Assembly: GCF_000172635.2 (NCBI RefSeq)
Contig: NC_018632.1
Location: forward strand, 2,170,001-2,234,000
DNA: 64,000 bases
DNA from: Alteromonas macleodii ATCC 27126
GTDB lineage: Bacteria > Pseudomonadota > Gammaproteobacteria > Enterobacterales > Alteromonadaceae
Direction: 5' to 3'
Made by a program: the position numbers and the translations under genes. Below, piece after piece: positions 1-64,000 of this stretch (position 1 is the stretch's first letter; every line of letters begins with the position of its first letter). The notes beneath the pieces were generated by a model. The model was not told the DNA's origin and searched no databases. It saw only the letters and a list, made by a program, of their open reading frames with translations.

Positions 1-1
1 A

Positions 2-505
2 CTGCTTGCAGATGCACCAAATATTACAATTAGGCATCAATATTTGCAGCAGATTGAGGATTTAGACAGTTTTGATTTAGTGATTTGCCATGCGGTTTTA
101 GAGTGGCTGGATGCGCCCTTTGATGCTATCGATTTTATGTATAAGAACATGAAGCCAGGGTCCCGTTTAAGCCTAAGCTTTTTCAACCAAGATGCGAATT
201 TGTTTGCCAATGCTATCTACGGAAACTTTGATTACATCGCGAAAGGGATGAAAGTTAAAAAGCAAGTTAGACTGAATCCAAAACAGCCGTTAAGTGCAAC
301 CCGCGTGGTTGAACATTGTGAATCATTGGGTTTCAAAATTATCGAAAAAGCAGGCATTCGTTGTTTCCATGATTACATGCGAGATATAACCCATCAAAGC
401 AGCAAATTTGATGACTTACTTGCGCTAGAGCGGCAGTATCATAGGCAAGCGCCTTACCTTTGGTTAGGAAAATATTTTCAGCTGATTCTAGAAAAAGAGA
501 AATAG
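2..505 (+). CDS. cmoM: tRNA 5-carboxymethoxyuridine methyltransferase CmoM, 3' part
   Basis: This is the C-terminal 167 residues of a SAM-dependent methyltransferase; the reading frame is open to the left edge, so the start and SAM-binding motif I lie outside the window. CmoM methylates the carboxyl group of cmo5U at wobble position 34 of certain tRNAs, giving mcmo5U. Visible family signatures are the motif IV segment with HAVLEWL, then NFDYIAKGM followed by a lysine-rich stretch, FHDYMRD, and a closing block similar to E. coli CmoM (RQ-PY--LG-Y). The TTG at 44 is only an internal Leu codon. The next gene lies on the opposite strand, so cmoM ends its transcription unit here. The assignment rests on recalled similarity to E. 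coli CmoM (SmtA) and is strong. Confidence 0.88.
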   Translation: MLADAPNITIRHQYLQQIEDLDSFDLVICHAVLEWLDAPFDAIDFMYKNMKPGSRLSLSFFNQDANLFANAIYGNFDYIAKGMKVKKQVRLNPKQPLSATRVVEHCESLGFKIIEKAGIRCFHDYMRDITHQSSKFDDLLALERQYHRQAPYLWLGKYFQLILEKEK

Positions 506-599
506 AAAAAGCCAGTAAAAAAGAGTTTGTTGGGATATTTACGTGACGGACTACATAGGGTTATGAGCGCGCTAATACGTAGATAGTTGTAGTGGCGCC

Positions 600-1640
600 T
601 TAGAGCGCGTTCTCACCCGTCATAATATTATTGACCGTGATTTTTGCGATTTCCTCTAAGGCTTCGAGCGTGAAGAACCCTTGGTGGCCCGTTATTAAAA
701 CGTTCGGAAACGTAGTTAAGCGCTGAAAAATATCATCCTGAATTATGTCTTGCGAATGATCGTTAAAAAACAGTTCGGATTCTCTTTCGTAGACATCTAG
801 CCCTAAATATCCAATTTTTTTCGACTTAAGCCCTTTAATGATGGCATTGTCATCGACAAGCCCGCCTCTTGACGTATTAATTAGCATGACGCCTTGAGGC
901 ATTTTATCAATACTCTTCGCATTGATTATATGATGACTCTGTTCGTTGAGCGGGCAGTGCAGGGTAACAATAACGCTTTTTTCAAGTAGTTCATTGAGCG
1001 TTACATAATGGGCTCCCATTGTGGTTACATCATTGTTTGGATGCGGATCGAAGCAAAGCACATGGCATCCAAATCCCAATAGTATGCGTATAACCGCTTG
1101 TCCAATCTTTCCTGTGCCAATTACCCCTACGGTTTTACCGTGAAGCGTAAAGCCCATCAATCCTCCAAGATTGAAGTTGCCTTCGCGTACTCGGTTGTAT
1201 GCTTTATGTGTTTTTCGGTTCAACGTAAGGATTAGCGCAATTGTATGTTCAGCTACGGTTTCAGGGCTATAAGCGGGTACGCGGCTTACAGTGATACCTG
1301 CCTTTGCTGCTGCATCCACATCAACATTGTTGAAGCCAGCGCAGCGAAGCGCGATATGTTTAACGCCACAGAGTTTTAGAGCTTCAATGGTTTTCCTATT
1401 AATGTCGTCATTTACAAACACAACAACATCGCTGAATCCACTGCAACTCGCAGCGGTTGAAGCGTTCAGTGGGTGTTCAAAAAATGTGGCATTGATGGTT
1501 TTGTCACTAGCACCGTTTAATGTTTCCAGCAATTCAGAAAACAGAGCGTGTTCATAAGAGCGAGTACTAAAAAAAGCGATGTTTTTGTGTTGTTGGTCGC
1601 TGAGGTTATCGTGCGCTTTTTTACGTGCAGAGGTATTCAT
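600..1640 (-). CDS. ldhA: 2-hydroxyacid dehydrogenase, D-lactate dehydrogenase type
   Basis: A 346-residue NAD-dependent D-2-hydroxyacid dehydrogenase, most like fermentative D-lactate dehydrogenase (pyruvate + NADH to D-lactate). The Rossmann motif GTGKIG lies about halfway, with an acidic residue (CFDPHP) about 20 residues later to bind NAD ribose. The catalytic Arg (NTSRGGLVD), Glu (in the VYERESE region) and His (TGHQGFFT) of the family are all present. Length is near the usual 330. The N-terminus has about 15 extra polar residues (MNTSARKK...), so a later start is possible, but the ATG at 1640 gives a complete ORF. It stands alone on the minus strand with glutathione peroxidase behind it. 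Other D-2-hydroxyacid substrates cannot be excluded. Confidence 0.8.
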   Translation of the reverse strand: MNTSARKKAHDNLSDQQHKNIAFFSTRSYEHALFSELLETLNGASDKTINATFFEHPLNASTAASCSGFSDVVVFVNDDINRKTIEALKLCGVKHIALRCAGFNNVDVDAAAKAGITVSRVPAYSPETVAEHTIALILTLNRKTHKAYNRVREGNFNLGGLMGFTLHGKTVGVIGTGKIGQAVIRILLGFGCHVLCFDPHPNNDVTTMGAHYVTLNELLEKSVIVTLHCPLNEQSHHIINAKSIDKMPQGVMLINTSRGGLVDDNAIIKGLKSKKIGYLGLDVYERESELFFNDHSQDIIQDDIFQRLTTFPNVLITGHQGFFTLEALEEIAKITVNNIMTGENAL

Positions 1641-1814
1641 TTTAGTACCCAGTTAAGTCACTTTGACGGCAAAAAATTACCACATTCACATTCAAACTAC
1701 ATAGATGTAGGTCAATAAATCTAGCGGGATGTATTGAGCACTAACGCATTAGGTATATTTCAAAACGCTCGTTCACTGCCGCCATGTCGGCGGCTATCTA
1801 AACTGCAAAGCGTA

Positions 1815-2300
1815 CTAATTCGCTGATAAAAGCTTAGCGATGTCTTTTTCAATGGCTTCTGGTTTTACAGTAGGCGCATAACGTTTTAGCACCTTGCCTT
1901 GAGCATTAACTAAGAACTTAGTGAAGTTCCATTTTATACGTTTTGTGCCAAGAAGACCGGGGGCTTCGTTTTTCAATTCATCAAAGAGCGGATTGGCATC
2001 TGGACCATTTACATTTGTTTTCTTAAATAATGGGAATGAAACGCCAAAATTAAGGCTACAAAATTGCGCAATATCTTCGTCGCTACCTGGCTCTTGATGT
2101 CCGAACTGATCGCAGGGAAACCCTAAAATTTCAAAGCCCTTATCGTTGTACTTTTTATAGAGCGACTCTAGTCCTTCGTATTGAGGAGTAAAGCCACATT
2201 TGCTTGCCGTATTAACAATAAGTAATACCTTACCCTTGTATTGTTCAAGGGTAGTTTGTTCACCGTTGTTCAACGTAATAGCGTGTTCATAGAGCGCCAA
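1815..2300 (-). CDS. Glutathione peroxidase family thiol peroxidase
   Basis: A 161-residue thioredoxin-fold peroxidase of the GPx/BtuE/BsaA family, reducing H2O2 and organic hydroperoxides. The catalytic tetrad is visible: peroxidatic Cys35 (NTASKCGFT; Cys, not selenocysteine), Gln65 (PCDQFG), and Trp124-Asn125 (IKWNF). Cys63 lies in the FPC motif and could act as the resolving Cys of thioredoxin-dependent members. There is no signal peptide, so it is cytoplasmic. The only start consistent with a ribosome site is TTG at 2300, preceded by AGGAAAA at a usual spacing; no ATG fits. Length and motif spacing are complete for the family. Bacterial members usually use thioredoxin rather than glutathione, so the name is historical. 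Confidence 0.9.
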   Translation of the reverse strand: MALYEHAITLNNGEQTTLEQYKGKVLLIVNTASKCGFTPQYEGLESLYKKYNDKGFEILGFPCDQFGHQEPGSDEDIAQFCSLNFGVSFPLFKKTNVNGPDANPLFDELKNEAPGLLGTKRIKWNFTKFLVNAQGKVLKRYAPTVKPEAIEKDIAKLLSAN

Positions 2301-2388
2301 AATTATTTTCCTATATTTTTGTTGTTGTTAAGTCTGTTACTCTTAGGTAATCCAACCATCTTTGTTAAGTATCTAGAGTATATTTTGT

Positions 2389-3264
2389 ATGAGTAATTTG
2401 AAAGTGAGTTTTTTGGGCTTGGGTGTAATGGGCTATCCTATGGCTGGGCACTTGAGCAAAGCTGGCTATTCGGTCACTGTTTATAATCGTACCTCTCAAA
2501 AGGCGCAGGATTGGCTAACAACCTATAACACTGGCGACGCTAAAGTCAGTGCTAGCAATACCGTTGCGCAGGCGTGTGAAGGCGCAGACATCGTATTTAT
2601 GTGTGTGGGTAACGACAATGATGTAAGAGATGTGGGCACACAGGCGTTAGCAGTGATGAAGACGGGTAGTGTATTGGTCGATCATACGACTGCATCAGCA
2701 GATATTGCCAGAGAACTATATAAAAGCTGCCAAGATAAGCAAGTTGGCTTCTTGGATGCACCGGTTTCTGGTGGCCAGGCTGGGGCTGAGAACGGGCAGC
2801 TGACCATTATGGTGGGCGGCGATGAAGACGTATACAGCACGGTTGAGCCGGTAATGGCACATTATGCACGGCATAGTCAGCTACTTGGTAAGAGTGGCAG
2901 CGGTCAACTAGCAAAAATAATGAATCAGATTTGTATTGCCGGCATCGTACAAGGCTTGGCTGAAGCACTACATTTTGGCCAGCGTGCTGGGCTTGATTGT
3001 AATGCGGTTGTCGATGTTATTAGCAAAGGCGCAGCTCAGTCGTGGCAGATGGAAAACAGAGCCAGCACTATGCTAAATAACAGCTTTGATTTTGGTTTTG
3101 CTGTTGATTGGATGCGTAAAGACTTAAGCATTGCATTGGATGAAGCGCGTAAGAACGGTTCGACTTTGGCGCTTACGGCACTTGTTGATCAATATTATGC
3201 AGATGTTCAAAAGCTTGGTGGCGGCCGTTGGGATACATCGAGTTTGCTTACCCGACTAAAATAA
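2389..3264 (+). CDS. NAD(P)-dependent 3-hydroxyisobutyrate dehydrogenase family enzyme
   Basis: A 291-residue beta-hydroxyacid dehydrogenase. The N-terminal Rossmann motif GLGVMG lies at residues 10-15, the substrate-binding segment DAPVSGG at 123-129, and the catalytic Lys at 176 in the GQLAKIMNQ segment (family pattern G-x3-K-x2-N). Members oxidise 3-hydroxyisobutyrate, tartronate semialdehyde or related short hydroxyacids. An acyl-CoA dehydrogenase and a 3-hydroxyisobutyryl-CoA hydrolase-like gene lie 2 kb downstream on the same strand, which makes a valine-catabolic role (3-hydroxyisobutyrate to methylmalonate semialdehyde) attractive, but the genes are not in one operon and the family has many substrates. 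Start is ATG at 2389. Confidence 0.78.
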   Translation: MSNLKVSFLGLGVMGYPMAGHLSKAGYSVTVYNRTSQKAQDWLTTYNTGDAKVSASNTVAQACEGADIVFMCVGNDNDVRDVGTQALAVMKTGSVLVDHTTASADIARELYKSCQDKQVGFLDAPVSGGQAGAENGQLTIMVGGDEDVYSTVEPVMAHYARHSQLLGKSGSGQLAKIMNQICIAGIVQGLAEALHFGQRAGLDCNAVVDVISKGAAQSWQMENRASTMLNNSFDFGFAVDWMRKDLSIALDEARKNGSTLALTALVDQYYADVQKLGGGRWDTSSLLTRLK

Positions 3265-3359
3265 CGCTAACAGACTAACAAGAATAAAAGGCCCGCTGGT
3301 TTACAATAAGATGTACTAAACAGCGAAAAACAGTGGCGTTCTGGAAGCGGTGCGTTGTT

Positions 3360-3381
3360 ATCCATAACGCAGGTTATGGAT
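3360..3381. terminator. Stem-loop between convergent genes
   Basis: ATCCATAAC and GTTATGGAT form a 9-bp stem around a gcag loop. It lies between two convergent genes, where a shared transcription stop is expected. Neither side has a run of U, so intrinsic termination is uncertain. Confidence 0.3.
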
Positions 3382-3409
3382 GTTGCTTTAGTCATTTGCT
3401 AATTAAACA

Positions 3410-5020
3410 TTACAGCGCCTGTTCTTGAGCAGATAGCGTAAGCTGTTCCAAACGGGCCTTGTTAACGTCATTCAAGGGGAGTGACATTATTTTGTCGAGT
3501 AGCTGTCTGACGTTAAATTTTCGGTAAACACCTGTGTCTGACTCAATCATGCACTGAAGAAGGTTTAAGCCAAACGCTGCGGTATCGGGGGAGAGTTGGA
3601 AAGCATCATAAAAATGCCTCATTGCCTTGTTGAATAAGCCTTCGATAAAGAGTTGTGTGCCGGCCTCGTTTATAGAAATGGCCTGTTCGTGATTTAAACC
3701 TAACCTTTCTCCACCCGAAAAAATCAGTTCGTCATTCATAACCTGTTCTGAAATAGCTTGTAACTCCGCGTTTTTGCGCTTAGCCATCAAGAGTAACTCA
3801 CCAGCTTTGCGTTCGTCTCCAAGACCGTGATGTACTTTTGCAGCAATAACGAGGATAGACGGCTCAGTGCGAAGGTAGTTGTCGACGTAGTCGCTTTCAA
3901 GCAAATGTGCCGCTTTTTCTAAGTCGCCGTCCAGCACAGCCGAGAAAGCCAGAAGGTAGTCTCTTTTTTGTAAAGTCTGCGGGTCGCCCTGACTTCTTCC
4001 GGCAATGCCTACTAATTTTCTAGCCTGAGACAAGCTTTCTTTTCTATTGGTTTCAGGCGACTCTTCTGCAAGAAACAAATAGAACTCAGCGAGCTCAAAC
4101 GTAAAGTCATTGAACCTATCTTTTGCACTGCGATGCATAGCCCGTTTCTTCTGTAAGAGATCGATGGCTTCTACAACCTTGTCCTGCTTTTGATACGCAA
4201 TGGTTTTTAACTTTGCAGCCGGTAGGCTTAATTCACTAAACTTAATTTCATTTAAGTATTTTTCTACTTGATCGTAGGAGTCTTGTTCAAATGATATGGA
4301 TGCAAGCCATTCAAATGCCTTGTCGCGAGCCAAGCTAGAGTTAACCATTTGGCTCAAATGGCTTTTGCAATGTGGCCATTGACCCGAAGCGTACTGGCAC
4401 TTTACTTTTCCCCATTGTGCCCAAAGGACTTTGTCAGAGCGGGTTAACACGTCGTCATAAATACTCAACGCTCGTTGTAAATCACCATTCTCGAAAAGAA
4501 GACGTGCATAAAGCTTTCTAATTTCAGCAACAAGCCGAGGAGGAATGCCTTCGGTGATCTTAGCTCTAACGACACTAATTGCTCGGTCAAGTTGTTTGTT
4601 ATCCAGCGCGTGCAATACGTTTTTAACAAAGTCTCGATAACTTAAGTAATGGTTAATTTGGCGGGTTAGTGAAGCAATGGTGTATGGCTTAATAAGCAAA
4701 ACGTCAGGCTGTAAATCCATTATACGGCCAATAATTTGCGGTGAGCGATCAGACGTTAAGAAAATAATGCCTGTGCTAGGTCTTATGAAGCCTGCCTCTC
4801 TTAAACTCTGGATCCATTCGACGCCTGTTTTGCCTTGACCTAGGTGATAGTCCATTAACAGGAGTTCAAAGTTTTGCTTTTTAAGTGCCGCTTTCAGTTC
4901 TACACCAGACGCAAAGCTACTTACCGATAAGTTAGCAATTGACATTAAATGTCCTCGAAGCGCAGTCCGAGCAGTAGCATTGTCTTCTACTATAGCTATT
5001 CTGAATTCCACGGCGACCAA
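3410..5020 (-). CDS. Response regulator with long TPR-like helical C-terminus
   Basis: A 536-residue protein with an N-terminal CheY-like receiver (residues about 6-125) and a long C-terminal region that reads as tandem TPR-like helical hairpins, with no DNA-binding or enzymatic domain. Receiver residues are intact: acidic pair ED at 12-13, phospho-acceptor Asp57 (LLMDYHLG), and the Lys of LLIKPY at 111. The helical tail probably binds a protein partner in a phosphorylation-dependent way. A second protein of the same architecture lies at 50958-52598, so these are paralogues. The start is uncertain: TTG at 5020, or GTG at 5011; no strong ribosome site is visible for either. No kinase gene is adjacent. 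Output unknown. Confidence 0.75.
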   Translation of the reverse strand: MVAVEFRIAIVEDNATARTALRGHLMSIANLSVSSFASGVELKAALKKQNFELLLMDYHLGQGKTGVEWIQSLREAGFIRPSTGIIFLTSDRSPQIIGRIMDLQPDVLLIKPYTIASLTRQINHYLSYRDFVKNVLHALDNKQLDRAISVVRAKITEGIPPRLVAEIRKLYARLLFENGDLQRALSIYDDVLTRSDKVLWAQWGKVKCQYASGQWPHCKSHLSQMVNSSLARDKAFEWLASISFEQDSYDQVEKYLNEIKFSELSLPAAKLKTIAYQKQDKVVEAIDLLQKKRAMHRSAKDRFNDFTFELAEFYLFLAEESPETNRKESLSQARKLVGIAGRSQGDPQTLQKRDYLLAFSAVLDGDLEKAAHLLESDYVDNYLRTEPSILVIAAKVHHGLGDERKAGELLLMAKRKNAELQAISEQVMNDELIFSGGERLGLNHEQAISINEAGTQLFIEGLFNKAMRHFYDAFQLSPDTAAFGLNLLQCMIESDTGVYRKFNVRQLLDKIMSLPLNDVNKARLEQLTLSAQEQAL

Positions 5021-5181
5021 ACAAGGTTTACTTACATCAACCTAGCTTATCAGCGGCGAGATAAAAGTGCATTATTAAAAAGGATAACTTTTTTTTGCTT
5101 CGTGCTGGAATCTATAGAGAAATAGCATTTCTCGTCACAAAATATTTACGTTAACCCTCAATGTTTTTAAATAATAATTTA

Positions 5182-5200
5182 CCTTTACGTTTACGTAAGG
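5182..5200. promoter_or_regulatory. LiuR-like palindromic operator upstream of acyl-CoA dehydrogenase
   Basis: CCTTTACGTTTACGTAAGG is an imperfect palindrome about 55 bases before the acyl-CoA dehydrogenase start. Its TTTACG-TTTACGTAA core resembles the sites described for LiuR, the MerR-type regulator of branched-chain amino acid catabolism in gammaproteobacteria. Recognition is from memory; no liuR gene is in the window. Confidence 0.5.
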
Positions 5201-5252
5201 GGTAAGTATTGGTTATTGTAGTCCAAAAGCAAATCAATTGAGGGTATGCCTA

Positions 5253-6407
5253 ATGAATTTTGAATTAACCGATGACCAGTTAGCCTTTGAAGACACCGCC
5301 CGTCAATTCGCTCAGCAAGAGCTAGCACCTAACGCCGCTATGTGGGATAGAGAACATCACTTCCCAGTAGAAACAATAAAGAAAGCGGGTGAATTAGGCT
5401 TCTGTGGATTGTATGCGCCTGAAAGCGCAGGTGGGCTGGGTTTATCTAGGCTCGATTCCTCCATAATCTTCGAGCAGCTTTCAATGGGATGTACCACGAC
5501 TACAGCTATGTTAACCATACATAACATGGCAACGTGGATGATTGCCACTTGGGGCACCAGTGAAGTTAAAGATATGTGGTGTGACCAACTGGTAACCGGT
5601 GACAAACTTGCATCATATTGCCTAACCGAGCCTGGCGCTGGTTCTGATGCAGCGTCGCTAAAAACAAAGGCGACGAAAGCTGACGGTGGGTATGTCCTTA
5701 ACGGGTCTAAGGTGTTTATCTCTGGTGCTGGCAGTACGGATGTTCTTGTTGTAATGGCGCGTACAGGGGAAGATGGTCCTAAGGGCGTATCTGCATTCGC
5801 GGTTCCGGCTAATACCGACGGGATTGAGTACGGTAAAGCCGAAGAAAAAATGGGGTGGAATGCACAGCCCACTCGTATGATCACGTTCGATAACGTGAAA
5901 TTAGATGCTAGTTGGTTACTTGGCGAGGAAGGACAAGGCTTTAAAATGGCCATGCAAGGGCTTGATGGCGGCCGAATTAATATTGCAACTTGCTCGGTAG
6001 GAACTGCACAGCAGGCGCTAAACGTTGCGCGTGACTACATGAATGAACGTGAGCAGTTTGGTAAACCTATTGCAGGTTTCCAGGCATTACAGTTTAAATT
6101 AGCTGATATGGCTACTGAACTTGTTGCAGCGAGACAAATGGTACGTATGGCGGCTTGTAAGCTGGATAATAACGACCCAGACAAAACCACCTATTGCGCT
6201 ATGGCGAAAAGGTTCGCGACAGATGTTGGCTTCAATGTATGTAACGATGCCCTTCAGCTACACGGCGGGTACGGTTATATCAAAGAATATCCGTTGGAGC
6301 GTCACTTCAGAGATGTTCGCGTACATCAAATATTGGAAGGCACCAATGAAATTATGCGCGTTATCATTGGTAGACGTTTGCTGTCAGATGAGAGAAGTGT
6401 ACTGTAG
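5253..6407 (+). CDS. Acyl-CoA dehydrogenase, isobutyryl-CoA dehydrogenase type
   Basis: A 384-residue FAD-dependent acyl-CoA dehydrogenase making an alpha,beta double bond in a short or branched acyl-CoA. Visible signatures are YCLTEPGAGSDA, WNAQPTRMITFD, the GGYGYIKEYPLERHFRD block near the C-terminus, and LEGTNEI with the catalytic Glu expected for ACAD8/short-branched members. The start is set at ATG 5253 because GAGGG lies 8 bases upstream; an in-frame TTG at 5238 would add only five residues and lacks such a site. The hydrolase-like gene follows after 59 bases, so the two form an operon. With that neighbour, oxidation of isobutyryl-CoA to methacrylyl-CoA (valine pathway) is the best reading; 2-methylbutyryl-CoA is an alternative. 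Confidence 0.85.
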   Translation: MNFELTDDQLAFEDTARQFAQQELAPNAAMWDREHHFPVETIKKAGELGFCGLYAPESAGGLGLSRLDSSIIFEQLSMGCTTTTAMLTIHNMATWMIATWGTSEVKDMWCDQLVTGDKLASYCLTEPGAGSDAASLKTKATKADGGYVLNGSKVFISGAGSTDVLVVMARTGEDGPKGVSAFAVPANTDGIEYGKAEEKMGWNAQPTRMITFDNVKLDASWLLGEEGQGFKMAMQGLDGGRINIATCSVGTAQQALNVARDYMNEREQFGKPIAGFQALQFKLADMATELVAARQMVRMAACKLDNNDPDKTTYCAMAKRFATDVGFNVCNDALQLHGGYGYIKEYPLERHFRDVRVHQILEGTNEIMRVIIGRRLLSDERSVL

Positions 6408-6466
6408 TACACTTCGCTATCGAACTAATTCGGGCACGATTTAATGGACTATGGGAAGGAGTGAAA

Positions 6467-7597
6467 ATGACAGATGTGGAATCGGTAGTCATTGTTGATG
6501 AAATCAAGACGTCTAGCAACGACTACACAATAGGCCGTTTAACGCTTAACAAGCCAAAGGCATTAAATGCATTGGATTTGGAAATGGCTGGCATCATGCT
6601 TGACGCGCTTCAGCGATGGCAGTCTCGCAACGATATCGTAGCTGTTGTGATCGATGCTGCTGGCGAGAAGGCATTTTGCGCCGGTGGTGACATAGTGTCT
6701 ATGTACAAATCGATGGTGGAAGCTAATGGGCAAATTCCAGCTTTCTTAGAAACATTTTTCGAAACTGAGTACACGCTAGATTATACTATTCACAATTACA
6801 ATAAGCCTATTGTTGTATGGGGCAGTGGTATTGTTATGGGCGGTGGCATGGGGCTTCTATGCGGTGCAAGCCATCGAATAGTAACCGAAACCTCTCGTCT
6901 TGCTATGCCGGAAATTACGATAGGTTTGTACCCGGACGTAGGCGGAAGCTATTTTCTACCTCGCTTACCAGGTAAAGCAGGTCTCTTCCTAGGTCTAACA
7001 GGCGGCCAAATGAATGGCTCCGATGCTTGCTTTGTAGGGCTTGCAGACAGTTTGCTGGCGAGTACCGAAAAAGACACTTTGCTTAATACCCTTGTAGAAT
7101 ACACGTGGGAAAAGACCGACAGCGAAAGTTTGGCTTCTAGTGTTTCGCACATTATCGACACAATGAAAACGCCTGAAGAACTTCCCAATGGCAACGTTGA
7201 GCCGAATATGGCACTTATTAATGACTTGTGTTCGGCTGACAATGTTACCGACGTAGTTCATGCCATTCTTAACGCAGACATGAGTGAGAATAAGTGGTTA
7301 CAAAGAGCGCAAAGCACTCTAGCCAAAGGTTCTCCTATCACTATGCATTTGGTGTTCGAGCAATGTAAGAAAGGTGCGAATATGACGTTGGCTGACTGTT
7401 TTAGAATGGAAGCTGATATGTCCTGTCGATGTGGAGAAAGTGGTGAGTTCCAAGAGGGTGTAAGAGCGCTTTTGATTGATAAAGACATGTCACCACAGTG
7501 GAAATACAAAACAGTAGATGAAGTGCCGCAAAGCGCAATAGCACATTTCTTCACTTCTCCATGGGCTGAAGAGCAACATCCATTGGCAAAGCTGTAG
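6467..7597 (+). CDS. Enoyl-CoA hydratase/isomerase family, 3-hydroxyisobutyryl-CoA hydrolase-like
   Basis: A 376-residue crotonase-fold protein. The length and the insert after the core match 3-hydroxyisobutyryl-CoA hydrolases (about 370 residues) rather than simple enoyl-CoA hydratases (about 260). The oxyanion-hole segments are AFCAGGD and GGGMGL, and the catalytic segment MPEITIGLYPDVGGSYFL carries the Glu and Asp characteristic of HIBCH. The predicted reaction is 3-hydroxyisobutyryl-CoA to 3-hydroxyisobutyrate plus CoA in valine degradation. Start ATG 6467 is preferred over the in-frame GTG at 6461 because AAGGAG ends 5 bases before it and would touch the GTG. It is downstream of the acyl-CoA dehydrogenase, probably co-transcribed and under the same operator. 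Confidence 0.83.
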   Translation: MTDVESVVIVDEIKTSSNDYTIGRLTLNKPKALNALDLEMAGIMLDALQRWQSRNDIVAVVIDAAGEKAFCAGGDIVSMYKSMVEANGQIPAFLETFFETEYTLDYTIHNYNKPIVVWGSGIVMGGGMGLLCGASHRIVTETSRLAMPEITIGLYPDVGGSYFLPRLPGKAGLFLGLTGGQMNGSDACFVGLADSLLASTEKDTLLNTLVEYTWEKTDSESLASSVSHIIDTMKTPEELPNGNVEPNMALINDLCSADNVTDVVHAILNADMSENKWLQRAQSTLAKGSPITMHLVFEQCKKGANMTLADCFRMEADMSCRCGESGEFQEGVRALLIDKDMSPQWKYKTVDEVPQSAIAHFFTSPWAEEQHPLAKL

Positions 7598-7671
7598 TGT
7601 AAAAGTTCTCCAAAAAAGCACGAAAGCGCCCAGTATTAGTGTTAACTCGGCGTGTGATGTTGTTACGCTTA

Positions 7672-7710
7672 TTGCCGTAAAGGTGTCGGGTTTGATATCC
7701 TTTACGGCAA
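7672..7710. promoter_or_regulatory. Perfect 12-bp inverted repeat just upstream of rlmA
   Basis: TTGCCGTAAAGG at 7672-7683 and CCTTTACGGCAA at 7699-7710 form perfect arms around a 15-base spacer and end 23 bases before the rlmA start. There is no U run, so it is not a standard terminator. It could be an operator or a 5'-UTR hairpin. Confidence 0.45.
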
Positions 7711-7733
7711 ATTCTCAGTAAAAAGAACCTGTC

Positions 7734-8582
7734 ATGTGGCACTGCCCACTTTGTAAACTCCCTATATCATTACATACAACGCCTATTCGCTGCGAAAACA
7801 ACCATACCTTCGATAAAGCGAAATCTGGTTACGTTAACCTTTTGCCTGTTCAATTTAAAAAATCGAAACTTCCGGGTGACGACAAAGCAATGGTGAGAGC
7901 CAGAAGGGAATTCCATCAATTAAATGCCTATAAGCCGTTGAAAGATAAATTAGTGACGCTGGTGGAAAAGGTACTAAATGAAACGGCAACCAATGAAGAA
8001 GCATCAAAGAATGCCATAAAGGTTTATGACGCGGGTTGTGGTGAGGGGAGTTACTTGGATGCGATGGTACAAGGACTTTCAGCGAGTGGTTTAAAGGTTG
8101 AAGGAGCAGGTAGCGATATCGCCAAAATCGCAGTAGAGCTGGCAGCTAAAGCGTACAAACAAGCACAGTTCGTTGTTGCTAGCAGTTTCGATTTACCCCT
8201 AAGCGGTAACTCGCAAGATGTGATGATTCAGGTTTTCGCACCTGGGAGTAATGAAGAATATGTGAGGGCTCTTAAAAACAATGGCCTTTTAGTGACGGTC
8301 GATCCTGCGCCTGAACACCTGTTTGAGCTTAAACAGCAGGTGTACGACAATCCAAGACAGCATGAAATCGACAACCAAGAACGAGATGGGCTTACACGGG
8401 TTTACAATGAATGTTTTTCCTTTCCTATCCATTTCGAAAGCGAAGAACATGCGCTGGCACTTATCAGAATGACGCCGTTTTACTGGAAACTGCCAAACGG
8501 CAAAATCGATGAGATTGTTGAAACGTTGAAAAGCGTAACTGCAGACTTCCATATTCAGCTATGGCAAAAAACACCACAGTAA
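7734..8582 (+). CDS. rlmA: 23S rRNA (guanine-745-N1)-methyltransferase RlmA
   Basis: A 282-residue SAM-dependent methyltransferase that methylates N1 of G745 in 23S rRNA. The N-terminal zinc-binding module is complete, with Cys4, Cys7, Cys20 and His24, followed by the FDKAKSGYVNLL signature of RlmA/RrmA. SAM motif I is DAGCGEGSY near residue 100, and a conserved GD-K-MVRARR segment lies between the two modules. Length is close to the E. coli protein (269). The ATG at 7734 begins MWHCPLC directly on the zinc motif, so the start is firm. It is the last plus-strand gene before a bidirectional terminator shared with rhlE. Confidence 0.9.
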   Translation: MWHCPLCKLPISLHTTPIRCENNHTFDKAKSGYVNLLPVQFKKSKLPGDDKAMVRARREFHQLNAYKPLKDKLVTLVEKVLNETATNEEASKNAIKVYDAGCGEGSYLDAMVQGLSASGLKVEGAGSDIAKIAVELAAKAYKQAQFVVASSFDLPLSGNSQDVMIQVFAPGSNEEYVRALKNNGLLVTVDPAPEHLFELKQQVYDNPRQHEIDNQERDGLTRVYNECFSFPIHFESEEHALALIRMTPFYWKLPNGKIDEIVETLKSVTADFHIQLWQKTPQ

Positions 8583-8707
8583 TATCTAATACCAGTCCGC
8601 ATAGATCATTACCCACTCAGCGAGAGTTAAAATGTTCGTAATCGCGCCGTGTTAACGCAGGTATAGTGGTTCTACATAAAGGTGACGCAACAAAGAGTAC
8701 GGACATT

Positions 8708-8736
8708 AAAAAGGGCCTTTCCAACGGCCCTTTTTT
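8708..8736. terminator. Bidirectional Rho-independent terminator (rlmA / rhlE)
   Basis: AAAAAGGGCC and GGCCCTTTTTT form a strong GC stem with an 8-base loop. T runs follow the stem on both strands, so it can stop rlmA on the plus strand and rhlE on the minus strand. Confidence 0.85.
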
Positions 8737-8771
8737 AATAAACTCGGTTTTATGAAGCGCAGTTCAACTGT

Positions 8772-10223
8772 TTACGCTTTTGCCCTGTTTGACGCCGTAT
8801 TATTAGTGGTGCTATTTGACGGATTACTTCTGCGCTTAGCTGGTCGTTTAGCGGCACTTCCTTCACTTCCTGAGCGTCTTCGACCTGCAGGCTTTCCACC
8901 GCTATTGTTGCGCGAATCCGATTTACCTGCGCGCGGATTACCATTTCCGCTACGGTTGCCTTGACGTTGACCCGACTTTTTATTCTCGCCACTTCGTTTA
9001 CCTTCGCTGCCGCTCTCACCTTGTGGTGCTTTCGGCTTTTTCGGCTTCTTGGGCTTTTTAGGCTTAGAAAGCGTGGTAACAGGCACGGCTTGCTGAGGCT
9101 CGAAACCTTCCAACGTTTCACGAGGAAGCAGTTTTTGAATCAGTGTCTCAATATCTTTCAGGTTTTGCAGTTCTTCAGCACATACAAATGACCAAGCCTG
9201 TCCACTAGCGCCTGCGCGCCCTGTACGACCAATTCGGTGAACATAATCAGCAGCCGTATTGGGTAAGTCTAGGTTTACAACGATAGGCAATTCACTAATG
9301 TCGATGCCGCGTGCTGCAATATCGGTGGCTACCAGCACTTTAATTGCGCCATTTTTAAAGTCAGCAAGCGCTTTAGTTCTCGCTCCTTGGCTTTTATTAC
9401 CGTGAATCGCGGCACTTGGAATTTTTGACCGAGTTAGCTTTTCTGCAATACGGTTAGCACCGTGTTTCGTGCGGCTAAACACTAACACCTGCTCCCACTT
9501 TTGCTGTTTGATCAGACAAATAAGCGCGGTCGTCTTTTTAGATTTATCAATGGTCACTAAGTGCTGTTGAACCGCTTCTACCGTGGTATTGGCTGGCGCG
9601 GTTGAAATACTCACAGGGTTGCGCGTTATTGTTTTCGCCAGTGCAGTGATTTCATCAGAAAACGTGGCTGAAAACAGTAAGCTTTGACGCTCTTGTGGCA
9701 ATAGCTTCAATACTCTCCTAATGTCGTGAATAAAGCCCATATCAAGCATTCTGTCGGCTTCATCCAATACCAACACTTCAAGCTGAGAAAACTTAACAGC
9801 GTTTTGCTGGTAGAGGTCAAGTAATCGTCCAGGCGTAGCAATTAACACATCCACACCTTTACGCAGCTTCATCATTTGAGGATTAATCCCTACACCACCA
9901 AATACCACGGCAGTTTTTAACGGCAAAAACTCGCTGAACGCTCTGATGCTTTCTTCTACCTGAGCAGCAAGTTCTCGCGTGGGTGTTAAGATAAGTGCCC
10001 GAACATTGTTGCCAGATACAGGTTGTCCTTCCATCAATCTCTGTAAAATAGGAAGTCCAAATCCTGCAGTTTTCCCTGTTCCCGTTTGCGCAGCTGCCAA
10101 CACATCCTTTCCTTGCAATACTTCTGGTATTGCCTTTTCCTGGATTGGTGATGGTGTACTAAATCCTCGTTTTTCAATAGCTTTTAACAAGGGTTCAGCG
10201 AGCCCTAATTGGGTAAATGACAT
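8772..10223 (-). CDS. rhlE: DEAD-box RNA helicase RhlE
   Basis: A 483-residue ATP-dependent RNA helicase acting in rRNA maturation and RNA turnover. Motifs run in order: Q motif (GFSTPSPIQ), Walker A (AQTGTGKT), PTREL, TPGR, DEAD, SAT, then ARGID and HRIGRTGR in the second RecA domain. After the core comes a basic low-complexity tail of repeated PKK units and Ser/Gly/Arg/Asn-rich sequence, as in RhlE of other gammaproteobacteria. The start is placed at ATG 10223 (MSFTQLG) because AGGAG lies 8 bases before it; the upstream in-frame ATG at 10262 has no ribosome site. A long leader may precede it, as is common for cold-induced helicases (inference). Confidence 0.9.
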
Positions 10224-10944
10224 TAATAAACTCCTGTCATAGGTATTTATAAAAAATTGCATACCGCAAAGGTATAAGCGTTAGTGCTTTATTGCTAACC
10301 GTGGGGGTTATAGATTACTGGGAAAACCTAAAGAGATACGCCATTGCCAACTTGGCTTATTGGTGTTTGACATCAAGAAAAGAACGTAGGTGTTTACTCT
10401 TACAAATTGCGCGCGGAGTCTACCACTAAAAGCCGAAAGCCACCAGCGCATTTTTTGTTCAAAACCTAGTTAAGCCTGTCTGACGTTTCACTTAATAAGT
10501 TCCAATTTACATAGCATAACAGCAAGGGAAGTTTCATCGGCTTTTCGCACTAAGGGAATGGTCTTAAACCGTACTGTCTTCCCTCATTTTTAGGAGAGAT
10601 ATTGTTATATTTATATTTTTATCAAAACGATAAATATCTATTTAATACGAATTTTGCGACCTAGAAACGTAAACTTTTCAAGTAACAGAGTTTAATTATA
10701 TTTATCAACACCTTAAGACATTTAGCTTTTAAAAGTGTGCGTTAAAAAACAAGTTAAACAGGGCTCTTCTACGTAAAAACACCTCAAAACCTTTGAAATT
10801 AAAGACAACTTGATAGCCAATTTCTGTTGGATAGATAAAAAAAGCTTTACCATATTTGTTATAACAGATAAAAAGCGCGCAGTTATTCCACGCTCAAATT
10901 ACATCCACGCTGCTGCAGTGTGGTAAACAAGTGAAGTAGAAAAC
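10224..10944. other. Long intergenic region between divergent rhlE and mscS
   Basis: About 720 bases separate two divergently transcribed genes. The right part (10590-10900) is very AT-rich. No gene, repeat or recognised riboswitch was found. The left half probably holds the rhlE promoter and leader, the right half the mscS promoter. Confidence 0.4.
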
Positions 10945-12270
10945 ATGAATGTTGATAGTTTAACCCAGCACTTTGAGGAAAAGTTGGCTTTAGTTAAAGC
11001 ATCGGTGATGTCTGATAGCTTTGTTATCCAGCTTACAACAATCGCAGTTATTTATTGCGTTGCATTTTTGCTTGCACGACAAGTAAAAAAGCCATTTAAG
11101 TTTACCCGAGAAAAGCCACAGCAAGGCGCACATACTATGCACGGCTTTTTATACAATCTGGGTGAGGCACTATTCCCGCTTATCACCATCAGTATGCTAA
11201 AGCTTACTACCGTGTTGGGGGCGCAATTTCAGTTTGATGCATGGCTATTGGAAATAGCCGTTGTTGTAGCACTAATGCTGTTTGTTAATTCCTTGATTAC
11301 TGGTTTTGTCGAAAACAACACCATTGCAGCGTTTATGCGATGGGTGGGTTTACCTATCCTATTTTTACACTTAGTTGGCGTGCTTCCGCTGATAACTTCC
11401 GCATTGGAGTCAATGGCAATATCAGTCGGCAATGTTGAAATTTCAGCGTATGGCGTAACAAGAGTACTGTTGTTTGGTGGCTTGCTGTTCTGGCTAGGCC
11501 GCAGCTCGAACGCCATTGGTCAAGATATTATTCGAAACCATAAGTCGCTCGACGTTTCTACCAAAGAAGTGTTCGCAAAGCTGTTTGAAGTTGCCCTGTT
11601 CTGTGTGGTGTTTCTTTTATTGCTTAACGTCATGGGAATTAACCTTACCGCACTAGCCGTGTTTGGTGGTGCAGTAGGTGTGGGTTTAGGCTTAGGTCTG
11701 CAGTCCATCGCATCAAACTTCATTTCGGGCATCATTATTCTATTGGATAAATCGTTGACCGTAGGCGATTACGTTGAATTGGAAGACGGGCAGAAAGGTA
11801 TCGTCAGAGAATTTAAAATGCGCTACGCCGTATTAGAGACATATGACGGTAAAGATGTACTGGTGCCTAACGAAAAGTTTATCAGCTCCTTGCTAATAAA
11901 CTGGACACACAAAAACCAAAAACAACGTTACCGCATCGACTTTTCTGTCGCCTATAAAACTGACATCCGCGCGATGGTAGAGATTATTAAAGAGGCAGTA
12001 TCGGAACATCCGCAGGTGATCAGTGGCGATGATGTTCCATTTGAAGAGCTGCCTGACTGTGAAATAGATAGCTTTGGCGACTCTGGCGTTAACATGTTCG
12101 TTGAGTTTTGGATGGAAGGGGTGGACGATGGTAAAAACCGCGTGGGTGGCGATTTGCTGCTTACTGTGTTTGAAACATTACGCGAGCACAACATTGAAAT
12201 ACCGTTCCCTCAACGCGAAGTAAGGGTTATCAACGAACAAGGCATTGGTATTCGAAATACCACACCGTAG
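10945..12270 (+). CDS. MscS-family mechanosensitive ion channel
   Basis: A 441-residue inner-membrane channel that opens under membrane tension to release solutes on hypo-osmotic shock. Several hydrophobic helices fill the first ~250 residues. The pore helix signature is clear near residues 240-275: a Gly/Ala-rich run (GAVGVGLGLGLQSIASNF) followed by the beta-domain entry DKSLTVGDYVEL. The cytoplasmic beta and alpha/beta domains follow (VPNEKF, then PFPQREV at the end, both typical). It has extra N-terminal helices compared with the 286-residue E. coli MscS, so it is a larger YbdG/YnaI-like member. It is monocistronic, with a promoter in the long intergenic region upstream. Confidence 0.87.
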   Translation: MNVDSLTQHFEEKLALVKASVMSDSFVIQLTTIAVIYCVAFLLARQVKKPFKFTREKPQQGAHTMHGFLYNLGEALFPLITISMLKLTTVLGAQFQFDAWLLEIAVVVALMLFVNSLITGFVENNTIAAFMRWVGLPILFLHLVGVLPLITSALESMAISVGNVEISAYGVTRVLLFGGLLFWLGRSSNAIGQDIIRNHKSLDVSTKEVFAKLFEVALFCVVFLLLLNVMGINLTALAVFGGAVGVGLGLGLQSIASNFISGIIILLDKSLTVGDYVELEDGQKGIVREFKMRYAVLETYDGKDVLVPNEKFISSLLINWTHKNQKQRYRIDFSVAYKTDIRAMVEIIKEAVSEHPQVISGDDVPFEELPDCEIDSFGDSGVNMFVEFWMEGVDDGKNRVGGDLLLTVFETLREHNIEIPFPQREVRVINEQGIGIRNTTP

Positions 12271-12307
12271 CCAAACTCGCTCATGACATGAGCGCTTTCA
12301 GTCATAC

Positions 12308-12336
12308 CTTCGCGCTGGCTAAAACCTAGCGCGAAG
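12308..12336. terminator. Stem-loop over a stop codon between convergent genes
   Basis: CTTCGCGCT and AGCGCGAAG form a perfect 9-bp stem with an 11-base loop. The loop contains the stop codon of the minus-strand gene. A second small hairpin (CGCTCAT-gac-ATGAGCG, 12278-12294) lies just left. Together they probably separate the converging transcripts; no long U run is present. Confidence 0.4.
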
Positions 12337-12804
12337 CGTATCCCATTGCCACTCTTGGGCAGACAGACCTAACGTCTGGACAAACTTTGCATAGTCTTCT
12401 TTGCCCATCGCTGACGCTACGGTTTTTAATTGAGATTTGGCTTTTATTGCTTTTACCTGCAGTAACTCCAATCGCTTATCGGCACTTGAATCGAAGTTTT
12501 CACTGATGATTGCATTCGCTTTATTGGTCGCTTCCCACGCTGTAATAACATAGCCCACCAGCTTTATGTAAACACCTACCATACGCTTTCGCTCAAATAT
12601 GTTCTCAAACAGTGAGCCAGATAACGACTTTTGGAAACTGGCCTCTGTTTCTAAGGCAACAAATTGCTCGGCGTTCTTTAGCTCATTCAACACATTGTGT
12701 AAAAGCTTAATGTGGGCGTGCGTATTAAGTGCGTCGACGTGAAGTGCATTAATATCGTCGCTTAGCATTTCTAAATTGACCAACGTTCGTTGAAGACTAG
12801 CCAT
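12319..12804 (-). CDS. Hypothetical helical protein
   Basis: A 161-residue protein of no family I recognise. It has no signal peptide or membrane helix and reads as mostly alpha-helical, with long amphipathic segments and repeated Leu/Lys/Glu patterns; the only Trp residues outside the middle are near the end (EWQWDTLRARF). Start is ATG 12804. It is converging with mscS on one side and separated from katG by a terminator on the other, so it is probably monocistronic. Codon use and composition look like its neighbours, which argues for a native gene rather than a recent acquisition. No function is proposed. Confidence 0.6.
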   Translation of the reverse strand: MASLQRTLVNLEMLSDDINALHVDALNTHAHIKLLHNVLNELKNAEQFVALETEASFQKSLSGSLFENIFERKRMVGVYIKLVGYVITAWEATNKANAIISENFDSSADKRLELLQVKAIKAKSQLKTVASAMGKEDYAKFVQTLGLSAQEWQWDTLRARF

Positions 12805-12931
12805 TGTGGTAATTGTCTGTAGAAGCGAAAAATAAAGGTTCAGTGTATCGAATTAAAGATGGGTTTGCGATGGTCTCGCGGGCGTTTTAGTCACATTAAG
12901 AATTCATAACATAACTTATAGAAATCAATTA

Positions 12932-12955
12932 AAAAGGGCGCGGAAGCGCCCTTTT
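12932..12955. terminator. Rho-independent terminator downstream of katG
   Basis: GGGCGC-ggaa-GCGCCC flanked by A and T runs gives a strong short stem with a tetraloop. On the minus strand it stops katG; it could also act on the plus strand. Confidence 0.85.
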
Positions 12956-13016
12956 AGTTTTTATGTCTATTGAGAATTAGTTGTTAAGCTAATTCGCGAT
13001 AGCAGTTATACCGCAT

Positions 13017-15317
13017 CTATTTACCCAAGCTGGCGTTTAGATCGTGACGTAAATCGAAACGGTCTAGCGTCATCACTTTGGTCCAAGCGTCGACGAAGTC
13101 TTTAACAAAACGGCTTTTCGCGTTGTCGTAGGCATAAACTTCGGCCACTGCACGCAGCTCACTGTTTGATCCAAAGACCAGGTCTACAGGCGTACCTGTA
13201 TACATAACTTCACCAGTAGTTCTGTTTACACCTTCATATACCGACGGGTTATCTGTTTTTCTCCACTTAACGCCCATATCAAGAAGCGTTACGAAGAAAT
13301 CGTTGTTAAGCGTGCCTACTTTGTCAGTAAATACACCGTGGCTAGTGCCACCTGTGTTTGCTCCCAATGAACGCAAACCACCAAGCAAAACAGTCATTTC
13401 TGGTACCGTTAGATTAAGCTGATCGGCTTTGTCTACCAGCATGTCGGTTGGCGAACGATAGCTAGCTTCTGCGTTGTAATAGTTTCTAAACGCATCGGCT
13501 GTTGGCTCTAACAATGAAAACGAATTAACGTCTGTTTGCTCTTGGGTAGCATCAGTTCGACCCGGAACCACTGGCACAGTAACCTTGACGCCAGCATCTG
13601 CCGCTGCTTTTTCAATTGCTGCCGCACCGCCAATCACAATGAGGTCAGCAAGAGACACTTTCTTCTTAGAAAACATGCGTGAATTGTAGTCTTCTTGCAT
13701 CTCTTTAAGCTTAGAAACAACGGCTTGAACGGTTTCAGGCTCGTTGGCTTCCCAATTCATTTGCGGTTCAAGGGCAATACGAGCACCGTTCGCTCCACCG
13801 CGTAAATCAGATGCTCGGAAGCTAGATGCTGCCGCCCATGCTGTTTTCACAAGTTGCTGAACGGTTAAACCACTGTCTAAGATGTCAGCTTTAAGTTTCT
13901 TAACGTCTTTATCAGAGATCGCTTTATAGTCAGCTTTAGGCACTGGATCTTGCCAGATGAAGTTCTCTTCTGGGATATCGTTACCCAAGTAACGTGCCTT
14001 AGGACCCATATCACGGTGAGTTAGCTTGAACCACGCTTTAGCAAATGCCGTTTGATACTCTTTGGGATCCGCTAAGAAGCGCTCGGCAATTTTTCGATAC
14101 TCTGGATCATACTTAAGCGCCAAGTCAGCGGTAGTCATCACAGGAGGATTTTTCTTACCTTCTACGTGCGCATCTGGTACTGATTTATGAAGCGATTCAT
14201 CGGTAGGGATCCACTGGATAGCGCCGGCAGGACTGCGAGTTTGTTTCCACTCAAAGCCCAATAAGTTTTGGAGATATAGGCTCGTCCATTTAGTAGGTAG
14301 CTGTGTCCAAGCACCTTCCAAACCGCTCGTTACAGTGTCTTCTGCATTGCCTTTCCCGCAATTGTTCTTCCAACCTAGTCCCTGCTCTTCTAAGCCTGCA
14401 CCGCCTGGCTCAGCTTCTAAACAATCAGCAGGCTTGTGTGCGCCGTGCATTTTTCCAAATGTATGACCACCCGCTATTAGCGCAACGGTCTCTTCATCAT
14501 TCATCGCCATACGGCCAAATGCAGTGCGAATATTTTTCGCAGATCCCATCGGATCAGGCACACCTTTAGGGCCTTCAGGGTTAACATAGATCAAGCCCAT
14601 GTGCGTTGCCCCCAACGGACGCTGAAGCTTACCGTCGCGCTCTTCACGATCGCTCGCAAGCATTTCCACTTCTGGGCCCCAATAAACCATGTCAGGTTCC
14701 CAGTCGTCGGTACGACCACCCGCAAATCCATAGGTGTCAAAGCCCATGTTTTCCATGCCTACGGTACCCGCAAGGATCATTAAGTCGCCCCAAGATAAAC
14801 TTTCACCGTACTTTTGCTTAATAGGCCAAAGCAAGCGACGCGCTTTATCAAGATTTCCGTTGTCTGGCCAGCTGTTCAGCGGATCAAAACGCATTTGACC
14901 ACCGTCACCACCGCCACGACCATCTAGCGTACGATAGGTACCTGCACTGTGCCATGAAAGTCGAATGAAGAAAGGACCATAATTTCCGAAGTCGGCCGGC
15001 CACCAATCTTGAGAAGTAGTGAGTAGCTCATTAACATCTTTTTTTACTTGGTCGAGATCTAGCTTAGCGAATGCCTTTGCATAACTGAAATCATCACCTA
15101 GTGGGTTTGAGCGATTATCGTGATCTCTTAACGGAGAGAGATCGAGCTGATCAGGCCACCAAAATTGATTATTTTTCGCTTGAAAAGCTTTAGCAGTGCC
15201 CGTGCCTTTAGCACCAGCAGGCTTACTAATTTGATCGTTGGCAATAGCCCCTGTTGCACCAAGCGATAGGGCAACAAGTACTGATAATGTGGTTTTTTTA
15301 AACCTGTTTATAGTCAT
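13017..15317 (-). CDS. katG: Catalase-peroxidase KatG, predicted exported
   Basis: A 766-residue bifunctional haem catalase-peroxidase removing H2O2. It starts with a Sec-type signal peptide (MTINRFKK, hydrophobic core, [11 protein letters not shown] near residue 26), so it is predicted periplasmic, like KatP rather than the cytoplasmic KatG. The distal triad is Arg119, Trp122 and His123 ([11 protein letters not shown]), and the proximal His is in [12 protein letters not shown]. The segment YVNPEGP carries the Tyr of the Met-Tyr-Trp adduct needed for catalase activity. The C-terminal domain duplicates the fold without haem, as in the family. Length is normal. An upstream region of about 500 bases may hold a peroxide-responsive promoter; I could not identify a convincing OxyR site. 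Confidence 0.93.
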
Positions 15318-15831
15318 GGTCTTTTCCCGTCTGAGTTTGTTGTAGTTACCAAAGCGTGAGTGCGAATCACACCACTAATTTGTTAACATTTTGTTTACCT
15401 CATAAGCAGTTAAAAGATAGACAGGCTTAGAGAATATTTACAGTTGATAAAATGAATTCAACTGATTAGAAAATCCAATCAATGAAAAATTGATTAATTT
15501 CAATACTTTAAAAACCCAGTTCACTTTATGACGTAAACGACTGTCGCTCAGTAGAACTATGTAATGCCGAAAATGAGCTAGATCTGTGAATCTCTTTCAG
15601 AGATTGGGAAATTTTTTCGCTTCTTGAAGAGTGAAACTTTTCCATACTTTCTATAAGCGGCTAAATAACCAACTAAAAAGTGTCGGTTTATGTAAAGTTT
15701 TCATCTAATTGAAATACATTCTGCAATTTCTACCATGGCACAGCAATTGATACAGAGATGATGCAATTAAAGACGCATTAACTTCAGATAAGAAGTCGAT
15801 GGAATGTTAAAGAAGTAATGAGGATGAACTT
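15318..15831. other. Intergenic region between divergent katG and outer-membrane gene
   Basis: About 510 bases holding promoters for two divergent genes. AATCTCTTTCAGAGATT at 15589-15605 is a perfect 7-bp-arm inverted repeat followed by a T run, so it may be an RNA hairpin or a small regulator site. No small ORF or RNA gene was recognised. Confidence 0.4.
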
Positions 15832-16428
15832 ATGAAAAACACACTTAAGACACTTACCGGACTTGCAGCTGTTGCCTCTATCAGTGCTATGGCTTCATTC
15901 GGTGCGCATGCTCAATCAAATCAAATTGAAGCAAAAGACAGTGGTTTTTATGTAGGTGGTAATTACGGTTACCTACGCGTTGAAGGTGAAGATGACTTTG
16001 ACGATGACAAAGATGTTTGGCAAGGCCTTGTTGGATATAAATTCAATGAGTGGATTGCAATTGAAGGTGGTTACATCGATTTTGGTGATTACGGTAACGA
16101 CCTTGCAGGTGCTGAAACAGACGGCTACACAGCGGCGATCAAGGGTATTCTTCCATTAACAGAGCGTTTTTCTCTCTACGCGAAAGCAGGTCAACTTTGG
16201 TCAGAAACCGAGTACAACTTTGCTGGCGTTTCACGTGATAACGATGACGAAAGCTTGTTTGTAGGCGCAGGTCTAAGCTACGCGATTACTAGTAACTTTT
16301 TAGTAAACGCCGAGTACACTGTTTATGATACAGAGCTTGATGCAGACGAAGCGTTTGATGACATCGACGACACCGATTTTGAAACCGATCTTAAGCAAGC
16401 CAGTATTGGTGTTGAGTATCGTTTCTAA
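15832..16428 (+). CDS. Outer-membrane beta-barrel protein (OmpA-like/opacity type)
   Basis: A 198-residue secreted protein with a clear signal peptide (MKNTLKTL, hydrophobic core, FGAHAQ; cleavage about residue 28). The mature part alternates short amphipathic beta strands with acidic loops (for example DDFDDDKDVW and DADEAFDDIDDTD) and ends in a strand with terminal Phe (ASIGVEYRF), the signature for outer-membrane insertion. Length and pattern match 8-stranded barrels of the OM_b-brl/OmpA-N class. There is no peptidoglycan-binding domain. The acidic loops may bind cations (inference). ATG at 15832 is preceded by GAGGA at a suitable distance. Its terminator follows at once. Confidence 0.82.
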   Translation: MKNTLKTLTGLAAVASISAMASFGAHAQSNQIEAKDSGFYVGGNYGYLRVEGEDDFDDDKDVWQGLVGYKFNEWIAIEGGYIDFGDYGNDLAGAETDGYTAAIKGILPLTERFSLYAKAGQLWSETEYNFAGVSRDNDDESLFVGAGLSYAITSNFLVNAEYTVYDTELDADEAFDDIDDTDFETDLKQASIGVEYRF

Positions 16429-16476
16429 GACATTTGTTGCCTCACGTTTAACAACGTGACTTAATGAGAATGCTAA

Positions 16477-16504
16477 AGCCTTGGCAACACAGCCAAGGCT
16501 TTTT
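16477..16504. terminator. Rho-independent terminator downstream of the barrel gene
   Basis: AGCCTTGGC and GCCAAGGCT form a 9-bp stem with a 6-base loop followed by TTTT. Flanking A and T residues make it usable for the converging minus-strand gene too. A weaker hairpin (CACGTT/AACGTG) lies just before it. Confidence 0.85.
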
Positions 16505-16512
16505 ACTTTTTG

Positions 16513-18255
16513 CTACCCGTCTATTTTCTGGATGAGCTGCGCCAGTTCCTCAATTTTTGACACTGTCGTTTTAACTAAGTTGTCAATTTCATTGGATGAG
16601 GACTGGGAGTTACCTGCTAACGTTCGTACTTCATCAGCCACAACCGCAAACCCTCTTCCCATTTCACCTGCTCGTGCCGCTTCTATCGCTGCATTTAGCG
16701 CTAGCAAATTAGTTTGCTCAGAAATAGAATTAATTGTGCCCACTATATTACTTATAGTCTGGCTGGTAACCAGTAACTCTTTCATAGAATCTTGAGTATC
16801 GTTCACCGCTTGTTTTCTAGAGGTGATATTAACGGCAAAAAAGACATAACGTGTTACTTGCCCGTTGAAGTTCTTAAGTGCGCTGATTCTCGCGTCAAAG
16901 GCAAGATAACGCCCAGCCATTTGAAACTCAGTAATTTTTGAAACAAAACCAGCGCTCTCTAGAGTAGACTTGTCCTCTGCAGAAAGACTATTCATTACCT
17001 CATTTGCAAATGATTCAGAGCTCATTACCCCGTTCAATGTGTCGCGTAGTAGTTTGTTTGCCTCAACGACTTCACCATTAGGCTTCATTTCAAGAAGAAC
17101 AAGTGCACTGCCTATAGCTTTTAATTTGTTAGTAAAATCTAAAGCCATTTGCTTAACACGAGTAATATCAGCCTGAACCGCGATAAAGTTAACGAGTTTT
17201 TCTTCTTTGAAAACGGGGTTTATTGATAGTGAAGTCCAGTAAGGTGTACCGTCCTTTCTATAGTTAAGAATTTCATCATAAAATGCTTCGCGGTTTTTAA
17301 TTTTTTGTCGTATCACATCCACAGTACGTTTATCGGTTTCCTCACCTTGTAAAAATGATCCAGGTTTCTTGCCTTTTACTTCGTCCAGCTCCCACCCCGT
17401 CAACCGGTAAAATCCGTTATTAACGTACTCTATGAGACCATCTGCATCAGATATAATAACGGCATTGTCTGTTTCGTTGGCAACCAGCGAAAGCATACGT
17501 TGTAACTCTCGCTGCTCTACTTCTTCTGTTACATCTTTAATAAATGCTGTGTAGAGGGTTCGGTCAGCCAGCCTTACTTTAGACAAAGACAGCCTGCCCC
17601 ACAGGCTTTTACCGTCTTTCCGCTCCACTTTAACTTCGCGGCTGGTTCCGACAATTTTGTCTTGTCCTGTTTCTCTATTTGCGTTGACATAGTTATCGTG
17701 GTTCGCTTGAATCGCCTGAGGCACTAACATCTTCACATTTTGGCCAATTACTTCATCTCTTGTGTATCCCCATAGCTTCTCAGCGGATGCGTTGAACAAG
17801 GTTACGTTATTGTTTTCATCAATACACACTACAGCATCTAACGCTTGCTCTAACGTTTGCTCCACTATTTCGCGAGACTCTCGCTCTTCTGTAACGTCTC
17901 GAACGAAAGCGGTGTAGTGCTTCTTTCCTGCAACAATAACCTGAGATAAAGCAAGCTGAACCCAAATTCGCTCCCCACTTTTTGTTTCTAATTCGACTTC
18001 TCGCGAGCTGCCAACGATTTTATTAACATTTGTTTGTCGATGAGAATTAACATAATTGTCGTGATTTGCTTTGTGTTCGTGGGGAACCAATAGTTTGATA
18101 TTTTTGCCTAGTACCTCGTTTGGCGTATAGCCCCATAACTTTTGAGCGGCATCGTTGTAAAACGTAATATTGTTTTTTTCATCTATGGTAACTACAGCCA
18201 AGATTGATTGAGCAAGCGCCTGTTTCGCCGCATTTTCCTTTGAAAAAAACTTCAT
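16513..18255 (-). CDS. Soluble multi-PAS methyl-accepting chemotaxis protein
   Basis: A 580-residue cytoplasmic chemoreceptor with no transmembrane segment. It has about four PAS units followed by a short MCP signalling tip with the hallmark [23 protein letters not shown] hairpin and [14 protein letters not shown] 1 (about residues 10-130) and PAS 2 (about 130-255) are near-duplicates, sharing LWGYT, KLLVP/KMLVP, NHDNYVN, KIVG-SREV and YTAF-(R/K)DVTEE. PAS 3 resembles haem/FAD-type Aer-like units ([15 protein letters not shown]: [15 protein letters not shown]). It probably senses an internal redox, ligand or energy signal and feeds CheA/CheW. The signalling domain is short, with few methylation heptads. 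It stands alone, with no che genes adjacent. Confidence 0.83.
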
Positions 18256-18508
18256 TTATCTAGACCTTCTCGTTAAATTTTTTAAGTTATATAGAAGATC
18301 TTTCCCTGTTTTTCCAACTGTGAATATTAAACTCGTTTCACAGTGAAAATATTACACATTGCGAACTGATACATCTTACACACGAGCTCAAAAACTCTAA
18401 TTATCAATAAAAATCATTTACTTACATTTTTCGCTCTTACGTTTTATAGAGGTACAAATTCTGCAACAGAATACAAATAGTGAAAAATGAATAAATAGGA
18501 AACGTCAC

Positions 18509-20725
18509 ATGCAATCAGGAAAGAGTGTATTTCAACCCGGTCAAAACTGTTGGGTAGAGAGCAAGGCTCGCTTTTCTACACCTTTGATAGATTGCGGAAA
18601 CTATTATAAAGCCTTGCACAGCTCTATCGTTAAAGCTAAGCACAGTATCTTCATTGTTGGATGGGATATAGATAGCCGCATTCGCTTGCTGCGAGGCGAC
18701 GACGAAGCGAACAGTGAAGCGCCGAGCGTAATAAGTGATTTACTTAAGTGGAAAGCTGAGCAAAACCCTGACATTAAAATTTACCTGTTACGTTGGGACT
18801 CATCGCTAGCCTTCTTCGCGCAGCGCGAAATGTGGGCAAAGGAAGTGTGGGAAGAAAAAACTCCAGACAATGTGCAAACCGAGCTCGATGACACGATTCC
18901 GATGGGCGGAAGTCAGCACCAAAAAATTGTGGTTATCGATGATGAACTCGTATTCTCAGGTGGAATGGATGTATCTACTAACCGCTGGGATACCCGTGAC
19001 CATCCCGTAGTTTCAGAAGAGCGTGATGGACCTGATGGAGAGTATGGTCCTCTTCATGATGTGCAAATGGTATCAAGTGGACCTGTAGTAGCCGACTTTT
19101 CAAAATTAGTTCGATGGAGGTGGCAGCGTGTTGCTGACTCTTCACCTATTGATATCCGCGAGGACGCGCGCATTGATGAAAATGCCCCGTTGCCTGATGC
19201 TTGGCCACAAGATTATCCTCCCCTTTTTGAAGACGTAGAGTGTGCACTTGCCAGAACAATTCCATTTATGGATGAGGTCGAGCCTGCTCAAGAGGTACGT
19301 CATATGCTGCTTGATCTTATCGGTGAAGCAGAGTCTGTAATCTACATTGAGAATCAATTTACAACGCGTCAGGAGATCGCTGAAGCGCTGAATAAGCAGC
19401 TCAAACTGAAACCTAATCTTTCGGTCATTATCGTAAGTTCCTACGAGCCAAAAGGTAAGTTTGAGTGCGAAGCATTTTGGGCAAGCCGCATAGAATTCAA
19501 GGAAATTTTAGAAAAAGGGATTGACCCTAAGCGAGTAAAACTGACTTATTCTTCAATTGAAGACATGCAAGGCCGCAAGGCATACAAGCGCATCCACTCC
19601 AAAGTGATGACCATTGATAACAAATACCTTGTTATCGGGTCATCAAACTTGAGTAATCGCTCAATGACGCTAGACACCGAAATCGACACGGTGTTGTTTG
19701 GTAACACCAAAGACAATCAGGCGTGTATTGAGCAAGTGAGAAACGACTTACTCGCAGAGCACACGGGACGCGATATTGATGCAATGCCAGCGTTATTCAA
19801 CAATGAATATCCGGTTGAAGCATTAATGCAGGATCAGATAGCACACGGCTACGTACTTACCGAAGTTCGTGATGAGGTGTTTACCGAACAATCCGTTAAG
19901 AATGTGTTCAGAGCGTTATCTGACCCTGAAGAACCCCTTATTTCGGTGCCAACCTTTGATGGAGCTGCTATGCCTGCACGTAACCCAAGACGTCGCAGTA
20001 TTATGATTTTGATCGGTCTTGCCATCATTGCTGTTCTTGGCGGGCTTATGTTTTGGGCTAGCCAGTCCATACCATGGTTAAGTTCCGACAGCATTAACGC
20101 CTTTTTAGAGAAAAGTCGTGGAACCTACTTTGCTCTGCCTACCGTGTTGCTGGTTTATGTGGTCGGCGGCGTTTTATTCTTCCCGGTCACTATACTGTCG
20201 CTTGCGGTGGCTGCTATTTTTGGCCCTATATGGGGGCCCATCTACGGCATCATGGGAGCACTAATGAGCTCTGCAATCATGTTTGGAATAGGCAAGCTAT
20301 CAGGCAACGCGGGGCTTAGAAAAATTGGTGGTCCAAAGGTAGCTGCCGTTGATGAAAAACTAAAGCGTAGCGGTATCGTTGGCGTCGCGGCCATTCGAAT
20401 GCTGCCTGTAGCGCCCTTTAGTTTGGTGAATTTGGTAGCGGGCATCTCATCTATTGGCATTTTCCAGTTTTTAGTAGGGACATTTTTAGGCATGTTCCCG
20501 CCCATGATTGCGAAAGGGCTTGTGGGTGATTCGATAGCACAAATTTGGCAAAACCCTTCTGTGGAAACCATTAGCTATTTAGTTGGCGGTATCGTTTTAT
20601 GGGGCCTTATGATTTGGGGCTCGCAAAAATTTGCCCGCTACTACCAAGCTCGGAAGGAGTCGGGGAATCAAGATACTGCCAGTGATAATAGTGACAAAGA
20701 TGAGGTAGAGAAATGTGCCGCATAG
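18509..20725 (+). CDS. Phospholipase D-like enzyme fused to a VTT (DedA/SNARE-associated) membrane domain
   Basis: A 738-residue fusion. The first ~480 residues form a phospholipase D/cardiolipin synthase-type enzyme with two HKD motifs: HQKIVVIDDELVFSGGMD and HSKVMTIDNKYLVIGSSN. The C-terminal ~200 residues are a polytopic membrane domain of the VTT/DedA class, with helices after RRRSIMIL, a GP-WG-IYG-like segment (IFGPIWGPIYGIMGA) and RMLPVAPFSLVNLVAG. Activity is probably phosphatidyl transfer or hydrolysis at the inner membrane, with the VTT domain possibly acting on lipid flipping (inference from recent work on DedA proteins). Its stop overlaps the next gene by 13 bases. The ribosome site AGGAAA precedes ATG 18509. 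Confidence 0.87.
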   Translation: MQSGKSVFQPGQNCWVESKARFSTPLIDCGNYYKALHSSIVKAKHSIFIVGWDIDSRIRLLRGDDEANSEAPSVISDLLKWKAEQNPDIKIYLLRWDSSLAFFAQREMWAKEVWEEKTPDNVQTELDDTIPMGGSQHQKIVVIDDELVFSGGMDVSTNRWDTRDHPVVSEERDGPDGEYGPLHDVQMVSSGPVVADFSKLVRWRWQRVADSSPIDIREDARIDENAPLPDAWPQDYPPLFEDVECALARTIPFMDEVEPAQEVRHMLLDLIGEAESVIYIENQFTTRQEIAEALNKQLKLKPNLSVIIVSSYEPKGKFECEAFWASRIEFKEILEKGIDPKRVKLTYSSIEDMQGRKAYKRIHSKVMTIDNKYLVIGSSNLSNRSMTLDTEIDTVLFGNTKDNQACIEQVRNDLLAEHTGRDIDAMPALFNNEYPVEALMQDQIAHGYVLTEVRDEVFTEQSVKNVFRALSDPEEPLISVPTFDGAAMPARNPRRRSIMILIGLAIIAVLGGLMFWASQSIPWLSSDSINAFLEKSRGTYFALPTVLLVYVVGGVLFFPVTILSLAVAAIFGPIWGPIYGIMGALMSSAIMFGIGKLSGNAGLRKIGGPKVAAVDEKLKRSGIVGVAAIRMLPVAPFSLVNLVAGISSIGIFQFLVGTFLGMFPPMIAKGLVGDSIAQIWQNPSVETISYLVGGIVLWGLMIWGSQKFARYYQARKESGNQDTASDNSDKDEVEKCAA

Positions 20726-21423
20726 TGACCTACAACATTCACAGCGGAATAGGCAGAGACAAAAAGCACGATTACAAACGCATAGGTCAATTCTTGGCAA
20801 ACAGTGGCGCCGACGTGGTGCTGCTGCAAGAAATGGATACTCGTCCCTCTGAGCGAAGTACAGCACAGGACGTTAAAGATATCTGCGCTGAAAACACGTT
20901 TAAACTCATTCCATCACCAGCCATTAGGGAATCTGATGGCTGGTATGGCAACGCCATCCTCACTCGCTTTGACGTATTAGCTCACGATACACTGGATGTC
21001 AGCCAAAACGGGCGACAGCCTAGAAATGTTCAGATTGTAGAGCTCAAGACAGAGAAGACCCCCCTTACGGTGGTGAATACCCATAAGGGACTTAAGAAGC
21101 TAGAACGTCGCTCACAGTTTTCTTTGCTTCATGAGCACCTTTCTTTGAAGATGAAAGAGAAGCAAATCCCTCTAGTTCTAGCCGGTGATTTCAACGAGTG
21201 GCAGTTTTTCTCAAAAGCGTTTAAAGCACTTAATGAATTGCTATTACAGCAAAAAGTAGGGGCAACATTTCCAAGCCACTTTCCTGTATTTGCACTTGAT
21301 AGAGTATGGGTGTCTGACGACATCAAGGTAAAAGCGTGCAGAAAATTAAAAAATGCGAAAACTCGAATCTTGTCAGATCATTTACCTGTGCTTGTTGATA
21401 TTGAACTGCCCCAGAACGACTAA
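20713..21423 (+). CDS. Endonuclease/exonuclease/phosphatase family protein
   Basis: A 236-residue metal-dependent phosphoesterase of the EEP superfamily. Typical motifs are TYNIHSGIG (motif I, Asn), LLQEMD (catalytic Glu), NTHKGL, AGDFNEW (Asp-x-Asn) and LSDHLPV (closing Asp-His). There is no signal peptide. The start lies inside the preceding phospholipase gene (13-base overlap, GAGG before ATG), so the two are translationally coupled. The same pairing of an EEP protein with a PLD enzyme occurs in E. coli as ybhP-clsB, which points to phospholipid metabolism rather than DNA repair. The substrate is unknown. Confidence 0.83.
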   Translation: MCRIVTYNIHSGIGRDKKHDYKRIGQFLANSGADVVLLQEMDTRPSERSTAQDVKDICAENTFKLIPSPAIRESDGWYGNAILTRFDVLAHDTLDVSQNGRQPRNVQIVELKTEKTPLTVVNTHKGLKKLERRSQFSLLHEHLSLKMKEKQIPLVLAGDFNEWQFFSKAFKALNELLLQQKVGATFPSHFPVFALDRVWVSDDIKVKACRKLKNAKTRILSDHLPVLVDIELPQND

Positions 21424-21503
21424 CCCAGTGATCTTTTGCACTTAACGGGTTGCGTTATTCTCGTCGTACGCGAGATTTAGCATCATTTTGTGTTGGCATA
21501 GTG

Positions 21504-22484
21504 CTATGCAGGTTGCGCTATAAACGATGAAGCGGCAAATTCTAACGTACCGCACCAGTGTTTCAGTGCGTTTTCTTGAGCCACTACTTTTCTGAGAATA
21601 TCAATGATCGGACTGCTATCTAGTAGCGTCTTGGCACTTTTGTTTGTCGCAGCGAGTACAGTACGCTGCATTTCTGGCTGTGTTATTTTCAGTGATGAAA
21701 CTAAGCCAGACTCCTTTAAATGAAAAATAGCTGATGTAGGAAGGATCATCACGCCTTCTCCCTGCATAACTTGCCTAAGGCCAGTCATGAGTTGTCCAGA
21801 ATAAGCCAAATCGTGCTGCAAACTAACGCCCGTTGCTTTTTCATAGTCAGCAATTAGTTGACCCAATGCATCTTTGTTACCCGGTGACAGCAAAGGTAAT
21901 TCACTGATTTCCCAGAAACGGATCGTCGTTCTATCTCGAAGCTTGGCGTATTGTTCACACGATGAGGAAGCAGAAAAAACCAAATGAAGATCTTCTTGAA
22001 TTAGCGGTGTGACTCGCATGAATTTAGGGTCGACAGCTTGCTGATAAGTAAGCGCAATATCCACCTGCTTTGACTCAAGCCAATCATTAATGGTGTAAGA
22101 CGGTCCAGTGCTGATTTCGACTTTGAGCCCTTTATGGTTCGCCGTTATCTCCGTGAGCAGCGGTAAAGAAAGCACATTGCCGATTGACGGTAGCATTCCT
22201 ATTTTTACTACCTTCTTTTGTCCGGTTTGAAAGGTTTCCAATGCGGCCTTAACGTTGTCTATTTCGGTTAGCAGCTTTAATGCATGTTTATAAAAAACTT
22301 CGCCCGCCGATGTTAGGTTTACTCCCGAAAAACTTCTTTCAAGCAGCGTCGCTTTCATCTCTCTTTCTAAACTTGCCAACTGCTGACTAATGGCGGGTTG
22401 AGCGATATCCAATGCTCTCGCCGCCGCAGCAATACTACCCTTACGCACAGTCATAACAAAATAATGCAGCTGTTTTGAATGCAC
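21504..22484 (-). CDS. LysR-family transcriptional regulator
   Basis: A 326-residue LysR-type regulator. The N-terminal winged helix shows the family pattern: LHYFVMTVRKGSIAAAARALD, then QPAISQQLASLEREM, TLLERSF and LTSAGE. The rest is a periplasmic-binding-protein-like effector domain. GTG at 22484 is the start because AGGAGGG lies 5 bases upstream. It is divergent from the TonB receptor 400 bases away, and LysR proteins usually control the divergent operon, so it probably regulates the receptor / TauE / aminotransferase genes (inference). The domain architecture resembles Nac/Cbl/CysB-like or aromatic-pathway members no more than others; the effector is unknown. Confidence 0.85.
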   Translation of the reverse strand: MHSKQLHYFVMTVRKGSIAAAARALDIAQPAISQQLASLEREMKATLLERSFSGVNLTSAGEVFYKHALKLLTEIDNVKAALETFQTGQKKVVKIGMLPSIGNVLSLPLLTEITANHKGLKVEISTGPSYTINDWLESKQVDIALTYQQAVDPKFMRVTPLIQEDLHLVFSASSSCEQYAKLRDRTTIRFWEISELPLLSPGNKDALGQLIADYEKATGVSLQHDLAYSGQLMTGLRQVMQGEGVMILPTSAIFHLKESGLVSSLKITQPEMQRTVLAATNKSAKTLLDSSPIIDILRKVVAQENALKHWCGTLEFAASSFIAQPA

Positions 22485-22885
22485 TTGCCCTCCTTACAAA
22501 GGTGGTGAGTTCTAGAACGGGAACGGTTTAATGAAGACGGCAGCAACGAATATGCCATTCCATTAAGTTATATGAAGCAAAATTGTAAAAATGGGCTAAA
22601 AGCAGTGGGGCATGAAAATCTTGTCTTCCCCCATACTTAAGTCTAATAGCATTAAATTAGCGCCCTGTGAGACGGCTCAATATTTTTCTTATACCCCTGA
22701 ATAATCTTCTTTCTTCCTGCAAAGCCAAAGAGTTTTTAGCCTTGTTCTTGTACACGAGTGGCTAGACAACAATAACAAGATGCTTCTCGCATCAAAGTAG
22801 TGCTCGTGCGTGCCTAAAAAGAGTGCAGATTTTAATAATCCACACCCACAAAACTAAGTAGCAATAAGCACGATTGGGAACACAA
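22485..22885. other. Intergenic region between divergent LysR gene and TonB receptor
   Basis: About 400 bases that should hold both promoters and the LysR target. I see no clear T-N11-A palindrome, Fur box or riboswitch. Several AT-rich segments (22570-22600, 22660-22700) are possible promoters. Confidence 0.35.
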
Positions 22886-25534
22886 ATGAAACAGAAAAAG
22901 CTCCACACTGCAGTACGTTACGCACTTACCGGATTAACACTTTTCACTACTTCATTGCTTGTACAGGCGCAAGAAGTGACTGAAGAAACCACAGAAGCCA
23001 AAGACCTAGAACGCATTGCCGTTGTTGGTGCCCGCGGTGCACCGCGTTCAGTAACCAGCTCTCCTGTACCGGTTGATGTACTCACCGCCGAAGACGTTGA
23101 AGCCGTTGCGTTTACCGATATGAACAATGTCCTTATGACACTCGTTCCCTCTTATTCCGTAGGCCGTCAACCCATTTCCGACGGCGGAACGTTTATCCGT
23201 CCAGCAACGCTTCGAGGTATGCCCACCGACAAAACGCTTGTTTTGGTTAACTCTAAACGTCGTCACAGGGCCGCGCTTGTTTCAATTGGCGGTTCTGGCA
23301 CACAGGGGCCAGACATCGCAACAATTCCAACCGCAGCAATTCAAAGTGTTGAAGTGTTGCGCGACGGTGCAGCTGCGCAATATGGCTCAGATGCCATTGC
23401 AGGTGTTATCAACTTTCAATTAAAAAATAACACCGAAGGCGGCTCGTTCACTGCCGACTACGGCAGCTACTACGAAGGAGATGGCGATCAAATTACCGTT
23501 ACTGGGAATAAAGGTTTCGCGTTAGGCGACGATGGCTTTTTCAGTATTTCAGCCGAATATTCTGACAGCGAAGCCACCTTTCGCGGTGAGCAATATTGTG
23601 AGCCATGGTTCTGTGTGGATGACCAGTCAGATCAATACATCGCTGATGCTACGGCCATGGCCAACAGCGTTCATGGTTCAGACGTAGTCCAACCATGGGG
23701 GCAACCAAATACAAGCGGGACGCGTGTTTTCTTTAACGCCGGTTACGCACTATCCAGTGAACTTGAACTCTACGCATTCGGTAACTATTCAGAAAGTGAA
23801 GGTGACGGTTCATTCTATTATCGCTATCCAGGCAATGGCACCATTGAAGACATTCGACTTGAGGACGGTTCAATCTGGAACCCGCTAGAGTTCTTCACCG
23901 GTGGCTTCACGCCTCGTTTCTTCGGTGATGTGACTGACTACTCATTTGTTGGTGGTGTTAAGGGCATGTCGGGCGACCTTACTTATGATATCAGTGGTCG
24001 TTACGGCAATAATGAAATCTCTTACACACTAGCCAATACCATTAACCCGTCACTGGGTAACGAGTCACCTACTTCATTTAAGCCGGGTGACTTAACCAAC
24101 GAAGAAACACAGATTCAAGCTGACTTCACCTATGACTTGAACCAGTATGTTCTTGCCTTCGGTGCAAGTTACTTAGATGAGTCATACGAAATCTCTGAAG
24201 GCGAGCTAAGTTCCTATTTTGCAGGCTCTTACGCCACATCTGATCCATGGGAGTTTTGTAACGACGACTACACTACTACGGCACTGGGCGCTGCTGTCAT
24301 TGCTAACGGTTCAACTCTGAATTGTGCCAACTACACCAGTGCTGACAGTAACGACGATGGGGTTGAAGATGATGGATTCGCTGGAGTAGACGCCGTTTAT
24401 ACTGTTGTAGGCGTTGGCTCCAACGGCTTCCCTGGCTATTCACCAGACTATTCGGGCTCATACGAGCGTGACTCATATGCGGTATACACGGATATCTCTG
24501 GTGACATTACAGACGAGCTGTTTGCTCAGGCTGCGCTGCGTTATGAAGACTATTCTGATTTTGGCTCAGAGGTTGTGTACAAAGTTGCAGGGTTCTATCA
24601 GTTTAGTGACGAAGTAGGCTTTAGGTCGTCTTTTGGCACTGGCTTTAGAGCCCCTACTCCAGGTCAGCAAGGCACGACCAACGTATCTACACGTCTGCCC
24701 GATGGCTTCCCAGTAGCAACAGGTCTGTTCCCAGCCGGCGGCGAAGTAGCGCAGGCGCTTGGTGCCAACGAGCTTTCACCCGAAAAATCGACCAACTTTA
24801 CGCTGGGCATGACTGCGAACTATGGCGATTTAACGCTCACTGTTGATTACTACAACATCAAGCTTGAAGACCGCCTTTACTCTGTGTCTACCCGAGATGT
24901 TTCCACCACTGTCGTTACCGACCCTCAAGCAGACGGTTATGACGCATACCAAAACTATCTAGCCCTAGCAGGTGCCAATGTTTCTGGCGCCGAGTCCATT
25001 GGTGGTGTGTTCTTCTTCCAAAACGCTTTCGATACCGTAACCGAAGGCGTGGACGTTGTTGCTACTTACAAGATGGAATCGAGGTATGGCGCAACCGTGC
25101 TAACCGGCTCTGTGAATTACAACAAAACAGAGTTCGATTCTGATCCGAGTGAATACTTGAACGCTGAGGATCAGTTCGACTTTGAAAATGGCCGTCCCGA
25201 AATGCGTGGTGTCTTCTCAGTTACCCACAGTTACGACGTGTGGTCTGCCGTTGCACGTCTTAGCTATTTTGGCGAATACGAAAATGCGGGAAGCGATGAC
25301 GGGGTAAACGCCACGAATATTCAAACCTTTGGTGACGAATATATGTTCGATATAGAGGGCTCCTATCTTATTAACGAAAACCTCACCCTGTCAGTGGGGG
25401 TAAGAAATCTCTTCGACAATTACCCAGATGTAAGTACTAACGGCGACGCCTGTTGCGGTGAAGTCTATGACTCTGCCTCGGTGGTTGATTGGCAGGGAGG
25501 ATATTACTACACCCGACTTGCAGCCCGTTTTTAA
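22886..25534 (+). CDS. TonB-dependent outer-membrane receptor
   Basis: An 882-residue TonB-dependent receptor for active uptake across the outer membrane. It has a signal peptide (MKQKKLHTAVRYAL ... LVQAQ), a TonB-box-like stretch (LERIAVVGARG), a plug domain ending in VEVLRDGAAAQYGSDAIAGVINF, and a large barrel finishing with terminal Phe (YYTRLAARF). Start is ATG 22886; the in-frame TTG at 22874 would only add MGTQ. The best-matched class is the broad 'TBDR with plug' group of Alteromonadales, which take oligosaccharides, peptides or organic acids, and nothing here suggests siderophore transport. A perfect hairpin separates it from the permease gene that follows, so downstream genes may be expressed at a lower level. 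Confidence 0.9.
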   Translation: MKQKKLHTAVRYALTGLTLFTTSLLVQAQEVTEETTEAKDLERIAVVGARGAPRSVTSSPVPVDVLTAEDVEAVAFTDMNNVLMTLVPSYSVGRQPISDGGTFIRPATLRGMPTDKTLVLVNSKRRHRAALVSIGGSGTQGPDIATIPTAAIQSVEVLRDGAAAQYGSDAIAGVINFQLKNNTEGGSFTADYGSYYEGDGDQITVTGNKGFALGDDGFFSISAEYSDSEATFRGEQYCEPWFCVDDQSDQYIADATAMANSVHGSDVVQPWGQPNTSGTRVFFNAGYALSSELELYAFGNYSESEGDGSFYYRYPGNGTIEDIRLEDGSIWNPLEFFTGGFTPRFFGDVTDYSFVGGVKGMSGDLTYDISGRYGNNEISYTLANTINPSLGNESPTSFKPGDLTNEETQIQADFTYDLNQYVLAFGASYLDESYEISEGELSSYFAGSYATSDPWEFCNDDYTTTALGAAVIANGSTLNCANYTSADSNDDGVEDDGFAGVDAVYTVVGVGSNGFPGYSPDYSGSYERDSYAVYTDISGDITDELFAQAALRYEDYSDFGSEVVYKVAGFYQFSDEVGFRSSFGTGFRAPTPGQQGTTNVSTRLPDGFPVATGLFPAGGEVAQALGANELSPEKSTNFTLGMTANYGDLTLTVDYYNIKLEDRLYSVSTRDVSTTVVTDPQADGYDAYQNYLALAGANVSGAESIGGVFFFQNAFDTVTEGVDVVATYKMESRYGATVLTGSVNYNKTEFDSDPSEYLNAEDQFDFENGRPEMRGVFSVTHSYDVWSAVARLSYFGEYENAGSDDGVNATNIQTFGDEYMFDIEGSYLINENLTLSVGVRNLFDNYPDVSTNGDACCGEVYDSASVVDWQGGYYYTRLAARF

Positions 25535-25545
25535 CTGGCTCCTTG

Positions 25546-25571
25546 CAAACACCGACATAAGTCGGTGTTTG
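25546..25571. terminator. Stem-loop after the TonB receptor
   Basis: CAAACACCGAC and GTCGGTGTTTG form a perfect 11-bp stem with an ATAA loop, 11 bases after the receptor stop. The T run is in the stem rather than after it, so partial termination or mRNA stabilisation is likely. Confidence 0.6.
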
Positions 25572-25650
25572 TGTATGTAGTTAACTGTATATAAGAAAAA
25601 CTTAAAAGGTCATTCATGTTTAAAGCTGTTTCATGCGGAGTAAAAAGCAA

Positions 25651-26472
25651 ATGGAAATAGAGCTACTGTGGTTTGTAGTTACTTTGTGTATAACTGGTGC
25701 CATTGCAGGTATCACGGCAGGTCTGTTTGGTAATGGCGGGGGGTTTGTTGTGGTACCTGCTCTTCTCGCTGTTTTTCCGTTTTTTACTCCTCCATCAGAA
25801 GCCCTCGTTAAGGTAGCCATCGGAACATCATTGGCATCCATTGTGGTATCAAGCGCTCGGTCAGTGATGGCGCATCGCGCTAAAGGTGCGGTGGATTTTG
25901 ACATTCTTCGCTCGTGGAGTATTTGGCTTATTCTTGGCGTTGGTGGCGGGCTGCTCATCGCAAACAACTCCAGCGCCAATGGTTTAACGGTCGTGTTCGC
26001 CGCTGGTGTTCTACTTTACTCCGTATACTTCCTTTTCCCTGAGTTCGTTGTAAGACCCGGGCTTGTTTTCGATATGCCTAAAGGCATAGGCAAAGCGGTT
26101 TTGGCGTTTGTTCTGGGTGGTTTCTCTGCTCTGCTTGGCATAGGCGGCGGTACGCCAACAGTAATCACGATGGTGATGTGCCAGCGCACCATTCAACAGG
26201 CTGTCGCGACCGCCGCAGGCGTCGGCTTTCTTATCGGGCTTCCAGGTGCCATTGGCTTTTTGTTTATGAAGCACCCTGAAACCGCCTCGTTGCCGGTAGG
26301 CACTATTGGCTACATCAATATACCTGCGCTTATTGCTATCAGTATTGGGGCAATCTTTACCGCTCCAATCGGAGCCAAAATGGCGCACAACTTCAGTGAA
26401 AAGAAGCTAAAGCGCTTATTTGGCATCTATCTCGTCATCGTTTCTAGCGCAATGTTCTATAAAGCCATTTAA
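25651..26472 (+). CDS. TauE/SafE-family sulfite/organic anion permease
   Basis: A 273-residue polytopic membrane protein with about eight hydrophobic helices in two homologous halves. Each half carries a Gly-rich signature: AGITAGLFGNGGGFVVVPAL near the N-terminus and LGGFSALLGIGGGTPTVI in the middle, typical of TauE/SafE/YfcA permeases, which move sulfite, sulfoacetate or other small organic anions. The start ATG 25651 has GGAG 10 bases upstream; the in-frame ATG at 25633 has no site. It lies between the TonB receptor and the aminotransferase in the same orientation, so it may move a product or substrate of that pathway. Substrate unknown. Confidence 0.85.
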   Translation: MEIELLWFVVTLCITGAIAGITAGLFGNGGGFVVVPALLAVFPFFTPPSEALVKVAIGTSLASIVVSSARSVMAHRAKGAVDFDILRSWSIWLILGVGGGLLIANNSSANGLTVVFAAGVLLYSVYFLFPEFVVRPGLVFDMPKGIGKAVLAFVLGGFSALLGIGGGTPTVITMVMCQRTIQQAVATAAGVGFLIGLPGAIGFLFMKHPETASLPVGTIGYINIPALIAISIGAIFTAPIGAKMAHNFSEKKLKRLFGIYLVIVSSAMFYKAI

Positions 26473-26491
26473 AAGAAGAAGGAGACAACCC

Positions 26492-27667
26492 GTGAGTTAT
26501 AACCGTTCAAGACGCTTGTTTATTGGTGGCACAGTTGCAGCGTCAGCAATAGGTGCGAGTGGCATAAGTCACCTTGTGAGCGCCCAATCTGTTAGCGCAA
26601 GCGCTTCCCCATCGTCTGTTATGTATGGACCAAAGCCTGGGGTTGCAAAGCTCAATGCCAATGAAAACCCGTTTGGGCCGAGCCCGAAAGCGCTAGACGC
26701 TATCGCAAAAGCATCGGCGGAAGGTGGAGCCTACTATGCTTATCCTGCCGCTATGACACTATTGGATATGATTGCCGAGCGCTATGGCATTACTCGAAAG
26801 CACATTTCTTTGAGCGCAGGTTCAAGCCCTATTCTTTCCTACGCCGCCCTTGCGGCCAGCAAGAATGGAAAAATTCTGGGCCCGGACCTTTTTTGGGACA
26901 CCACGTCTAAAGCACCTGAAAAACAAGGTGCGCCAGAAATAGTGAGAGTTGCTAATACGGCAGAGCTTGATATTGATCTTGATGCAATGTACGCCGCAAT
27001 AGACGACTCTATTGGTATGGTGCACATTTGTAACCCGAACAATCCAACGGGAAAAGTGCTCGATCCGAATAAGCTTCGCGAATTCTGCATAAAAGCATCT
27101 AAAAAAACACTGGTGTTGGTCGACGAGGCATATAACGAGCTTATCGATGAGCCTCCTAAGCATTCAATGATTCCGCTCGTTAAAGCTGGTCATAATGTCA
27201 TTGTAGCGAGAACCTTCTCAAAGATTTATGGCTTAGCAGGTATGCGCGTGGGCTATTTAATCGCATCAGAGGAAAACACTGAGTGGATCAATCGCTATGG
27301 CATGGGCGGCTATACATTGAATCAAGCAGGCCTTGCCGCGGCTATCGCCAGCTACAATGACGATGCCTTTTTAACTTTCTCTAAAGAGAAAATTTATGAA
27401 GGTAAATCTATGGTTATGGACGCAGTAAAAGCAAATGGATTGACAGCGCTACCTTCTAGTACTAACTTTATTTTTGTTAATTTAGGTGACGGCAACGCAG
27501 AGTACTTCCGCCAAGCCATGGCTGAACAGGACGTGCTGATTAGAGGAATCTACCGTACGTACGACAACTGGTCTCGCGTAAGTATGGGAAAAATTGGCGA
27601 TGTAAAACGCTATGTTGATGCCATGCCCAGTGCACTTGAAAAAATGTACACTATGCAAAATACTTAG
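26492..27667 (+). CDS. Tat-exported aminotransferase of the HisC (class I/II) type
   Basis: A 391-residue pyridoxal-phosphate aminotransferase of the histidinol-phosphate aminotransferase family. The N-terminus is a twin-arginine signal (NRSRRLFIGG followed by a small-residue hydrophobic stretch, ending near residue 35), so the enzyme is predicted to be folded with cofactor and exported to the periplasm. The start is GTG 26492, with AAGGAG about 7 bases upstream, because this places the twin Arg at residues 7-8. Catalytic features are present: NANENPFGPSP, CNPNNPTGK, VDEAYNE, and the PLP Lys in TFSKIYGLAG. Biosynthetic HisC is cytosolic, so this one has another substrate. The stop of the permease lies 20 bases upstream, so the two are co-transcribed. 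Confidence 0.85.
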   Translation: MSYNRSRRLFIGGTVAASAIGASGISHLVSAQSVSASASPSSVMYGPKPGVAKLNANENPFGPSPKALDAIAKASAEGGAYYAYPAAMTLLDMIAERYGITRKHISLSAGSSPILSYAALAASKNGKILGPDLFWDTTSKAPEKQGAPEIVRVANTAELDIDLDAMYAAIDDSIGMVHICNPNNPTGKVLDPNKLREFCIKASKKTLVLVDEAYNELIDEPPKHSMIPLVKAGHNVIVARTFSKIYGLAGMRVGYLIASEENTEWINRYGMGGYTLNQAGLAAAIASYNDDAFLTFSKEKIYEGKSMVMDAVKANGLTALPSSTNFIFVNLGDGNAEYFRQAMAEQDVLIRGIYRTYDNWSRVSMGKIGDVKRYVDAMPSALEKMYTMQNT

Positions 27668-27674
27668 CTGCAAG

Positions 27675-27701
27675 GGTGTGCATTGTCGGCCGATGCACAC
27701 C
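27675..27701. terminator. Stem-loop after the aminotransferase gene
   Basis: GGTGTGCAT and ATGCACACC form a 9-bp stem, with CGGCCG in the loop able to pair further. No U run follows, so it is a weak terminator or mRNA end. Confidence 0.4.
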
Positions 27702-27934
27702 TCGCTATTTATAGACTTAAATTTTCTGCTACTTCCTCGTTTACTCTCCTAGTCATTTTCAACTAAAAGTCTAATACGCATAAAAGTCACTTCTGTCATA
27801 TACTCATTTTAAAGCGCCACTGCTCAAAGAATACGCTGATTGGAAAATTTTTACGGTATTGTTGCAGTAACGCTAAAGTTGCACATACTTTACTAAAAAG
27901 GCATCGCATTAAATGCCGCTCTAGGAGGCTGTAA

Positions 27935-28300
27935 ATGTCAATTTCTGTATTAGTAGCTGATGATTCTAAGTTGTCGAGGCGTAGTGTGATTCGCTCACTT
28001 CCGCAAGATTTAGAGTATGACATCACCGAAGCAACAAACGGGCAAGAAGCCATAAATGCGCTGTCAGAAAGTGAATTTGCATTGGTACTTTTAGACCTAA
28101 CCATGCCAGAAGTTGACGGCGTTGGTGTGTTGGAATTCTTGCACCAAAGGCCCGACGCCCCAAATGTAATTGTGATTAGCGCTGACTTTCAGCCAGAAAA
28201 ACAGAAAATTGTCATGTCTCTGGGGGCAAAGCGCTTTTTACGCAAACCGCTTGATAAAGAAGAATTAGCAATGTCGTTGTTTGAGTTGGGGTATCTATGA
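27935..28300 (+). CDS. Single-domain response regulator (CheY-like)
   Basis: A 121-residue stand-alone receiver. It has the acidic pocket (ADDS at 8-11), phospho-acceptor Asp54 (VLLDLTMPEVDG), Thr/Ser position in VISAD and Lys104 (LRKPLD). AGGAGG precedes ATG 27935. The stop overlaps the next gene start (ATGA), and that gene's stop overlaps the kinase start, so the three form one operon with translational coupling. The receiver is probably the target of both the kinase and the CheC-like phosphatase in this operon. There is no DNA-binding domain, so output is by protein contact. Confidence 0.88.
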   Translation: MSISVLVADDSKLSRRSVIRSLPQDLEYDITEATNGQEAINALSESEFALVLLDLTMPEVDGVGVLEFLHQRPDAPNVIVISADFQPEKQKIVMSLGAKRFLRKPLDKEELAMSLFELGYL

Positions 28301-28881
28301 GCATTGTACTACCACTAGACGAAGAGCAAAGAGATGCCCTTCAAGAACTCCTAAATATTTCCATGGGGCAAGCGGCTAACTCTCTTGCGCAGTTAATTGA
28401 AACCAAAATTGATATTTCTATCCCAAAAATCTCAGCGGTTACTCCCACCCAGCTTTACAGTCTCTTATTTGAAACCGAAGACGCTTTCTATACCCGTCAG
28501 TCTTTTTTAGGCGACGTACACGGCGAAGTGATGTCTGTGCTATCTCAAGCTGGATTGAGTGAGGTCGCAACGTTAATGGATTACGATGAACCGTTAAGCA
28601 AAGAAGACATTCAAGAGATTATCTTGGAGCTTTGTAACATTTTGGCAGGTGCGTGTTTGGCTGGTCTTTCCGACCAGTTGGAGCTTACAACTAACTTGAA
28701 CATGCCCACGTTATTCTTGCCCGATAAAGCGAACTTCGATGAGTTGCAATGGCAGCACAGCTTAGTGATGGAAGTGCAGTTTATTATCGCGATCTCGTCG
28801 TTTAGCATGCGCGTTGTTTTCTGCTTAGACGATGAATCTCTTGCACGCATGAAAGACACATTGGATGAGTTACTCGCATAA
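28297..28881 (+). CDS. CheC-like response-regulator phosphatase
   Basis: A 194-residue protein with the two CheC active-site signatures. The first is exact: D-x3-E-x2-N-x22-P (DALQELLN, then P after 22 residues). The second is E-x3-E-x2-N-x22-P (EIILELCN, then P after 22), deviating only in the first residue. Members dephosphorylate CheY-P. Overlapping starts and stops on both sides couple it to a receiver and a histidine kinase, so it likely acts on that receiver. No CheD gene follows, as in some CheC loci. Start is ATG 28297, sharing ATGA with the receiver. Confidence 0.87.
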   Translation: MSIVLPLDEEQRDALQELLNISMGQAANSLAQLIETKIDISIPKISAVTPTQLYSLLFETEDAFYTRQSFLGDVHGEVMSVLSQAGLSEVATLMDYDEPLSKEDIQEIILELCNILAGACLAGLSDQLELTTNLNMPTLFLPDKANFDELQWQHSLVMEVQFIIAISSFSMRVVFCLDDESLARMKDTLDELLA

Positions 28882-30209
28882 TGTTTGAACAACTGGTAGG
28901 TAAATTACCTGTCGGAATTGGTATAGTCGATGAGAGCTTTAAGGTTGTTTATCTAAACGACTTCTTTTTAGATCGACTTCCTCACAATATGCGCGACTGC
29001 TATAAAGAAACGCCAGTTGTTGAGTTATTTCAAGGACAAGGTAAGTTTCTAAAACGCAGACTAAAGTCAGTTTTTGTACTGCAGCATCCTAGCTTTAGCT
29101 ATTGGGAACAACGCCCCCACATCTTTCCGTTTAAGAGCTCTCGTCCTATAACGGGTGAAGAAACACAGATGTATCAAAACATGGAAATCTTGCCCATTAA
29201 AGACAAAAATACAGGGCAAAAATTGGCGTGTATTTTTCTGCAAGATGTGACCGCCCAAGCTAGCTATTTTAGAGCCCAGCAAAAGCTTTCAGAAGCGCTG
29301 AAAAAAGAACACGAAGCGCAAAAAAAGTTAATTCGCAAACTCGATACCGCACAGAGCCAGCTTATTCAAGCAGAGAAAATGGCTTCTACTGGTCAGCTCG
29401 CGGCGGGGATAGCCCACGAAATTAATAACCCTATTGGTTTTGTGAGCGCTAACCTCAATACACTTGAGCAATACGCAACTCACCTTATTGCGATTTGTGA
29501 TGGCGTTAAGGGGCAACTCGAACACTTCACCGACGAACTTAAAGAGCAGATTGACGCACTGTTTGAGTCTAATCACTACGACTTGTTAAAGGACGATATT
29601 ACTGAGCTAATTGCCGAGTCTACAGATGGCCTTACCCGCGTAAAAGACATCGTCGAAAACCTTAAGAACTTTTCGCTGGAGACTACTGAAGGCGTGCAGA
29701 TAGTAGATATCTGCGCCGTGTGTCACCAGCTGATCACGCTTATTTCCGCCCAGTACAGCACGCCCCAATATAAATTTGAATGTGAATTAGAGAAAGTGGA
29801 GGTAATGGGAAACCCTGGGCCGCTGAAACAGGCGCTAATGAACGTCATGATAAATGCAGCGCAGGCCATAGAAGATAGGGGCTTCATTAAACTTACTGTG
29901 CTCGATTCACCTACGTTGGTGACCATCAAAATACTGGATTCAGGTTGCGGTATTCCTACAGGACATCTAAAGCGAGTCTTTGAACCCTTCTTTACTACAA
30001 AGCCTGAAGGGCAAGGCCAAGGGCTGGGCCTTTCTGTGGCTTACACCGCCATCGAACAACATCAAGGTAAAATATCTATTAGCAGCAAAGAGGCAAAAGG
30101 AACCGTGGTAGAGATCACCATTCCGAAACAGCCTGCAGCACAGCCCCCGTCCAGTGAAGATAATGAAGAGAATAAAGAAAACGAAACGGAAAACTCTCAA
30201 ACGGCCTAG
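28881..30209 (+). CDS. PAS-type sensor histidine kinase
   Basis: A 442-residue cytoplasmic kinase. It has an N-terminal PAS-like domain (VGIGIVDESFKVVYLND), a coiled coil, then a HisKA segment with the phospho-acceptor His in GIAHEINNPIGFV, and a HATPase domain with N box (MNVMINAAQAI), G1 (DSGCGI), F box (EPFFTTKPEG) and G2 (GLGLSVAY). No transmembrane helix is present. The H-box and the FFTTK motif match NtrB-type kinases. The start overlaps the CheC-like gene's stop (TAATG). The C-terminal tail is Glu/Asn-rich (SSEDNEENKENETENS). Input signal unknown. Confidence 0.87.
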   Translation: MFEQLVGKLPVGIGIVDESFKVVYLNDFFLDRLPHNMRDCYKETPVVELFQGQGKFLKRRLKSVFVLQHPSFSYWEQRPHIFPFKSSRPITGEETQMYQNMEILPIKDKNTGQKLACIFLQDVTAQASYFRAQQKLSEALKKEHEAQKKLIRKLDTAQSQLIQAEKMASTGQLAAGIAHEINNPIGFVSANLNTLEQYATHLIAICDGVKGQLEHFTDELKEQIDALFESNHYDLLKDDITELIAESTDGLTRVKDIVENLKNFSLETTEGVQIVDICAVCHQLITLISAQYSTPQYKFECELEKVEVMGNPGPLKQALMNVMINAAQAIEDRGFIKLTVLDSPTLVTIKILDSGCGIPTGHLKRVFEPFFTTKPEGQGQGLGLSVAYTAIEQHQGKISISSKEAKGTVVEITIPKQPAAQPPSSEDNEENKENETENSQTA

Positions 30210-30278
30210 AAAACAGATAGCCCAGTACAGAGTCAGACGTTGTTAATCCTCACTCTGTTTGTATGTCCTCTGACTGAA

Positions 30279-31310
30279 CTAACAAGCAAGCTTTTTTACT
30301 TCACAGGCTTTAAATGTATACACACCCTTGCTGTTTAACGTCCGCGAAATGGCTCCTTCATTAAGCAAGTAATTAAGGTGAGACAAACACTCTGCTACTG
30401 CAAACACCATGTTGCGACTAGAGAGCTTGCGCTTAAACATAACCGGTAATAGCTCTACGACCGTTTGAGGTTGCTCGCAAGCATTTAACAGTGCTTTTAG
30501 GTGCTCGTGATGATGAGCAATAAGCGAATCTACTCGCTCATGCAGGCCGATAAAGGGTAGCTTGTGAGCAGGTAATACTGTCGCACCTTTGGGCAAATTC
30601 TTGAATTGCGGCAGCGTAGAAAGGTAGTCGTCTAAGGTGTTGGCATCAGGCTCTGTTGAGTAGGCCCCAATGTTTGGCGTGATAATCGGCAAAATATGAT
30701 CGCCTGATATGAGAATATTTTTTTGCTTATTGTAAAGGCACGCATGCTCAGGAGAGTGGCCGCGGCCAATGATGATCTGCCATTCGTTACCGCCAAGCGA
30801 CAGCGTCATACCATGCTTTAGACGTGTGTAGCTAATAGGTAGTGGTGAAACGACGCTGCTGTAGCCGTTGCCTTCACCAGAAGTAAGCTTTGCGATCATG
30901 GATTCGTCTAAACCTGCTCGCTGGTAGTATTGCACATCCCGGTCATTCGTTGCGCCATTTCTTCCTGCCGCAAACGCTCTGGCAGTAAAGTACTCAGTTT
31001 GAGACATATAAAAGGGAACATTATACGTGTCGGCTATCCAGCCCGCTAACCCTACATGATCAGGATGTAAGTGCGTAACGATGACACCAACTATTGGCCC
31101 GTCTAATTGCTTGAATATACGCTCCCACAGAGCTTTGGTGGTGGACGTTCCTATGCCAGTATCAATGACCACCCAACCGCCTTCACCGCGGATCAGGTAC
31201 AAATTTATGTGGTCAAGTTCAAATGGAAGCGGCATTGTTAGCCAAAGAACACCATCGGCCACTTCTATTAGCTCGCCCGGCTCTACCTGTTTATCGAATA
31301 GATATTCCAT
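30279..31310 (-). CDS. Metallo-beta-lactamase fold hydrolase
   Basis: A 343-residue MBL-fold metalloenzyme. The metal-binding signature THLHPDHVGLAGW gives H-x-H-x-D-H; further ligands are GRGHSPEHACLY and the later Asp of ISGDHILP. The length and the C-terminal winged-helix-like segment (LKALLNACEQPQTV onward) are typical of RNase Z-related or glyoxalase II-like 'LACTB2' types, whose substrates range from thioesters to nucleic acids. Start ATG 31310 has GAGGG 6 bases upstream; the upstream in-frame ATG at 31337 has none. Monocistronic. A specific substrate cannot be read off. Confidence 0.8.
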   Translation of the reverse strand: MEYLFDKQVEPGELIEVADGVLWLTMPLPFELDHINLYLIRGEGGWVVIDTGIGTSTTKALWERIFKQLDGPIVGVIVTHLHPDHVGLAGWIADTYNVPFYMSQTEYFTARAFAAGRNGATNDRDVQYYQRAGLDESMIAKLTSGEGNGYSSVVSPLPISYTRLKHGMTLSLGGNEWQIIIGRGHSPEHACLYNKQKNILISGDHILPIITPNIGAYSTEPDANTLDDYLSTLPQFKNLPKGATVLPAHKLPFIGLHERVDSLIAHHHEHLKALLNACEQPQTVVELLPVMFKRKLSSRNMVFAVAECLSHLNYLLNEGAISRTLNSKGVYTFKACEVKKLAC

Positions 31311-31611
31311 ATCGCCCTCACCTTTTCTATCGTGCATGGTCTAACGTGCACAAAGACTGTACGTTTTCGTTTTAACTCGCGCTGCTTACAAAAACAAACA
31401 TATCTGTCGAATAGAGATCTATAGGAGTAGGTGATAACAAACGTTATACTAAGCCTACTGCCGTTTCTCGTGCACAGTGGTAGCGCATTTTTATTGCACC
31501 TTTGCGCCAGTTATTGAACAGATAATGGTAATGCGAGTTTATAAAACGTACACGCCCATGAGGCTATTTAAAGAAATTAACGTCAACAAAGCCGGTTAGT
31601 AAATCAGATCC

Positions 31612-33981
31612 ATGTCAGCCTCAACAATACAACAAGGGTTCATACTCAATAAAAGTACGTTTACCCGGCGAGGCAAGGTGCATGTTGAGCTATGGGTAAA
31701 AACGCCCAGTAGCACCGCTAGGTTAATTTCTTCACCCCAATACCCCACTTGCTTTGTATCTGTTGATCACGCCAATGATTTACGCAATATCGCCGAGCGT
31801 ATTTCTGCAAAGATCAGTATTTCAGATGACGGGTTTCACACGCTGGAACAAGTTCCTGTTGCGACGGTAAAAACCGCAACCGAATCACACATGCATCAGC
31901 TTCGCCAGCATGCGCAGGAAAGCAGTATTATATTGTACGAAGCGGATATTCGCGTTGCCGATCGCTACTTAATGGAGCGCTTTGTGTATGGTGCGGTGGA
32001 ATTTCTGGCTCCGCAAGATTTCGACGATACGCCTCAGATCGTTATAGAAAATGCGCAAATCAGACCCTGTCAATTCAGAACCACATTTACATCACTTAGC
32101 ATAGACATCGAATGCAATGAGCATGAAGAACTCTTTAGCATTGCGTTAGCCGGTGAGGGACTCAACGTTGTGCTGCTTCTATGCCCGCCACGTTTTGTTG
32201 GGCAAACATTGCAAGGACAAGAAGACAGCGCGTACGAGCTCATTACCGTTGAATCAGAAAAAGTACTGCTTGAAGCATTTTTTTCTTATCTTACATCCTA
32301 CGACCCAGATATCATTTTAGGCTGGAACGTTAAACAGTTCGATATGGCGGTACTTGAACGCCGCGCTAGGGCTAACTCGCTAAAGTATGCTATCGGCCGC
32401 CATGGCAGAGAGGCTTCTGTAAGACAGTGGGAAGATCAAACCCTCGTTGATGTGCCAGGACGATGCGTTATTGATGGTATCGAAGCACTAAAAACAATGA
32501 CTTATCAATTCGAGTCGTTCTCGCTCGATCACGTATCTGAAGAACTGCTTGGCGAAAATAAGCTTATTCAGGCTGCAGACAAGCTTGAAGCGATAAAGCG
32601 TCTTTATCATAGCGACCCTGTTGCACTCGCTAACTATAACTTTAAAGATACGGAACTGGTCAATCGCATTCAGGATAAAACCCAATTTATCGATTTTCTG
32701 GCACTGCGCAGTATTCTCACCGGCCTAGATATGAGCCGCCCCGGAGGGTCAGTGGCCGCGTTTTTAAATGTGTACTTGCCTAAGCTTCACCGCAAGTCTT
32801 ATGTCGCGGGGGTAAGACCTGAAAATGGAGGCTTGGCTAGTCCGGGTGGTTATGTCATGCGTTCCCAGCCAGGTTTATATAAAGACGTTTTAGTCCTAGA
32901 TTTTAAGAGCCTGTATCCTTCCATCATTCGTACATTTAAAATCGATCCGTTGGGACTTGCAGAAGGGCTTAAGTCCCCCCACACGGCGATAGAAGGTTTT
33001 AAAGGCGCAGTATTTAGCCGCGAATCTCATTTTCTACCTTCCATCATTGAAAACCTATGGCTTCAGCGCGACGAAGCCAAAAAACAGAATGACGCACCGC
33101 GCTCTCAGGCCATCAAAATATTAATGAACTCCTTCTATGGTGTGCTTGGTAGTGGCGGTTGCCCTTTCTACGATCCTCGCCTTGCTAGCTCTATTACACT
33201 GCGGGGTCATGAGATCATGCAAACCACTGCGGGTTGGATTGAAGAACTGGGCTATACGGTTATTTACGGCGATACCGACTCAACGTTTGTTCATGTAGAA
33301 GGGAATGATGCACTAGGCTCGCCGTCAGAAACTGGACTTGAGCTCGCTAGCATTATTAATCGAAAGTGGACAGAGTTACTAAAAAGTGAGTTCGACATTG
33401 ATTGCCACTTAGAAATTGAGTTTGAATCTCACTTTTCTACGTTTTTTATGCCGACGATCCGAGGCTCTTCCGAAGGCAGCAAAAAACGTTACGCAGGAAT
33501 GAAGGGCGGTGAACTTGTCTTTAAAGGCTTAGAAAATGTCCGCTCTGATTGGACGGTACTAGCTAAAACCTTCCAGTACGAGCTGTACAAAAAAGTGTTT
33601 ACTGGACAGCCTGTTGAAGACTACATAAATAGCACGATAGCAGCGATAAAGTCCGGTGAAATGGATCACGCTTTGGTCTATAAAAAGCGGCTGCGTAAGC
33701 CTTTGTCGTCGTATACCAAGTCGCTGCCTCCCCACGTAAAGGCAGCGCGATTAGCGGACGAGTACTATAAAGAACAGGGGTTGCCACTTCGCTATCAGTT
33801 TAATACTACCATTGCTTATGTTATTACGGTACAGGGCCCTCAAACCGCAGAAACTGCCACGGCCCCCCTTCAATATGACCACTATATTGAAAAGCAAATC
33901 CAACCCATTGCCGATAGTATCTTGCCTCTTATCGGCCTGAATTTTGAGACAATAGCGAACGATCAACTCTCGCTGTTTTAA
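31612..33981 (+). CDS. polB: DNA polymerase II (family B)
   Basis: A 789-residue family B DNA polymerase with proofreading exonuclease. Exonuclease motif I reads SLSIDIECNEHEEL; motif II includes YDPDIILGWNVKQFD. Polymerase motif A is VLDFKSLYPSIIRTFK and motif C is YGDTDSTF. Motif B lies in the KILMNSFYGVLGS segment. The length and motif order match E. coli Pol II (783), used in replication restart and translesion synthesis. In E. coli it is SOS-induced; I could not find a clear CTGT-N8-ACAG LexA box upstream, so SOS control is unproven here. Start is ATG 31612. Confidence 0.92.
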   Translation: MSASTIQQGFILNKSTFTRRGKVHVELWVKTPSSTARLISSPQYPTCFVSVDHANDLRNIAERISAKISISDDGFHTLEQVPVATVKTATESHMHQLRQHAQESSIILYEADIRVADRYLMERFVYGAVEFLAPQDFDDTPQIVIENAQIRPCQFRTTFTSLSIDIECNEHEELFSIALAGEGLNVVLLLCPPRFVGQTLQGQEDSAYELITVESEKVLLEAFFSYLTSYDPDIILGWNVKQFDMAVLERRARANSLKYAIGRHGREASVRQWEDQTLVDVPGRCVIDGIEALKTMTYQFESFSLDHVSEELLGENKLIQAADKLEAIKRLYHSDPVALANYNFKDTELVNRIQDKTQFIDFLALRSILTGLDMSRPGGSVAAFLNVYLPKLHRKSYVAGVRPENGGLASPGGYVMRSQPGLYKDVLVLDFKSLYPSIIRTFKIDPLGLAEGLKSPHTAIEGFKGAVFSRESHFLPSIIENLWLQRDEAKKQNDAPRSQAIKILMNSFYGVLGSGGCPFYDPRLASSITLRGHEIMQTTAGWIEELGYTVIYGDTDSTFVHVEGNDALGSPSETGLELASIINRKWTELLKSEFDIDCHLEIEFESHFSTFFMPTIRGSSEGSKKRYAGMKGGELVFKGLENVRSDWTVLAKTFQYELYKKVFTGQPVEDYINSTIAAIKSGEMDHALVYKKRLRKPLSSYTKSLPPHVKAARLADEYYKEQGLPLRYQFNTTIAYVITVQGPQTAETATAPLQYDHYIEKQIQPIADSILPLIGLNFETIANDQLSLF

Positions 33982-34212
33982 TCTCATTAATGGGGTTCTA
34001 TCTATATCTGAGATCAGCTTAAGTTTGACGTATGAAGATCTTGCAAACACTGCGACAATTTAACATAGCAATAACATTGAAATCCTTGCCTTAAACTTTT
34101 ATTACCTCACTAAATCAGTTAGTTATGCATTTGGCACATTCAATGAATAATGAATTACGTAAGTCATTAGCGGTGTCAGATTGAAACTTACTTCCAATCT
34201 GCACCTATGTTG

Positions 34213-34250
34213 AGGTCTGTGGACCTAGTGGTTAGGGCAATTGAACGCCC
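34213..34250 (+). promoter_or_regulatory. Double hairpin in the EF-hand gene leader
   Basis: AGGTC-tgtg-GACCT (34213-34226) is followed 8 bases later by GGGC-aattgaac-GCCC (34235-34250). The pair lies 34 bases before the EF-hand protein start, probably in its 5' UTR. It may control mRNA stability or translation; no riboswitch class is recognised. Confidence 0.4.
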
Positions 34251-34283
34251 GAGTTCACTGTAAAAGCCAGAAGGAATTTGATT

Positions 34284-34862
34284 ATGAAGATCACAAAACT
34301 AAGTATGATTACCAGTGCTGTTATTGCTGCAACACTATCTGCTTCAGCAGTAGCAGGCCACCACGAAGAGAAGATCTCGATGGGATTTAACGCAATGGAT
34401 AAGGATGGAAACGGCTATATCGTCGGTTCAGAGTCTTCAGGCGTTATTGACAGTAAGCTTCTTGCAAAAATGGATACCGATGGTGACAGCATGATTAGCC
34501 GTGTTGAATTCAACAAGTTTGTTGATGAAAAACCATCAATGTTTAGCGACGACATCATTACTCAGGTGAAAACTGAAGGCACCAATGACGCTCTACTCTC
34601 GGAAAAGGGCAACCCTGAATTATTCTCTAAAGCAGACGGTGAAATGATATCAGAGAAGAATAAGGAGCTTCGTACTGAAATGTCAGCCACAGCCGACAAT
34701 AAGTTTACTGAAATCGATGTAGACAGCGACGGTAAGCTTACAGCCGAGGAGTTAAAGGTTGCACATGTCGAAGGTGACTTTGAGATGATGGACGAAAATG
34801 GCGATTCTTACGTTACCCGTATGGAATATCGTGCCTACTTCGAAGGTATTGAGTCTGAATAG
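34284..34862 (+). CDS. Exported EF-hand calcium-binding protein
   Basis: A 192-residue secreted protein with four EF-hand loops. A signal peptide (MKITKLSMITSAVIAATLSASAVAG) is followed by a His-rich start (HHEEK). Loops begin DKDGNGY, DTDGDSM, DVDSDGK and DENGDSY, each with the Asp-x-Asp/Asn-x-Gly spacing. They come as two pairs separated by about 70 residues. It is periplasmic or extracellular, and binding Ca2+ could make it a sensor or buffer for seawater calcium (inference). The start is ATG 34284 with AAGGAA 7 bases before; the in-frame TTG at 34278 is too close. A small cytoplasmic EF-hand protein lies at 54478. Confidence 0.88.
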   Translation: MKITKLSMITSAVIAATLSASAVAGHHEEKISMGFNAMDKDGNGYIVGSESSGVIDSKLLAKMDTDGDSMISRVEFNKFVDEKPSMFSDDIITQVKTEGTNDALLSEKGNPELFSKADGEMISEKNKELRTEMSATADNKFTEIDVDSDGKLTAEELKVAHVEGDFEMMDENGDSYVTRMEYRAYFEGIESE

Positions 34863-34895
34863 ACGCTCACCTCTCGTAAAGTAAAAATTTTTAGG

Positions 34896-34922
34896 AAGCC
34901 TCCTTCGTCGGAGGCTTTTTTG
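34896..34922 (+). terminator. Rho-independent terminator of the EF-hand gene
   Basis: AAGCCTCC and GGAGGCTT form an 8-bp stem with a ttcgtc loop followed by a T run. Confidence 0.9.
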
Positions 34923-35230
34923 TTTCATTAGAGTCGAGAAAATTTTCTTTAGACATCAGATACATTGTCACTTTTGGTTATTACTCTCCTTTCAGCGTGT
35001 ACGACGAGTCACACAAATTCATCGTTGAATAACCCCATATACGACTAACATCTTGTCGACAAAACTCGTTTGCAACAATATTGTTAATAAAGATTGAATT
35101 ATTTGTTTTATTCGTTGCATATTCAGCATTTACTGCAATTGTTGCCATTGGTTATTTGGAACCAAAAGCCGAAACAGCCAACTCAATTATTTATATATAA
35201 ATCAGATGCGTACGCGCATGGAGGCAAGAT
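34923..35230. other. Intergenic region before the acyl-CoA synthetase gene
   Basis: About 310 AT-rich bases. A perfect 12-base palindrome, AACAATATTGTT, lies at 35074-35085 and could be a regulator site. No ORF or RNA gene was recognised; the acyl-CoA synthetase promoter must be here. Confidence 0.35.
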
Positions 35231-36970
35231 ATGATGGAATCAAAATTTACACCGAACTCACTACTCCCTCTTCAGAAAAGTGAGTTTACTGGCTCTGATG
35301 ACGCTGAGCTGACGTCGCTCACTATCGGTCAGTATTTCAAAAATGTTGTCGACAATTATGGCGATAACCCAGCGATTATTGTAAAACATCAAGACGTTAG
35401 CTGGACCTATCAGCAGTATTGGTATGAAGTAGAACGTGTTGCTTGCGGCTTACTTGCAAACGGTGTAGAACCTGGCGACCGTGTGGGTATATGGTCTCCG
35501 AACAATATCGAATGGTCGATCGTACAGATGGCCACTGCGCGAATCGGGGCGATCATGGTATGCCTGAACCCTGCTTATCGCCCTGATGAATTAGCGTTTG
35601 CTATTAATAACGTTTCCGTAAAATACTTAGTCATGGCTCAGTCATTCAAGCAGTCAAATTACGTCGCCATGTTGAAAGAGCTTGCGCCAGAAATAGACAG
35701 CCAAGATAAGAACACACCAAGGCGTCCTCTAACGCTTTCTAAGTTGCCTTCACTTAAATATGTATACACTATTGGCGATAAGCCTGTAGAAGGGTTACAG
35801 GCTTTTTCTGCATTGCAAATAGAACCAACGGAAGCGCTTAAATCTCAGTTGGAGGCCGTTGAATCGAACCTTAGCGCGAATGATAACATCAATATTCAGT
35901 TTACCTCCGGCACCACGGGAAATCCGAAAGGCGCAACGTTAACGCACCGAAACATTCTAAATAATGGGTTATTAGTATCACAAGCAATGAGGTTCACACA
36001 CAAAGACAAACTTTGTATTCCCGTACCGCTTTATCACTGCTTTGGAATGGTATTGGGCAACTTAGTTTGCTTAGCATCAGGTGCATGTGCAGTATTCCCC
36101 GGGGAGTCATTCGACCCTGAGACAACACTCCGTACAGTAGAAGAAGAAAAGTGCACGGGATTACATGGCGTACCAACCATGTTTATTGCCGAGCTCGAAC
36201 TATCCAACTTCAAGAGCTTTGATCTATCAACACTAAGGACAGGTGTCATGGCAGGTAGTACCTGTCCAGAAGAGCTCATGCGAAAGGTCCATAGTGAATT
36301 TCATATGACAGAAGTCGTCATAGGTTATGGTCAGACAGAGTGTAGCCCTATCAATCATATTACTGACATTGACTCGCCATTTGAAAAGCAGGTCAAAACT
36401 GTAGGGCGCGCTATGCCCCATACAGAAGTGAAGATCATAGATCCCCAAGGCAATACGGTGCCTATTGGAGAACCGGGTGAGATTTGCGCGAGAGGCTACT
36501 GTGTAATGAAAGGTTATTGGGGTGATGAGGTTAAGACCAAAGCCACCATAGACGATGAAGGTTGGCTCCATTCTGGAGATCTTGGAGAAATGGACGAAGA
36601 AGGCTATGTCACTATTGTTGGTAGAATAAAGGACATGATTATTCGCGGCGGCGAGAATATTTATCCACGAGAAATTGAAGAAGTCTTATATCAACATGCG
36701 GATGTGTCAGACGCCGCTGTCTTTGGTATTCCTGACAACAAATATGGCGAGCAAGTATGCCTATGGATTAAGGAAAAGGAAAATCGACATATAGACGAAG
36801 ATCAGATACGCGACTACCTTAAATCCAAACTAGCCTACTTTAAAGTACCCAAATACATCAGCGTAGTGAAAGAGTACCCCATGACGGTAACAGGGAAGCT
36901 TCAGAAGTTTAAAATGCGCGAATACATGATAGAAACACTGAAGAAGCAAGCCCTACAAACCGAAGCATAA
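35231..36970 (+). CDS. AMP-binding acyl-CoA synthetase (FadD-like)
   Basis: A 579-residue adenylate-forming enzyme converting a fatty acid, ATP and CoA to acyl-CoA. The P-loop-like signature is FTSGTTGNPKGATLTH, motif A5 is YGQTE, and the A7-A8 hinge is GWLHSGDLGEMDEEGY... then GRIKDMIIRGGENIYP. The catalytic Lys is in VTGKLQKFKMRE near the C-terminus. It is closest to the medium/long-chain 'fatty-acyl-CoA synthase' group rather than acetyl-CoA synthetase. GGAGG lies 6 bases before ATG 35231 (a second ATG follows at once). REP repeats begin 14 bases after the stop. It stands alone in its own transcription unit. Confidence 0.87.
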   Translation: MMESKFTPNSLLPLQKSEFTGSDDAELTSLTIGQYFKNVVDNYGDNPAIIVKHQDVSWTYQQYWYEVERVACGLLANGVEPGDRVGIWSPNNIEWSIVQMATARIGAIMVCLNPAYRPDELAFAINNVSVKYLVMAQSFKQSNYVAMLKELAPEIDSQDKNTPRRPLTLSKLPSLKYVYTIGDKPVEGLQAFSALQIEPTEALKSQLEAVESNLSANDNINIQFTSGTTGNPKGATLTHRNILNNGLLVSQAMRFTHKDKLCIPVPLYHCFGMVLGNLVCLASGACAVFPGESFDPETTLRTVEEEKCTGLHGVPTMFIAELELSNFKSFDLSTLRTGVMAGSTCPEELMRKVHSEFHMTEVVIGYGQTECSPINHITDIDSPFEKQVKTVGRAMPHTEVKIIDPQGNTVPIGEPGEICARGYCVMKGYWGDEVKTKATIDDEGWLHSGDLGEMDEEGYVTIVGRIKDMIIRGGENIYPREIEEVLYQHADVSDAAVFGIPDNKYGEQVCLWIKEKENRHIDEDQIRDYLKSKLAYFKVPKYISVVKEYPMTVTGKLQKFKMREYMIETLKKQALQTEA

Positions 36971-36983
36971 TCCCAGCAAATAG

Positions 36984-37548
36984 TGGGGTCAGAGTACATT
37001 TCGAAGATTGGGGTCAGAGTACTTTTTAAAAGATAACGCTTTAAAGTACACTGACCCTACATTCGTATTTCCAACGCTTGCACCTACAGTCTGTACCTAT
37101 CTACCGTATTTTCAAACTGCCTGTTACATATCCTAGAGAGTTAAAGAGCCCGGATTATTTAGTTAGCCCACAATAATGGGGTCAGAGTACATTTCTTCGT
37201 TTTAATAAGTGTGAATGTTAAAAAAGTACTCTGACCCCTTTACTCCTGAGTGAAAGACTAAAGGTCTGTATCTGAGTTTGTGCGCCTTAAATTATTCGAT
37301 AAATGAAACTTTCACAGTGACTAGAAGTAGGTAAAAAGAGCAGTCGCAGAAAAACACATTTTAATAATGGGGTCAGAGTACATTTCTCTAATAAGGCATG
37401 CTGACGAATTTCAGAGTTTCTCCCCCACAGTTTTGAAATCACGTATAGTTAAATTCGTTTGTTCTTAAAAGTACTCTGATTTAACGGCATTGGGGGATAA
37501 GGGAATAATTATGTCCTGATGTTTAAAGCAATAAAGTACTCTGACCCC
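36984..37548. repeat. REP/BIME-type cluster of GGGGTCAGAGTAC repeats
   Basis: Eight copies of a 13-base unit, GGGGTCAGAGTAC, occur in 565 bases. Plus orientation: 36985-36997, 37010-37022, 37178-37190, 37369-37381. Minus orientation (GTACTCTGACCCC): 37046-37058 (degenerate), 37226-37238, 37471-37480 (only GTACTCTGA left), 37536-37548. The order is ++-+-+--, so most copies can pair head-to-head into hairpins with AT-rich loops of 20-90 bases. Plus copies are mostly followed by ATTT and preceded by AATAATG. This is the format of REP elements mobilised by Y1-type REP-associated tyrosine transposases (TnpA-REP), which are common in marine gammaproteobacteria with this motif (recalled). No transposase gene is in the window. 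Confidence 0.85.
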
Positions 37549-37825
37549 AATTTGAGGCCTTCTGAGTGGGCAATTATCTTTGCGGATTGGTATATAGTGG
37601 ATTACCCATCGGATTCAATGGTGGGTAGACATCCACACCTCTAGCTAGATGGCCTAAAACTATAGTCTTTATTAGTTTGCGACCTTAATACAGTGTGTTG
37701 CGAGAACCCGTTTGGGCCGGTGTTTCGTTAAGTGCTGGTTTTCTAGGTTATTTATGCAAAACAATTAGATGAGTGGTTATGCGTAACCTATCTTGGGTGG
37801 TTGTACATAACACCGAAGCGCTTAA

Positions 37826-37849
37826 CGGCAGACTTTCCTTAGTCTGCCG
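37826..37849. terminator. Stem-loop downstream of yejM
   Basis: CGGCAGACT and AGTCTGCCG form a perfect 9-bp stem with a ttcctt loop, 9 bases after the yejM stop. No U run follows on the minus strand, so it may stabilise the mRNA end rather than terminate. Confidence 0.5.
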
Positions 37850-37857
37850 CCAGAATT

Positions 37858-39384
37858 TTAATTCTGTGTTGAGAATCGTGATAGGTGTTTAATAGCCTGA
37901 CTTAATAAATCGACATTTAGCGCTTCTTTGCTGCGCTTGCCGGTCGCCATGTCGCTTATTTCATAGCTGCCGTTACTAAGTACGTCAGTACGCTTATTGT
38001 CATGGAACACAACAATGCGTTCACCAGAGGTGCTAACTAGCCATGGTCTTGAAGGAGAAAGTAAGCTTTGGCCAGTAGAATAAAACGTAGCAGGGGCGTT
38101 GCATCCCAATGCTCCTAAAATAGTAGGCGCTAAATCTTCCGTGCTGGCTAAGCTAGCATTCAGTTTAAGGGTACTGTACAGCGTGCCTTTGCCACTTTCG
38201 CTACCAAAGCCAGTTGCAACAATCACATCGTGTTTGCGCGCTAACGTGTTTTTCACATAGCTTTCGATATCAGCACTCTTCAAAAACGCAATATGCAAAC
38301 CATCATGATTGTTGCTCAGTGGTTGCAAATATCCCGCTAATTGAGGCAACGGCAACGCTTCATCGCTGTGAATAGAGACCGGCATGCCAGACCCCAATGG
38401 AAGCGCTAATAACACCGGACGCTTTTGAGATAAAGCGTCTTGGTATATTTCGGGAACACCAAATAGCGTAGTAGTCATTAAGCCTTCTATGCTGCTGGCC
38501 GTCGAATAGTAATTGGCTACTTTGTTTAAGGTGTTGCGCTTGATGTTACTTAAGTCCACCACCTGTACGTTATCAGTCTGGACAACCACGGTTAAGTTTC
38601 TATTAGTTTCAATAGAACAATAAACCGGCTCGGCTGGGTAAGTGATATTGTGAATATCAGGGTTGAACTGAAGTTGTTTTCTTTCTTCATAAGCCGCTAA
38701 GTCAAGCAAGCCATAACGCGACATAGTCGTTTTAGCAGTCGCAGGATAAGAAAGCGGAAACATGTTGTCCTGCTTGATGATAGGTTGATACAACTTGGCA
38801 TCAGCCCACACGTGTATAGCGTGACTGGTAACAAAACAGCTGACAAAAAATGTAGTAACAGGGATGCCCACTTTATGGCGAGTGAAGCGTTCAACACGTT
38901 TCCAGATTGCATTGGCTAAGACCAGCTGGAAGCCAAGCCAAACGATAAACAGAAGAAATAAAAATGCCCACTGTTGCCAGCTTTCTATCGCCATTGTTGA
39001 CTGAGCTTCACTGCGCAGTAAATCCGCGGCGTGAAAACTAATATGGAAGCCTGTGCGATTAAATAGCAACGCATCGAAAGCCAAGAGCGCTAGCCCCACA
39101 GCTGCAATAATAGACGCGCTGACCTTTATGACTCTGGGGTTGTTAACCAAATAGCAAAGAGGGAGAATAAAAATGACAAAGCCAAAAAAGGTCATAAAAC
39201 CAATATGACCGAACCAGTTGGCTAGAAGATACAAGGTGCCGACACCTGTGCCAGGCATAGGTGATGAGAAAACAAAAATCGAGGCAATAACTATGGCGAT
39301 GATAATGTTCGCCAAGGCAAACCAATGCCCCCAATTTACCAGTTTAGTAACACGCTGGCGACGAGGTGATTCGGCAAGTATCAT
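37858..39384 (-). CDS. yejM: Inner-membrane sulfatase-like protein YejM (PbgA/LapC)
   Basis: A 508-residue membrane protein. Five N-terminal hydrophobic helices (about residues 15-190) form the DUF3413 module, followed by a periplasmic sulfatase/alkaline-phosphatase-fold domain. In E. coli, YejM senses lipopolysaccharide and restrains LapB to protect LpxC, so it sets LPS synthesis. The periplasmic part (about 310 residues) is shorter than in E. coli (586 total) and lacks obvious catalytic metal ligands, consistent with a sensor rather than an enzyme. The neighbour YejL and the divergent YejK reproduce the E. coli yej order, which supports the name. Start ATG 39384 is separated by 8 bases from the YejL stop, so they are co-transcribed. 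Confidence 0.85.
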   Translation of the reverse strand: MILAESPRRQRVTKLVNWGHWFALANIIIAIVIASIFVFSSPMPGTGVGTLYLLANWFGHIGFMTFFGFVIFILPLCYLVNNPRVIKVSASIIAAVGLALLAFDALLFNRTGFHISFHAADLLRSEAQSTMAIESWQQWAFLFLLFIVWLGFQLVLANAIWKRVERFTRHKVGIPVTTFFVSCFVTSHAIHVWADAKLYQPIIKQDNMFPLSYPATAKTTMSRYGLLDLAAYEERKQLQFNPDIHNITYPAEPVYCSIETNRNLTVVVQTDNVQVVDLSNIKRNTLNKVANYYSTASSIEGLMTTTLFGVPEIYQDALSQKRPVLLALPLGSGMPVSIHSDEALPLPQLAGYLQPLSNNHDGLHIAFLKSADIESYVKNTLARKHDVIVATGFGSESGKGTLYSTLKLNASLASTEDLAPTILGALGCNAPATFYSTGQSLLSPSRPWLVSTSGERIVVFHDNKRTDVLSNGSYEISDMATGKRSKEALNVDLLSQAIKHLSRFSTQN

Positions 39385-39392
39385 GCAATCCC

Positions 39393-39611
39393 TTAGCTAT
39401 TTTTAACGCTTTTCTTGAGTACGTCGGCAAATTGCGTTGCCATGGCTTCGCGATTTTCAGGGGCTACCTGAGTATTTAAAATGTGCGTAATGACATTTCC
39501 TAATACCATAAGTGAAAGATCGCGGTTTGCACCGCCTTCTTCAAGGGTTAGAATAACGTTATTCATTAGCGTTTCGAATTCGTCGTTGCTATAGCGGCTC
39601 TGTTGGGGCAT
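39393..39611 (-). CDS. yejL: YejL family protein (DUF1414)
   Basis: A 72-residue small cytoplasmic protein. Its sequence (MPQQSRYSNDEFE, LMVLGNVITHIL) matches the YejL/DUF1414 family by memory: about 75 residues, helical, unknown function, nearly always next to yejM. ATG 39611 begins the yejL-yejM operon, and the divergent yejK starts 159 bases away. This conserved order in enterobacteria, vibrios and Alteromonadales is itself the best evidence. No function is known. Confidence 0.85.
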   Translation of the reverse strand: MPQQSRYSNDEFETLMNNVILTLEEGGANRDLSLMVLGNVITHILNTQVAPENREAMATQFADVLKKSVKNS

Positions 39612-39770
39612 TGCTACGCCTCTTTTTTATGATTTCTTTGATAAAAAGAATGGTTTTACACGTAAAATGATTATAATCGTTGTTTGAGTGAGTACAATCA
39701 TTCATTCTAAAATCCCGCAATTCTTTGGATATTTCTGACACTTTTTAAGCAACAGGACACCCGATACTCT

Positions 39771-40877
39771 ATGAGTGCACTGATTCATCACTTTGTTGTA
39801 CATCGTTTGATTGTAAACAAAGAAGAGAAAATTGAAGCAATTCCACGTGACAACTGCTTAGCTGTTACTCCGGAAATCGAGCTTCTTGCCCATCAAATAA
39901 ACCACAGTTTCAATGCTAAACCTGGAAAAGGGGTTGGCCACTTCGTGAAGGAAGTTACCCGTGAAGCAAAAGTGGAGAACGAAGATGGCGAAGCGACTAC
40001 GCAAAAAAGCACCGAGAACGTAGCAGAGTTCGCGGAAGGCCTTAAGCAATACATGGATATTCAAAAAGCGGCGGGTGATAACGTTGAAGATGCATTCCAT
40101 GCGTTTTCGGTATCAGCGACCAATCGCTTAGTTCGCACTTTGGCAGAAACGGGTACGGTTGAGACCGGTTTTCTTATTTTCTGCCAGTATGAGTATTTAG
40201 CCACACAGTATTTGATGATTGCATTGTTAAATACCCGCTCGCACGTTGAAGTGACAAACTCTTTAGACCTTTCCGCGCGTGAACACTTGGATTTAGCAAA
40301 AATGCAGCTCGCTGTGCGGTTCGATTTAACCCAGTGGGATATTCAGCCAGAACAGCAGCGTTACGTTAGTTTTATTAAAGGTAGAATGGGACGTAAGGTA
40401 TCAGACTTCTTTATGCAGTTTGTAGGCTGCGAAGAGCTGGTTGATGTTAAACAGCAAAATAAACAATTGATTTCTACAGTTGATGCCTACCTAGCCAGTG
40501 AGTCACTAGACCCGCAAGAGCAGCACCAGCATAGGGAAGAAGTTAAATCATACTTTAAAGAAAAGATTGATGCGGGCGAGAGTTTATCGGTAGATGAACT
40601 GGCTAACCGACTCCCACAAAATGAAGAAACTAGCAGTAACTTTTCTGCGTTCACACAGTCTATGGAAGTACCGCTTGAAAAAGAAATTCAGCCAGACCCT
40701 GCAGCGCTGAAACAACTTGCTAAATTTACCGGTCAGGGCGGTGGTATATCGCTTAGCTTCGAACGCAAATTAATGGGCGATCGGGTATTTTACGACCCAG
40801 CTACGGATACGCTAACAATCCGTGGAATTCCACCTAATTTAAAAGATCAGCTTAATCGCCAATCTTCAATGGACTAG
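39771..40877 (+). CDS. yejK: Nucleoid-associated protein YejK (NdpA family)
   Basis: A 368-residue cytoplasmic nucleoid-associated protein of the NdpA/37-kDa family. E. coli YejK is 335 residues; it binds DNA and interacts with topoisomerase IV and gyrase. Family traits visible are the N-terminal IHHFVVHRL start, FLIFCQYEYLATQYLMIALL region and the C-terminal LMGDRVFYDPATDTLTIRGIPPNLKDQL. There is an acidic insert near residues 65-85 (EVKVENEDGEAT-like). The gene is divergent from yejL with a promoter in between, and is a separate transcription unit. ATG 39771 follows GGACACCCG; the ribosome site is weak. Confidence 0.87.
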   Translation: MSALIHHFVVHRLIVNKEEKIEAIPRDNCLAVTPEIELLAHQINHSFNAKPGKGVGHFVKEVTREAKVENEDGEATTQKSTENVAEFAEGLKQYMDIQKAAGDNVEDAFHAFSVSATNRLVRTLAETGTVETGFLIFCQYEYLATQYLMIALLNTRSHVEVTNSLDLSAREHLDLAKMQLAVRFDLTQWDIQPEQQRYVSFIKGRMGRKVSDFFMQFVGCEELVDVKQQNKQLISTVDAYLASESLDPQEQHQHREEVKSYFKEKIDAGESLSVDELANRLPQNEETSSNFSAFTQSMEVPLEKEIQPDPAALKQLAKFTGQGGGISLSFERKLMGDRVFYDPATDTLTIRGIPPNLKDQLNRQSSMD

Positions 40878-40943
40878 TCGCTGCGAAGCAAAGATAAAAA
40901 ACGTATACTAGTTAGTAGAATATAAACTCGATTCAAGGGTGTT

Positions 40944-41819
40944 ATGCAATTATTTGTAAATGATTTGACAGTGATGGACTTCTCTTACCTTTGCCCAAAA
41001 CGCGGCATGGTAGGGGAAAGCTGGATTGTCGATGTGATTTTGGACGGTGAGCTCAACGAAGAGAGCATGGTTCAAGACTTTGGTCACGTGAAAAAGAACT
41101 TAAAGCGACTAATCGACGAATATGTTGATCACAAGTTGCTTGTACCTGCTGAATACAGCGGTTCAGAGGTTATTCACGACGACGATTCTGAACAGGTAGA
41201 AGCGCGCTTTACCTGCATTGATGGGCGTAGCATCATGCTACATTGCCCCGCTGAAGCTTATGCATTTGTTTATTCTGATGAGATAAACATGGAATCTGTT
41301 GGCGTTTACTTAAAAGAAGTATTGGCGACTCATCTTCCAGAAAACGTAGAAAACATTACGCTGCATTTACGTGAAGAAGTCATTAATTCTCCGTATTATC
41401 ACTATACCCACGGGCTTAAAAAGCACGACGGTAATTGTCAGCGCATAGCGCACGGTCACCGTTCGCGTATTGATATTATCCTTGACGGCAAAGTGTGTGT
41501 TGAAAGTCAGCAGTATTGGGCTGACCGTTGGGCCGACATCTATATAGCCACCCGTGAAGACGAAATAGCGTACAGCGACAGAAAGCTTAAAGGTCAAGTT
41601 TCAAATGAAGCGGATTACTACTGTTTTGCTTACGAGTCGTCACAGGGCTATTTTGAACTATTAATTCCTAAGTCAGATTGTGAAGTCATCGAAACCGACT
41701 CAACAGTTGAGTGTTTGGCGCAGTATCTGCTTGAAGAGCAGAAGAAACGCACGCCTGACGGCGTTTGCCAAGTTATCGCTTATGAGGGCGTAGGTAAAGG
41801 CGCCACAGTAAAGGGTTAA
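40944..41819 (+). CDS. Internally duplicated 6-carboxytetrahydropterin synthase (QueD/PTPS)-like protein
   Basis: A 291-residue protein made of two PTPS-like halves; QueD is about 120 residues. Half 1 (residues 1-140) has the GESWIVDVILDGEL, MVQDFGHVKKNLK and DHKLLVP blocks that correspond to QueD's 'H-F-V-I-G ... DF-LK ... DH--LN' features. Half 2 (140-291) carries the zinc-type residues: THGLKKHDGNCQRIAHGHRSRIDIIL, with Cys and the H-x-H motif. Thus each half seems to keep a different part of the active site (inference). QueD makes 6-carboxytetrahydropterin for queuosine. No other que genes are nearby, so the exact role is open. Start ATG 40944. Confidence 0.75.
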   Translation: MQLFVNDLTVMDFSYLCPKRGMVGESWIVDVILDGELNEESMVQDFGHVKKNLKRLIDEYVDHKLLVPAEYSGSEVIHDDDSEQVEARFTCIDGRSIMLHCPAEAYAFVYSDEINMESVGVYLKEVLATHLPENVENITLHLREEVINSPYYHYTHGLKKHDGNCQRIAHGHRSRIDIILDGKVCVESQQYWADRWADIYIATREDEIAYSDRKLKGQVSNEADYYCFAYESSQGYFELLIPKSDCEVIETDSTVECLAQYLLEEQKKRTPDGVCQVIAYEGVGKGATVKG

Positions 41820-41857
41820 CATTTGACCACAGCTCGTTATAGGGAAAGGAAACAACT

Positions 41858-42766
41858 ATGGCATTCACGCTTTCAAGAAACGCATTGCATAGCGCACTAT
41901 CTCGTGTAATGAGTTGTGTAGTGGCAATTAGCACAGTTGCCTCTATGCCATTTGCTTACGCAGATGTAGAGTTAAACGGCCAAAACGAAGCGTTATCTAG
42001 TCAAGAGCAAGTAAACGTTGTGTTGAACGGTAAGTTTACGCAAGGCGCCTTACTGCGCGGGCAAGCTCCCGCTGGGGCCAAAGTAACGCTTAATGGCGAA
42101 ACTGTTCAAACCAACAAAGACGGAAAATTTGTTGTTGGCTTTGAACGGGAAGCGCCACTGCAGCAAACGTTGGTTGTAAAATTAGACAACGGCCAAAAGT
42201 GGCAGCGAGACATTACCCTTGAAAAACGCGAATACAACATTCAGCGAATTGACGGGCTAGAGCAAAAAATGGTTTCTCCGCCAGCAGAAGTGACGGCGCG
42301 TATTAAGCAAGACAATATCAACGTAGCTAACGCGCGAAGCGGTAATACTGATTTAGATGCATTATTCACCCGGTTTGAATGGCCTGCTAAAGGCGTGATT
42401 TCTGGTGTGTACGGTAGTCAGCGTATTCTAAATGGCGTGCCGAAATGGCCGCATTATGGTTTGGACATCGCCAATGAAACGGGCACGCCTGTGTATGCAC
42501 CTGTTGATGGTGTGGTAACAATGGCTGATGATCTCTATTATTCGGGTAACACCTTGATTCTCGACCACGGCATGCGCGTGTTTTCAACGTTTCTTCATAT
42601 GGACACTATAACGGTAGAAGTGGGTGAAACCGTTAAGCAAGGCGAGCAGATTGGAACAATAGGTTCAACAGGGCGCTCTACAGGCCCGCATCTGGATTGG
42701 CGTATTAATTTGGGCAACACTCGTTTAGACCCACAGACTATTATTTCGGGGTCGCCTGAACAGTAA
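41858..42766 (+). CDS. M23 family zinc metallopeptidase (cell wall hydrolase)
   Basis: A 302-residue exported LytM-type endopeptidase cleaving peptidoglycan cross-links. A signal peptide (about residues 1-35, ending SMPFAYADVE) is followed by a carbohydrate-like N-domain, then the M23 domain. Zinc ligands: H and D in HYGLDIAN, and the second site FLHMD ... GPHLDWRI. The Gly-rich spacer TIGSTGRSTGPH is typical. Both zinc motifs are intact, so it is probably an active enzyme rather than an EnvC/NlpD-type activator. It could be controlled by the upstream gene set only loosely; the ribosome site AGGGAAAGGA precedes ATG 41858. A strong terminator follows. Confidence 0.87.
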   Translation: MAFTLSRNALHSALSRVMSCVVAISTVASMPFAYADVELNGQNEALSSQEQVNVVLNGKFTQGALLRGQAPAGAKVTLNGETVQTNKDGKFVVGFEREAPLQQTLVVKLDNGQKWQRDITLEKREYNIQRIDGLEQKMVSPPAEVTARIKQDNINVANARSGNTDLDALFTRFEWPAKGVISGVYGSQRILNGVPKWPHYGLDIANETGTPVYAPVDGVVTMADDLYYSGNTLILDHGMRVFSTFLHMDTITVEVGETVKQGEQIGTIGSTGRSTGPHLDWRINLGNTRLDPQTIISGSPEQ

Positions 42767-42800
42767 CCATTAATTTGATTTAGCTTTAACAGTCATAAAG

Positions 42801-42839
42801 AAAAAGGCGCTTTCAGGTAAACTCTCAAAGCGCCTTTTT
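42801..42839. terminator. Bidirectional Rho-independent terminator
   Basis: AAAAAGGCGCTTT and AAAGCGCCTTTTT form a perfect 13-bp stem with a 13-base loop. A and T runs on both sides let it end the M23 gene and the converging M61 gene. Confidence 0.9.
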
Positions 42840-42862
42840 AGTTTTTACGCTACTGGGCGGTG

Positions 42863-44689
42863 TTATTTCCCCAGCCACTGATTGAGCTTTTCTTCATCAG
42901 TGATTTCAAAATAAGCCATTTCTTTTCTTGCTTGAGTTACCTCAAGAGGCAGAGTTAGAAGCCGCCCGTCTCGAATAAGCGTTAATTCTACCTTTGGCGT
43001 TTGGGCATTATCTAATAGGCGCTGAAGCTTCTGGGCATTGACGATATGACCGTCTAACCCAATAATGACATCGTTTAAAAGAATACCTGCCTTCATAGCG
43101 GCAAGGCCTTCAAATACCTGCATCACCGTAAGTCCGAAGGTAGCTGGCTTTAACGTGGCGCCAAGCTGATTTTTAATAGCAGGCAGCGAGGAGGCACCGC
43201 CTTTATCTTCAACTGACACGCGAGCACGAACCGCATAGTTAACGCCCATTTCAGATACTAACGAAGCCAATTCTACATCGTCTGTGCCATACACCACGCG
43301 ATTTAAGTATTCTGAAACATCAATGCCAAAATGCGTTGTACATAGATTTTGGATCACGTCATCAGGCGTACCTTTTTCATCCACGCCATAGTGTTTCCAC
43401 AATAACTGCATCAAGGTATCTAAATTCACTTGTTCGTTTGACTGTTTACGAAGGAGTAAATCTAACCCAAGGGCGATAATGCCTCCCTTGGTGTAATAAC
43501 TCACGATATTGTTAGTAGCGCTCGCATCTTGCTTATAGAACTTTGTCCATGCGTCGAAGCTACTTTCTGCTGCACTTTGTTTAAAGCGACCTGCGTTTTG
43601 CAAAAGTCGACTGACATTTTGCGCAACAATATCGAGGTATTTCTGTGGTTCAATAACGCCGGCTCTAGCAAGGGTGACGTCATCATAGAAACTGGTAAAG
43701 CCTTCATAAATCCACAGCTGATTCGTGTACGTTTCCTGAGATAAGTCTGGTTTCACCATTACGCTAGGTTTAATGCGCTTAACATGCCATGTGTGGAAAA
43801 ACTCATGGCTGCACAGACTTAAGAATGTGATGTAGCTGTCGGTTTTTTTCTCACTTTCACCAACTTGAGGAAGGTCGAAGCGAGGGTAAAGAAGGGCAGT
43901 AGAATACTTATGCTCTAAACCGCCAAACCCATTGTCGGCAAGTAGCGTCATAAACAGGTAGTTATTAATAGGTTGTGGAGCACCAAACAAATCTAGGTGG
44001 TGCTTGCAAATTGGCGTTAAGTCATTTGCTATGCGCTCATAATCAATATTGTTGTTACCTGAGAAAAGTAACGTAAACGTAATGCCGTCAACCTCAAAGC
44101 TGTGAGTGTCTGCAATGCCCACATAAATGGGATGATCAATGAGCTCATCGTAATTTTTTTCAACGAAGTGCCACCGAGACGGGCTTGTGCTTTCACAACG
44201 AGAAGGCATTGACGTATAAGCCTTCCAATCTGCGATTGTCGAATCGCTGTCGTTAAGCTCAATGTCCACCTCACACGGCACGTTCTCGAAGCTGGAAACG
44301 TTTAGAAACGCACTGGTTCCATTTATAAACGCATATTGGTCGTTCATAAAAGCAGAGCGAATAGATAAGTCGTTGGCATAAACCGAGTAAACGACCGTAC
44401 ATGGTTTTCCATCTGTGTCTACACGCCAAGTTTGTTTATCGAGCTTAGTTACCGAAAGGCTATAAACGCTTCTATGGCCAACATTTTCAGTACTATGACC
44501 TTCAGAAGTGTTTGCAGTTAGCTCGATAATGCTTTTGGCAAAATCGCGCACCATGTAGCTTCCCGGGATCCAGCTTGGAAGGCTAAGCTCAATTGATGAG
44601 CCAGAATGCTCAGGTATTTGCAGCGCGACAGTAAATTGATGGGCACGCCAATTGGAAATAGTTAACGTATAGCGAAGAGCAGAGGTCAT
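42863..44689 (-). CDS. M61 family metallopeptidase with PDZ domain
   Basis: A 608-residue zinc aminopeptidase (M61, glycyl aminopeptidase type). The zinc motif HEFFHTWHVKR gives H-E-x2-H; the downstream Glu is in WIYEGFTSFYDD. A PDZ domain lies near the C-terminus (about residues 510-600; PATFGLTVMQVFEGLAAMKAG, LLNDVIIGLDG, LDNAQTPKVELTLIRDG). There is no clear signal peptide, although many relatives are periplasmic; the first 30 residues are not hydrophobic enough. Length matches the family (about 600). Monocistronic and converging with M23. Confidence 0.88.
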   Translation of the reverse strand: MTSALRYTLTISNWRAHQFTVALQIPEHSGSSIELSLPSWIPGSYMVRDFAKSIIELTANTSEGHSTENVGHRSVYSLSVTKLDKQTWRVDTDGKPCTVVYSVYANDLSIRSAFMNDQYAFINGTSAFLNVSSFENVPCEVDIELNDSDSTIADWKAYTSMPSRCESTSPSRWHFVEKNYDELIDHPIYVGIADTHSFEVDGITFTLLFSGNNNIDYERIANDLTPICKHHLDLFGAPQPINNYLFMTLLADNGFGGLEHKYSTALLYPRFDLPQVGESEKKTDSYITFLSLCSHEFFHTWHVKRIKPSVMVKPDLSQETYTNQLWIYEGFTSFYDDVTLARAGVIEPQKYLDIVAQNVSRLLQNAGRFKQSAAESSFDAWTKFYKQDASATNNIVSYYTKGGIIALGLDLLLRKQSNEQVNLDTLMQLLWKHYGVDEKGTPDDVIQNLCTTHFGIDVSEYLNRVVYGTDDVELASLVSEMGVNYAVRARVSVEDKGGASSLPAIKNQLGATLKPATFGLTVMQVFEGLAAMKAGILLNDVIIGLDGHIVNAQKLQRLLDNAQTPKVELTLIRDGRLLTLPLEVTQARKEMAYFEITDEEKLNQWLGK

Positions 44690-44881
44690 AAACGTCCGAA
44701 AAGATAAGCAAAACTATCCCTCAACTATATCAACCTATTGAGTTAATCCCAATAGATTGCCTGCTACAAAGGGGCAATATTTACGTTTATTGATCATGGT
44801 TTTCAATCGTAGTATTGATAAGTTTTTGTTTGATGCGTACATTGAGTTAATTGACATTAAATCCAGCAATAACAAATACAA

Positions 44882-45565
44882 ATGGCTGAAAAAATACAAA
44901 GCAATTTACTAAGCGAAGATAATTTGGAATCGTTGCGTACGCTGGTACCCGGCGATACAGTAGATTTACAAATTGCTATGCCTGCAGCGCCAAAGCGTGT
45001 GAAGACTGACTACATAGGCATGCTTATTGATGAATGTTTGCTTTTTCATATTCCAACATCGGCGAAGTGGATTACCGTTAGGGATGCTCTGACTGTTGGC
45101 AACGATATCGTGGTGCGTTCTGTGCTTGAGGGCGATACTGGCCAGGTTATTGCGTTTAAAGTGAAAGTACTCAAATTGCTTTCAAAGCCATCAGGCTTAC
45201 TTATTACAACCTTTCCAAAACGTATTGAAAGTATAGGGCTTCGCGCTGTAAAGCGTGCTCAACTTGGCGTTTCAGTAACGTTAGAAGCTGACGTTTATCC
45301 CAGTGACGAAAACGTAACGGGGATCATCATAGATTTAAGTGAAAAAGGGTGCAAAGTAGCGTTACAGGTCAAGCCAAATTGGCCGGTAATGCTCGATGAA
45401 GCTGAGGTTAAGCTAAACTATTCGTTGGACGGTAAAGAAGTAGCGCTTACTGCAAAAGTTAAAAATCATAAGCTTGATAGTGATGTGGTTTATTATGGGC
45501 TCGCCTTTACCTGTGAAGAAAAATTGATAAAAACGCTGTTGTCCCGACACACATTGTTAACGTAG
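44882..45565 (+). CDS. PilZ-domain c-di-GMP-binding protein (YcgR-like)
   Basis: A 227-residue cytoplasmic protein. Its C-terminal PilZ domain has the c-di-GMP signature R-x3-R (RAVKRAQ, about residue 120) followed by the D-x-S-x2-G motif (DLSEKGCKV, about 150). The N-terminal 100 residues match the YcgR-N/PilZN beta domain. YcgR-type proteins brake the flagellar motor in response to c-di-GMP, but PilZ proteins have varied outputs. No motility or diguanylate genes are adjacent. ATG 44882 is used; the ribosome site is weak (AATACAAATG). It is followed 60 bases later by the Mpo1-like gene. Confidence 0.83.
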   Translation: MAEKIQSNLLSEDNLESLRTLVPGDTVDLQIAMPAAPKRVKTDYIGMLIDECLLFHIPTSAKWITVRDALTVGNDIVVRSVLEGDTGQVIAFKVKVLKLLSKPSGLLITTFPKRIESIGLRAVKRAQLGVSVTLEADVYPSDENVTGIIIDLSEKGCKVALQVKPNWPVMLDEAEVKLNYSLDGKEVALTAKVKNHKLDSDVVYYGLAFTCEEKLIKTLLSRHTLLT

Positions 45566-45625
45566 GAAAACAATAGTTGGGTGCTCTTTAGATAATAATC
45601 AAAATAACGGGCTAAGGGGATCTAC

Positions 45626-46087
45626 ATGAGAAGTATTGAGCGACTTTTAATGCAGTACGGTGAAAGCCACCAAAACAAGACCAACGTTATCATCCATGCT
45701 ATTGCCGTACCCAGCATCTATTTTGTAACGATAGGTTTGCTGTGGAGTTTGCCGGTACCTGAAATGATAGCGCAGTTCGATATAACGTGGGCGCATATCA
45801 TAGCGGTTCCCGTATTGTATTATTATTTTATGTTGTCTGGTCCGATTGGGGCTGCAATGACCCTCTTAACTATACTGTGTTTCGGTGCAGTTAATACCCT
45901 AGACCACTTCAGTATCTCAGTATGGTTATTTTCTCTTGTACTGTTTGTCGTTATGTGGATTTTGCAGTTTATTGGCCATCATATCGAGGGCAAAAAGCCT
46001 TCGTTTTTTGACGATTTGCGCTTTTTGCTGGTTGGCCCAGCCTGGTGGTGGGTGCACTGGCTGAAAAGAATGAATATCAGTTACTGA
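45626..46087 (+). CDS. Mpo1-like (DUF962) membrane protein
   Basis: A 153-residue polytopic membrane protein of the YGL010w/Mpo1 family. The conserved His-rich starts are visible: YGESHQNKTNVIIHAIAVP near the N-terminus and QFIGHHIEGKKPSFFDDLRFLLVGPAWW at the end. Yeast Mpo1 is an iron-dependent dioxygenase in alpha-oxidation of 2-hydroxy fatty acids; the bacterial members probably act on fatty acids or related lipids, but this is inference. About four membrane helices. ATG 45626 follows GGGGATCT. No functional partner is adjacent. Confidence 0.82.
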   Translation: MRSIERLLMQYGESHQNKTNVIIHAIAVPSIYFVTIGLLWSLPVPEMIAQFDITWAHIIAVPVLYYYFMLSGPIGAAMTLLTILCFGAVNTLDHFSISVWLFSLVLFVVMWILQFIGHHIEGKKPSFFDDLRFLLVGPAWWWVHWLKRMNISY

Positions 46088-46161
46088 GCTTATTCAGCGA
46101 ATTGATATAGCCAAAACATGTCTAATTTCAAGATTTTGCCCTGCGACAAGAAGCATAAGGG

Positions 46162-46188
46162 GCACGACCAAGGCGCTTGGGTCGTGGC
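46162..46188. terminator. Strong hairpin between Mpo1-like gene and LytS-type kinase
   Basis: CACGACC (46163-46169) pairs with GGTCGTG (46180-46186), extended inside by AAG/CTT around a gcg loop with one bulged G. No U run follows, so it may be a leader hairpin of the kinase operon or a factor-dependent terminator. Confidence 0.45.
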
Positions 46189-46234
46189 AAGGCTTGCGTA
46201 TAATCTTCTTATAAGTTTTTAAATTGGTAATATT

Positions 46235-47308
46235 GTGAGTCGCTTTCAGCGTGTAATAGAAAGTAATGAACGTTTATTTTGGACATTGCACAGTGCAGGC
46301 TGGGCAGGGTTCGCAATAATTTATTACATCGGATCTTTTCTCCATGATGTTCGACCCATTTGGGTTTTCATCATCATGCTTAATGCCTATGCAGGATGGT
46401 TGCTAACCATTCCGCTTCGCTACATCTATCGATGGGCAAGAAAGCAATCTCCGCTCAACATGATCATCATAGTGATTGTGTCGTGCTACTTAATTGCTTT
46501 GCTATGGGCCGTGGTAAAAAACATTAACTACTGGGAAATCTACAAGCACGGATATCGCCCAGACGAATGGTATATGTATTTTACCAACACTATTAACTCG
46601 CTAATAATGGTGGGGTGTTGGAGTGGTGTGTACTTTGGCATCAAGAACTTCCAAATGCTTCAAAAAGAGAAGCAGAACGCGTTAAAGGCGAGTACCATGG
46701 CGCATCAAGCTCACATAAAGATGTTGCGCTATCAACTCAACCCGCATTTTCTCTTTAATACGCTTAACGCTATCTCAACCCTTATTCTTTTAAAAGAGAA
46801 CGACACAGCAGAAGCGATGGTGTCGCGTTTGAGTGACTTTCTACGTTATTCATTAGACAACGACCCGATAAAGCGAGTACCGCTAGGTCAGGAAATAAAG
46901 GCATTACGACTCTATCTAGAGATAGAGAAGGTACGTTTTGACGATCGTCTAGAAGTGCTATGGGACATCGATGAAGGGTGTGAAAGTGCACTTGTGCCGA
47001 GCATGATCTTGCAGCCCATTATTGAAAACTCAATAAAGCACGCCATATCTAAGATGGAAAATGGTGGTCGTATAGCGATTACGGCACGTACATTTGGCAA
47101 TGATTTGTTAATGGATGTTGCCGATAACGGCCCTGGTGCAGATATCAAAGACGGAACACTTAGTCGAGAAAACGGCGTAGGCCTAGCCAATATAAAAGAG
47201 CGTTTGCAATCCCTCTATCATCGTAATTTTGCATTCTCTATAGAACACAATCAGCCTTCAGGCGTGCGAGTTAGAATACGCATTCCCTATGAAGTTAAGG
47301 ACGTATAA
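46235..47308 (+). CDS. LytS/YehU-type membrane histidine kinase
   Basis: A 357-residue sensor kinase. The N-terminal third has four hydrophobic helices and no periplasmic sensor of size. The HisK domain follows, with the phospho-acceptor His in RYQLNPHFLFNTLNAIS (about residue 175), then a GHKL ATPase with N box (PIIENSIKHA) and G box (DNGPGAD, GVGLANIKERL). This architecture matches the LytS/YpdA/YehU group that pairs with LytTR regulators, and the next gene is such a regulator with its start 1 base after this stop. Start is GTG 46235; the ribosome site is poor. Likely function: envelope or metabolite sensing (family inference). Confidence 0.87.
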   Translation: MSRFQRVIESNERLFWTLHSAGWAGFAIIYYIGSFLHDVRPIWVFIIMLNAYAGWLLTIPLRYIYRWARKQSPLNMIIIVIVSCYLIALLWAVVKNINYWEIYKHGYRPDEWYMYFTNTINSLIMVGCWSGVYFGIKNFQMLQKEKQNALKASTMAHQAHIKMLRYQLNPHFLFNTLNAISTLILLKENDTAEAMVSRLSDFLRYSLDNDPIKRVPLGQEIKALRLYLEIEKVRFDDRLEVLWDIDEGCESALVPSMILQPIIENSIKHAISKMENGGRIAITARTFGNDLLMDVADNGPGADIKDGTLSRENGVGLANIKERLQSLYHRNFAFSIEHNQPSGVRVRIRIPYEVKDV

Positions 47309-47309
47309 C

Positions 47310-48137
47310 ATGACAAAGCAAGTGATTAAAACCATTGTAGTGGACGACGAACCTTTAGCACGCAAGGGCCTTCGTGCCAGGTTAGAGCGTCATGATGATG
47401 TACAGGTGCTTGCAGAGTGTCAGAACGGCCTAGAGGCTGTAAGTAGCATTTCTCAACATCGTCCAGATTTGGTGTTTTTAGATATTCAAATGCCTGGCTT
47501 AAACGGCTTTCAGGTTATTCACAAGTTGCGCGAACTGAAACAGCCCATTCCCATGATCGTTTTCGTAACTGCATATGACAGCTACGCAATAAAAGCGTTT
47601 GACGTGCATGCTTTAGATTATCTGTTAAAGCCAGCAGACGACGAGCGCTTAGGTGCGGCGTTAAACAAAGTACGTGAATATTACTCAACTCAACATCAAG
47701 ATGAGCAGTCACAAAAATTGGTAAGCCTTGTTGCTGAGCTTACTGGCGATGATTGCGAAGAGATTTTACGCAAGTTAGCTAATGGTGAGCCGGTTGAAAC
47801 CAATCCATACCCAGATGTATTGGCTATTAAAGATGGCTCAGAAGTAACGCGCGTAAACGTTCAAGACATTCAATGGATTGATGCTGCAGGTGATTATATG
47901 TGCGTTCACGCACTGGATGGCATGCATATAATGCGGAAAACCATGAAAGAACTTGAGCAGGAACTCAACCCACAGTTCTTTGTTCGAGTGCACCGTTCAG
48001 CTATTGCTAATATCCGTTTTGTTAAAAAGTTAGTGAGCCATATTAGTGGCGAGTATCATTTAATACTTCAAAATGATACAGAGCTTAAAGTGAGTCGCAG
48101 TCATCGTGATAAAGTGAAAGCGGCAATGAAAATGTAA
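47310..48137 (+). CDS. LytTR-family response regulator
   Basis: A 275-residue regulator with an N-terminal receiver (acidic DD at 12-13, phospho-acceptor Asp58 in VFLDIQMPGLNG, conserved Lys in LLKPAD) and a C-terminal LytTR DNA-binding domain (VNVQDIQWIDAAGDYMCVHA, then FFVRVHRSAIAN, ending LKVSRSHRDKVKAAM). LytTR proteins bind tandem imperfect repeats upstream of targets. Start ATG 47310 has AAGGA 8 bases before it; the in-frame ATG at 47289 lies inside the kinase gene and is less likely. It forms an operon with the LytS-type kinase. No target gene is evident next to it. Confidence 0.9.
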   Translation: MTKQVIKTIVVDDEPLARKGLRARLERHDDVQVLAECQNGLEAVSSISQHRPDLVFLDIQMPGLNGFQVIHKLRELKQPIPMIVFVTAYDSYAIKAFDVHALDYLLKPADDERLGAALNKVREYYSTQHQDEQSQKLVSLVAELTGDDCEEILRKLANGEPVETNPYPDVLAIKDGSEVTRVNVQDIQWIDAAGDYMCVHALDGMHIMRKTMKELEQELNPQFFVRVHRSAIANIRFVKKLVSHISGEYHLILQNDTELKVSRSHRDKVKAAMKM

Positions 48138-48161
48138 AGAGGCTTGAGCATTAAGTAGTAT

Positions 48162-48196
48162 AAGGCGGTGTTTTATTATAAAGCACCGCCTTTTTT
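48162..48196 (+). terminator. Rho-independent terminator after the LytTR regulator
   Basis: GGCGGTG and CACCGCC form the stem, with an AT-rich loop and a T run after the second arm. It can also serve the converging pfkA gene. Confidence 0.85.
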
Positions 48197-48248
48197 GCTT
48201 TTACAATCTATAAATGTTTCAAATTAAACAGCGTCTGAACCATCTTAC

Positions 48249-49253
48249 TTAGTCGCAGCTGTATCTTTCGTTCATTAGGGTGCGCATAGCGTCAACCCGG
48301 GCTTGATTGAGGGGCTTTGTTTCTTCCCAAGTTTTGGGTAGGGGTACGGTAATAGGGCGCTGATTAACTTCACCAACCATTATGTTGGTGACGTCGCTTC
48401 CTACTAAGCTTATGGCGAATTCGCCAAGAGTAGTGGCGAGTAGTCGATCCTGTGCTACCGGCGAGCCGCCACGTTGGACATGTCCCAAGGTTACTGGCCT
48501 AACGTCGTTGATATTGTGATACTGCAAAGCTTCGGTTAATCCTGTTAAGCCATTAGGCCAAACGTTTTCAGCTACTACAACAATAAAACTGACGGGCCCT
48601 TTCAAAGCACGCTGCGCTTTTATCTGGTTTACGATCTTTTTGATTTCAGTCTCAGCGGATTCAAAAAACTCAGGAACAACCACATAGTCAGCCGCAGCGG
48701 AAAGGGCACCATTTAATGCTAAAAAGCCAGCATTGCGACCCATTACTTCTACAAGGAAAATACGTTCGAACGCATCAGCTGTATCACGAACTTTATCGAT
48801 AGAACTCATGGCGGTATCTATTGCGGTAAAGTAGCCTATAGTGGCATCAGTGCCCGCTATATCGTTATCAATTGTTCCCGGAATACCAAGAATCTGGCCA
48901 TCCCATAGTTCGCTCAACTTTGCTGCGCCGCGAAAAGATCCGTCACCACCGATTACAATAAGTGTGTCGATCTCGGCCTGTCTCAAGTTATCAGCCGCTT
49001 TTATAAGCCCTTCACGATTTTTAAATTCTTTACACCTTGCGCTGTGTAGTATGGTGCCGCCTTGCTGGATAAGATTGTGCGTTGAATCAAGAGATAGAGG
49101 AATAAACTCTTGCTGTAGTAATCCGTTGTAGCCGTGCTTGTAGCCAAGCAAGGTAAAATTAGCTTTCTGACACGCAATAATTGCGGCACGTATACATGCA
49201 TTCATACCTGGGGCGTCGCCACCAGAGGTTAAAATTGCGACACGTTTTGACAC
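48249..49253 (-). CDS. pfkA: ATP-dependent 6-phosphofructokinase
   Basis: A 334-residue PfkA converting fructose-6-phosphate and ATP to fructose-1,6-bisphosphate. Signatures: GGDAPGMNA near the start, GGDGS (ATP/metal), PGTIDNDI with the catalytic Asp and GT-D-TIGYFTA, GRNAGFLAL and VTLGHVQRGGSP with the effector/substrate residues. Length fits bacterial PfkA (about 320), slightly extended at the C-terminus. GTG 49253 is the start: AAGGA lies 7 bases upstream and no ATG fits. It is monocistronic, converging with the LytTR pair. Confidence 0.93.
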   Translation of the reverse strand: MSKRVAILTSGGDAPGMNACIRAAIIACQKANFTLLGYKHGYNGLLQQEFIPLSLDSTHNLIQQGGTILHSARCKEFKNREGLIKAADNLRQAEIDTLIVIGGDGSFRGAAKLSELWDGQILGIPGTIDNDIAGTDATIGYFTAIDTAMSSIDKVRDTADAFERIFLVEVMGRNAGFLALNGALSAAADYVVVPEFFESAETEIKKIVNQIKAQRALKGPVSFIVVVAENVWPNGLTGLTEALQYHNINDVRPVTLGHVQRGGSPVAQDRLLATTLGEFAISLVGSDVTNIMVGEVNQRPITVPLPKTWEETKPLNQARVDAMRTLMNERYSCD

Positions 49254-49429
49254 ATTAAAGTCCTTCTTTTTACAGGCAATGCCATTAAAGTAGAGTAAAG
49301 GCTGTGCAACGTAAAGTTCTCTATTGCGGATATTTATTGCGTAATATCAAAGTAAAATTCAATTTTTCGGTACACAGCAATAAGCGTTTTTACTTGTCAC
49401 GACGTAACTAACGTAAAAAAGGAAATACT

Positions 49430-50272
49430 ATGCGTTCATTGTTGGTTGTTGTCTTTGTTATTTTTCTTACTTCATGCAGTTCTAAGCTGGCCTATAACAA
49501 CCTGGATTGGTGGGTGTATTGGTACATGGACGACTACATCGAGCTTAAAGATGAGCAAGAGGAGAAGTTTGATGCGCATTTACAAAACTGGTTGAGCTGG
49601 CACAAGAAGAGTGAACTTATTCGTTATAAAGCGCAATTAGAGGATATAAAAAAGCAGATTCAGAATGACACCCTTAATTCGAGTATTGTTTATAACAACC
49701 TTGAGCTAGCTAGATCGCATTGGGAGCGCGTACGAGACGAGGTCAGTCCTGAACTAGCGGCTATGGCTAAAACACTCGATGATGAACAAGTTGTCACCCT
49801 ATTTGCGGCATTAGAAAAAGACAATAAAGAAGAAGAGGAAGAGCGACAAGAGGCGCTGGAAAAGTCTGAAGCAGAGAGACTTAAAGATAGAATTGAGCGA
49901 ATACAAGAAACAATAAGTGAGCGTATTGGAGATCTAAGTAAAGAGCAAAAACAAATTGTTAGCACCTACGCACAACAATTTATTTCTACAGGTGACGCTT
50001 GGATAACGTATCGCAGAAACATTCAAAATGCGGCAAGAAAGCTATTCGTTTCGCGCAAGCAAAACGAAAGGTTTGAGCAAGAATTGGTGTCGCTAATGCA
50101 AAATCCGGATAATTATAAAAGCGATGTGTACAAGCAAAGTAGTGCTCATAATATGACTGTGACAGCAACGCTACTGGCCGAGATATTTTCAACTCTTTCA
50201 GAGAAACAGCGTCAAACACTGATTGAAAACGTGGATGAGCTAATCGAAACGGTTGATAATTTTATGGATTAG
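49430..50272 (+). CDS. DUF6279-type lipoprotein
   Basis: A 280-residue predicted lipoprotein. A short hydrophobic N-terminus leads to a lipobox (FLTSCSSKL, Cys at about residue 16). The mature protein is helical and charged, with a long acidic coiled segment (KEEEEERQEALEKSEAE-like). The start of the mature part, YNNLDWWVYWYMDDYIELKDEQEEKFD, matches the DUF6279 family of gammaproteobacterial lipoproteins as I recall it. The role is unknown; the location is probably the outer membrane facing the periplasm. AAGGAAA precedes ATG 49430. It is monocistronic. Confidence 0.75.
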   Translation: MRSLLVVVFVIFLTSCSSKLAYNNLDWWVYWYMDDYIELKDEQEEKFDAHLQNWLSWHKKSELIRYKAQLEDIKKQIQNDTLNSSIVYNNLELARSHWERVRDEVSPELAAMAKTLDDEQVVTLFAALEKDNKEEEEERQEALEKSEAERLKDRIERIQETISERIGDLSKEQKQIVSTYAQQFISTGDAWITYRRNIQNAARKLFVSRKQNERFEQELVSLMQNPDNYKSDVYKQSSAHNMTVTATLLAEIFSTLSEKQRQTLIENVDELIETVDNFMD

Positions 50273-50392
50273 TTAGTAATACTTTGGCTCAGTACTCATT
50301 CAGCTCGGTCGATACAGTACTGGCCTTCTCGTAATACAAGAAGAAAGCTGCGACTTATGGTGGTAGCACTCAGTACTAAATAAGGTATTAAG

Positions 50393-50938
50393 TTATAATT
50401 CTTTCCAGTCGATTTTAAGAACTTTACCTTCTTCGTTAGCAACGAAAAGGGGAAGTTCGGTCAATTTAGTGTTTTTTTGTTTTAATGTTTTAAGGTTCTC
50501 GTAGGAATACTGCCTCTGTACATGCCACTCTACCTTATTCCTTGATTTGTATTCTAAATCAATATTCCACCTACCCAGATAAGAAACCGCGCTTGGTTGA
50601 AGCGAGAAAAAGCAGCCATCGCATTCGGGTTTTTTAAAACGTCTTACCCCAATGTTCGAAAATGCTGGAGTTATCGATTTTAAATAGTATTTGCCAGTTT
50701 TAACTTTGACGAGTTTTGGGAGGTGTTTCTCGTTAGCTTGACTACCCTCGAATTGCTGTGTGCTAGGTACTTTTAATCCGCGAATAACAAATATTTCACC
50801 ACTGTTTAGCTCTTCAAATGTCATTCTGTGAATACCAGCATCGGCTAGTACAAAAGACTCGTTCTGACCTAGCGCCTGTTCATTGGCGCTAACCGCGTTG
50901 ATTAAAATTGCCATCAGTAAAAAAACTAACAATCTCAT
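50393..50938 (-). CDS. Small secreted protein of unknown function, next to a response regulator
   Basis: A 181-residue protein with a signal peptide (MRLLVFLLMAILINAVSAN). The mature part has alternating polar and hydrophobic segments, with two Cys close together (KKPECDGCFFSL) that could form a disulfide or bind metal. No family is recognised. It starts 19 bases after the response regulator-TPR gene on the same strand, so the two are co-transcribed and it may be a partner or target of that regulator's pathway (inference). A periplasmic location is predicted. Confidence 0.65.
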   Translation of the reverse strand: MRLLVFLLMAILINAVSANEQALGQNESFVLADAGIHRMTFEELNSGEIFVIRGLKVPSTQQFEGSQANEKHLPKLVKVKTGKYYLKSITPAFSNIGVRRFKKPECDGCFFSLQPSAVSYLGRWNIDLEYKSRNKVEWHVQRQYSYENLKTLKQKNTKLTELPLFVANEEGKVLKIDWKEL

Positions 50939-50957
50939 AGCTCACCAGTTTTCTAAT

Positions 50958-52598
50958 TCAAAAGCCAATATATTTAGAGAGTTCATCTCTAAGGTTGGTG
51001 TATTTTTCTTTGTAAGGCGCCTTAAGTGACATATCGTCAATCAATTTAAACAACCGCTTACACTCATTAATGAGTTTCATTTCGGCTTTATCTTCTTTGA
51101 TTGCAATTTGTAGAAGACATTGTAATAGATTAAGCGCAACCCCTGTATTTACAGGAGCAAAGCCTTGAGCAAGGGCGAACGAAGCTTTAGCACGTTCGTA
51201 ATCTTGCTGCTGATAGTGTTGAATGCCTTCGCGGTTGAACTGTTGATAACTGGCTAAGTTTTTCTGAGCATTGAGGGCTTGCGCATCAAGCATGTTTAGA
51301 CTGTTTTGGTCGAGCTCATCCTGTCTTGAAGTTAAAAGTGCATTCAACTGTAGCGCATCATCAAACTCACCCAGTTTATACATAACGTTAATACTGTCAG
51401 GAATAAACGCAGTAGGAACTTCCGTGTACTTATCATCAAGAAGCGTTTGTGACGTTGTTAAGTGGCGTTTGGCATCAATCAGCTTGCCGTCAATAGCACT
51501 AATTCTAGCGTTGACGATTGTACCAAATATATCTACGTCAAAATCTCTGTCCATTTTTTGAAGATGTTCATCGAACTTTCCTCGTTGCAGAGTAAGTAAT
51601 GCTTCTTGCTGATACTTATTGCGCTGGCGCTTGTCGTCTGCAAACTCTGCGACATCTAAAAGGCTTCGGATAATACCGCACCAGTGTAAACTTGTTTTGT
51701 GAACGGTTCGTTTTGATAAATCCCAGATCGCTTGGCTTGAACTCGCTGCCAGCACTAAATCGTCATTTTGCCGACCTATCTCACAGGCTTTGAAATGCCT
51801 GGGTAGGGAGTAGGGCGACAGTTTTATTGCCTCTTTTATTGCATCTAGTGCTCTGTCGCCAGATGTCGTGGCTTGGTGTGCTTGCGCAAGAATATCGTGA
51901 GCGTCTGCATTGAACCGGTTTCGCTTTAGCGTTCTCTTGGCAATTAAAATCGCTTTCTCATACTCCTTTAAAAGCAAGTAAGTTTTTCCAATAGCTATTT
52001 GCGCCCACAGCACGGGTTTTCCGTCAATGTAGTCACGTAACACATCTAGCGCTTTATCGGGTTGCTTTATACGCCAATATAGCTCGACTAATAGCTGTTC
52101 ACAGTGACCTTTATAGTGGGAAGGGGCGTCAAGTAACGCTTCGATATGGTCGATCGCACTGTTTATTTCACCCTGTTCAACGAGACTAAACGCTTGCTGG
52201 AGAAACTGTCTTTTTTGCCACGCACGAACAATACGAGACTTCAGCTGAACTTGAGAAAAGGGCTTAATTAAAAAATCATCGGGTCTACGTTCAATACTGC
52301 CTAATACTATCGGTCGAGCGCTATCTGCGCTTATCAGAATGAACACCGATGTGGGACTGATAAGCCTTCGAGTGCGCAACTCTTCAATGAGCTCATAGCC
52401 ATTTTTGTTGTCAGCTCCCAAGTGTAGATCACAAATGACAATATCAAACTTATGCTTTTTACATAGTGATACCGCTTGTTCAGCAGATGACTTCGTAACT
52501 ACATCAGATGCGCCCATCGAATGCATCAGCCCCTTCAATAAAAGAAGGAAAGGGCGTTGGTCTTCAACAATCAGTACTTGTTTGTTGCTAAATTGCAT
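50958..52598 (-). CDS. Response regulator with long TPR-like helical C-terminus (second copy)
   Basis: A 546-residue protein with receiver (residues about 7-125; acidic pair ED at 12-13, phospho-acceptor Asp57 in VICDLHLG, Lys112 in LIKPF) followed by TPR-like repeats across the remaining ~420 residues. The architecture, size and motif positions match the protein at 3410-5020, so they are paralogues. No DNA-binding domain is present. The next gene on the same strand, 19 bases away, encodes a small exported protein. ATG 52598 is the start. Kinase and output are unknown; the TPR array suggests scaffold or binding function. Confidence 0.78.
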   Translation of the reverse strand: MQFSNKQVLIVEDQRPFLLLLKGLMHSMGASDVVTKSSAEQAVSLCKKHKFDIVICDLHLGADNKNGYELIEELRTRRLISPTSVFILISADSARPIVLGSIERRPDDFLIKPFSQVQLKSRIVRAWQKRQFLQQAFSLVEQGEINSAIDHIEALLDAPSHYKGHCEQLLVELYWRIKQPDKALDVLRDYIDGKPVLWAQIAIGKTYLLLKEYEKAILIAKRTLKRNRFNADAHDILAQAHQATTSGDRALDAIKEAIKLSPYSLPRHFKACEIGRQNDDLVLAASSSQAIWDLSKRTVHKTSLHWCGIIRSLLDVAEFADDKRQRNKYQQEALLTLQRGKFDEHLQKMDRDFDVDIFGTIVNARISAIDGKLIDAKRHLTTSQTLLDDKYTEVPTAFIPDSINVMYKLGEFDDALQLNALLTSRQDELDQNSLNMLDAQALNAQKNLASYQQFNREGIQHYQQQDYERAKASFALAQGFAPVNTGVALNLLQCLLQIAIKEDKAEMKLINECKRLFKLIDDMSLKAPYKEKYTNLRDELSKYIGF

Positions 52599-52719
52599 TT
52601 CAAATCCATGAATGAGCGCGCGATTACTTTATAGGAGTATATCTAATTCTAGATAATAAGCTTAAGAAAAACATTATCTTGCCGAAAACATAAGTATACA
52701 AATGAAGTTGTAAATAAGA

Positions 52720-53274
52720 ATGTCGCAAGAAACTGTCGAAGCTCGTGAGCAAATACCTATTGACCCCAGTATATACTGGGAGCGCAGTGGTGTGCTTGCT
52801 AAAGCATCTGCGCAGGGAGCGTTGTTCTCTTTATATCTTGCTATGCAGCAACATAGTGTTGCCGAGCCATTTGAAATTGAAGCGGTAGCGTCAGAATCTG
52901 ATGATAAAAGCAGCATCGAATCCAAGCTTGCATCGTTAAATTATTATAGAAGGCCATCGCTAGCCGCTAATGAAAGCGAATGGGGCAGAATGCGCGTTTT
53001 GTCTGAGTTAGTATCTCAAGACTATGCGGCAGCAAGGTTATATTTAAGTATGAATCCCTCTCCACTTTCACAAACTGATGATGCTAAACGTCTACCCGAC
53101 GATGTAGTAGATAATTGTAGTTTGGCAACACAAAAGCGGTTGAAAAAGGAATACGCTAACACCGTGAAGGAAGATAATACGCTGCTATACGATATCCTTT
53201 CATCACAAGATAAAGAATACCATTCACAACAAGAAAATTCGTCACACTTCACATCTTTTGAGAATATTGCATAG
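52720..53274 (+). CDS. Hypothetical protein, VC2046/SO_2500-like
   Basis: A 184-residue cytoplasmic protein without recognised domains. The segments GALFSLYLAMQQHS and the later ARLYLSMNPSPLS and CSLATQKRLKKEY resemble the uncharacterised VC2046/SO_2500 family of vibrios and Shewanella, but this is from memory and only moderately convincing. It is Ser/Glu-rich with several helices. ATG 52720, divergent from the response regulator-TPR gene. No function can be proposed. Confidence 0.55.
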   Translation: MSQETVEAREQIPIDPSIYWERSGVLAKASAQGALFSLYLAMQQHSVAEPFEIEAVASESDDKSSIESKLASLNYYRRPSLAANESEWGRMRVLSELVSQDYAAARLYLSMNPSPLSQTDDAKRLPDDVVDNCSLATQKRLKKEYANTVKEDNTLLYDILSSQDKEYHSQQENSSHFTSFENIA

Positions 53275-53423
53275 CAGTCATTTCAATTCGTTGTTGCGTG
53301 CTAAGTTTGGGTTGACGTAGGAGCGCTAATTCGTATCCGCCCTAGTTTTTATCATTCCTTTTTGTTATATTGCGCGCCGCATTTTTGCACTGGTCTTACG
53401 CTCCAATCAGCAAAGGTTAAAAT

Positions 53424-54419
53424 ATGTCTAAATATATTGTATGCGCAATGTATAAATTTGTTGCGCTTGAAAACTTCAAAGAAATCCGCCAACCGCTTCT
53501 CGAAACAATGGAAGCTAATGGCATTAAAGGTACACTTCTTCTTGCCCACGAAGGGATAAACGGTACGGTTTCTGGTACCCGCGAAGGTATCGACGCATTA
53601 CTTGCTTATTTAAACAGCGACGAGCGTATTAATCCTATTTCTTGCAAAGAATCTCTTCACGATGAACAGCCGTTCTATCGCACCAAGGTAAAACTGAAAA
53701 AAGAAATTGTGACCATGGGCGTTGAGGGTATTGACCCTCGCAAAACCGTTGGTACTTACGTAAAACCTAAAGACTGGAACGCACTTATTAGCGACCCAGA
53801 TGTTACGGTTATTGACACGCGAAACGGTTATGAAATTGAAATTGGTACGTTCAAACACGCTATCGACCCTAAAACCGAAACGTTTCGTGAGTTTCCTGAA
53901 TACGTAGCGAAAGAGCTCGACCCGTCAAAAAATAAAAAAGTGGCTATGTTCTGCACCGGTGGTATTCGCTGTGAAAAATCGACGGCTTACTTGAAAGAGC
54001 AGGGGTTTGACGAGGTTTATCACTTAGAAGGCGGTATTCTACAGTACCTTGAAGATGTGCCGAAAGAAGAGTCATTGTGGGAAGGCGATTGCTTTGTATT
54101 TGATAATCGCGTTGCAGTTAACCACGACTTAGAGAAAAGCCATTATGAGCAGTGCTACGCGTGCAGACTTCCAATTACTGAAGAAGACAAGCAGAGTGAT
54201 AAGTATGAGCCGGGTGTAAGCTGCCCACACTGCTTTGGTACCCATACCGACGATCAAATTGCTCGCTTTAGAGAACGTGAAAAACAGGTTCAGCTGGCAA
54301 AAGAGCGTCAACAAGAGCACGTAGGAACGGAAGCGCGTTTGACCATGGAACAAAAGCGTCAGGAAAAAGCAGAAGCTCAACGTTTACGCGCACTTAAAGC
54401 AAAAGAAAATCAGGCGTAG
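53424..54419 (+). CDS. trhO: tRNA uridine(34) hydroxylase TrhO (YceA)
   Basis: A 331-residue rhodanese-domain protein that hydroxylates U34 of certain tRNAs, the first step to cmo5U; its product is finished by CmoM, encoded at the left edge of this window. The N-terminal acylphosphatase-like/HMA fold carries HEGINGT; the rhodanese domain has the active-site Cys in [13 protein letters not shown]-terminal zinc-binding segment has Cys residues in CYACRLPI and CPHCFGTH. The tail is basic and coiled. Length is normal (E. coli 350). Start ATG 53424; several shadow frames share the region. Confidence 0.92.
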
Positions 54420-54477
54420 ACAGCTAGAAAGAAGGGCGTTACACTCGTGCTTATTGCAGTTGAAATAAGGAATGCGA

Positions 54478-54720
54478 GTGAGCACTCAACTTTCAGAATC
54501 TAAAATTGAAGAAATTAGAAAGGACTTCAGCTTTTTCGATCGTGATGGCAACGGCCAAATCGATTTGCCGGAGTTCATCGAGCTTCTAACCGTTATTTCA
54601 CCAAAAACGAAAGCTAGCCACGTACAAGAAGGCTTTAAGCTTATCGATAGTAACGACGACGGTTACATCGACTTTGAAGAGTTTTTGGAGTGGTGGCAAG
54701 AAGGATGGTGGGAATACTAA
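54478..54720 (+). CDS. Small cytoplasmic EF-hand protein
   Basis: An 80-residue protein consisting of one EF-hand pair: loops DRDGNGQIDLPE and DSNDDGYIDFEE, each with the 12-residue calcium pattern. No signal peptide. GTG 54478 is preferred because AAGGAA ends 5 bases before it; the ATG at 54472 would leave no spacing. It is likely co-transcribed with trhO, 58 bases upstream. It may be a calcium sensor regulating another protein; target unknown. Ends WWQEGWWEY, an unusual Trp-rich tail. Confidence 0.85.
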   Translation: MSTQLSESKIEEIRKDFSFFDRDGNGQIDLPEFIELLTVISPKTKASHVQEGFKLIDSNDDGYIDFEEFLEWWQEGWWEY

Positions 54721-54815
54721 GTTTAAATTTAGTAACACTTATCGTCGACTGAGGCTTTTCGATACGCTAGGCTAAGCGTGGAAACGAGGGCTAGGCCACG
54801 TAAAAGAGCCAATTG

Positions 54816-54846
54816 AAAACGAGTGCTTTTAAGCACTCGTTTTTTT
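54816..54846 (+). terminator. Rho-independent terminator after the small EF-hand gene
   Basis: AAAACGAGTGCTT and AAGCACTCGTTTT form a perfect 13-bp stem with a TT loop, followed by more T. It marks the boundary between ordinary chromosome and the attC-bearing region. Confidence 0.9.
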
Positions 54847-55150
54847 ATGTGTTGAGTTTGGTGATTTGTGTTGAGGGCGAAATGTAGCGTCCATACGATA
54901 GCCTTCACTATTGGCGTTGTTCCTTGTGTTCACATTCAGAGTTGGAGTGCTCAACACTTGATCTGACGTTTTTTATAACAGAGCGAGAACAAATCTGACA
55001 GTCTCTAGTGTACGTATAGCAGAGAATTGTCCTTTCCCATGAAAACACAGAGTATAGTTTTTCAGGGGAAACGGGTGTTACTATGAAGTCCCAGTAATAA
55101 GCTGTTACCCCCACATGTGGTGGTTCGGTCAACGAGGAATGAGATAAAGA
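54847..55150. other. Left flank of the cassette region
   Basis: About 300 bases of AT-rich sequence before the first cassette-like gene. I looked for an attC or a GTTRRRY core and found none convincing; the best partial is TAACAGAGCGAGAAC at 54976-54990. It may be the junction between the chromosome and the array, or a decayed attI/attC. Confidence 0.35.
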
Positions 55151-55789
55151 ATGGAAGCAAAAATTCAACATATTAAAATAATTAATAAAATTTACTCTTT
55201 GTTTCATACCCCATACATTTGTACGAATAATTGGGCGGTATATTTGCTATCGGACAAATACCAAGGTGATAGGCCTTTGATCACAAAGGCTATGGTTTTG
55301 CTATTTACAAGCTTACTTGATGTGGTGAGCTCACACAGCAAGAAAATAGATGGCTTTAAAAATGAGGCTGTATCAAAAAATCAGCTCCATTTAGTTCGCT
55401 ATTGCAAACAATCTTACGAACTCGTTGACTCAATTATCGAGCTATGGAGTGCTTTTACCGAAGAAGAACAAATATTCATACAAGATTATAGAAATCAATT
55501 GGTTCACGGTTACCTCAATGGGCAAAATGAGAAACACATCAGAGTCAAATACATCAAGAATGGTGAGCTTAATGTTAAGTCTATGCCAGAGCGAGAATAT
55601 AGATTGTTAATTAGCCAGATACATGAAAGAGGTTTGTTTGGTGATGTAGTGCTTGAGCTTGTTATGGGACTAATGAACAAGAAATACAAGTACTGGAAAA
55701 TTTGGGATGAATACTCTGATAGACATGCTGAGATATATGAAAATATGCTATCAGGCAAAGAATCTAATTGGATAAGCATTAGAGCCTGA
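55151..55789 (+). CDS. HEPN-like protein in an integron-type cassette array
   Basis: A 212-residue helical protein, AT-rich compared with neighbours. Residues 110-120 read FIQDYRNQLVHGYL: Arg114 and His119 form Rx4H, with the RN-x3-H surroundings seen in HEPN ribonucleases and HEPN toxins. The rest is alpha-helical, consistent with the HEPN fold. Its stop lies 36 bases before an attC-like site, and it is on the same strand as the sites' read-through direction, as in integron cassettes. A toxin or abortive-infection RNase role is plausible but not shown; I see no paired antitoxin of MNT type next to it. Start ATG 55151. Confidence 0.65.
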   Translation: MEAKIQHIKIINKIYSLFHTPYICTNNWAVYLLSDKYQGDRPLITKAMVLLFTSLLDVVSSHSKKIDGFKNEAVSKNQLHLVRYCKQSYELVDSIIELWSAFTEEEQIFIQDYRNQLVHGYLNGQNEKHIRVKYIKNGELNVKSMPEREYRLLISQIHERGLFGDVVLELVMGLMNKKYKYWKIWDEYSDRHAEIYENMLSGKESNWISIRA

Positions 55790-55824
55790 TTATTTGGCTC
55801 ATACGGTAGCTGCTTGTAAAGTAG

Positions 55825-55958
55825 GGCTAACAATCGTATCAAGTCGCTCGCAGGCTCGCTGGGACATCAAAACTACGGGGCGATTTAGTTTTGGTGCTTC
55901 GCAAGTTTGTCCCAATCGCCGCTACGTTTTGCTGCTGCCCCTTGTGCGGGCGTTATAT
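55825..55958 (+). repeat. attC-like site A (VCR-type length)
   Basis: It begins GGCTAAC (one base off RYYYAAC) at 55825 and ends in GTTATAT (one off GTTRRRY) at 55952, a length of 134 bases like Vibrio repeats (about 120-130). Internally CTGGGACAT pairs with TTTGTCCCA and AAAACTA with TAGTTTT, so the strand can fold. The end GCCCCTTGTGCGGGCGTTA is very like the 3' end of Vibrio VCR. Confidence 0.72.
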
Positions 55959-55977
55959 TTAGGACTTACCCAAACTT

Positions 55978-56012
55978 AGTGGACATCTCCTATAACATGG
56001 ATGTCCACTTTT
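55978..56012 (+). terminator. Terminator-like hairpin at the start of cassette 2
   Basis: AGTGGACATC and GATGTCCACT form a perfect 10-bp stem with a 12-base loop, followed by TTT. It lies between attC A and the next gene and could stop transcription coming from cassette 1. Confidence 0.6.
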
Positions 56013-56052
56013 AGTGGGTAAGACCAATTTCTATCATCATGGAGTGATCACA

Positions 56053-57608
56053 TTGAGCCAAATCTGTAGTATCGATGACTGCACACGAGAAGTTTTTCAA
56101 AGCACAACTGAGTGTGTCCTTCATTGCAAGAAAAATGACTACTCTCACGATTTCCAAAATAACGGCATTTTGAGAACGTTTTATGATGCATTAATCGAGT
56201 ATATAACTGAATCGGCTTTTGAGTGGAAAAAACCTGACAACCCAGAAATAGTAAATGCCGAGTCATTTAAAAATTACCTTCAGGAAGGTGTTGGCAGTGA
56301 TGAGGTTGTCAATTTCTGCAATAACGAAGTAACAGTATTTAACTTTATCTTCTTTCCATGTAGAGAAAGCAGAGATCACTTTGACTACCTTAAACTTTTA
56401 AGAAAAATTAAAGGTGCACATTTTAACTACTGCAAGTTTACTGCGCACTCAATCGAGATTCCTAAAGTCGAAGCATTTTTTCAAGATTGTGAGTTCTTTC
56501 AATGGTGGACTATCACTCAGTCCAAACTGCTTGGAAATGTAAATAATGTATTATATCAAAACTGTACGTTTAGAGAAGATGTCAGCTCACACTTGGGTGA
56601 TGAGCACAGTTCAACGCTAGATGTACCATTATTTAACAATTGCTCCTTTGATAAAAGCCTATCGTTTGAAAGTGTCATCCTTAAAAAACCTGTATTTAAT
56701 AACACGGATGACGACCTTATAAAAATCCACAAGCTACGGATTGAAAATTGTGAGATAGATGGAAAGTTTGTACTTAACAAGCTAAACGCTGAATATATGT
56801 TGATTGAAAACTCTGAATTTAAAGCCAAGTTTGAATTAAAAGAAGGTTTGATTGATGAAATTGAATTAATCAACACCAATTTCAACGGACTCTTCGACTC
56901 TTATTCTACAGAGTATGGTCGTTTTTATTGTTTTAAGTGCATATTCAGTGATTTCGTAGGCTTCGAAAAATCTAAATTCGCAGCTCTGCAAGGAGATAAT
57001 GAATTAAATCAATTATCAATATTTAGATATGTTACATTTTTGAGCTTTACCAACTTTAGAAATTCCACGTTCTTTCAGGGTATTGACCTAGAAAACACAA
57101 ATTTAAAAGAAGCCCCGAACTTTCTGAATATAGAAGTGTTATCAAACAACACAAATAGGGAGACTCTGAGAATAATAAAAGACTCTTTCGATAAAATTGG
57201 AAATCATATCGAAGCAAACAAGTTTTTGTTCTTGAAATGGCTAAATATAAACAAGGGCTATCTGATAAGCCTTTCAATCAAGAGAAATTAATTTTCTGGC
57301 TAAATGAAAAGAGCTCTAACTTTGGCCAGAGCTATTTATTGCCTGTTTTATGGATAGTGCTTTTCTCAATAATTTATTATTTGCTAATTCTTGGCCATGA
57401 AAGCAATCTGCTATATAACTTAGTGCCGTCCGCCAACGAAGCTATAAGTTCAGTATCAAGTGTCTTAAATGGAATAGCAGCAAATATAATACCTCTCAAA
57501 AAATTACTTCGAGAAGGTATGGAGTTTACTAGCCTTGTGTTCTATGTCATTTTCGCTAGTTTGATATGGCAAACAATTGTAGCCCTAAAAAGGCACACTA
57601 GGCGTTAA
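56053..57608 (+). pseudogene. Pentapeptide-like repeat membrane protein, broken by a 1-base frameshift
   Basis: Two frames together make one protein. Frame 1 (to 57291) begins with a Cys-rich start (CSIDDC, CVLHC) and then repeats F-x-NC-x-F-like units (for example QNCTFRED, NNCSFDKS, IENCEIDG, IENSEFKAK, INTNFNGL), a right-handed beta-helix pattern. Frame 2 (from about 57223 to 57608) continues as EMAKYKQGLSDKPFNQEKL and two membrane helices (PVLWIVLFSIIYYLLI and FYVIFASLIWQTIVAL). They join at a T run at 57223-57227: with six T instead of five, the frame reads ANKFFVLEMAKYK, as expected for this family. So a T was lost (or a sequencing error). Start is TTG 56053 (GGAG 8 bases before); GTG 56014 is the longer alternative. 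The attC B site follows 4 bases after the stop. Confidence 0.7.
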
Positions 57609-57612
57609 CGAA

Positions 57613-57657
57613 ACATAACAAGGGCGTGCAATCTGACTCCGGAAGCTGGCGTTAGGC
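57613..57657 (+). repeat. attC-like site B (short)
   Basis: It starts ACATAAC at 57613 (degenerate R'' box) and ends with a canonical GTTAGGC (GTTRRRY) at 57651-57657. At 45 bases it is shorter than usual and its internal pairing is weak, so it may be a reduced site. Its position directly after a stop codon supports it. Confidence 0.6.
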
Positions 57658-57694
57658 TGCAGATGTGTTCGTTTGAAACAATAATGATAGCTTT

Positions 57695-57976
57695 ATGATA
57701 AAAAGACAATTCTACAGAAGTTTGATCGAACTTGGTCATGGTATCGATGATTTAGGTAGAAAAGATACTTGGAATTTAATTGAAAAATCGTTTAAAACTA
57801 AACTTTGCCCAATTTGTAAAAGTTCTGTAAGTAAATACCATCATACACCGACGTTCGCTGAAGACGAGTACCGACCTCCTTGGGATTGGGTAATAATGTC
57901 TCCTATATTGTATTTATGCGATTTTTGCAATTGGTGGAACTCAACTAAAGAAGGTCAGCTAAATGGAATTGGCTGA
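57695..57976 (+). CDS. Zinc-ribbon N-terminal part of a restriction endonuclease-like protein
   Basis: A 93-residue ORF. It has two CxxC pairs (LCPICKS and LCDFCNWWN) spaced about 35 residues, forming a zinc ribbon of the kind that precedes Mrr-type endonuclease domains. It has no nuclease motif itself. The next frame downstream encodes such a nuclease (57988-58581), offset by one frame and with a TAG at 57985, so the two were probably one gene. The start ATG 57695 lies 37 bases after attC B. As a stand-alone product it is likely non-functional; if it is not broken, a short zinc protein is possible. AT-rich. Confidence 0.55.
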   Translation: MIKRQFYRSLIELGHGIDDLGRKDTWNLIEKSFKTKLCPICKSSVSKYHHTPTFAEDEYRPPWDWVIMSPILYLCDFCNWWNSTKEGQLNGIG

Positions 57977-58065
57977 AATACCTATAGCCATATATTCATT
58001 ACCCAGTACTAGAAGAAATCGATATTTCTAGTAATTCAATAGTAATCGATGACCTTAAACTCAAC

Positions 58066-58581
58066 TTGCTGAAAAGTTGGGAGGATAGAAAACTTATTAG
58101 TGCAGGGGCCGCAGAGTCTCTAGTACAGTCTATATTAAAAGAACATTTATCGTGTGACGTTCTTACTTCAACCGCTAATGTTAACGACCCAGATGGTGGT
58201 ATTGATCTGCATGTGTGTTCTAAAAACGGCAACATAATTAGTGCTGTTCAAGTAAAAAGGCGGATTTCTCAAAACACTGAATCAGTTTCAGAAGTAAGAA
58301 ATTTTGTCGGTGCTATGGAAATAGAAGACATTAAAAAAGGTATTTTTGTAACAACCGCAGATAAATTTACTAAGCCTGCAAATAAAATCCCAGAAAAGCT
58401 CAAAAGTATTAACAGCAGGCTTGAACTTCAACTAATAGATGGTCAAAGCCTCTTCGAACTTTTAAAATGCAATATTCGTCCTGAAACATTAATTATGCCA
58501 CCAGATGTTGATGAGAAATCAATTTGGATTGGGGAATGTGGCAATAGATTTACAACTCAAAGTTTGATCTATGCAGAATGA
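58066..58581 (+). CDS. Mrr-like restriction endonuclease domain (C-terminal part)
   Basis: A 171-residue PD-(D/E)xK-type nuclease domain. Motif residues are Glu18 (AAESLVQ), Asp47 in DPDGGIDLHV and Gln62-x-Lys64 in SAVQVKRR, the typical D...QxK arrangement of Mrr/type IV restriction endonucleases; FVTTADKFTKPA is also typical. The reading frame is open back to 57988, giving a leading segment PVLEEIDISSNSIVIDDLKLN that resembles the linker before Mrr domains. TTG 58066 is the nominal start but there is no evidence it is used; the real start was probably at the zinc-ribbon ORF upstream. Stop is 9 bases before attC C. It would cut modified foreign DNA. Confidence 0.6.
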   Translation: MLKSWEDRKLISAGAAESLVQSILKEHLSCDVLTSTANVNDPDGGIDLHVCSKNGNIISAVQVKRRISQNTESVSEVRNFVGAMEIEDIKKGIFVTTADKFTKPANKIPEKLKSINSRLELQLIDGQSLFELLKCNIRPETLIMPPDVDEKSIWIGECGNRFTTQSLIYAE

Positions 58582-58590
58582 GAAAAAATA

Positions 58591-58643
58591 GCCTAACAAG
58601 ACGCTGCTGCCGGACAAATTTTCCGCAGAGCGCGGCGTTAAAC
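58591..58643 (+). repeat. attC-like site C (canonical cores)
   Basis: It begins GCCTAAC (exact RYYYAAC) at 58591 and ends GTTAAAC (exact GTTRRRY) at 58637-58643, 53 bases in all. The arms TAAC-x4-CGCTGCTGC... and GCAG-AGCGCGGCGTTA pair imperfectly with extra-helical bases, as attC requires. It lies 9 bases after the Mrr-like stop. Confidence 0.8.
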
Positions 58644-58736
58644 GTCCGCTATTTGTCTAAAACGGACCTCTAACACAAACGCTACTCTAAGCAATAAGTA
58701 CCGGCGTCCTAAAATGCAATCCTTGGTGAATACAAA

Positions 58737-59285
58737 TTACCAATTAGCACTGTATATTTTATTGGCTGCGGACGCTTCTACTTCTAGTGGGGCTTTATCG
58801 TAACCGTATTCAGCCATGTCGAAAAAGTGTTGGGTGACAACTTCATCTAAACTGGCTCGTTCAATCTGTAACACATGCACTAATTCGTGGGCTAACTTGG
58901 GTCTATTAAGCTCGAAATCTTTACGAGCATAAATCGAATAGCCGAAAACTTGTGCGTTAATTATTATTCCTTCTCCAACAAGTCCAACGGCTTCGCCAAA
59001 CACTTTAAGCGCGAAGTTTTCGTAGGGATATGGCACTTCATCTACATAAACAATTCTTACTTTCTTAGGCTGTTTAATTCCTATCTCCACTGCTAGCGCC
59101 AATTCTTGTTCATTCAACGGTTGACCTATTTTTAAGCCTTTCATATCTGTTTCATGTGCCCACTCTATGTACTGCGGCAACAATACGCGTACTATTATTT
59201 TTTCATAGGAGAGTGCCACAACGACTATTACTATAAACAAGGCTAACGATACGAACTTTATAAATTTCATGTGGTTAAAATCCAT
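58737..59285 (-). CDS. Membrane-anchored HELVH metallopeptidase-like protein
   Basis: A 182-residue protein with one N-terminal membrane helix (residues about 8-27) and a catalytic-type motif HELVHVLQ (His133, Glu134, His137, Gln140), the pattern of DUF4157-like zinc peptidases. It ends NKIYSANW. Start: ATG 59285 gives MDFNHMK; an in-frame ATG at 59270 is possible; neither has a ribosome site. It is transcribed opposite to the cassettes and has no attC on its right, so it is more likely a native gene at the array border than a cassette, but this is not settled. Substrate unknown. Confidence 0.65.
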   Translation of the reverse strand: MDFNHMKFIKFVSLALFIVIVVVALSYEKIIVRVLLPQYIEWAHETDMKGLKIGQPLNEQELALAVEIGIKQPKKVRIVYVDEVPYPYENFALKVFGEAVGLVGEGIIINAQVFGYSIYARKDFELNRPKLAHELVHVLQIERASLDEVVTQHFFDMAEYGYDKAPLEVEASAANKIYSANW

Positions 59286-59514
59286 TTTAAAGGGGGGAGT
59301 GTGTGCCGCTTACACGCATTGTTACAAACAGTTAAAGCGTGTAGTCAGCACAATCGACTTGTTGCTATATGCGTAGTAAAGCATATGATGGCGAGGTGTA
59401 CTATCAAAGTGCTGTAAGAAAATGTGATTAAAAACAAAGTGAAAGGTTACACACCGCTATTCAATAGTGAATTGTGACTAGCGGCGGTGATGGTTCAAAC
59501 TACGATATAGAGTT

Positions 59515-60840
59515 TTACTCGTCGTCGTCAGACAGAGTGTTTCTTGGCTTGCGTTTCACAGGAACCATACCAATATCTTCTCCAGACATGGTATCGACAC
59601 GTTTTTTAGTGCCAGGTTTTGCTGGTTTCGCTACGCGCTTTTTACCATTTTTCGCATTTGATTGTTTCGACACTTTTTTCTTCGGGGTAAAACCTTTAAA
59701 AGACGCCGAAAATTCGTCGTGTGGTGAACACTCTAATGCATATTGAAGGTGATTCTTAAGCCCTTCGAAACTGTTCCAGTCACGAGGGCCAATTAGCGAG
59801 AATGCTTCGCCTTTTTGCCCAGCACGGCCTGTACGGCCGATACGGTGAATGTATTCATCCGCGTTCTTAGGAAGGTCAAAGTTAACCACCAATCCTACTT
59901 TTGATAGATCTAGTCCACGAGAGGCGAGGTCGGTAGTAACCAGAATACTGTGCTGTCCACGAGCAAACGCACTCATTACTGCTGCGCGTTGGCTTTGTAG
60001 CATATCACCACGAAGCGCAATAGCTTCTAAGTTTTGTTCGTTAAGCAGTGCTGCAATTCTATCGGTATCTTCACGGGTAGCTGTAAATACGATAGCTTGG
60101 TTGTAGGTACGATTGGCTAGCTCAAACTGTAAAATTTGATCTTTGTTATCAACATTGTCTGCAAAGAAGCACTTCTGTTCGATATCGCCATGCTCTGCTG
60201 TTGAGTCTCCTACAGCTACACGAACAGCGCCTTTGGTTAACTGCGTTGTCATATGCTTTAGCTCAATATTATCGAGCGTGGCAGAAAACAACATAGTTTG
60301 ACGCTTTCTGTGATCAGCATAGTCGTTAATCATTTTAAGCTGAGCAGAGAAGCCTAAGTCTAACATTCGGTCTGCTTCATCAAAGATAAGCAACTCTAAA
60401 CCGTTTAAATACACACTTTTATCTAATAGATGGTCGGCTACACGACCAGCGGTACCAACGATAATGTGAGGGTTACGGCGAAGCGCTTTAACTTGGTCGT
60501 TATAATTTTCACCACCCACAATAAGTGAACAAGTAAGATTTAGCCCGGTACACATTGATTTAGCTTCGATGAAAACTTGTTTGGCTAGCTCACGAGTTGG
60601 CGCAAGAATAAGTGCGCGTGGGTCTTGACGACTAAGGGCTTTTTGCGACATTAGCCTGTTTATAGCTGGCACTAAAAAGGCGAAGGTTTTACCTGACCCC
60701 GTTTTTGATGACGCAATAATATCTTTGCCCTGAATAGCTGGCAGCATAGTGCGTTCTTGAATTTCGGTTAGCGTCGAAATGTTTTTCGTTTCGAGCTTTG
60801 AAATAATTTTGTGGTGAACAGGTAAATCAGTAACTAGCAA
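59515..60840 (-). CDS. DEAD-box RNA helicase
   Basis: A 441-residue ATP-dependent RNA helicase. Motifs: Q motif (NISTLTEIQ), Walker A (SSKTGSGKT), PTREL, GTAGRVAD, DEAD, SAT, ASRGLD and HRIGRTGR. After the core is a basic tail rich in Lys and Pro (KPAKPGTKKRVD). It is different from RhlE at 8772 and closer to the group of small DEAD-box proteins related to DeaD/RhlE. The only possible start is TTG 60840; an in-frame stop lies just upstream, so the ORF is short of nothing. Role in ribosome assembly or RNA decay is family inference. Confidence 0.82.
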   Translation of the reverse strand: MLVTDLPVHHKIISKLETKNISTLTEIQERTMLPAIQGKDIIASSKTGSGKTFAFLVPAINRLMSQKALSRQDPRALILAPTRELAKQVFIEAKSMCTGLNLTCSLIVGGENYNDQVKALRRNPHIIVGTAGRVADHLLDKSVYLNGLELLIFDEADRMLDLGFSAQLKMINDYADHRKRQTMLFSATLDNIELKHMTTQLTKGAVRVAVGDSTAEHGDIEQKCFFADNVDNKDQILQFELANRTYNQAIVFTATREDTDRIAALLNEQNLEAIALRGDMLQSQRAAVMSAFARGQHSILVTTDLASRGLDLSKVGLVVNFDLPKNADEYIHRIGRTGRAGQKGEAFSLIGPRDWNSFEGLKNHLQYALECSPHDEFSASFKGFTPKKKVSKQSNAKNGKKRVAKPAKPGTKKRVDTMSGEDIGMVPVKRKPRNTLSDDDE

Positions 60841-61015
60841 GAAGGTATAGCCTTTTTAAAATGACATTCGGGCGCATTATCCCTTAATGCACGGTGCATT
60901 TAAAGGTTTATTGGAAAGGCTTATAAGTTTGCACACTGAAGGCAGGTACTTGTAACAATCGTTACTCAACGAAGAATATAAAGTTAAAGCAAAAATGTGA
61001 GTTAACTCAATGGTG

Positions 61016-61056
61016 CGCGCTTACCACAAAAGCATAAATGCTAAGTGATAAGCGCG
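61016..61056. terminator. Double stem-loop after the ScoAB operon
   Basis: CGCGCTTA pairs with TAAGCGCG, and inside it AGCAT pairs with ATGCT, making a two-stem structure about 30 bases after the scoB stop on the minus strand. There is no U run, so termination may be factor-dependent. Confidence 0.4.
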
Positions 61057-61085
61057 ACCTTACGATGCACAATTAAACGCAGAAT

Positions 61086-61739
61086 TTAAAACTGCATTTC
61101 AGGTACATTTTCAGGAACAACAAGCTTTCCGCCCGTTTTCTCTTTAATTTCGTCAACGCTGACGCCCGGTGCACGTTCTTGAAGCACAAATGCGCCGTCT
61201 TCAACACTCAGCACCGCTAAGTCGGTAATAATGCGCGTAATACAGTTAACACCGGTTAACGGTAAGGTGCATTCGCCAAGTAGTTTTGGGTTACCGTGTT
61301 TGTCGGTATGGGTCATAGTAACGATTATGTTCTTTGCTCCAGCAACTAAGTCCATAGCGCCGCCCATGCCTTTAACGAGTTTGCCTGGTATCATCCAAGA
61401 GGCAATATTACCCGATACATCAACCTCAAATGCGCCAAGTACAGTAAAGTCAACGTGACCACCGCGGATCATAGCAAAGCTCTCGGCGCTACTAAAAATA
61501 GATGCGCCTGTGATAGCCGTTACCGTTTCTTTACCAGCGTTTATCATATCAGCGTCAATTTCACTTTCAGTCGGGTAACGTCCCATACCCAAAAGGCCGT
61601 TTTCTGACTGCAGCATCACGCTGATGTCATCTGGCACATAGTTAGCTGCAAGGGTAGGGATACCTATGCCTAAATTGACGTAATCGCCATCTTTAAACTC
61701 TTGAGCGACGCGCATTGCGATTTGTTCTCTACTAAGCAT
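61086..61739 (-). CDS. scoB: 3-oxoacid CoA-transferase subunit B
   Basis: A 217-residue beta subunit of a CoA-transferase family I enzyme, moving CoA between succinyl-CoA and acetoacetate (or another short acid). The active-site Glu is in the [11 protein letters not shown] motif. A Gly-rich loop ([14 protein letters not shown]) near the N-terminus binds CoA. The start ATG 61739 overlaps the subunit A stop by one base (TAATG), so the two are translationally coupled and made in equal amounts. Length matches AtoA/ScoB (about 210-220). Confidence 0.9.
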
Positions 61740-62446
61740 TACACTGACTCCTTGCTAACTACACGGCGTTCAATACGTTTTTCAAATGAACCTTGAATGA
61801 CACGGTTAACATAAATCCCGGGAGTGTGGATCTCGCTAGGGTTCAATTCACCAGGCTCTACAATTTCCTCTGCTTCAACCACAGTGATTTTACCTGCAGT
61901 AGCGGCCATAGGATTAAAGTTTTGTGCTGTATGGCGATAAATACAGTTTCCGTAAGTATCTGCTTTCCATGCTTTTACAATGGCAAAGTCGCCAGTAATA
62001 GCATGTTCAAGAATATAAGGGCGACCGTTGAATTCTTTGACTTCTTTTCCTTCACCAACAGGCGTACCATAACCTGTGGCAGTGTAAAAGGCAGGAATGC
62101 CAGCACCACCAGCGCGCATTTTTTCCGCCAGCGTTCCTTGAGGTGTAAGCTCAACTTCCAACTCACCGTTAAGCAGTTGTTTTTCAAACAGGGCATTTTC
62201 ACCTACATAAGAAGACACCATTTTGGCTATTTGCTTATCTTCCAATAAAAGGCCCAATCCAAATCCATCTACACCGCAGTTATTAGAAACTACAGTAAGT
62301 CCAGATACGCCCATTTTCTTAATTTGGCCTATCAGTCCTTCGGGTATACCACACAATCCGAAACCGCCCGCAATAACTGTCATACCATTTTCAAGGCCAG
62401 CCATTGCTTCTTCGTATGAGGATACAACTTTGTTAAATCCCGCCAT
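61739..62446 (-). CDS. scoA: 3-oxoacid CoA-transferase subunit A
   Basis: A 235-residue alpha subunit. The CoA-transferase 1 signature appears as [15 protein letters not shown], and later [16 protein letters not shown]. It pairs with subunit B to convert 3-oxoacids to their CoA esters, opening acetoacetate or BCAA-derived ketoacids to thiolysis. It begins at ATG 62446, 122 bases from the divergent LysR gene with a 12-bp-arm palindrome in between. Length is usual for AtoD/ScoA. Confidence 0.9.
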
Positions 62447-62519
62447 TCTCTATCTCCAATGCATTTGTTAAAAATAAGTATCGACATTGTTGCTTCATTT
62501 GTAAAATCGAATTAATCTT

Positions 62520-62548
62520 GCGATTAATAAAAACTATTTATTAATCGC
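62520..62548. promoter_or_regulatory. LysR-type operator between scoA and its regulator
   Basis: GCGATTAATAAA and TTTATTAATCGC form perfect 12-bp arms around AACTA. An overlapping partial repeat ATTAATC-ttgc-GATTAAT lies at 62511-62528. The site sits between the divergent scoAB operon and the LysR gene, 20 bases before the LysR start, exactly where an auto-regulating LysR protein should bind. Confidence 0.65.
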
Positions 62549-62568
62549 TGAGATCACTTGAAAAGTTT

Positions 62569-63453
62569 ATGGATGTTTCATACCGTCAAATAAAAGCGTT
62601 TGTAGAAGTGGCCAAGTCATCAACCTTTGCTGAAGCCGCGGTAAATCTACATTTAACACAGCCAGCTTTGTCATCGGCAATTAAAAAAATGGAAGAGCAG
62701 TTAGGCGGTAAGCTATTCCAACGCAATACACGCAATGTAAGCCTAACACCAGAAGGAGAGGTGTTGTTTCCAAATGCTTTGAGGCTACTGCACGACTGGG
62801 ACAATACTTTTTCTGATATTCAAAATTTGTTTGCTATGGCGAAAGGGCAGCTTACTATTTGCGCTATGCCGTCATTTGCCGAGTCTCATTTACCGAATAT
62901 CTTGTCAGTATTTCATCAACGAATTCCAAACGTAAACTTACGAATTGTCGATGTAGTAATGGAACAGGTAATTCATGAAGTTACTACTGGCCGCAGCGAG
63001 ATTGGGTTCTCGTTTGAGCCAGAGCGCAAAGATGGTTTAGTGTTTAAAAGCCTTTTTGCTGATGAGTTTGTTGTTGTGACCAACAAAGCACAATCAGCCC
63101 ATTTAGGGGACAAGTTGCATTGGCAGGACTGTCTAAAACTTCCATTGGTAATGATGAATAGGGGATCTGCGGTACGTCATTGGACTCAATCTAAGCTAGC
63201 ACAATATGGTGAGCTAAATATAATCGCGGAAACGGGGCAGCTATCTACACTAGGAAAGCTTATTCTAAATGGTTTAGGTATATCTATTATGCCGGCGATT
63301 TGTAAAGCGCAAATGGAGGGATTGGGGCTAGTAACAAAAGAAATTAGTGACATGCCTCTGGTGAAAAATATTGGAATAATTCGAAATGCGCGAAAAGGGT
63401 TATCGCTGCCGGCTCAATCTATGTGGGACATGGCCGTAGCGCATTATGAGTGA
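62569..63453 (+). CDS. LysR-family transcriptional regulator, divergent to scoAB
   Basis: A 294-residue LysR-type regulator: N-terminal winged helix with YRQIKAFVEVAKSSTFAEAAVNLHLTQPALSSAIKKMEEQLG and the FQRNTRNVSLTPEGE tail, then an effector-binding domain. It is divergent from the CoA-transferase operon, with a 12-bp-arm palindrome in the 122-base gap, so it most likely controls scoAB and itself in response to an organic acid or ketoacid (inference). ATG 62569. Length is usual for the family. Confidence 0.87.
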   Translation: MDVSYRQIKAFVEVAKSSTFAEAAVNLHLTQPALSSAIKKMEEQLGGKLFQRNTRNVSLTPEGEVLFPNALRLLHDWDNTFSDIQNLFAMAKGQLTICAMPSFAESHLPNILSVFHQRIPNVNLRIVDVVMEQVIHEVTTGRSEIGFSFEPERKDGLVFKSLFADEFVVVTNKAQSAHLGDKLHWQDCLKLPLVMMNRGSAVRHWTQSKLAQYGELNIIAETGQLSTLGKLILNGLGISIMPAICKAQMEGLGLVTKEISDMPLVKNIGIIRNARKGLSLPAQSMWDMAVAHYE

Positions 63454-63490
63454 AATAATGCGCTTTATGGTTTCTAAGAAAAGGTTCGAC

Positions 63491-64000
63491 CTACCACTTC
63501 TTCTTAGGTGCGAACAACTCGTCTAATTCGTCTCTTTCTTCTTCTTGCTTCTTGGCGCGATCTTTTTCGTTCACGCTCTTAAGGTTACTTTGGATTTCGT
63601 GTAACCACTCGTTAAGTGTAGCAAGTTTAGACATTGAGTATTCGTCTTGGGGATTTTGATTTTCTAGTGCGTTTTTCGCCTTTTCAAAATACTGTCTGGC
63701 TGACCCAAGCATATTGGTTTGAAGTGCAGCGCGGCCGCGCTTAATCAATGTTTCTACATTTACTTTTACCTGCAAGCGTTCAAGCTGCTTATCTTCATCC
63801 ATGAATACTTTAGAATCAATTTGCCCTTTGCTATGTTCTGAACGAAGAATAATGCGCAGTTTCTTAACGGCCTGAATGTATTGAATGATCATTTTGTCGT
63901 TGTCGGGTAACGCGAAATCGTTAGTGATACCGCTATTGTCCGAAAGAGCAGCGGCGGTTGCTTGCTCACTGCTTGAGATACGCTGTTTTAGTTCAGATGT
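63491..64000 (-). CDS. Hypothetical helical protein, 5' part outside the window
   Basis: The frame is open from 63892 to the right edge (64000), so the protein continues beyond it; ATG 63892 is not necessarily the start. The visible part (about 169 residues) is helical, Lys/Glu/Gln-rich, with a coiled-coil tail (EKDRAKKQEEERDEL) and a basic end (APKKKW). One segment (RGRAALQTNMLGSARQYFEKAKNALE) looks TPR-like. I recognise no family with certainty. No function is proposed. Confidence 0.55.
   Translation of the reverse strand, partial: TSELKQRISSSEQATAAALSDNSGITNDFALPDNDKMIIQYIQAVKKLRIILRSEHSKGQIDSKVFMDEDKQLERLQVKVNVETLIKRGRAALQTNMLGSARQYFEKAKNALENQNPQDEYSMSKLATLNEWLHEIQSNLKSVNEKDRAKKQEEERDELDELFAPKKKW

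Follow-up and report, generated by a model that had tools for sequence, protein, structure and literature searches.

A three-cassette attC array without integrase in Alteromonas macleodii ATCC 27126, joined at its right end to a recurring intergenic repeat

Introduction

Integron cassettes reportedly also insert at genomic positions other than attI and attC, a finding said to come from Loot's 2024 article in Nature Microbiology, and off-target integron activity on a plasmid (PMC10127599) is likewise reported as integrase action outside the integron. Integron-borne genes are found as well in CALINs, clusters of attC sites without an integrase. Insertion outside attI via attG sites was published in 2024 (PMC11023631, reference entry; PMC12901181; PMC12444791). 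According to the part of PMC12444791 cited here, attG insertions in E. coli are scattered over numerous loci, with which the fixed places of CALINs contrast, and the same part asks what makes CALINs recur at fixed positions on the chromosome. Among compared Alteromonas genomes, the cited part of Lopez-Perez 2014 (PMC4119200) reports attC sites at two further regions, the third region being missing in one strain.

We are interested in an array of this kind in Alteromonas macleodii ATCC 27126. A preliminary description, made from the DNA letters, had read the region as a small cassette array without integrase. The points missed by that first reading were the repeated candidate target at the end of the array, two broken cassettes, the decay of the second attC site and the standing of the locus as an insertion hot spot of the genus.

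Results

The window analysed here is a stretch of 64,000 nucleotides, which is part of the complete 4.65-Mb chromosome. The preliminary description had placed in it three sites of the same orientation, ending in GTTATAT, GTTAGGC and GTTAAAC and lying 4-35 bases past the stops of plus-strand ORFs. All three were located as claimed:

55825-55958, plus strand: attC site 1; ends in GTTATAT, 35 bases after the stop of the plus-strand ORF ending at 55789 (model R2, E 3.6e-4)
57613-57657, plus strand: attC site 2; ends in GTTAGGC, 4 bases after the stop of the plus-strand ORF ending at 57608; short and decayed
58591-58643, plus strand: attC site 3, the last of the array; ends in GTTAAAC, 9 bases after the stop of the plus-strand ORF ending at 58581

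A weight matrix fitted to the long attC family of the genus itself did not separate the window sites from shuffled sequences. Because of this failure, we turned to covariance models trained on attC of Alteromonas and several other genera. Model R1, covering the attC ends, was built from 22 attC around integrases in other genera and Alteromonas relatives, and model R2, covering full centres, from 31 R1 hits; no sequence from the genome of A. macleodii ATCC 27126 entered either training set. The E-values are rough, the calibration having been short. With filters off and both strands of the 64-kb window searched, the top three R2 matches were site 3 (E 8.6e-7), site 1 (as listed) and site 2 (E 1e-3), followed by a fourth-ranked match at 0.64. 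The attC model search proposed in the preliminary description, which had named the lack of hits as contrary evidence, thus returned every one of the three sites. R1 ranked site 3 (E 9.3e-5) and site 2 (E 0.007) first in the window; site 1, which has a long centre, was missed by this shorter model. By blastn, site 1 matches attC in the loci L110 and L098 of integrase-bearing relatives (best E 6.7e-9). For site 3, the match (E 2.8e-10) is to a part of the G007 integron region that R2 does not call. Site 2 had no blastn match, and it is the models alone that speak for it. At the gathering score, Rfam returned nothing, and the three weak matches below it were unrelated. In single-strand folding, only site 3 was attC-like: the folding palindrome described earlier at 58591 is indeed a hairpin on the bottom strand, at -9.7 kcal/mol, a value equalled by 27 of 200 shuffles. 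Sites 1 and 2 folded no better than shuffles. Judged by the model and blastn matches, the three sites are real attC sites.

These sites delimit three cassettes, the second of which also holds the remains of an insertion sequence:

54917-55952, plus strand: cassette 1, 1036 bp with a putative left limit; ORF 55151-55789, 212 aa
55953-57651, plus strand: cassette 2, 1699 bp; pentapeptide-type protein split into ORFs 56014-57291 and 57237-57608
55961-56030, no strand assigned: insertion sequence scar of about 70 bp, directly behind attC site 1; both ends, no transposase
57652-58637, plus strand: cassette 3, 986 bp; Mrr-type restriction endonuclease split into ORFs 57695-57976 and 57988-58581

The protein of cassette 1 shows a weak CARF-HEPN match (E 2e-4, 18.6 bits), and four relatives are found among the database matches listed. 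For that of cassette 2, relatives are numerous and about 518 aa long, among them proteins of Psychromonas, Citrobacter, Plesiomonas, Yersinia and Morganella; here it is frameshifted, with the frame changing near 57210-57258. Cassette 3 matches Pfam Mrr_cat (9e-15), and its relatives are 295 aa long in a single frame, e.g., in Aeromonas veronii (86% across the matched 197 aa). The ends of the scar are those flanking transposase ORFs in L180, and the parent element, which has two ORFs there, was presumably an insertion sequence of the IS3 type. One relative of cassette 2, P0005 (581 aa, 96-97% in each matched piece), known as a protein alone, runs at this protein-level view from attC site 1 directly into cassette 2 in one frame and without the scar. 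Either near relatives keep an unbroken version of cassette 2 or the frameshift is an assembly error; for the scar, base-calling is an unlikely source of error. With two frameshifted cassettes and a site 2 that no longer folds, the array looks decayed.

No integron integrase scored above the curated cut-off of the TIGR02249 profile anywhere in the genome. An integrase gene passing this cut-off is present in 56 of the 59 genomes of the genus, the own genome being one of the 59, and lacking in three. The search for an integrase gene elsewhere that had been suggested earlier turned up fragments only, at 520036-520566, 1.7 Mb from the array; they cover profile positions 1-50, 47-94 and 220-315 and contain a stop. 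Beside them, at 518-520 kb, lie an attI-like sequence and cassettes with two attC, and a five-site attC array without intI follows another attI-like sequence at 2.435 Mb. The two attI-like sequences read CTAAATTGTTAT and TTAAATTGTTAT. An R2 scan of the genome, in which 150 of 420 candidates were scored, gave ten attC at E<=1: sites 1 and 3 of the window, a group of five at 2.435 Mb, a pair at 518-519 kb and a single one at 2.076 Mb; R1 adds site 2 at a genome-wide E of 0.5.

At the locus itself, three attC of the same orientation lie within 2.9 kb with no integron integrase nearby. There is no intI, and no attI-like sequence was seen by eye to the left of cassette 1, so that the features of a complete integron are missing. 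On these features, the region is a CALIN, a three-cassette attC cluster without integrase. The earlier claim to this effect is borne out by the R2 matches at all three sites, by the absent integrase and by the comparison of the locus among relatives, in which the block is not conserved. The genes flanking the array are the following:

53424-54419, plus strand: trhO, left flank; Pfam UPF0176_N/rhodanese
54472-54720, plus strand: EF-hand gene, left flank; Pfam EF-hand
58737-59285, minus strand: peptidase-like gene, right flank; protein 95% identical in G022 and 93% in G001
59515-60840, minus strand: DEAD-box helicase, right flank

trhO is present in all 59 genomes of the genus and is adjoined by the EF-hand gene in 28/28 fetched regions holding it. 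A tblastn search (E 1e-4) of 40 fetched regions around the flanking genes, taken from 35 relatives, detected none of the cassette proteins. Two of the regions break off no more than 0.4 kb past the EF-hand gene, and in 11 the peptidase gene lacks adjoining trhO and EF-hand genes. The gap between the EF-hand and peptidase genes is 4.0 kb in A. macleodii ATCC 27126 and 5.1, 1.1, 8.1, 2.2, 5.5, 2.5, 2.1 and 0.14 kb in the eight relatives with all four flank genes. Where no peptidase gene intervenes, the EF-hand gene and the helicase are separated by 42-247 bp in 10 of 14 relatives and by 2.1-7.5 kb in the remaining four. R2 finds one attC in this gap in G024 (E 0.018) and nine behind the EF-hand gene in G047, whose region does not reach the helicase. 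In G021, an inverted attC at the trhO locus is detected by the pairing test described below (p 0.006), at a place where R2 makes no call. In other species, this place is occupied by attC-free DNA. The preliminary description had named conservation of the block in all relatives as the outcome contrary to its reading, and the relatives hold different contents instead. The comparison shows the locus to be a hot spot of insertion, whose contents change and mostly lack attC. The peptidase-like gene lies between attC sites in G026 (L087) and G051 (L090), and it may therefore once have been a cassette.

The most informative part of the array is its boundary with host DNA:

54905-54917, plus strand: left junction; blastn to the two closest relatives loses host homology at 54905 (G001) or 54915 (G022)
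58637-58667, plus strand: intergenic repeat as candidate target, GTTAAACGTCCGCTATTTGTCTAAAACGGAC; core found in 17 copies in 59 genomes

On the right side, host homology to G001 resumes at 58641, inside the R' box of site 3, the G of which is at 58637, and the host sequence begins TTAAACGTCCGCTATTTGTCTAAAACGGAC. The last attC meets host DNA at the G^TT of an intergenic repeat, GTTRAACGNCYGCTNNTTGTC, and we read the right core of site 3, GTTAAAC, as a hybrid with host DNA. At the trhO locus of G021, the inverted attC joins the similar sequence GTTGAACGACCGCTTAATGTC, likewise at G^TT, and the right half of site 3 appears again next to the repeat in this genome. On the left side, we propose a cut at the G^TT of 54916/54917, the exact position of which we infer. 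The R' box beside cassette 1 would then be GTTGTTC, a poor match to GTTRRRY. The left half of the repeat, as present in attC-free copies, was not found at 54916, so that the array has one clean end and not two.

The pattern GTTRAACGNCYGCTNNTTGTC occurs in 17 copies in 16 of the 59 genomes (reversed control, 0). Without its leading G, it occurs in 19 copies in 17 genomes, 17 of the 19 being preceded by G (reversed control, 1). Looser copies (G037, G040 and G044) escape the strict pattern, so that 17 undercounts all copies. An attC-type stem ending exactly at the GTT of the repeat was found by the pairing test at p<=0.02 in nine of the 17 copies (L183, L184, L187, L192 and L194-L198); L184 and L192 have similar attC and may not be independent. 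Of 98 control GTTRRRY sites drawn from these loci, chosen away from the repeat and at least 250 bp from any model attC, two reached p<=0.02 and six p<=0.05. With the window's own copy excluded, 8/16 copies pass (Fisher 9e-7). R2 calls an attC abutting the repeat in L183 (E 5.9e-8), L199 (9.1e-5) and L194 (0.014), and R1 in L195 (0.023) and L183 (0.099). Counting L199 by its model call, 10 of the 17 copies, the own copy included, are joined to an attC, and seven have no scored attC. By eye and unscored, L188, L189, L190 and L193 also look attC-joined, and L186 is ambiguous. In L183, another attC lies 0.8 kb downstream of the repeat, which may there sit inside an array.

The copies without attC give a view of the repeat by itself. 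L185 and L191 share a longer left half ending in ACATC before GTTGAAC; L214 and L304 have the same longer left half, no attC, and A for G at the cut. L304 and the Alteromonas rows used here come from a scan of a named genome collection with the pattern lacking G, which gave at least 118 stretches, 80 of them listed; the matches listed are mostly from unrelated phyla and hence probably due to chance. Another left half is common to G040 (trhO locus) and G022 (M14-peptidase locus), with C or CT at the cut. G^TT is thus carried by two of six attC-free copies (L185 and L191). At the M14-peptidase locus, the mean identity among G021, G022 and G000 is 0.83 over 30 bases on the gene side and 0.36 beyond the cut, and at the trhO locus the identity among G000, G001, G040, G037 and G044 is 0.58 on the gene side versus 0.25 beyond the cut, ungapped. 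This identity on the gene side but not beyond the cut gives the repeat a host character. Host homology spans the repeat at the M14-peptidase locus in G022 and G000, but there is no clean empty site because the left side varies too. The end of an opposing ORF lies 79-215 bp from the repeat in 11/17 copies, so insertion there would do little harm.

We rejected two other identities for the repeat. It is not a common 5' leader of cassettes, as 20 integron-region loci, totalling 336,745 bases and 238 attC hits, contain no copy even of the loose repeat, and it is not an attI, as it differs from both attI-like sequences of the genome. None of 13 attC at possible ends of other arrays, some of which are not true ends, is followed by the repeat; ten of them end in other GTT boxes, and three were mis-set by the model.

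Discussion

We consider it slightly more likely than not that this CALIN was placed by an integron integrase that recombined a cassette attC with the G^TT of the repeat instead of with attI. A once-working Alteromonas IntI would have folded the bottom strand of the attC, paired it with the repeat as an attG-type target and cut both partners at G^TT. The last R' box would thereby have a right half of host sequence, GTTAAAC as compared with GCCTAAC on the left. After the loss of intI, the cassettes could no longer leave, and decay would have begun. The candidate target is neither attI nor attC and is host DNA, given the G001 homology from 58641 and the existence of attC-free copies, and the junction lies at G^TT at the right end here and at other loci in other species, 10 of the 17 copies (own included) being joined in this way. 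Before insertion, the locus would have read ...CACTATTGGCG^TTAAACGTCCGC..., without cassettes; no perfect empty site at the trhO locus was present among the fetched relatives. Several observations count against this reading: the left half of the repeat is missing at the left junction, 13 attC at possible ends of other arrays lack the repeat, seven of the 17 copies have no scored attC, DNA without attC also enters this locus in other species, and just two of six attC-free copies carry G^TT, a point that lowered our estimate slightly. More tentatively, and at slightly less than even chance in our estimate, the Alteromonas repeat may be a dedicated chromosomal landing pad for cassettes, with IntI insertion at its G^TT giving CALINs their recurrent positions.

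The main competing explanation takes the region as an ordinary CALIN, in which the junction of attC and repeat arose once or a few times and then spread by homologous recombination or by transposition of the repeat, the repeat being no target. At the trhO and M14-peptidase loci, copies of the repeat border gene modules that vary, which would fit such a history, as would the similar upstream attC but different downstream genes of G010 and G032 and the reappearance of the right half of site 3 beside the repeat in G021. However, when the attC preceding the repeat are compared by eye, most of the 10 scored copies differ from one another, and each of the 10 is fused at the integrase cut G^TT. We regard spread as unlikely, though not negligible.

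Still less probable, in our view, is a deletion in place that removed the attI end and the integrase of a full integron or larger array and left the block as its remnant. Such remnants do exist in this genome, as the intI pieces at 518-520 kb and the five-site array at 2.435 Mb illustrate. Yet nothing attI-like was seen by eye to precede cassette 1, host homology stops just a few bases short of the proposed start of that cassette, and the short gap of 42-247 bp in 10/14 peptidase-free relatives leaves no ancestral integron visible. That the three sites are chance palindromes and not attC is a very remote prospect: the poor folding of sites 1 and 2 and the failure of the genus-specific weight matrix to single them out would agree with it, but against this, an independent model ranks the three highest in the 64 kb, they share a strand and all follow stop codons, and site 1 matches array attC (E 6.7e-9).

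Independently of how the array came about, the genome offers a natural case in which the integrase is dead and the cassettes are left behind and decaying. Should the repeat be a landing pad, silent intergenic spots would become secondary integrase-less arrays, and if integrases prefer one repeated element, the spread of cassettes outside integrons would be directed, not random, and predictable from sequence.

As a CALIN, the region is another case of something known, integrase-less attC arrays in Alteromonas having already been published. Like CALINs in general, it has attC of a single orientation, here three, that follow ORFs, and no nearby intI; unlike these, it is fused at its right end to an intergenic repeat and has two frameshifted cassettes. 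The regions described in the cited part of PMC4119200 are like this array in having attC away from an integrase in the same genus, whereas section 6 of that article has no analysis of targets or junctions, unlike the present work. The Xanthomonas CALINs, as presented in the cited part of PMC12444791, likewise occupy the same chromosomal places across species, but that part mentions no end repeat. Neither repeat-targeted insertion nor attC junctions recurring on one repeat family were found in the literature searched, which covered few subscription papers. Like attG sites, the present target is neither attI nor attC; the E. coli attG insertions are scattered according to the same part of PMC12444791, whereas the Alteromonas junctions recur on one repeat family. 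What is new here is the right junction at the repeat, a candidate for targeted insertion outside attI, and such targeting would bear on the question, raised there, of why CALINs recur at fixed places.

Other attC sites and a recombinase gene in the genome of ATCC 27126

The genome of A. macleodii ATCC 27126 contains a second array without integrase, comprising five attC sites at chromosomal positions 2435198-2437397 (L180, 7199-9398). The array is preceded by the attI-like sequence ATAAAGGATTTTTTCTGTACATTAAATTGTTAT, which is similar to the attI-like sequence found next to the intI fragments at 520 kb, and its last attC is directly followed by an insertion sequence, presumably of the IS3 type as judged from its ORFs. 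The covariance model built without sequence from this genome also identified a lone strong attC (E = 9.3e-5) at 2076374-2076421 (L181, 8375-8422), where it overlaps an amidohydrolase-like ORF at the end of that ORF. In chromosome coordinates, this single site, the window and the 2.435-Mb array all fall close to the midpoint. At 736226-736737, a tyrosine recombinase gene, which we take to be XerC/XerD-like, is split into two frames; in relatives it is a single open frame of about 300-350 residues. The split is either real or an assembly error.

Elements in and around the window array

Within the cassette 1 region, a non-coding element of ~100 bp (window 55007-55107) also occurs in 10 plasmid records of Alteromonas, with 74-86% identity, and the copies in the three records examined (L135-L137) are located a short distance upstream of unrelated genes. 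On the right flank, the peptidase-like gene (window 58737-59285) has attC sites on both sides in two other Alteromonas genomes, G026 (L087) and G051 (L090).

As for the intergenic repeat joined to the last attC, repeat-like copies flank a gene module on either side within a variable region at the M14-peptidase locus of G021 (L365, 1740-4460), which suggests that the repeats may be general markers of module borders. One attC-repeat junction (L373/L198) is located on a replicon of 252,173 bases (G058:C2). Because this replicon equals the Alteromonas stellipolaris plasmid pASTE61-200 (CP013927) in size, plasmids may likewise carry the attC-repeat fusion.
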